IMG/VR virus record: IMGVR_UViG_3300021962_000782
Coordinates: 1 to 20,882 of that record
DNA length: 20,882 bases
DNA from: a virus
Direction: 5' to 3' (one strand)
The position numbers and the translations under genes were made by a program. This document shows, in pieces, positions 1 through 20,882 of the stretch. The notes beneath the pieces are model-generated. The model was not told where the DNA came from and searched no databases. It worked only from the letters and a program-made list of their open reading frames with translations. Within the stretch, counting starts at the first letter, position 1. Each line of letters opens with the position of its first letter.

Positions 1-165
1 CTTGCCCTTGCCGTAGCCGGAGCCGTAGCCGTAGCCGTAGCCGTAGCCGTAGCCGTCGCCGTCGTTGTAGCCGTTGCCGTAGCCGTCGCCGTTGCCGTCG
101 CCGTAGCCGTCGCCGTAGCCGTAGCCGTCGCCGTTGCCGTCGTCTGTTTGTCTTAACAAGTACAC
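1..165 (-). CDS. Gly-rich (G-Y/D/N) hexanucleotide-repeat protein, partial
   Basis: On the minus strand an open frame of 55 codons runs off the left edge without a stop. After about eight ordinary residues (MYLLRQTD if the GTG at 163-165 starts it) nearly every second residue is glycine, alternating with Tyr, Asp or Asn. The DNA is an imperfect hexamer repeat of GGCTAC/GGCGAC/GGCAAC units. The start is uncertain: a G-rich stretch (GGGGG) lies about 6 nt before the GTG, and the palindrome at 178-195 lies just upstream, as it does before other leftward genes. An ATG at about 171 is out of frame and gives only five codons. I do not know a function. Low-complexity Gly-Tyr-Asp repeats suggest a disordered protein, but the repeat could also be non-coding. 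It would be the last gene of the leftward operon seen here. Confidence 0.45.
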   Translation of the reverse strand, partial: MYLLRQTDDGNGDGYGYGDGYGDGNGDGYGNGYNDGDGYGYGYGYGYGSGYGKGK

Positions 166-177
166 GCCATACCCCCG

Positions 178-195
178 TTTTCTTAGCTAAGAAAA
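178..195. repeat. 18-bp palindrome TTTTCTTAGCTAAGAAAA, copy 1
   Basis: Exact copy. It overlaps the stop codon (TAA) of the metallopeptidase/VWA gene, so that protein ends in Phe-Leu-Ser. It also precedes the Gly-rich repeat ORF that follows on the minus strand. Confidence 0.9.
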
Positions 196-1349
196 ACAGT
201 TTTACCACAATCAGCCATAGGCTTACGAGGATTACACACTACCCACAGGATAGGCGCGGGCCAGTCTTTACCCCAGCTAGGCACCTCACCGTCAGTCAAC
301 ATGATGCCGACATCCGGCTTTATATTATGTTCGTGCAAATACGCAGACACACACGACGGGTCAGTACCCCCGCCACCTTTGGGTTTCGTTTGGGTAAACA
401 CCGCATCATACGAACCCGAACCATACTGCTCATGTCCAGCAACCGCAGTGTCCCAATACATAATATGCAGGACTTCCGGGTTTACCATGTTGCATATACC
501 GACCACTTCACTCAAAAACTTGTTCAGGTCATCGCCACCTATCGAACCGGATGTATCTACTCCACATACGATATTACCAACAGTCTCGCCCGTCAGTGTA
601 GGCATGGATATGTCCATAGATAGATAACGCTTGTTTAGCCTACGCCAAGATGATGTTGTCTTATCCGCGCAAATAGATGACACAAACTCACGCAACGCAT
701 CACGCCAATCTATTTGTGGATTGAGTAAATCCTCCAACTCACGGGACATACCACCCGCGTTCTTACCTACCAGCTTTTCCTGAGCAAGCTTACCCTGCCT
801 CAATGCAGACTCCAGTTCTTTCTGGATTACCGCCTGTTCTTCCGGTGTCAATTTGTCTGCCGCTTTCCAGTCATGCTCATCGAAACCACCACCGCCGCTT
901 GGTTTGCCGTTCTTTTTCAGCATGTCATAAACTTGTTTCGTGGTCATGTTGGCATATTGTGAGTCATACAACCCACCAGCAGGCATGGATATGGTTTCCT
1001 TGTTAGGGTCGCTATGTACCAACTCGTAGTTGATAACATAGTCCATTGCCATATTCGCCAGCATCGCGTTTTCTTTGGCTAATGCTTTCCATACAAACAA
1101 GTGACGGTACGCCTTGTGCAAAGTCTCGTGCATCACGAGAAACGCCAGTTCTTGATTGGTCATACCAGCCACAAACTTGCGACCGTAGTAATCATTGATA
1201 CCATCCGTACACGCTGTTGGTATATCGTCGGATATGTAGGTATCGCCCATCATCAGCACACCGGAATACAGCGAGAATTTTGGGTGTGACATCAATGACA
1301 TCTTTGCCGCTTGCAATCGGCGTGTTTCTTTGTCTTTTGGTACAGCCAT
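183..1349 (-). CDS. DUF2201-type putative metallopeptidase with C-terminal VWA domain
   Basis: This 388-aa protein has two domains. The N-terminal part carries H-E-T-L-H at residues 74-78 with a further His at 83 (HExxHxxxxH), followed by A-M-D-Y-V-I-N at 101-107. This is the pattern of DUF2201-like putative metallopeptidases. A linker with N-P-Q-I-D-W-R (210-216) leads to a VWA-like domain. There the MIDAS motif D-T-S-G-S is at 265-269, a conserved T-D pair is at 329-330 and T-D-G-E is at 352-355. Metal-binding and catalytic residues look intact. The start is supported by AAAGGAG upstream of ATG at 1349. It is downstream of a MoxR-like ATPase and a 285-aa gene on the same strand, the familiar MoxR-VWA pairing (for example RavA-ViaA) in which the AAA+ ATPase remodels a target recognised by the VWA protein. 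Its substrate in this phage is unknown. Family assignment is confident; proteolytic activity is inference. Confidence 0.85.
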   Translation of the reverse strand: MAVPKDKETRRLQAAKMSLMSHPKFSLYSGVLMMGDTYISDDIPTACTDGINDYYGRKFVAGMTNQELAFLVMHETLHKAYRHLFVWKALAKENAMLANMAMDYVINYELVHSDPNKETISMPAGGLYDSQYANMTTKQVYDMLKKNGKPSGGGGFDEHDWKAADKLTPEEQAVIQKELESALRQGKLAQEKLVGKNAGGMSRELEDLLNPQIDWRDALREFVSSICADKTTSSWRRLNKRYLSMDISMPTLTGETVGNIVCGVDTSGSIGGDDLNKFLSEVVGICNMVNPEVLHIMYWDTAVAGHEQYGSGSYDAVFTQTKPKGGGGTDPSCVSAYLHEHNIKPDVGIMLTDGEVPSWGKDWPAPILWVVCNPRKPMADCGKTVFLS

Positions 1350-1375
1350 GATTGTGTCTCCTTTGTTTTATATTA

Positions 1376-2233
1376 TTACCACTCGTACTTGCTCAGTATT
1401 TCATCAAGGTTACGCTTCATATCCTGTCGTGTGGACGGGTGTTCCTTTATGTGCTCGATATGCACACCGCGCAATGACGCTTCCAAATCCTTACGTGCCT
1501 GTTCAAGTGCAGGGTCTTTGGTTACGTTCAAGTGCGCTAACAAGTCGCACAGGTCTTGTGCATTGGTAAGGAACGTCTCGTGCCACCGCTTTTTCTTGCT
1601 CTCGTCCGTATCCTTGTCATCCAGTTTCCCAGCCATGTACTGTAACATGTTATGCAGTCTATCCCACGAATCACGCATGGCCTCGGACACTCTGGTATTA
1701 AACGCTTTGTCATACTGTTCACGCAGGTCATCAAGGTCTTGCGTGTTGGCGTCCAGTCTGAAGTCTCCACTCGCAGGTAACGGACTGAACACATAGTTAA
1801 ATGCAAACTTATTATGTATCTCGCTGACATCCGGGTAGTCGTCAGGGTTAAACAAGTCACCCAGATAGTTGTGCGCGGTCTGCATCAATGCCGGATACGC
1901 AGTGAAAAACTCCTCGACCATTCTGTGAAACGTATCCTCACGCCCCCGTATCTCACGCTTGTAGTCGATAAACATACTGGTAGGTATCAACCGCGCACCC
2001 TTATCTGACCACGGTAACGTCCGGGCAATGTGCCACTGCCGACAACTCGATGCGAAATCAAATATCTCTTTGCGCTTGTTCGTTCCAGCGAACAGATTCT
2101 TGTGTACTTTCGCCGCACCGTGTGCCGCTTGATTCTGGTTAAGTACATCCGCTGTCGCTGCCTTGTCCAGCTTGTTTGCAGTCCAGACGGATATGTTCAA
2201 CTCAACTAATAACGCGCTGTTTGAAATGCTCAT
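1376..2233 (-). CDS. Conserved-looking hypothetical protein between MoxR and VWA genes
   Basis: A 285-aa soluble protein without signal peptide or membrane segment. It is largely helical by composition, with charged stretches (for example around residues 195-235) that could form coiled coils. I do not recognise a domain with certainty; a DUF3150-like protein is a possibility by genomic context only. ATG at 2233 has an AGGAG ribosome binding site, and palindrome copy 2 lies immediately upstream of that site. It sits between the MoxR-like ATPase and the metallopeptidase/VWA gene with short gaps on both sides, so the three are probably cotranscribed. A role as adaptor or substrate-binding partner of the ATPase is plausible but is only inferred from position. 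Confidence 0.8.
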   Translation of the reverse strand: MSISNSALLVELNISVWTANKLDKAATADVLNQNQAAHGAAKVHKNLFAGTNKRKEIFDFASSCRQWHIARTLPWSDKGARLIPTSMFIDYKREIRGREDTFHRMVEEFFTAYPALMQTAHNYLGDLFNPDDYPDVSEIHNKFAFNYVFSPLPASGDFRLDANTQDLDDLREQYDKAFNTRVSEAMRDSWDRLHNMLQYMAGKLDDKDTDESKKKRWHETFLTNAQDLCDLLAHLNVTKDPALEQARKDLEASLRGVHIEHIKEHPSTRQDMKRNLDEILSKYEW

Positions 2234-2246
2234 TGTGTTTCTCCTG

Positions 2247-2264
2247 TTTTCTTAGCTAAGAAAA
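2247..2264. repeat. 18-bp palindrome TTTTCTTAGCTAAGAAAA, copy 2
   Basis: Exact copy in the 37-bp gap between the MoxR-like ATPase stop and the 285-aa gene start. On the minus strand it is followed immediately by CAGGAG and the ATG, so it abuts the ribosome binding site. No promoter is visible in this gap. Confidence 0.9.
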
Positions 2265-2270
2265 TGATTG

Positions 2271-3341
2271 CTAGATTAAATACTCGTACTCGTGTACCCA
2301 CTTGGTAAATCTCGCAGACGAAAATGCGATTGCCTGTTTGTTGGGTGTTTTCGCCAGCGACAATGCAAAGCACGCCTGCCACTCAGGTTGCAGCCGTTCC
2401 AGATATTCCATGAACGGGTCAAGTGTATCTTTGGTTATTTTCTGGATAGCACCGAACGCCATTACCGAACACGCTGCCGCAGACTTGGGTAACCGCGCAC
2501 CTTTCGGGTCTTTCACAATATCCTTGAATGGCACAAGCTGGTCGTGATACTCAATGAATGCTTGCATATCCCGCGCTGCCGCTTCACCGATAGCACCTGC
2601 CAAAGCTGCCATAACAGAGTGAGAGTCAAGCATATCGCGTCCATGCAGCACATTCGATGCCAACACCAGCGACCGTGGCGTAACACAGGCTTTCTGTACC
2701 TTTTTAGGATTGTAGCAATACGGGTTATCCTCATTGCCCTCGTCCAGATACGACGCCATACAGTGTGGATACTGGTCTACCCACGCCAGCACTACTTCAT
2801 GCACGCCCCGATTGACGGCCCAGCGTAGCCACTGTTCTGCACTAGGGTTATCAATGTGCAACTCGATGATGCGGTTGCGGCTGTGTGCTTTCAGGTTGTC
2901 ACCTACCCCGTCCGATGTCAGGTTGCCAGTCATTACAATGATGGAACCTTTCGGTACAGGAACATCACCCAGCCGTGGATTACTTTGTTCAATCAGTGGA
3001 TGCAGCATGTTTTTCACAGGGTCTACGCCCTTTGTATATTCATCAAGGAATATGACGACCGGTTTCCCCTCGTGTAGTTTGAACCGGCTATTTGGCAGGT
3101 ACTCGGTCACCCGCTTCTCGCGGTTCGGGAATGGTATCCCTATGTCGCCCAAATCCATGTTAGGTACGTCTACATATACTTTTTCGTACCCTGTTTGCTC
3201 GCTGATGTATTCAATCAGGGAAGTCTTGCCTATACCCGGTGCGCCACGTAGTAAGTACACGTTTTGCGGTGTGGCCATGATAATTTTGGCAGCTTGTTCT
3301 AAGGTTACACGGGTGTTGAATTGTATTTTGTCAGTACTCAT
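2271..3341 (-). CDS. MoxR-like AAA+ ATPase
   Basis: A 356-aa AAA+ protein. Walker A is G-A-P-G-I-G-K-T at residues 33-40, Walker B is V-V-I-F-L-D-E at 95-101, the sensor-1 region is I-I-V-M-T-G-N ending at 140, and candidate arginine-finger residues lie at S-R-N-R (154-157). D-L-G-D-I-G-I-P at 63-70 matches the segment after the first strand in MoxR/CobS-type ATPases. All nucleotide-binding residues appear present. It has an AGGAG site before the ATG at 3341. MoxR ATPases usually act as chaperones together with a VWA protein encoded next door, and here a VWA protein lies two genes downstream. Such pairs in other systems mature metal-containing enzymes or remodel complexes; the target in this phage is not known. 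Unlike its neighbours, this gene lacks the 18-bp palindrome upstream and instead has a GC hairpin. Confidence 0.9.
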   Translation of the reverse strand: MSTDKIQFNTRVTLEQAAKIIMATPQNVYLLRGAPGIGKTSLIEYISEQTGYEKVYVDVPNMDLGDIGIPFPNREKRVTEYLPNSRFKLHEGKPVVIFLDEYTKGVDPVKNMLHPLIEQSNPRLGDVPVPKGSIIVMTGNLTSDGVGDNLKAHSRNRIIELHIDNPSAEQWLRWAVNRGVHEVVLAWVDQYPHCMASYLDEGNEDNPYCYNPKKVQKACVTPRSLVLASNVLHGRDMLDSHSVMAALAGAIGEAAARDMQAFIEYHDQLVPFKDIVKDPKGARLPKSAAACSVMAFGAIQKITKDTLDPFMEYLERLQPEWQACFALSLAKTPNKQAIAFSSARFTKWVHEYEYLI

Positions 3342-3364
3342 TTTTGTATCTCCTGTTTTATGGA

Positions 3365-3383
3365 GCGGGGGAGTACCCCCCGC
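3365..3383. promoter_or_regulatory. GC-rich hairpin upstream of the MoxR-like gene
   Basis: GCGGGGG and CCCCCGC form a 7-bp stem around a 5-nt loop (AGTAC). It lies between the 87-aa gene stop and the ribosome binding site of the ATPase gene. No U-run follows on either strand, so it is not a typical terminator. It may attenuate transcription or protect or process the mRNA. Confidence 0.5.
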
Positions 3384-3398
3384 CGATTTTGTTTATGA

Positions 3399-3662
3399 TT
3401 ACACTACGCAAGGCAAGAAAAATAACACCTTGTTCTTCGGCACGGACGGGTTGCCACACTTGTCCAGTATGGTTTCCTTTGTCGGGCCTTTCAGGGCAAT
3501 CTGCCCAAGTCCCGCTTCCGTACCCCATACCCGGATGACACTGGCATCATGCAGGCACCACTGGTCACCCGCATCCGTATAGTCTTGGCATATAAATACC
3601 CAGCCAGAATCCACGACTATGATGGTCTTACCGTTTACTACTACTGCGTTTTGCTTACGCAT
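3399..3662 (-). CDS. Small conserved phage protein of unknown function (87 aa)
   Basis: An 87-aa protein with strand-forming, hydrophobic repeats and the segment A-S-V-I-R-V-W-G-T-E-A-G-L-G (residues 40-53). I remember this segment as typical of a small family found in many environmental phages near early genes. No catalytic motif is recognisable and no membrane segment is evident. The ATG at 3662 is preceded by an AGGAG site, then palindrome copy 3, then a consensus promoter about 100 bp upstream. This makes it the first gene of the unit that continues into the MoxR-like ATPase, the 285-aa gene and the VWA gene. Family recall is from memory and unchecked. Confidence 0.75.
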   Translation of the reverse strand: MRKQNAVVVNGKTIIVVDSGWVFICQDYTDAGDQWCLHDASVIRVWGTEAGLGQIALKGPTKETILDKCGNPSVPKNKVLFFLPCVV

Positions 3663-3675
3663 TTTGTTTCTCCTG

Positions 3676-3693
3676 TTTTCTTAGCTAAGAAAA
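3676..3693. repeat. 18-bp palindrome TTTTCTTAGCTAAGAAAA, copy 3
   Basis: Exact copy in the leader of the 87-aa gene. On the minus strand it lies downstream of the promoter at 3738-3766 and directly before the AGGAG ribosome binding site. Confidence 0.9.
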
Positions 3694-3737
3694 CGCTTAT
3701 CACGTTGTTGGACTACCTTTTCTCACTACGAACACCC

Positions 3738-3766
3738 ATTATACCACACTTATTTGTCAGTGTCAA
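3738..3766 (-). promoter_or_regulatory. Consensus sigma-70 promoter (leftward)
   Basis: On the minus strand TTGACA (3761-3766) and TATAAT (3738-3743) are separated by 17 bp, matching consensus in both boxes. The -10 region and most of the spacer are the same as in the promoter at 5121-5149 (23 identical bases, then 5 differences, then 10 identical). It would start transcription near 3731 and express the 87-aa, MoxR-like, 285-aa and VWA genes, with palindrome copy 3 in the leader. Confidence 0.88.
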
Positions 3767-3792
3767 ATCACAACACAAACAAAAACCTACGC

Positions 3793-4734
3793 TCAATACC
3801 TGAACGAACTCTTTTCCAATCCGTTGTAACTGTACGGCACGGGTACGCTTATTTTTCCCCTATAAGTTTTGTACATATAATTACGGAACACCTGTGTCAC
3901 GACCCCTATTTCAATCAAGCCTGTATGGTTATATATGCCCTTTGTTATTTGCAGCATCACTTCCGGGTCAGGTTCTGCCTGTCCCCGTATGGATTGCACA
4001 AGGCTCGCAAGTTCTTTGTTGTTGGTTGCGTACACGTTATACCTGTTATCATCTATGGAATGGCTAGGCATTATCGCTTTTTTCACTGTGTAATTCCGGT
4101 GCTCCCATTTCCGCGTATCGCTGTTATATAAAAAGCCTGTTTGCTCCACGGACACTGCGGTCAGTTTGAATATACCGACGATATAATTGCGTAACGCTTT
4201 GAAGTCTTTGTTCAGCTTCCGTGCTGCGGCCTTGTCTAGTTTCCGCATGTTGGACGGCAACAGCTTTTCCATGCTGGCATCATCCAGTTTATACACTTGT
4301 GTTTGTATGCCCATCGGCACCAGCCTGTAGCTCCTGCTTGGATGTAATGGATAGTATTTCTGCGTTATCTCGTTTGCCTCTTGTGTATGCACCGACACCC
4401 ATACTTTATTATCGTACAAGTAAAAATATATTCCACAACTCCCGACCACCCTGTTTACCACTTTACGTGTGGACTCCGTTACCCAGCCGTGGGCGCATAA
4501 CTCTATGCTGTTGTCTGGATGCACGGTGATAACCGGATTGCGGTTGTAATTTATCTGGTAACTCTCGCCTGACTTCGTTATGGTCACGCCTCGTTCGCGC
4601 CTGTTCGAGCTAAACGGGCGGATTTCCGGGTGGCTGTTCCGTATAGGCTCGATTGTCTTGTAATACTTTTCTGCCTCGCTGTACGTGTTGCCTGCGGACA
4701 GTGAGAATATGTTGTGTGTTTGTTTTGCAAACAT
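3793..4734 (-). CDS. Hypothetical phage protein (313 aa)
   Basis: A 313-aa protein rich in Tyr, Asn and Thr with a likely beta-rich N-terminal half. The stretch N-P-V-I-T-V-H-P-D-N-S followed by H-G-W-V-T-E-S-T-R (about residues 66-90) resembles a motif I recall from hypothetical proteins of environmental phages, where a 'hNTpVvtyhpdgt...GW.T.tT' pattern occurs. No enzyme signature, signal peptide or membrane helix is visible. The ATG at 4734 is preceded by an AGGAG site, and palindrome copy 4 lies just beyond a short TG-rich spacer. The gene lies downstream of the zinc-binding gene and upstream of an independent promoter, so it is probably read from the promoter at 5121-5149. Function unknown. 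Confidence 0.8.
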   Translation of the reverse strand: MFAKQTHNIFSLSAGNTYSEAEKYYKTIEPIRNSHPEIRPFSSNRRERGVTITKSGESYQINYNRNPVITVHPDNSIELCAHGWVTESTRKVVNRVVGSCGIYFYLYDNKVWVSVHTQEANEITQKYYPLHPSRSYRLVPMGIQTQVYKLDDASMEKLLPSNMRKLDKAAARKLNKDFKALRNYIVGIFKLTAVSVEQTGFLYNSDTRKWEHRNYTVKKAIMPSHSIDDNRYNVYATNNKELASLVQSIRGQAEPDPEVMLQITKGIYNHTGLIEIGVVTQVFRNYMYKTYRGKISVPVPYSYNGLEKSSFRY

Positions 4735-4752
4735 TGTGTTTCTCCTGTTGTG

Positions 4753-4770
4753 TTTTCTTAGCTAAGAAAA
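4753..4770. repeat. 18-bp palindrome TTTTCTTAGCTAAGAAAA, copy 4
   Basis: Exact copy between the 83-aa and 313-aa genes. It is upstream of the AGGAG site of the 313-aa gene, separated from it by about 5 nt more than in copies 2 and 3. Confidence 0.9.
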
Positions 4771-4794
4771 TGGTTTACTTGTTTGTTACCCTTG

Positions 4795-5046
4795 TTACCT
4801 ATTCAATCCACCCTTGTTTATCTGCTTGAGCCAGTCCGGGTTGGGTATCACCTCGTACGCCTGCTTATGCAAGGGGGCGATAGTGTGCTTCACCTGTCTG
4901 GCCTCCTGCTCACCACAGTCTAGGCACGTTCTGTACCCCAGATTCCAACGGGCATGTAATACCGTGCCCGTACATTCACCACATAAATAGCGGCTATCCT
5001 CGGTCAAGGCACGTTCCACCAGTATTTGTCGCTTTGTGCGTTTCAT
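4795..5046 (-). CDS. Small C4 zinc-ribbon protein (83 aa)
   Basis: An 83-aa protein with two C-x2-C pairs, C22/C25 and C41/C44, separated by 15 residues. The second pair is in the context T-C-L-D-C-G-E-Q. This should bind one zinc ion, as in TraR/DksA-like or rubredoxin-type knuckles. The downstream segment K-H-T-I-A-P-L-H-K (53-61) belongs to a pattern I associate with a widespread small phage protein of unknown function. The start at 5046 is chosen because AGGAG lies 8 nt upstream; a longer in-frame extension would read through the palindrome and leader. It is the first gene after the consensus promoter at 5121-5149. A DNA- or RNA-polymerase-binding role is possible from size and zinc ribbon but is not shown. 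Confidence 0.82.
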   Translation of the reverse strand: MKRTKRQILVERALTEDSRYLCGECTGTVLHARWNLGYRTCLDCGEQEARQVKHTIAPLHKQAYEVIPNPDWLKQINKGGLNR

Positions 5047-5063
5047 GTTGCTTGCTCCTGTTG

Positions 5064-5081
5064 TTTTCTTATCTAAGAAAA
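5064..5081. repeat. Variant palindrome TTTTCTTATCTAAGAAAA, copy 5
   Basis: One central base differs from the exact motif (TC instead of GC), so both 8-bp arms are intact. It lies in the leader of the zinc-ribbon gene, a few bases upstream of its AGGAG site and downstream of the 5121-5149 promoter. Confidence 0.85.
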
Positions 5082-5120
5082 TGCAGGTAACCTTTACCCG
5101 CAGTCCCACTCTACACACCC

Positions 5121-5149
5121 ATTATACCACACTTATTTACCATTGTCAA
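5121..5149 (-). promoter_or_regulatory. Consensus sigma-70 promoter (leftward)
   Basis: On the minus strand TTGACA (5144-5149) and TATAAT (5121-5126) are 17 bp apart, a perfect match. The sequence is a near-duplicate of the promoter at 3738-3766. It would transcribe the zinc-ribbon gene and the 313-aa gene. The first TGTAAGAAA element starts 11 bp upstream of the -35 box, so a factor bound to the array could touch RNA polymerase here. Confidence 0.88.
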
Positions 5150-5159
5150 ATCATCATAA

Positions 5160-5712
5160 TGTAAGAAAAGGTCGGCAGGGGGTAATGTAAGAAAAATAGG
5201 GGCAGCGGGGTAATGTAAGAAATTGTGATTGTCTAGGAAAAAGGTAATGTAAGAAATTGTGATTGTCTAGGAAAATTAGGGCGAATGCAGGTGTGTAAGA
5301 AAAATTTTTGGACTATTGTAAGATGGTAAGAAAAAAAAATCATTTTCTTACACGGTTTCTTACAATATAGGCAGGTGTATTTTGCAGCCAAAAAATAGGT
5401 GTTTTTTAATGTTGTTGTATTGTATTGTAAGAATGTAAGAAATAAAAAGAAGTATATATCTATTAGGCACTTTAGACAATCTCTAAATATATACTCGTAA
5501 GAAAAGTGCTTAGAAAAAAAACCGCATATACTCTTTTTTTTTTCTTACATTCTTACATTAGCTCTTTTTCCTTTGCAATCATGCAGTTACCACACAAACT
5601 TAAAGTTTACAATAAAGAAATTTTCTTACATTACCGCTTTTTCTTTGTGAATCAACGATTTACATTTTCTTACATTAGGTCGATGTCATTTTTGGCCAAA
5701 ATTTTTCTTACA
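5160..5712. repeat. Iteron-like array of TGTAAGAAA in two orientations
   Basis: Exact TGTAAGAAA starts at 5160, 5186, 5214, 5248, 5294 and 5434. Its exact reverse complement TTTCTTACA starts at 5344, 5356, 5541, 5622, 5666 and 5704. Near-copies lie at 5317, 5325, 5426, 5496 and 5549. The longer form TAATGTAAGAAAA occurs at 5157 and 5183 and inverted at 5621 and 5665. Forward copies dominate the left half and reversed copies the right half. The region is very AT-rich with A and T runs, as in a DNA unwinding element. A replication origin or a multi-site operator fits; neither is proven. Confidence 0.8.
5209..5276 (+). repeat. Two tandem 34-bp direct repeats
   Basis: Units 5209-5242 and 5243-5276 are identical over their first 32 bases. 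Each contains GGTAATGTAAGAAA followed by GTGATTGTCTAGGAAAA. The unit combines the array motif with an ATTGTCTA element, which also occurs inverted as TAGACAAT at 5473 and 6727. Confidence 0.88.
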
Positions 5713-5730
5713 ACCCCCGAAAAATACCTG

Positions 5731-5736
5731 TTGACA
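5731..5736 (+). promoter_or_regulatory. TTGACA box facing right (possible weak promoter)
   Basis: A perfect -35 hexamer on the + strand. The sequence 17 bp downstream is TAATCT, a poor -10 box that lies inside the inverted repeat at 5752-5774. No + strand gene follows before the convergent 179-aa gene, so at most it would make a short non-coding or antisense RNA. Confidence 0.25.
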
Positions 5737-5751
5737 GCCAAAATTTATTAG

Positions 5752-5774
5752 GTTAATCTGCTACGCAGATTAAC
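5752..5774. promoter_or_regulatory. Perfect 10-bp inverted repeat (operator or hairpin)
   Basis: GTTAATCTGC and GCAGATTAAC flank a 3-bp centre (TAC), giving a perfect 23-bp dyad. Its half-sites are unrelated to the TAAGAAAA motif. It may be an operator overlapping a weak rightward promoter, or an RNA stem; no U-tract follows. Confidence 0.6.
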
Positions 5775-5789
5775 TTTCACCCCGGTGCA

Positions 5790-5807
5790 TTTTCTTAGCT
5801 AAGAAAA
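5790..5807. repeat. 18-bp palindrome TTTTCTTAGCTAAGAAAA, copy 6
   Basis: Exact copy, not upstream of a recognisable gene start. On the minus strand its TAA ends a short acidic-Ala reading frame whose last residues are Phe-Leu-Ser, the same ending as the VWA gene at copy 1. Confidence 0.9.
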
Positions 5808-5860
5808 CCGGCTTCCGCTTCGGCCTCGGCTTCGGCATCGGCATCCTCAGTCACTATCAC
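5795..5860 (-). CDS. Possible 21-aa acidic Ala-repeat peptide or gene remnant
   Basis: On the minus strand a frame starting at GTG (5858-5860, or 5852-5854) encodes alternating Asp/Glu and Ala residues (D-A-D-A-E-A-E-A...) and ends Gly-Phe-Leu-Ser at a stop inside palindrome copy 6. The repeat is six imperfect hexamers (GAAGCC/GATGCC) at 5810-5845. No ribosome binding site is evident and an in-frame stop lies just upstream. It could be a remnant of a larger repeat gene. It parallels the hexamer repeat next to palindrome copy 1. Expression is doubtful. Confidence 0.2.
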   Translation of the reverse strand: MIVTEDADAEAEAEAEAGFLS

Positions 5861-5927
5861 GCGGCACTATCATGCCGCTATCATCAAAAAAATTTTGGAA
5901 ACCGGACGGGCCGGGCGAACGATGGAC

Positions 5928-5959
5928 AAAAAAAAGCCCGGACCTGTTACGGTCCGGGC
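5928..5959 (-). terminator. Strong rho-independent terminator of the 179-aa gene
   Basis: On the minus strand GCCCGGACC and GGTCCGGGC form a perfect 9-bp stem with a 6-nt loop, followed by eight T residues. It begins 15 bp past the stop codon of the 179-aa gene and should insulate it from the region to the left. Confidence 0.92.
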
Positions 5960-5974
5960 AAGTGATACTTGGTT

Positions 5975-6514
5975 TTATTCCTTTGGCAAGGCGTCATTTT
6001 CAAGAAGATAATCGAACAACAGGGCAAGTTCTGCGGTTGATTCGATAATCCCAACTTGCGCCGGATTATCCGCAAGGAACGCCACGAACTTATCCCATTT
6101 GGCCGGTTTTTTGGCGCCTCCGTTCGTCGTACCTTTGCACGCCGCCGCGAGCGCGGACAGTGAGATTGTCACGTTGCGCTTGGCCGCCTTGCATTTTGCG
6201 GTCCATTTTCTTATCCGTTCGGCTTTGCTGTGCTCAAGAATGCGCCGTAAATGCGAAGCATCATCTTTTGACAAGTACCGCATCAATCCCTCCCCTTTCC
6301 CCGCTTTTTTGATTTTCGCCATTTCCCGCAAGTCTGCCGGTATCCTGTCAATCAGACAATTTAGCGCGAGCGTTTCCGCCAGCGATTCATATTTGCCCGA
6401 ATGTGTCTCTAATGCTTTCAGGTCAACTTCATTGACACGCGATTCCGGAATGTATTCCAGTGCGCCATTGTTCGCGCCGGTGAGTACGGTTTTAATTTTG
6501 TTTGAGTTTGCCAT
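5975..6514 (-). CDS. Hypothetical basic protein (179 aa), monocistronic
   Basis: A 179-aa protein, mostly helical and rich in Lys, Ala and Leu. A strongly basic middle stretch runs from about residue 84 to 120 (R-R-I-L-E-H-S-K-A-E-R-I-R-K-W and onward). No domain is recognised and there is no signal or membrane segment. ATG at 6514 has AGGAG upstream. The gene is bracketed by its own leftward promoter (6564-6591) and a strong terminator, so it is an isolated unit. Its third positions look more GC-rich than in the AT-rich region beside it. A small DNA-binding or regulatory protein would fit the size, charge and position next to the repeat array, but no helix-turn-helix can be assigned by eye. 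Confidence 0.75.
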   Translation of the reverse strand: MANSNKIKTVLTGANNGALEYIPESRVNEVDLKALETHSGKYESLAETLALNCLIDRIPADLREMAKIKKAGKGEGLMRYLSKDDASHLRRILEHSKAERIRKWTAKCKAAKRNVTISLSALAAACKGTTNGGAKKPAKWDKFVAFLADNPAQVGIIESTAELALLFDYLLENDALPKE

Positions 6515-6563
6515 TTTTGTAGCTCCTGTTGTACGGGGAAACGGGATGTCGCCCCATGTGTTT

Positions 6564-6591
6564 ATAATACACCTGTTTTACACATTGTCAA
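6564..6591 (-). promoter_or_regulatory. Sigma-70 promoter of the 179-aa gene
   Basis: On the minus strand TTGACA (6586-6591) and TATTAT (6564-6569, 5 of 6 bases) are separated by 16 bp. As in the other two leftward promoters, the -35 box is part of GATTTGACA. The 179-aa gene starts 50 bp downstream of the -10 box. Confidence 0.75.
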
Positions 6592-6597
6592 ATCTGG

Positions 6598-6615
6598 TTT
6601 TATTAGATAAGAAAA
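6598..6615. repeat. Degenerate palindrome TTTTATTAGATAAGAAAA, copy 7
   Basis: Two bases differ from the exact 18-bp motif. It lies 6 bp upstream of the -35 box of the 6564-6591 promoter instead of next to a ribosome binding site. Confidence 0.6.
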
Positions 6616-6920
6616 CGACCAGCGGGCAGACCCTACCCACCCCGTACCCCCCAAGATGGCGAGATGGGACCCGCGCTTCTATACGTATATTGATTTACAC
6701 ATTACACCACACGATTTGACATTTACTAGACAATAACCAAACCCCCCCACCCCCATTGCGTTTCCACCGCGCACTCTGGTTAATCCCGATATTCCGAAAC
6801 CCCCCCCCTTGTCTTTCCAATGGGTCCCCTGTACCCCGGGGGTATATATTTTGTTTTACATTTGTGCTTGATTTGCTTATGCTTAATTATAACCAATGGA
6901 GCCACAAACAGCTCAACACT

Positions 6921-7559
6921 ATGCCCGTTATAGACCTCGAACCATCCAAGGACTTCACACCCCCTTACGATACATCCCCCGATAAACCAGACAATTGGTT
7001 GGATGAGCTTGCTGTTGCTGCAAATACGGCAGAACTTCAAGTAGCCCTTGGTGCGTCTCTGGAATTGGATGAAGAAGACACAGAAACCCAAAAAGCCTTG
7101 ATTGAATCTGCCATCAAGGAAAAAAAGACCTCCGCGTTAACCAACATAAACACCGCCTTTGCAGCATCTGCGTTTCTAAAAACATACGGCCAACAACTTG
7201 CACTGGATGTAGCCACGGTACGCTCCGCAATTACGCATAAACTGATGGAGATTGCCAACTGCGGGGACCCACGTTACGAGTTAAAAGCCTTGGAATTGCT
7301 AGGAAAACACAGTGATGTAGGGCTTTTCACTGAACGCAGTGAGCTTACTGTTAACTACAAGAACCCGGCAGAGCTCGAAAAGGCCATCAAAGAGCGGATT
7401 AGTAACCTGTTGAACGCCAAAGTAATTGATGTGACACCTTTTTCTGCCTCATTGGACGATGAATTGGGGATTGCCGGGGTAGATTACCCGTTAACGGAAG
7501 AACAAATGCTGGAAAATCAAAAAGATACGGAAGAAACTGAAGAAAATACCTCAGTATGA
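6921..7559 (+). CDS. Putative terminase small subunit
   Basis: A 212-aa protein directly upstream of the large terminase gene and overlapping it by four bases (ATGA), the usual place for the small subunit. The small subunit binds the packaging initiation site and regulates the large subunit. The sequence is helical and acidic, with E-L-K-A-L-E-L-L-G-K-H-S-D-V-G-L-F near its middle. This resembles the 'ALELLGK...GLF' pattern of DNA-binding terminase small subunits. The C-terminus is strongly acidic. The start is uncertain: ATG 6921 is preferred because conserved-looking sequence begins there, ATG 6879 lies upstream in frame, and neither has a clear ribosome binding site. A longer TTG-initiated extension is probably not translated. 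Confidence 0.75.
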   Translation: MPVIDLEPSKDFTPPYDTSPDKPDNWLDELAVAANTAELQVALGASLELDEEDTETQKALIESAIKEKKTSALTNINTAFAASAFLKTYGQQLALDVATVRSAITHKLMEIANCGDPRYELKALELLGKHSDVGLFTERSELTVNYKNPAELEKAIKERISNLLNAKVIDVTPFSASLDDELGIAGVDYPLTEEQMLENQKDTEETEENTSV

Positions 7560-9115
7560 CCCCAAGACCGGCCAAAAAACTGAAAACCCCGCAGGATGTC
7601 TCGTTAAAAGACGTGGTTTCCATACTGCCAATGCTGTCCACTTCGGAACAAGAGCGGCTTTTGGTTGAATTGGAGTTGCTGGAAGAGCTAAAAAGCAGGG
7701 AGTTGGCGCAAGAAAAGTTTCTTCATTTTGTAAAACAGGTTTGGCCTACTTTCATATCCGGTAGACACCATGCAAAAATGGCAGATGCGTTTGAACGGGT
7801 GGCCAATGGGGAGTGCAAAAGGCTGATAATCAACATGCCCCCACGTCACACGAAGTCAGAATTTGCGTCTTATTTGCTGCCAGCGTGGTTTTTGGGCAGG
7901 TACCCCCATAAAAAAATTATCCAAACTTCACACACGGCGGAACTGGCGGTGGGGTTTGGTAGAAAAGTGCGTAACTTGGTGGATTCTGAAGCCTATCAGA
8001 AGATTTTCCCCGGAGTAGGGTTGCAAACAGACTCTAAAGCGGCAGGGCGATGGAACACCAACAAAATGGGCGAATACTTTGCTATCGGTGTAGGCGGTGC
8101 GGTTACGGGAAAAGGCGCAGATGTACTTATCATTGATGACCCCCATAGTGAGCAGGAAGCAACGCTGGCCGAAATAAACCCGGATATTTACGATAAAACC
8201 TACGAGTGGTACACATCCGGACCAAGGCAGCGTTTGCAACCCGGGGGGTCCATAGTAATCGTAATGACTAGATGGGCGGCGAGAGACCTGACAGGACAAG
8301 TTTTGAAAGCAGAAGCCATGCGGGAAGGAGAGGGTTGGGAAGTCATTGAGTTCCCCGCGTTATTTGACGACACAGACCCGCCAAAACCATTATGGCCTGA
8401 GTTTTGGCCCTTAAAAGAACTGCTTGCCCTACGGGAAAGTCTGCCCAACAGCAAGTGGCAGGCACAGTACCAGCAAAATCCGGTGTCCGAAGGTGCGGCG
8501 CTAATCAAGCGGGAATGGTGGCATATATGGGAGCGTGAGACCCCTCCCCCGTGTGAGTTTATTTTGATGTCGTGGGATACCGCCTTTGAGAAGCATAACC
8601 GCGCGGACTACTCTGCGTTGACCACATGGGGTGTCTTTTACCAAGCAGATGAGGCAGGAGTCACCCAAGCTAACATCATTTTGCTAAATGCGTTTCGGGA
8701 AAGAATGGAGTTCCCAAGGTTAAAGCAGGTAGCCATAGAGCAATACAAGGACTGGAGGCCGGACGGGGTGATAATTGAGAAGAAGGCGTCCGGGGCCCCC
8801 CTGATATACGAGCTGCGGGCAATGGGGATACCCGTGCAGGAATTTACCCCGAGCAGGGGTAATGACAAGATTTCGAGGTTAAATGCTGTATCTGATTTGT
8901 TTGCTAGTGGTAGAGTATGGGCACCAGAAACACGCTGGGCGGAAGAAGTCATAGATGAAGTCGCCAGTTTCCCAGCCGGAGAGCATGATGACTATGTAGA
9001 CTCTGTATCATTGGCTTTGATGCGATTCAGGAAAGGTGGGTACATTCGGTCTGCGTTGGATGAGCCGGATGAGCAGCAGTATTTCAAATCGAACAGACAA
9101 CAGGGGTATTATTAG
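7556..9115 (+). CDS. terL: Terminase large subunit
   Basis: A 519-aa protein with the two domains of phage packaging motors. The N-terminal ATPase carries a variant Walker A, P-P-R-H-T-K-S-E at residues 95-102, and Walker B L-I-I-D-D-P-H at 191-197. The C-terminal RNase H-like nuclease has an acidic residue in each expected place: M-S-W-D-T-A-F (D341), I-I-E-K-K (E408) and E-H-D-D-Y-V-D-S (476-483). Length is normal for the family. It cuts concatemeric DNA and pumps it into proheads through the portal encoded just downstream. It starts at an ATGA overlap with the small terminase gene, implying translational coupling. Confidence 0.96.
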   Translation: MTPRPAKKLKTPQDVSLKDVVSILPMLSTSEQERLLVELELLEELKSRELAQEKFLHFVKQVWPTFISGRHHAKMADAFERVANGECKRLIINMPPRHTKSEFASYLLPAWFLGRYPHKKIIQTSHTAELAVGFGRKVRNLVDSEAYQKIFPGVGLQTDSKAAGRWNTNKMGEYFAIGVGGAVTGKGADVLIIDDPHSEQEATLAEINPDIYDKTYEWYTSGPRQRLQPGGSIVIVMTRWAARDLTGQVLKAEAMREGEGWEVIEFPALFDDTDPPKPLWPEFWPLKELLALRESLPNSKWQAQYQQNPVSEGAALIKREWWHIWERETPPPCEFILMSWDTAFEKHNRADYSALTTWGVFYQADEAGVTQANIILLNAFRERMEFPRLKQVAIEQYKDWRPDGVIIEKKASGAPLIYELRAMGIPVQEFTPSRGNDKISRLNAVSDLFASGRVWAPETRWAEEVIDEVASFPAGEHDDYVDSVSLALMRFRKGGYIRSALDEPDEQQYFKSNRQQGYY

Positions 9116-9127
9116 GAGCAAACGTAA

Positions 9128-11599
9128 ATGGCAATAGATAAAGCATTGAATCAAGCCCCTCTTGGGCTTGTCGGGTTGTCTGGTGAAAACACTCCCGCAC
9201 TGGAAGTAGAAATAGAAGCCCCTGCCGATATGTCTATGGGTTTGGTGGTGGACTTGGACCCCGGTAGAAAAGAAAGTGACAACGATGAGTTCTCAGCAAA
9301 CATGGCTGAGGATATGGATGACAACACGCTTGCTTCCTTGGCTTCTGAATTACTGGAAGGGTTTGAGGCAGACGTATCCTCCCGCAAAGACTGGGTGCAG
9401 ACCTATGTAGACGGGCTTGATTTGTTGGGAATGAAGATAGAGGAACGGACGGAACCGTGGCCCGGAGCATGTGGGGTATACCATCCGCTGTTGAGTGAAG
9501 CACTGGTCAAATTTCAATCTGAAACCATGGCGGAAACATTCCCTGCAGCGGGGCCTGTCAAGACCCAGATAATCGGCAAGGAGACCCCTGAAAAACGGGA
9601 TGCCGCGTTACGGGTTAAAGACGATATGAACTTCCAGTTGACCGAGCGCATGGTGGAGTACCGCCCTGAGCATGAAAGGATGCTGTGGGGTCTTGGGTTG
9701 TCAGGTAATGCGTTCAAAAAAATATACATAGACCCGTCGTTGGGCAGGCAAGTGGCTATGTTTGTCCCTGCGGAAGATGTCGTGGTGCCCTATGGTACCG
9801 CCAGTCTGGAGACAGCAGAGCGTGTTACACACGTGATGCGTAAAACTTCAAATGAGATAAGACGCCTTCAGGTTGCCGGGTTTTATAGAGACGTGGAGCT
9901 GGGTGACCCGGTATCTACCTTTGATGAGGTGGAAAAGAAAATAGCGGAAAAGATGGGCTTTAACGCTACTTCAGATGACCGGTTCAAGCTGCTGGAAATG
10001 CACGTCAACATTGTTATCGAAGACGACAAGTTTGCCAAAGAGGAAATAAAAGACGGTGTAGCCCTGCCTTATGTTGTGACTATTGAAAAAGGCACGACTA
10101 CCGTGTTGTCTATCCGACGCAACTGGGACCCGGAAGACCCTCTCAAGTTAAAGCGCAACCATTTTGTGCACTACCCGTACATACCCGGTTTTGGTTTTTA
10201 TGCGTTTGGTTTGATACACCTCATTGGGGCTTTTGCAAAATCCGGTACGTCCATCATTCGGCAACTGGTCGATGCGGGTACGTTATCAAATCTGCCCGGT
10301 GGATTTAAAACCAAAGGGCTTCGGGTCAAAGGAGATGATACCCCCATATCTCCGGCAGAATGGCGGGATGTCGATGTAGCCTCGGGTACGCTGAAAGAAA
10401 ACATCATGGCATTGCCGTATAAGGAGCCGAGTCAGGTTCTCTATACGTTGTTAAACACGATAACGGAAGAAGGCAGAAGGTTTGCCAGTGCTGCGGACCT
10501 CAAGGTGTCCGATATGTCGGCACAGGCCCCGGTGGGTACCACGCTTGCAATACTTGAGCGCACGTTGAAGGTCATGAGTGCGGTTCAGGCACGGATACAC
10601 TACGCGATGCGGCAGGAGTTCAGGTTGCTCAAAGGCATTATTCGGGACTACACGCCTGATGAGTATTCTTATGAGCCGGAAGAAGGGTCACCCAAAGCCA
10701 AACGGTCGGACTACGACATGGTGGAGGTTATACCGGTATCTGACCCGAACGCCGCTACGATGGCGCAAAAAGTGGTGCAGTATCAGGCTATTCATCAACT
10801 AGCTCAGTCCGCCCCGCAGATATATGACATGCCCTATTTGCACAGGCAGATGCTGGAGGTTTTGGGTGCCAAGAACATAACTAAATTGGTACCTGTCGGT
10901 ACGGACGACCAGAAGCCAAAAGACCCTGTTTCCGAAAATATGGATGTGCTCAACAACAAGCCGTTGAAAGCCTTCCTGTATCAAGACCACCAAGCGCACA
11001 TCACAGTCCATATGTCTGCGATGCAAGACCCGAAGATAATGCAAATCCTAGGGCAGAACCCGCAAGCGCAAACCATGATGGCCACTCTTCAAGCGCATGT
11101 TGCAGAGCACGTGGCTTTTGAGTACCGCAAGCAGCTGGAAGAGCAGTTGGGTGTTCCGTACCCGGCTCCTGATGCCAAGATGGATGAAGAAACAGAACTT
11201 CAGATTTCCCGTCTGGCAGCAATGGCAGCGCAGCAGTTACTACAGAAGAACCAAGCAGAAGCCGCACAGCAGCAAGCGCAACAGATGGCGCAAGACCCGC
11301 TGGTTCAGATGCAGCAGAAAGAACTGGAGTTGAAAGAAAGAGAGTTGGCGCTTAAAGAAAAGAAAACCATGGTTGAGGCTTCCGAAAAAGCCGACCGCTT
11401 GGAGCTTGAAGAAGAACGTATCAACTCCCAAGAACGCATTGCAGGGATGCAAATAGGCGCAAAGATAGCAACAGACAGGGCAACATTGGAAAGTAAGCAA
11501 CAGCAGGAAGCCATGAGGATGGTTCTAGATGCAGCAAAGGAGGCCGACCGCATAGGGTCTGCCACACAAGTTTCACCACAAAACGAGGTACCTAAATGA
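9128..11599 (+). CDS. Portal protein
   Basis: An 823-aa protein located between the large terminase and head genes. It includes the segment E-P-W-P-G-A-C-G-V-Y-H-P-L-L (about residues 109-122), which I associate with long portal proteins of podovirus-like phages. It would form the dodecameric ring at the unique capsid vertex, docking the terminase during packaging and the tail later. The last 130 residues or so are Gln-rich and then highly charged heptads (Q-Q-A-Q-Q, E-L-E-L-K-E-R-E-L-A-L-K-E-K-K), which suggest a long coiled-coil barrel like that of P22 portal. GGAGC precedes the ATG at 9128. The identification is well supported by position, size and shape. Confidence 0.9.
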   Translation: MAIDKALNQAPLGLVGLSGENTPALEVEIEAPADMSMGLVVDLDPGRKESDNDEFSANMAEDMDDNTLASLASELLEGFEADVSSRKDWVQTYVDGLDLLGMKIEERTEPWPGACGVYHPLLSEALVKFQSETMAETFPAAGPVKTQIIGKETPEKRDAALRVKDDMNFQLTERMVEYRPEHERMLWGLGLSGNAFKKIYIDPSLGRQVAMFVPAEDVVVPYGTASLETAERVTHVMRKTSNEIRRLQVAGFYRDVELGDPVSTFDEVEKKIAEKMGFNATSDDRFKLLEMHVNIVIEDDKFAKEEIKDGVALPYVVTIEKGTTTVLSIRRNWDPEDPLKLKRNHFVHYPYIPGFGFYAFGLIHLIGAFAKSGTSIIRQLVDAGTLSNLPGGFKTKGLRVKGDDTPISPAEWRDVDVASGTLKENIMALPYKEPSQVLYTLLNTITEEGRRFASAADLKVSDMSAQAPVGTTLAILERTLKVMSAVQARIHYAMRQEFRLLKGIIRDYTPDEYSYEPEEGSPKAKRSDYDMVEVIPVSDPNAATMAQKVVQYQAIHQLAQSAPQIYDMPYLHRQMLEVLGAKNITKLVPVGTDDQKPKDPVSENMDVLNNKPLKAFLYQDHQAHITVHMSAMQDPKIMQILGQNPQAQTMMATLQAHVAEHVAFEYRKQLEEQLGVPYPAPDAKMDEETELQISRLAAMAAQQLLQKNQAEAAQQQAQQMAQDPLVQMQQKELELKERELALKEKKTMVEASEKADRLELEEERINSQERIAGMQIGAKIATDRATLESKQQQEAMRMVLDAAKEADRIGSATQVSPQNEVPK

Positions 11600-11790
11600 G
11601 TAAAGACCTACTGAAATATCTTTCAGACAAGCTTGAAGAGCAGCGTCAAGTGCACGTTATGGATGTTGCACTTGGCAAAGCAAAAGAGTTTAGTGACTAT
11701 AAATTTTCTTGCGGAGTAATACGAGGGCTTCTTGTAGCCAAAAACATAATCATAGAAACCGCAGAAAAGATGGAGGCACAAGATGACTGA
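11596..11790 (+). CDS. Small hypothetical protein after portal (64 aa)
   Basis: A 64-aa, probably all-helical protein starting at an ATGA overlap with the portal stop and ending 8 bases inside the GroES-like gene. The overlaps on both sides suggest coupled translation and constant stoichiometry with the head genes. It has two Lys/Glu-rich helices separated by C-G-V-I-R-G-L-L-V-A-K. No family is recognised. A head assembly accessory role is an inference from position. Confidence 0.7.
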   Translation: MSKDLLKYLSDKLEEQRQVHVMDVALGKAKEFSDYKFSCGVIRGLLVAKNIIIETAEKMEAQDD

Positions 11791-12193
11791 ACTGGCTATC
11801 GGTACGAACCCTGATAACCCAGCAGATTCCACAGTGCTGCCAGAGACTCCAGAGGAAAAAGCAAAGCAGCTCCCTATCCCGTCGGGTTATCGTATTTTAT
11901 GCGCGATACCCCAGATAGACGATACGTTTGAGAGTGGTATTGCTAAATCCGCGCAGACAATGCACTTCGAAGAGCTTCTTACCACCGTGTTGTTTGTAGT
12001 ACGGCTAGGCCCTGATTGTTACAAAGACCCAAGCCGTTTCCCGAGTGGGCCTTGGTGTAAAGAGGGTGACTTTGTTTTGGTCCGCCCCAATGCAGGGACC
12101 CGGGTAAAAATACACGGAAAAGATTTTCGTCTTATTAACGACGATTGTGTAGAAGCTGTTGTGGAAGACCCGCGTGGTATCTCACGAGCCTAA
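11783..12193 (+). CDS. GroES-like co-chaperonin
   Basis: This 136-aa protein is longer than bacterial GroES (about 97 aa). From residue 35, G-Y-R-I-L-C-A-I-P matches the first GroES strand. Residues 47-64 could be the mobile loop that contacts GroEL. E-G-D-F-V-L-V-R (94-101), A-G-T-R-V-K-I-H-G-K-D-F (104-115) and the end D-D-C-V-E-A-V-V-E (120-128) follow the GroES core order. An insertion with C79 and C92 (P-D-C-Y-K-D-P...W-C-K) stands where the roof loop would be, and a 30-residue N-terminal extension is present. Phage co-chaperonins such as T4 gp31 replace GroES so that GroEL can fold the capsid protein. Its position between portal and scaffold fits that job. It starts with GGAG upstream. 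Confidence 0.85.
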   Translation: MTELAIGTNPDNPADSTVLPETPEEKAKQLPIPSGYRILCAIPQIDDTFESGIAKSAQTMHFEELLTTVLFVVRLGPDCYKDPSRFPSGPWCKEGDFVLVRPNAGTRVKIHGKDFRLINDDCVEAVVEDPRGISRA

Positions 12194-12204
12194 TGGAGCT
12201 GATT

Positions 12205-13182
12205 ATGACTATTGAAAAAGATGACAAGTTTGAGTACGAGGTTGAAGGGGCAGAAAACCTCAAAGACCAAATTGAAGTAGAAGACGATACTCCGCCAGAT
12301 GATAAAAACCGCAACCCCATGCCGAAAGAATTGGTGGATGAGCTGGAGAAAGACGACTTAGAGGAATACTCCGAGAAGGTAAAAATACGTCTTAAGCAAA
12401 TGAAAAAGGTTTGGCACGACGAGCGACGGGAAAAAGAACGTGCGCTGCGTGAGCAAAATGAGGCTATTGAGTTAGCCAAGAGAGTGTTGCAAGAAAACAA
12501 CAAGCTTAAGAATACGTTGTCTAAAGGCGAAAAAACCCTTGTGGACACGTATAAGCACGCTGTGGAACTGCAACTGGATGCGGCTAAAAAGGTATATAAA
12601 GAAGCCTATGAATCCGGGGATTCTGACAGGGTTTTGGAAGCGCAGCAGGCTTTGACTGCGGCTCAAATGAACTTTGAAAAGACAAAATCCTTTAATAGTG
12701 CTTTACAAGAGCCTGAAAATGAGGTTACTGTAGATGCAACTGAAGTTGTCAATACTCCTTCAGCCCCGAAGGTGGACCCAAAAACCGTTGCGTGGCAAGA
12801 GCGCAATAAGTGGTGGGGCGACCCTGATTATGCAGACATGACTGCTTTGGCGTTAGGGCATCACCAGAAGCTAGAGAACAAGTACGGGGCCAAGTTCATA
12901 GGAACTGAGGAGTATTGGCAAGACATCGACGAAACCATGCGGAAACGCTTTCCAGAGTATGAATGGGGCGATGAAGCAGATTCAACGACGAGCAGGGGCG
13001 GCAAGCCTGCTACGCGCACCATATCCAAATCCGCCAATGTGGTTGCTCCGGCGTCCAGAAGCACGGCTCCCAAGAAAATTGTGCTAAAGCAATCGCAAGT
13101 TAATATTGCGAAAAAACTTGGATTAACCCCTGAACAGTACGCTAAAGAAGTTATGAAATTGGAGAACCAAAATGGCAGATAA
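12205..13182 (+). CDS. Putative scaffolding protein
   Basis: This 325-aa protein has an extremely acidic N-terminus (residues 1-60), a long charged helical section likely to be coiled coil (about 50-170), a Pro/Ala linker, and a C-terminal tail with basic patches. The tail ends in L-G-L-T-P-E-Q-Y-A-K-E-V, a motif I associate with capsid assembly proteins of similar phages. Scaffolds nucleate the prohead and bind the capsid protein through a small C-terminal helix. The position between portal/GroES and the capsid gene is standard. ATG 12205 is chosen because GGAG lies 6 nt upstream; an extension to 12145 would overlap the GroES-like gene widely. No protease signature was seen. Confidence 0.72.
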   Translation: MTIEKDDKFEYEVEGAENLKDQIEVEDDTPPDDKNRNPMPKELVDELEKDDLEEYSEKVKIRLKQMKKVWHDERREKERALREQNEAIELAKRVLQENNKLKNTLSKGEKTLVDTYKHAVELQLDAAKKVYKEAYESGDSDRVLEAQQALTAAQMNFEKTKSFNSALQEPENEVTVDATEVVNTPSAPKVDPKTVAWQERNKWWGDPDYADMTALALGHHQKLENKYGAKFIGTEEYWQDIDETMRKRFPEYEWGDEADSTTSRGGKPATRTISKSANVVAPASRSTAPKKIVLKQSQVNIAKKLGLTPEQYAKEVMKLENQNGR

Positions 13183-13621
13183 TAAACTTGCACGCGAACT
13201 TGATACTCGAAATACGGCGGAACGCCCGAAGAGCTGGCAGCCAGCATCAACGCTCCCAGAACCGGATAAACAACCCGGATACGCTTACCGATGGATACGT
13301 GTATCTTCTTTTGGGCAAGCTGACCCACGCAATATCTCTTCTAAGTTTAGAGAAGGTTGGGAACCCGTCCGAATTGAAGAGCAGCCCAAGTTCCGGATGT
13401 TGGTGGACCCGAACAGCAGGTTCAAAGACAACATCGAAGTTGCGGGCTTGTTACTTTGCAAGATTCCGAAAGAGTTTATGGACCAGCGTAGAAAGCATTT
13501 TTCCGCGCAAAACAAGGCTCAGATAGAATCTGTAGATAACAACCTGATGAGAGAAAATGACCCGAGGATGCCGCTTTTTAAAGAGCGTAAGTCCACGGTA
13601 ACTTTTGGTAAAGGCAATTAA
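13172..13621 (+). CDS. Hypothetical head-module protein (149 aa)
   Basis: A 149-aa protein starting 11 bases inside the scaffold gene with GGAG upstream. The segment Y-R-W-I-R-V-S-S-F-G-Q-A-D (about residues 39-51), followed by R-E-G-W-E-P-V-R (61-68), recurs in my memory of marine and freshwater phage head clusters, always without known function. It is polar and without membrane or catalytic features. Its tight coupling to scaffold and its place just before the decoration and capsid genes suggest a head assembly or minor virion role. Confidence 0.72.
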   Translation: MADNKLARELDTRNTAERPKSWQPASTLPEPDKQPGYAYRWIRVSSFGQADPRNISSKFREGWEPVRIEEQPKFRMLVDPNSRFKDNIEVAGLLLCKIPKEFMDQRRKHFSAQNKAQIESVDNNLMRENDPRMPLFKERKSTVTFGKGN

Positions 13622-13635
13622 ACTAGGAGATTAAA

Positions 13636-14289
13636 ATGGCATATCCTTCCGTTACAGTCCCGTATGGACTTATACCGATTAATTTAATCGGCGGGCAGGT
13701 TTTTGCTGGTTCTACTCGCCTCATGCCGATTCCGTCTGGTGCAACTACTGCCATTTATTATGGTGACGTAGTTAAGCTGGACAGCGATGGCGTGCTGCAG
13801 AAAGATACCGGTACGAATACTGCTACCCCCGTTGGTGTGTTCCTTGGTTGTACCTACACGGACGCCACCTATGGACTTACTTTTCGTCAGTACTACCCGG
13901 GCAGCGTAACTGCTTCGGACATCAAAGCGTATGTTCTTGATGACCCGGATGCGTTGTTCAAGGTTGCTGTTGTCGCGGATTACAACTCTACTTCGGTTAC
14001 TTATGTAAACCGTACTGCAGTTGGTAATAACGCGGTTCTGGCACAGAACACGGGTTCTACGATTACAGGTAATTCCAAGGTTGGTATTGATGATGCTACC
14101 GGAACTACTATATCTTTCCCGATTCGTATTGTTGATGTTGTGCCTGATACTGCTATTGCAGGTAGCCCGGGTTCGTATACCGAGGTTATCGTAAAGTGGA
14201 ACAGCCCGTATTTTACGCTGGCTGAAGGTGCCCCCAATACGATTACGTGGGCTGGTGGTCACCAGTACCTCAACCCGCTTGGCGTATAA
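13636..14289 (+). CDS. Putative capsid decoration / head stabilisation protein
   Basis: A 217-aa protein, beta-rich with many Thr, Val, Gly and Ser residues and few charges, typical of virion surface proteins. It begins M-A-Y-P-S-V-T-V-P-Y-G-L and lies immediately upstream of the major capsid gene, 11 bp away, with an AGGAG site. That order (decoration-like protein, then capsid protein) is common in phage head modules. The segment S-G-A-T-T-A-I-Y-Y-G-D-V-V-K-L near residues 34-48 resembles the small beta-barrel entry of decoration proteins. Function is inferred from composition and position; it could instead be another abundant structural protein. Confidence 0.65.
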   Translation: MAYPSVTVPYGLIPINLIGGQVFAGSTRLMPIPSGATTAIYYGDVVKLDSDGVLQKDTGTNTATPVGVFLGCTYTDATYGLTFRQYYPGSVTASDIKAYVLDDPDALFKVAVVADYNSTSVTYVNRTAVGNNAVLAQNTGSTITGNSKVGIDDATGTTISFPIRIVDVVPDTAIAGSPGSYTEVIVKWNSPYFTLAEGAPNTITWAGGHQYLNPLGV

Positions 14290-14300
14290 GGAGCATATAA

Positions 14301-15212
14301 ATGGCTATTTCACGCGCACAATTACTGAAAGAACTTCTCCCGGGTCTTAACGCCCTGTACGGTCTGGAATATGCCCGTTACGGCGAAGAGCACAAGGAGG
14401 TTTATGAAACTGAAACTTCTGAACGTTCGTTTGAAGAAGAAACGAAGCTGTCTGGATTCTCTGCCGCTCCGGTAAAGAACGAAGGCGCTGCGATTGCTTA
14501 TGATAACGCGCAGGAAGTCTTCACTTCCCGTTATAACCACGAAACAATTGCCCTTGGTTTCTCTTTGACTGAAGAGGCCATTGAGGACAACCTGTACGAT
14601 TCACTGTCGTCCCGGTATACCAAGGCGTTGGCTCGTGCTATGGCGTACACCAAGCAGACCAAGGCTGCGGCGGTTCTGAACAACGGTTTTGATACCGATT
14701 ATAAGGGTGGTGATGGTCAGCCCCTGTTCAGTGCTTCGCATCCGCTGGTTTCAGGTGGTGTAAACTCGAACATCCCGTCTACTGCGGCAGACTTGAATGA
14801 AACGTCACTTGAAGCGGCGGTCATTCAGATTGCGGGTTGGACGGATGAGCGTGGGCTGTTGATTGCGGCTAAACCCCGTAAGCTGGTTGTCCCGCCGTCT
14901 CTGATGTTCGTGGCTACCCGCCTGCTGGAAACTGAGCTGCGTGTAAGCACTGCGGATAACGACATCAATGCTATCAAGAGCAACGGGTCAATTCCGGAAG
15001 GCTACACCGTTAACCATTTCTTGACCGATACTGACGCATGGTTCCTCAAGACGGACGTTCCGAATGGGTTGAAGCACTTTGTAAGAACCCCGATGGCCAC
15101 GTCAATGGACGGCGACTTTGATACCGGCAACGTGCGGTACAAGGCTCGTGAGCGTTATTCGTTCGGCTGGTCTGACCCGCTGGGCATGTACGGCTCGGAA
15201 GGCGCAGCTTAA
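14301..15212 (+). CDS. Major capsid protein
   Basis: A 303-aa protein, probably with the HK97 fold. After a helical, charged N-terminal arm (residues 1-60) it contains G-D-G-Q-P-L-F-S-A-S-H-P-L at 137-149. This is a motif I know from Mu gpT-like and related phage capsid proteins. The later helix-strand pattern P-P-S-L-M-F-V-A-T-R-L-L (about 198-209) is typical of the A domain. AAGGAG lies upstream of ATG 14301. A strong terminator follows the stop, as expected for a gene needing a high transcript level. No N-terminal delta domain or protease gene was seen, so processing is unlikely. A separate scaffold is encoded upstream. Confidence 0.87.
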   Translation: MAISRAQLLKELLPGLNALYGLEYARYGEEHKEVYETETSERSFEEETKLSGFSAAPVKNEGAAIAYDNAQEVFTSRYNHETIALGFSLTEEAIEDNLYDSLSSRYTKALARAMAYTKQTKAAAVLNNGFDTDYKGGDGQPLFSASHPLVSGGVNSNIPSTAADLNETSLEAAVIQIAGWTDERGLLIAAKPRKLVVPPSLMFVATRLLETELRVSTADNDINAIKSNGSIPEGYTVNHFLTDTDAWFLKTDVPNGLKHFVRTPMATSMDGDFDTGNVRYKARERYSFGWSDPLGMYGSEGAA

Positions 15213-15234
15213 AACCATTACCACATAGGTTTGT

Positions 15235-15262
15235 AAGGGGGCTTCGGCCCCCTTATTTTTTT
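15235..15262 (+). terminator. Rho-independent terminator after the capsid gene
   Basis: AAGGGGGC and GCCCCCTT form an 8-bp stem closed by a UUCG tetraloop, followed by an A and then seven T residues. It ends the head transcript 23 bp after the capsid stop codon. Confidence 0.93.
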
Positions 15263-15263
15263 A

Positions 15264-15292
15264 TTGACTTGGTAATATGCTGGTGCTATAAC
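15264..15292 (+). promoter_or_regulatory. Sigma-70-like promoter for the post-capsid genes
   Basis: TTGACT (15264-15269) and TATAAC (15287-15292) are separated by 17 bp, five of six matches in each box. It begins directly after the terminator's T-run, so transcription is reset here. The start would fall near 15299, leaving a leader of about 86 nt. Confidence 0.75.
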
Positions 15293-15314
15293 GAAACAAC
15301 ACCAAGATTAATAC

Positions 15315-15371
15315 TCATACCGACTGGCTTGGCAGACGTAGTAGAGACGGTATGGGAAATGTGCTACTACA
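15315..15371 (+). promoter_or_regulatory. Possible H-type RNA pseudoknot in the leader of the 173-aa gene
   Basis: Two perfect 7-bp pairings interleave. CATACCG (15316-15322) pairs with CGGTATG (15348-15354), and GTAGTAG (15338-15344) pairs with CTACTAC (15364-15370). The order A-B-A'-B' is that of a pseudoknot with loops of 15, 3 and 9 nt. The last arm ends two bases before the GAGG ribosome binding site, so folding could block or stage translation. Confidence 0.45.
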
Positions 15372-15384
15372 CGAGGAAAATTAA

Positions 15385-15906
15385 ATGGCTAATACCACCT
15401 TCAATGGCCCGGTTCGGTCTGAAAACGGGTTTGAAAGTATCACGATCAATTCTAGCACCGGAACCGTTACTACCGGCCCTGCGTTTGGTATATCTGGCGT
15501 CGTTGCTGCTCCGGTTGCGTTGACGGATGCGAATACCACCCTTACTGCCGCTGCTAATGCCGGTAGGGTTAATTTTACGCCCGATGTAACGGCTGACCGC
15601 ACTTATACGCTCCCTGCCCCTGTCGCCGGGTTGTGTTTCCAGTTCGTTTACAGCGGTCTTGCTGCGGATGGGCATGATTTCATTATAGACACCGGGTCAG
15701 ACACTAATTACTTTATTGGTAACGTAGTGTTTATCGACACGGCACCGGGTTGCTCGGTTATATACCCAGACGGAAACTCAAACAGCAAGTTGCAGGTTAA
15801 TGTTCCGGGAGCAACCAATATCACTGTTATCGCAAAAGACGACACGAACTGGTATATATACGGTTCTGTGACGGGGGCTACTGCACCTGCTTTCGCTGAC
15901 CAGTAA
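15385..15906 (+). CDS. Putative virion structural protein (173 aa)
   Basis: A 173-aa protein of Thr, Ala, Gly, Val and Asn-rich composition, almost certainly beta-structured. It starts M-A-N-T-T-F-N-G-P-V-R-S-E-N-G-F, an N-terminus I recall from capsid-associated or fibre-like proteins of cyanophages and other marine phages. It has its own promoter, a structured leader with GAGG before the ATG, and a terminator after the stop, so it is a highly expressed single-gene unit next to the capsid gene. That suggests an abundant decoration or fibre protein. No enzymatic motif is visible. Family recall is unverified. Confidence 0.7.
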   Translation: MANTTFNGPVRSENGFESITINSSTGTVTTGPAFGISGVVAAPVALTDANTTLTAAANAGRVNFTPDVTADRTYTLPAPVAGLCFQFVYSGLAADGHDFIIDTGSDTNYFIGNVVFIDTAPGCSVIYPDGNSNSKLQVNVPGATNITVIAKDDTNWYIYGSVTGATAPAFADQ

Positions 15907-15918
15907 CAATTTATAACC

Positions 15919-15945
15919 GGGGGCGGGGTTCCGCCCCCTTATTTA
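15919..15945 (+). terminator. Terminator-like hairpin after the 173-aa gene
   Basis: GGGGGCGG and CCGCCCCC form an 8-bp stem with loop GGTT, followed by TTATTTA. The U-tract is short and interrupted, so partial read-through into the next genes is likely. Confidence 0.75.
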
Positions 15946-15958
15946 CTGGAGAAACGAG

Positions 15959-16243
15959 ATGGGTATGCAATACGATGTAAAATCAAGCTATCTTGATGAT
16001 GATGGCGTTTTGGTTGCTTATAGAACCCGGCTGAAAAGTTTATATATAACAGTCGAAACTGCTGGCACCGCTTTGGTAATTTATGATAATGCCTCTGCTG
16101 CGTCGGGAAGTGTGATTATCACTGTTAATACAGATGTTGTTGGTTCTCATAATGTAATTATCCCGGGGGAAGGTATTTTGGCTGAAAATGGGCTATACCT
16201 TGATATAAACGGCGCGTCCTCTGTCACTGCTATGTACGGGTGA
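15959..16243 (+). CDS. Small beta-rich hypothetical protein (94 aa)
   Basis: A 94-aa protein of alternating hydrophobic strands (for example L-Y-I-T-V, A-L-V-I-Y, G-S-V-I-I-T-V) with no charged cluster, membrane segment or catalytic motif. GGAG lies upstream of ATG 15959. It follows a leaky terminator-like hairpin and precedes a glycosyltransferase gene by three bases. It is probably a minor virion or decoration protein, judged from fold-like pattern and neighbours only. Confidence 0.68.
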   Translation: MGMQYDVKSSYLDDDGVLVAYRTRLKSLYITVETAGTALVIYDNASAASGSVIITVNTDVVGSHNVIIPGEGILAENGLYLDINGASSVTAMYG

Positions 16244-16246
16244 TAT

Positions 16247-16984
16247 ATGCAGAACCAAAAAGGGTACACATTAGCCGGTAGAAGTCTCTTCATAGCTATA
16301 CCGGCTTATGATTTTAAAGTGTCATTGAAGTTAGCCGTATCACTTGCTCGGTTTACCCAAGTTGCGCCGCAACATGGCATAGATGTTCAAATAGGGAGCG
16401 TGTGTGGATGTTCGGTTGTCTCCCGTGCACGCAATCTTCTGGTTCAAGACCTTATTGAGTCCCCCTGTACCGACCTGCTTTTTATAGATTCCGATATTAA
16501 TTTTGCCCCCGAAGACGTACTTAGATTGATGGCATGGACCTCAGAGCCCCATCGGGATATTGTTGCCGGGGTTCCACGTGTACGCAGTACGGACCCAGTA
16601 TACATTACGCGCCTTTCGCAAGATTCCAATAACCAGATAACCATGGATTCCATGGGTTTGGTAAAAGCTGAACGTGTGGCCACTGCATTTATGATGGTAA
16701 AACGGGAGGTATTTGAAGGACTTATTGCTGCCCATCCTGACTGGACTTACTATGATGTACGCTCCGAAAGGACTGTACCGTGCTTGTTTGACTTCAAGTT
16801 GGCTGAAGAGGGGTACATTGGTGAAGATTTCTTGTTCTGTGACCGTGCGCGGGAGCTTGGGTATGAAGTGTGGGTAGACCCGACCATCAAGCTTGGGCAC
16901 ATGGGTGTGCAGGAGTACATGGGGGATTTTGGTAAGGACATCCTCTACCCAATGGTAGCAGTCAATAATTCAAAGGTGGCTTAA
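16247..16984 (+). CDS. Glycosyltransferase, GT-A/family 2-like
   Basis: A 245-aa protein. F-I-A-I-P-A-Y (15-21) opens a Rossmann-like fold. V-S-R-A-R-N (58-63) is the nucleotide-contact motif common in phage-encoded family 2-like enzymes. F-I-D-S-D-I-N-F (79-86) contains the D-x-D motif (D81, D83) that binds the metal and sugar-nucleotide. G-E-D-F-L-F-C at about 193-199 supplies the usual acidic E-D pair of the acceptor side, and a C-terminal His (G-H-M-G) is also typical. It would transfer a sugar from a nucleotide donor to an unknown acceptor, perhaps a virion protein given the structural neighbours, or a host surface polymer. It is cytoplasmic, with no membrane anchor. Confidence 0.85.
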   Translation: MQNQKGYTLAGRSLFIAIPAYDFKVSLKLAVSLARFTQVAPQHGIDVQIGSVCGCSVVSRARNLLVQDLIESPCTDLLFIDSDINFAPEDVLRLMAWTSEPHRDIVAGVPRVRSTDPVYITRLSQDSNNQITMDSMGLVKAERVATAFMMVKREVFEGLIAAHPDWTYYDVRSERTVPCLFDFKLAEEGYIGEDFLFCDRARELGYEVWVDPTIKLGHMGVQEYMGDFGKDILYPMVAVNNSKVA

Positions 16985-17239
16985 ATGGCTAAAACTCCCG
17001 CGTGGCAACGAAAAGAAGGTAAAAACCCGAAAGGCGGTTTAAACGCCAAAGGTAGGGCGTCTTACAATAAAGCCAACCCGGGTAAGCCGGGATTGAAACG
17101 CCCGCAGCCTGAAGGTGGTTCACGTCGAGATTCATTCTGCGCCAGAATGAAAGGTATGAAGAAGAAGCTGACGAGTAAAAAAACTGCTTCTGACCCCAAC
17201 AGCCGTATAAACAAGAGCCTGAGAGCATGGAATTGTTAA
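16985..17239 (+). CDS. Small basic conserved phage protein (DUF6321-like)
   Basis: An 84-aa basic protein that starts directly at the stop of the glycosyltransferase gene. It follows the pattern M-A-K-T-P-A-W-Q-R-K-E-G-K-N-P, then G-G-L-N-A-K-G-R, then P-Q-P-E-G-G-S-R-R-D-S-F-C-A-R-M, and ends in L-R-A-W-N-C. I remember this family as DUF6321, widespread in phages and of unknown function; the number is from memory. Two conserved Cys (52 and 84) could bind metal. It is the first of a long run of small Lys/Gly-rich genes. Confidence 0.82.
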   Translation: MAKTPAWQRKEGKNPKGGLNAKGRASYNKANPGKPGLKRPQPEGGSRRDSFCARMKGMKKKLTSKKTASDPNSRINKSLRAWNC

Positions 17240-17240
17240 T

Positions 17241-17495
17241 ATGGAAATGACGCTTTGGAACATAATACTTTCTTTGGTGGTGGCCGTTATGGGATTTTTA
17301 CTTAGAGATAAGTTTGAAGAGTTAAACAGGTTGGCCATTTTACTTAACCGCACTCGGGAGGAAATAGCTCGTGAGCATATCACCCGTAAAGAAGTCCGAG
17401 ACGATATGGAAAAAATTATGGAGCGTTTTGATGCGGGCATTGAAAGGCTCGAATTCAAAATTGACGAATTACGGAAAGGCAAAAACTGGAGTTGA
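17241..17495 (+). CDS. Membrane-anchored coiled-coil protein (holin- or spanin-like)
   Basis: An 84-aa protein with one hydrophobic N-terminal segment (W-N-I-I-L-S-L-V-V-A-V-M-G-F-L-L, residues 6-21) and a long charged helix with heptad spacing to the end. This is the shape of inner-membrane spanins and of some single-helix holins. No endolysin is visible in the window, so lysis function is only suggested. It could instead be a virion-associated or host-membrane protein. It is translated within the small-gene run. Confidence 0.7.
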   Translation: MEMTLWNIILSLVVAVMGFLLRDKFEELNRLAILLNRTREEIAREHITRKEVRDDMEKIMERFDAGIERLEFKIDELRKGKNWS

Positions 17496-17496
17496 T

Positions 17497-17715
17497 ATGA
17501 AGAAATTTGGTGTAACTGGCTTGGGCGGGAAGTCTGCGGATGCCGGGGGTAAACCGATGCCCAAGAAAAACAAGGTTCGTAAGGTAATGAAAGAATTTCA
17601 GTCCGGCTCGCTTAAGTCGTCGTCTGGACAGAAAGTAAAAAACCCGAAACAGGCTGTAGCCATTGCGCTCAGTGAGGCGGGTATGTCTAAACCAAAATCG
17701 AGGAAAAAGAAATGA
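17497..17715 (+). CDS. Small basic protein, DUF6496-like (72 aa)
   Basis: A 72-aa Lys-rich protein with K-V-M-K-E-F-Q-S-G-S-L-K-S-S-S-G-Q-K-V followed by N-P-K-Q-A-V-A-I-A-L-S-E-A-G. This is the recognisable core of a family I know as DUF6496, common in phages and bacteria and of unknown function. ATG 17497 is chosen because GGAG is 6 nt upstream and it follows the previous stop by one base; an in-frame extension upstream would overlap the preceding gene by over 120 bases. The C-terminal K-S-R-K-K-K tail suggests nucleic-acid binding. Confidence 0.8.
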   Translation: MKKFGVTGLGGKSADAGGKPMPKKNKVRKVMKEFQSGSLKSSSGQKVKNPKQAVAIALSEAGMSKPKSRKKK

Positions 17716-17960
17716 AAGAATCAAAAGCTATGGTTAAGAAAGAAATTAGATTTATGAAGAAAAAGGGCGCTCCGAAATCTATGATTGAGCACGAAAAAAA
17801 AGAAGCCAAAGGCATGAAGAAAGGCGGAAAAGTTAGCGGTTCTTATCGTCGTGTGGCTGATGGCCCGCTACTTGAGCAGGGCGGAACCAAAGGCACGCAG
17901 GTCAAGATGGCTATGGGCGGTAAGGTCAAGAAAATGCGGTCTGGCGGGAAGTGCAGCTAA
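17712..17960 (+). CDS. Small Lys/Gly-rich phage protein (82 aa)
   Basis: An 82-aa protein starting at an ATGA overlap with the preceding stop. The N-terminal half is a Lys-rich helix. The C-terminal half contains K-K-G-G-K-V, Y-R-R-V-A-D-G, T-K-G-T-Q-V-K-M and M-G-G-K-V-K-K-M. Such G-G-K-V plus T-K-G-T patterns recur in small proteins near the tail genes of podovirus-like phages. It shares the A-D-G and T-[RK]-G elements with the two genes that follow, which hints at a common origin. Function unknown; possibly virion- or DNA-associated because of its charge. Confidence 0.75.
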   Translation: MKESKAMVKKEIRFMKKKGAPKSMIEHEKKEAKGMKKGGKVSGSYRRVADGPLLEQGGTKGTQVKMAMGGKVKKMRSGGKCS

Positions 17961-18442
17961 TGGCGCATAAAAAGAAACCTGTACTTGTAGACGCTAGGAC
18001 TGGGGAGCGTATTGGTTCTGATGGGGAGTTGCCTGAAGGGTGGAATGAACTGATAACTGAAGAACAGTACTTTAAAAACCGTGCCTCTGGTAAGACTAAA
18101 GCCCCTATAGACCAACGTAAACATAAACTTGTAGATCAAGATGGGCATGACTATAGGAGTAAAGATGCTGAACCCTTCAGTAGGCTTACTGACGTTGAAA
18201 GTTATGCAAAAGATAATTTACTAAAAGGGGTGAAAGGTGCTCCGGTTAAAAACTCGGCGCGGATACGCGATGAAGAGCTGGATATGGAGTTGCCCGACAA
18301 GCCAAAAAAGGGTAAAACCCCCCTAAAAAAGAAAACTGGCGGTTCTATTGGGTATCGGTCTGGCGGCAAAGTTAAATCTTTAGCTTCCAAACGCGCCGAT
18401 GGGTGCATTATTAAAGGTAGAACTCGAGGGAAAATTTACTAA
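17960..18442 (+). CDS. Protein with C-terminal ASKRADGC-KGRTRGK motif (160 aa)
   Basis: A 160-aa protein. An ATG at 17960 overlapping the previous stop (TAATG) is the best start; a GTG three codons upstream is possible. The N-terminal 60 residues look globular (V-L-V-D-A-R-T-G-E-R-I-G), the middle is charged, and the end carries G-G-K-V-K-S-L, then A-S-K-R-A-D-G-C-I-I-K-G-R-T-R-G-K. The same tail ends the next protein, and the DNA encoding it is nearly identical. I recall this tail from many environmental phages. Its conserved Cys and basic residues could bind nucleic acid or metal, but no function is known. Confidence 0.75.
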   Translation: MAHKKKPVLVDARTGERIGSDGELPEGWNELITEEQYFKNRASGKTKAPIDQRKHKLVDQDGHDYRSKDAEPFSRLTDVESYAKDNLLKGVKGAPVKNSARIRDEELDMELPDKPKKGKTPLKKKTGGSIGYRSGGKVKSLASKRADGCIIKGRTRGKIY

Positions 18443-18687
18443 TGCCTACTAACAAACCAAGATACCCAACTGAAGAGGAACTTAAGAGGCAGGGGTATTC
18501 TACAGCTGAAATTGAAGCAATCATGGGCGCTTACGATGCGAAACGCCGTGAGGAAGAGAATAAGGCTCCCACAACCAAGACAAATAAGGCCAAGGGCGGT
18601 GCTGTTAAATCCAAACCTAAATCTTCAGCTTCCAAACGCGCCGATGGGTGTGCTAAGAAGGGTAGAACACGGGGTAAAATGATATGA
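18442..18687 (+). CDS. Protein with C-terminal ASKRADGC-KGRTRGK motif (81 aa)
   Basis: An 81-aa protein overlapping the previous stop by one base (TAATG). The N-terminus has a helical E-E-E-L-K-R-Q-G-Y-S-T-A-E-I-E-A-I segment. The C-terminus repeats the tail of the preceding protein, A-S-K-R-A-D-G-C-A-K-K-G-R-T-R-G-K. At the DNA level, GCTTCCAAACGCGCCGATGG followed by GTG is identical in both (from about 18383 and 18629). The two genes therefore share a duplicated or converted tail on unrelated N-termini. Unknown function. Confidence 0.75.
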   Translation: MPTNKPRYPTEEELKRQGYSTAEIEAIMGAYDAKRREEENKAPTTKTNKAKGGAVKSKPKSSASKRADGCAKKGRTRGKMI

Positions 18688-18971
18688 TGCACAGTCGGGG
18701 GATGGGGGATATAGCGTCTTCTAAAATGCCTGTTGGAAAAACTATACGCCGTAAGGACAACCCTAACGACGTTACGATGTACAAGAAGGGCGGCAAAGCC
18801 AAGTGGATTCAAGAAGCTGTTAAGAAACCCGGGGCTTTGCGCAAATCTCTAGGCGTTAAGGAAGGGCAGAAAATACCTGCTAAAAAACTTGCTGCAGCGG
18901 CGAAGAAACCCGGCAAGATGGGCCAACGCGCTCGGTTGGCGCAGACTTTTAAGAAGATGCGTAGCAAGTAA
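18684..18971 (+). CDS. Small basic conserved phage protein (95 aa)
   Basis: A 95-aa protein starting at an ATGA overlap. Its second half, W-I-Q-E-A-V-K-K-P-G-A-L-R-K-S-L-G-V, then G-Q-K-I-P-A-K-K-L-A-A-A-A-K, then R-A-R-L-A-Q-T-F-K-K, is a pattern I have seen in many phage proteins, often fused to other small domains. It is strongly basic and helical, so binding to DNA or to the packaged genome is conceivable. No catalytic residues are apparent. It continues the overlapping small-gene series. Confidence 0.8.
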   Translation: MMHSRGMGDIASSKMPVGKTIRRKDNPNDVTMYKKGGKAKWIQEAVKKPGALRKSLGVKEGQKIPAKKLAAAAKKPGKMGQRARLAQTFKKMRSK

Positions 18972-19367
18972 ATGGCGCGTACTGACGAAGCCAAATGGAA
19001 AAGAGTTGTTGCCAGCGTAAAAGCTGGCGGCAAAGGCGGGAAGCCCGGGCAGTGGTCTGCTCGTAAAGCTCAGTTAGCCACGCAGCAATACAAGAAGTCT
19101 GGCGGTGGTTATAGAGGCGAAAAAACGGAAGCGCAGAAATCTCTTTCCAAATGGACTAGGGAGGATTGGGGGACTAAGTCTGGCAAGCCTTCTACTCAGG
19201 GTAGCAAGGCTACTGGAGAGCGGTATTTACCCAAAAAAGCTCGTGAAAGTTTGACTCGTGCGGAGTATGCTGCAACCACACGCGCTAAACGGGAAGGCTC
19301 CAAAGCGGGTAAGCAGTTTGTAAAACAACCTGAGCGGATAGCAAAAAAGACGGCTAAATACAGATGA
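18972..19367 (+). CDS. Small basic protein, DUF5872-like (131 aa)
   Basis: A 131-aa protein with the full pattern of a family I remember as DUF5872: W-K-R-V-V-A-S-V-K-A-G-G-K-G-G-K-P-G-Q-W-S-A-R-K-A-Q-L near the start, then S-L-S-K-W-T-R-E-D-W-G-T, Y-L-P-K-K-A-R-E-S-L-T-R-A-E-Y, and a C-terminal K-Q-F-V-K-Q-P. The family occurs in phages, bacteria and large viruses without an assigned role. It starts immediately after the previous stop and overlaps the adaptor gene by four bases. Very basic overall. The accession is from memory. Confidence 0.83.
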   Translation: MARTDEAKWKRVVASVKAGGKGGKPGQWSARKAQLATQQYKKSGGGYRGEKTEAQKSLSKWTREDWGTKSGKPSTQGSKATGERYLPKKARESLTRAEYAATTRAKREGSKAGKQFVKQPERIAKKTAKYR

Positions 19368-20074
19368 CAACTTCCGGTACAACAACTTTTAATCTCGATG
19401 TCAATGAAATCATCGAAGAAGCTTTTGAGCGTTGCGGCAAAGAGTTGCGTACCGGTTATGACATCCGTACTGCTAGACGTAGCCTTAATCTTTTGTTCAT
19501 GGAGTGGGCCAACCGTGGTATCAACCTGTGGACTATAGAACAGGGTTCTATCGCACTTACGCAGGGTACTATTACTTATGATTTGCCGGTGGACACGGTA
19601 GATTTGATAGACCAAGTAATACGTACTGGCACTGGGCAGAATCAGGTTGACATAAACATATCCAGAATTAGTGTGGATACTTATGCAACGATACCGAACA
19701 AGAACGCGCAAGGCAGGCCCATACAGGTCTGGATAAACAGGCAGTCGGGGGCTACGAACCCGGGGCCTTCTGTGGCTTACCCACAGATAAACGTGTGGCC
19801 TGCGCCTGACCAGAGTAGTTACTATACTTTTGTGTATTGGCGGTTGCGCAGGGTTCAAGACGCCGGTACTGGTACGGCTACGGAAGATGTGCCATTTCGG
19901 TTTATTCCCTGCCTTATTGCAGGGTTGGCATATTACTTGTCTCTTAAGCTCCCTGATGCCCTACCGCGTATGGAGATGCTTAAGATGGCCTACGAAGAAC
20001 AGTGGCAAATGGCGGCGGACGAAGATCGTGAAAAGGCCCCGTTACGACTGGCTCCTAGACAAATGTTTTTCTGA
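19364..20074 (+). CDS. Head-tail adaptor, P22 gp4-like
   Basis: A 236-aa protein. The N-terminal helices (I-I-E-E-A-F-E-R-C-G-K, then R-R-S-L-N-L-L-F-M-E-W-A-N-R-G) match the start of gp4-type adaptor or packaged-DNA-stabilisation proteins. A beta-rich centre (T-I-E-Q-G-S-I-A-L-T-Q-G-T-I-T-Y-D-L-P) and a C-terminal helical part (P-C-L-I-A-G-L-A-Y-Y-L-S-L-K) follow, as in that family. Length is near the usual. It would bind beneath the portal ring after packaging and seal or extend the connector for the short tail. Its presence argues for a podovirus-like virion. It starts at an ATGA overlap with the preceding gene. Confidence 0.8.
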   Translation: MTTSGTTTFNLDVNEIIEEAFERCGKELRTGYDIRTARRSLNLLFMEWANRGINLWTIEQGSIALTQGTITYDLPVDTVDLIDQVIRTGTGQNQVDINISRISVDTYATIPNKNAQGRPIQVWINRQSGATNPGPSVAYPQINVWPAPDQSSYYTFVYWRLRRVQDAGTGTATEDVPFRFIPCLIAGLAYYLSLKLPDALPRMEMLKMAYEEQWQMAADEDREKAPLRLAPRQMFF

Positions 20075-20082
20075 GGTGACGT

Positions 20083-20472
20083 ATGCCTAATCGGTTTGCG
20101 TCGGGCAAAAAAGCTATCGCGGAGTGCGATAGGTGTGGTTTTAGGTATAAGTTGAAAGAACTGCGTTCCTTGGTCATTAAGACCAAGAATGTGAATATTC
20201 TGGTCTGCCCTACGTGCTGGGAGCCAGACCAGCCACAGCTTCAACTTGGTATGTATCCCGTGGATGACCCGCAAGCACTGCGGAACCCGAGGCCGGACAC
20301 AAGTTACGTGCAGAGTGGTTTAAACGATGACGGTAACCCGTCAAGCGGTAGTAGAATTATCCAGTGGGGATGGGCACCCGTTGGGGGTAGTAGAGCAAAT
20401 GACGATGGTTTAACGCCCAATAATTTAGTGCTGAATATAGAGCTTGGCACTGTTACTGTTGTGACTACTTGA
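20083..20472 (+). CDS. Protein with N-terminal C4 zinc-binding motif (129 aa)
   Basis: A 129-aa protein with C-D-R-C (C15, C18) and C-P-T-C-W (C42, C45), spaced like a zinc ribbon, followed by P-D-Q-P and a Pro/Asn/Gly-rich C-terminal half. The N-terminal domain resembles a small zinc-ribbon family found just after gp4-like genes in similar phages. GAGGTGAC lies upstream of ATG 20083. A structural or assembly role near the neck is possible; function is unknown. Confidence 0.77.
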   Translation: MPNRFASGKKAIAECDRCGFRYKLKELRSLVIKTKNVNILVCPTCWEPDQPQLQLGMYPVDDPQALRNPRPDTSYVQSGLNDDGNPSSGSRIIQWGWAPVGGSRANDDGLTPNNLVLNIELGTVTVVTT

Positions 20473-20482
20473 GGATTGCAAA

Positions 20483-20698
20483 ATGAAACACGACGACGTA
20501 AAGAAAGATAAGCCGCTGATAAAGAAAATTGCTACTACTGTAGCTAAGGACGAAGTAGGTAAACATGTGAAAAAAATGCACAAAGGTTATGCAAAAGGTG
20601 GCAAAACCAACGAACAGATGAAGAAGTTGGGTCGCGGTCTGGCTAAAGTGGCTAACCAGAAGAAACCTTCTTTCACTTATAAGAGCCGGGGGCGGTAA
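20483..20698 (+). CDS. Small Lys-rich protein (71 aa)
   Basis: A 71-aa very basic protein, with V-K-K-M-H-K-G-Y-A-K-G-G-K-T-N-E-Q-M-K-K-L-G at its centre and an F-T-Y-K-S-R-G-R end. GAGG lies 8 nt upstream of ATG 20483. It resembles in composition the Lys/Gly-rich proteins encoded at 17.5-19.4 kb. No domain is recognised. Confidence 0.72.
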   Translation: MKHDDVKKDKPLIKKIATTVAKDEVGKHVKKMHKGYAKGGKTNEQMKKLGRGLAKVANQKKPSFTYKSRGR

Positions 20699-20882
20699 TG
20701 GCAAAGTCTAAGCACAGTATGAAAATGGGCGGGAATGAAGTGGGCCACGCGGCTGTTTACGCCAAGCCAAGAGAAGGTTACGGAAACAACGGCTACCCTA
20801 ATAATATCCCGAACACCCAGACGCAGCGTACTCGCGGGACAAAGAATACCACTCGTGGTAATAGCCACAGCACGAAGATGGG
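20698..20882 (+). CDS. Lys/Gly/Asn-rich protein, 5' part (runs off right edge)
   Basis: The frame opens at an ATG overlapping the previous stop (TAATG) and stays open to the window edge for 61 codons. It begins M-A-K-S-K-H-S-M-K-M-G-G-N-E and is rich in Lys, Gly, Asn and Thr, ending here in S-H-S-T-K-M-G. It continues the overlapping series of small basic genes. The full length and function cannot be told. Confidence 0.65.
   Translation, partial: MAKSKHSMKMGGNEVGHAAVYAKPREGYGNNGYPNNIPNTQTQRTRGTKNTTRGNSHSTKM

Follow-up and report, generated by a model that had tools for sequence, protein, structure and literature searches.

A palindrome repeated through an early gene block, its private counterparts in related phages, and a candidate protein that may read them

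The IMG/VR virus record IMGVR_UViG_3300021962_000782 raises the question of what is served by an 18-bp palindrome that recurs through a run of leftward genes. The window (the whole stretch of DNA analysed, 20,882 bases) is a fragment, since the related genomes measure 60-66 kb. The answer favoured here is that the palindromes are probably sites on double-stranded DNA for a dimeric protein that the phage itself encodes in the first gene of the block and that would repress the early operon. The sites, their symmetry and constraint at the DNA level, their confinement to a block, their concerted change and the link between palindrome type and the family of the first gene were all observed by computation.

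The leftward block (1-6615, minus strand) contains genes for a 179-aa orphan, a zinc-ribbon protein, a 313-aa protein, an 87-aa protein, a MoxR-like AAA ATPase, a 285-aa protein and a DUF2201/VWA protein; the rightward side of the window opens with TerS-like, TerL and portal genes and is palindrome-free. Genes and signals of the block are as follows.

6564..6591, minus strand: sigma70-type promoter of the reader candidate, TTGACA-16-TATTAT (11/12 match)
5975..6514, minus strand: orphan protein of 179 aa, encoded by the gene that opens the leftward block; palindrome-flanked; assigned as reader candidate by position only
5936..5959, minus strand: intrinsic-terminator-like hairpin after the reader candidate
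5121..5149, minus strand: consensus sigma70 promoter TTGACA-17-TATAAT upstream of palindrome copy 5 (12/12 match)
4795..5046, minus strand: zinc-ribbon protein, 83 aa, conserved in 49/58 representative loci
3793..4734, minus strand: protein of unknown function, 313 aa, conserved in 50/58 loci
3738..3766, minus strand: consensus sigma70 promoter TTGACA-17-TATAAT upstream of palindrome copy 3 (12/12 match)
2271..3341, minus strand: MoxR-like AAA ATPase (phrog_1297)
1376..2233, minus strand: 285-aa protein, conserved in 50/58 loci, no Pfam hit
183..1349, minus strand: DUF2201 metallopeptidase/VWA-like protein

By eye the 285-aa protein resembles DUF3150. The palindrome TTTTCTTAGCTAAGAAAA is present in five exact copies (starts 178, 2247, 3676, 4753 and 5790) and two near copies, at 5064 (one mismatch, TTTTCTTATCTAAGAAAA) and 6598 (two mismatches, TTTTATTAGATAAGAAAA), the changes in the latter two lying in single arms or the centre.

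178..195, no strand: copy 1, exact; contains the stop codon of 183-1349
2247..2264, no strand: copy 2, exact; separates the stop codon of the AAA gene from the Shine-Dalgarno of 1376-2233
3676..3693, no strand: copy 3, exact; 5'UTR of 3399-3662
4753..4770, no strand: copy 4, exact; upstream of 3793-4734
5064..5081, no strand: copy 5, one central mismatch; 5'UTR of the zinc-ribbon gene 4795-5046
5790..5807, no strand: copy 6, exact; lies downstream of both the reader candidate and its terminator and borders a half-site array
6598..6615, no strand: copy 7, two mismatches; immediately 5' of the -35 box in the promoter of the reader candidate

These seven copies, with their positions and mismatch counts, had been listed in a first-pass annotation of the DNA and are confirmed; at up to three mismatches 0.05 copies are expected by chance, and seven were reached in none of 100 shuffles. 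All lie within the leftward early block, and a scan of the rest of the window at up to three mismatches finds zero copies right of 6615, in agreement with the annotation's view that the rightward part has none. Its further observation that the copies at 2247, 3676, 4753 and 5064 stand just 5' of AGGAG and an ATG also holds, the minus strand reading CAGGAG or ACAGGAG there. Copy 1 lies upstream of a GTG-start DGYG-repeat ORF that extends past the window edge. The three promoters of the block with the highest scores (12/12, 12/12 and 11/12) each adjoin a palindrome copy; one copy is directly upstream of a -35 box and two are in 5'UTRs, the copies at 5064 and 3676 being ~35-55 nt downstream of the expected starts of the two 12/12 promoters.

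Collections searched were IMG/VR, a phage collection and one genome per bacterial species. Relatives were taken from IMG/VR through the AAA ATPase (53-60% identity), TerL (75-82%) and the 285-aa protein (51-60%), and their palindromes were found by a blind scan for recurring palindromes. Most carry 5-22 copies of one recurring palindrome of their own type. The commonest types are CTAACA-1-TGTTAG (A1) and CTAACA-2-TGTTAG (A2); others are TCTGACA-2-TGTCAGA (B2), CTAAC-3-GTTAG (C3), TTGTGAC-3-GTCACAA and CTCAC-4-GTGAG, and further palindromes include TCTGACAnnTGTCAGA, GGTTCAGnCTGAACC, CCTGATACGTATCAGG, CGTGGTATACCACG and CGTGGCACGTGCCACG. Recurring palindromes are present in 75/81 loci of a third set that partly overlaps the earlier sets, and the pattern is seen in over 100 viral contigs that were sequenced independently as well as in a deposited genome, that of the annotated Planktothrix phage Pag-Yong1, which has 25 copies of GTTCAnnnTGAAC, in early genes often ~22 nt before the ATG. 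The annotation had proposed a search of related contigs for the 18-mer itself: close relatives lack the exact motif, and it is the layout, with other palindromes, that is conserved. In IMG/VR the exact 18-mer occurs in 8 contigs at one place each without the layout, and these were taken as chance; a scan with TTCTTANNTAAGAACAGGAG gave a single copy in one contig, inside apparent coding sequence. No comparable repeated palindrome was found in HTVC023P, HTVC027P, 023Pt_psg01 or DSL-LC04, whose annotations over the first 50 kb contain no AAA/VWA pair. The search with the AAA protein of one genome per bacterial species gave a single distant hit, and for the window's 313-aa protein no relatives were found in the collections searched.

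In the complete-sized genomes of 60-66 kb the sites are restricted to one block of 9-13 kb; the A1 pattern is present in 11 of 12 such records, with 0 hits for a control pattern. A site is found at the start of the AAA gene in 54/62 cases, upstream of the Shine-Dalgarno (median -32), and of the VWA gene in 52/65, on the start codon, vs 0/44 for TerL and 2/47 for TerS. Some relatives have a site at the position equivalent to window copy 2. Palindromes are often between genes, frequently containing a stop or start codon, and many copies lie within coding sequence, an in-gene fraction that is approximate inasmuch as the gene calls are simple ORF calls. In many loci a terminator, the next TTGACA promoter or both follow closely after the last site.

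Between copies 5 and 6 of the window lies one further feature, which the annotation overlooked.

5162..5710, no strand: array of the single half-site TTTCTTAC, 14 copies lying in both orientations; AT-rich (67% AT), noncoding, iteron-like

Only 0.07 such half-sites are expected there and none occurs elsewhere in the window; array and palindrome have TTTCTTA in common. Plasmid Rep initiators use iterons plus inverted-repeat operators, and the window is like such systems in having an array of half-sites together with palindromes made from the same half-site. The same sites might thus serve replication, partition or DNA organisation, with monomers on the TTTCTTAC iterons and dimers on the palindromes, and the occurrence of sites within genes in relatives would suit this. 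Replication control, which the half-site array would also fit, is placed second and is unlikely: no array of single half-sites stood out in the relatives checked, where the highest density (14 per 600 bp, in L114) is found where full palindromes are dense; the sites hug gene starts, are dispersed through the operon and end with it; and no Rep homologue is seen, the 5975-6514 product having no hit to any Pfam or PHROG family, Rep families included.

Comparison of sister phages bears on the favoured reading, that of dimer sites for repression. As the viruses diverge, the copies within a phage change in concert. L060 (A1) and L063 (A2) are 86% identical in DNA over 9.3 kb, and 8 of 12 compared sites have shifted together from spacing 1 to 2 by one added base; by inspection these eight are all outside genes or at gene edges. 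The four in-gene sites (3280, 4665, 5047 and 7683) no longer have a palindrome, as is expected because an added base would break the frame. Between L067 (A1) and both L076 and L059 (B2) the two arms differ at orthologous sites, one coding site having been altered by two synonymous changes (CTA to CTG, GTT to GTC).

Sister phages of unlike palindrome type differ in the first gene of the block, and palindrome type is linked to the family of this gene. Profiles of the A1 class and of the A2/B2 class converge on one set of 74 ORFs, a helical family of ~170 aa that belongs to no known family; own-type palindromes lie upstream of 63/74 and downstream of 54/74. On matched-loci trees the reader requires the fewest palindrome-type changes of all genes tested (reader 6, 313-aa 7, zinc-ribbon 8, AAA 9, VWA 9, TerL 10, TerS 11); its lead over other genes is small on some sets (6 vs 7), and the reader trees include long branches. 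The L067 reader, missing from the first locus, was predicted to be of A1 class and was found to be so. Predicting palindrome type from the nearest reader succeeded in 16/19 held-out loci, and in 4/4 of non-A1 type, where always guessing A1 scores 15/19; the three errors were A1 phages whose nearest reader, at 41-49% identity, is A2. A BrnA-like ribbon-helix-helix protein was also considered as reader, and cannot set the palindrome type because the sequences listed for it are the same in L067 (CTAACA-1) and L071 (TCTGACA-2).

The best reader candidate is the ~170-aa helical protein encoded by the first gene. Its model is a confident all-helical fold with an HTH-like helix pair (mean pLDDT 86), and we infer that the family binds DNA, probably as a dimer, and that it would repress the early block. 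No fold match was found in PDB or BFVD (E<=0.001), nor a significant PDB sequence match by profile; BLAST in the phage collection found no member, and the family alignment was too variable for a search of bacterial genomes. A recognisable member was found neither in the window nor in Pag-Yong1, L106, L151, L194 or L203, all of which have unlike palindromes; the window, Pag-Yong1, L106 and L151 have an unrelated-looking first gene beside their palindromes, and the window and Pag-Yong1 candidates are not alignable to the family. For the window's 179-aa protein (5975-6514) no relatives were found in the collections searched, and a model built from its sequence alone has a pLDDT of 44, too low to be of use. 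It is taken as the reader candidate by its position, because it has its own promoter, terminator and flanking palindromes where no family member is found, and it may be the functional equivalent of the family; if so, its relatives would be expected to carry palindromes of the TTTTCTTA type.

The orphan state of this protein could also suit binding of the sites by a host regulator, the palindrome type then following the host. Such an arrangement is quite improbable, however, when, among sisters of 79-86% identity, a difference in type goes along with a swapped first gene, and many unlike palindromes occur across a single phage group.

Whether the palindrome acts as DNA or as RNA was addressed with 504 exact and 178 one-mismatch copies. 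In most of the one-mismatch copies it is the outer base of a single arm that has changed, and the changes in the two arms mirror each other (C to A in 45, G to T in 55); the core TAAC/GTTA is nearly invariant, changed in 8/178, and wobble-type changes are not preferred (7 vs 6 of mirror type). Double-mismatch copies have symmetric Watson-Crick changes in 14/65, which RNA pairing would give too. RNA stems would predict changes that favour G-U pairs or compensate, so the one-arm pattern points to a DNA site bound by a dimer; mirror-symmetric change, as expected from two subunits, appears to be the mark of such a site. Among the options of the first-pass annotation, the operator for a dimeric regulator thus gains support. 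Its option of an mRNA hairpin setting translation or RNase processing is disfavoured and now very improbable: a 7-bp stem with an AGCU loop could form and the window copies do lie just 5' of Shine-Dalgarno sequences, but the stems are as weak as -2.9 kcal/mol, copies 2247 and 4753 fold no better than shuffles, relatives have copies in coding regions, there is no Rfam match, and the changes are in one arm without wobble bias. Unpaired arm mutations, which the annotation would have counted against the motif, exclude the RNA reading and leave the palindrome itself standing.

Promoter elements for a special polymerase, such as N4-like hairpin promoters, are more improbable still. The distance to the start codon is short, CTAAC-ANT-GTTAG could form a 5-bp stem with a 3-nt loop, and AAA and VWA genes occur in N4-like phages too; against this, ordinary sigma70 promoters adjoin the sites, the annotations listed for parts of the cultured TerL relatives include no virion RNA polymerase, and the mismatch pattern ignores pairing. 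Equally improbable are boundaries at which gene cassettes recombine, another option of the annotation: many sites do lie between genes, and a stop or start codon frequently falls inside them, but orthologous copies stay in place while changing in concert, and copies lie within genes.

Repression by a dimeric phage protein can be drawn as a sequence of steps. The first gene product (window 5975-6514), with sites at its own ends, would be made early and would then bind all palindromes in the block; bound at promoters it would limit initiation, while in 5'UTRs and between and within genes it may form a roadblock to elongation, so that the early operon would be metered or shut off. Site placement fits a stoperator-like repressor of this kind, limiting initiation and blocking elongation. 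A timed shut-off of early genes seems the most likely purpose.

In cluster A mycobacteriophages (L5, TipsytheTRex) the repressor has more than 20 near-identical sites, spread over the genome in promoters and in short gaps between genes; the stoperator motif diverges together with the repressor, and a site lies upstream of the repressor gene (PMC9283540, PMC6550527). The stoperator is an asymmetric 13-mer, oriented with transcription and bound by a monomer, and the phages that have it are temperate (PMC9283540, PMC6550527). The palindromes resemble stoperators in being numerous, nearly identical to one another and scattered over promoters and short intergenic spaces. They differ in being symmetric, with mirror-symmetric tolerance, in being limited to one early block, and in often lying on start codons or within genes; moreover, in the sequence and fold comparisons given above the reader family shows no relation to the L5 gp71/TipsytheTRex repressor and no sequence match to a solved repressor. 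Unlike the temperate cluster A phages, ten near-complete relatives of 60-66 kb are without integrase or resolvase (PF00589 and PF00239), and a lysogenic role is doubtful for this reason. A resemblance to the extended start-associated sequences (ESAS) of cluster K, raised by the annotation, holds for layout and fails for sequence and structure. Cluster K SAS/ESAS are 11-19 elements just upstream of the start codons of some genes, SAS being the asymmetric 13-mer GGGATAGGAGCCC and ESAS an inverted repeat of 17 bp that is imperfect and has a spacer of 4-13 bp (PMC3203893). At the window start codons GGGATAGGAGCCC was not found, other sequence being there, and what these phages carry are compact perfect palindromes with a spacer of 0-4.

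The palindromes appear to belong to a widespread and apparently undescribed control system in which related viruses each carry their own private palindrome in up to about 20 copies; no description of such a repeated-palindrome system was found in the open-access literature. More tentatively, these may be a widespread group of virulent-looking environmental phages in which a new protein family controls the early operon through up to ~20 self-specific symmetric sites, protein and sites forming a pair that is swapped and re-tuned among close relatives. The phages offer natural experiments in which the specificity of a DNA-binding protein shifts together with that of its dispersed sites, a dozen or more in number, and the pattern points to a protein family without known relatives. 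It also raises the question of why phages without integrases diversify a repressor-like specificity; if the reading is true, phages that never lysogenise would have something like immunity types.

The noncoding, AT-rich stretch at window positions 5162-5710 carries 14 TTTCTTAC half-sites (single copies of the half-site of the window's 18-bp palindrome) in both orientations and resembles an iteron origin. Part of the array makes up the short tandem repeats at 5157-5275. Two perfect sigma70 promoters on the minus strand, at 3738-3766 and 5121-5149, are near-identical (TTGACA...AAATAAGTGTGGTATAATGGGTGT) and look as if duplicated.

The gene at window 183-1349 encodes a DUF2201 metallopeptidase/VWA-like protein; its PHROG family, phrog_1314, is labelled "HNH endonuclease", apparently in error. 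At window 10-140 the hexamer GCCGTA occurs in ~22 copies, and the minus-strand reading of this repeat is a Gly/Asp/Tyr-rich protein that continues past the contig end.

Three deposited phage genomes that share the same match to the large terminase gene, OL906435, OQ594354 and PP438419, are all 65,014 bp long and carry different cyanobacterial host names (Planktothrix, Synechococcus and Planktothricoides). They are probably one single genome under three names, so the host labels call for verification.

An orphan gene for a BrnA-like ribbon-helix-helix protein is present in 35 of 58 representative relatives (e.g. L040, 17029-17232; L063, 11440-11643), ~6 kb downstream of the start of the AAA ATPase gene. 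In relatives L260 and L264, whose loci are centred on the same gene, palindromes at near-equal locus positions differ by a symmetric change (CGTGGTATACCACG vs CGTGGCACGTGCCACG). Finally, 52 of 65 relatives (among them L063, at 7680, and L040, at 11760) have a palindrome copy that overlaps the VWA start codon, so that a single sequence there is both candidate binding site and translation start.
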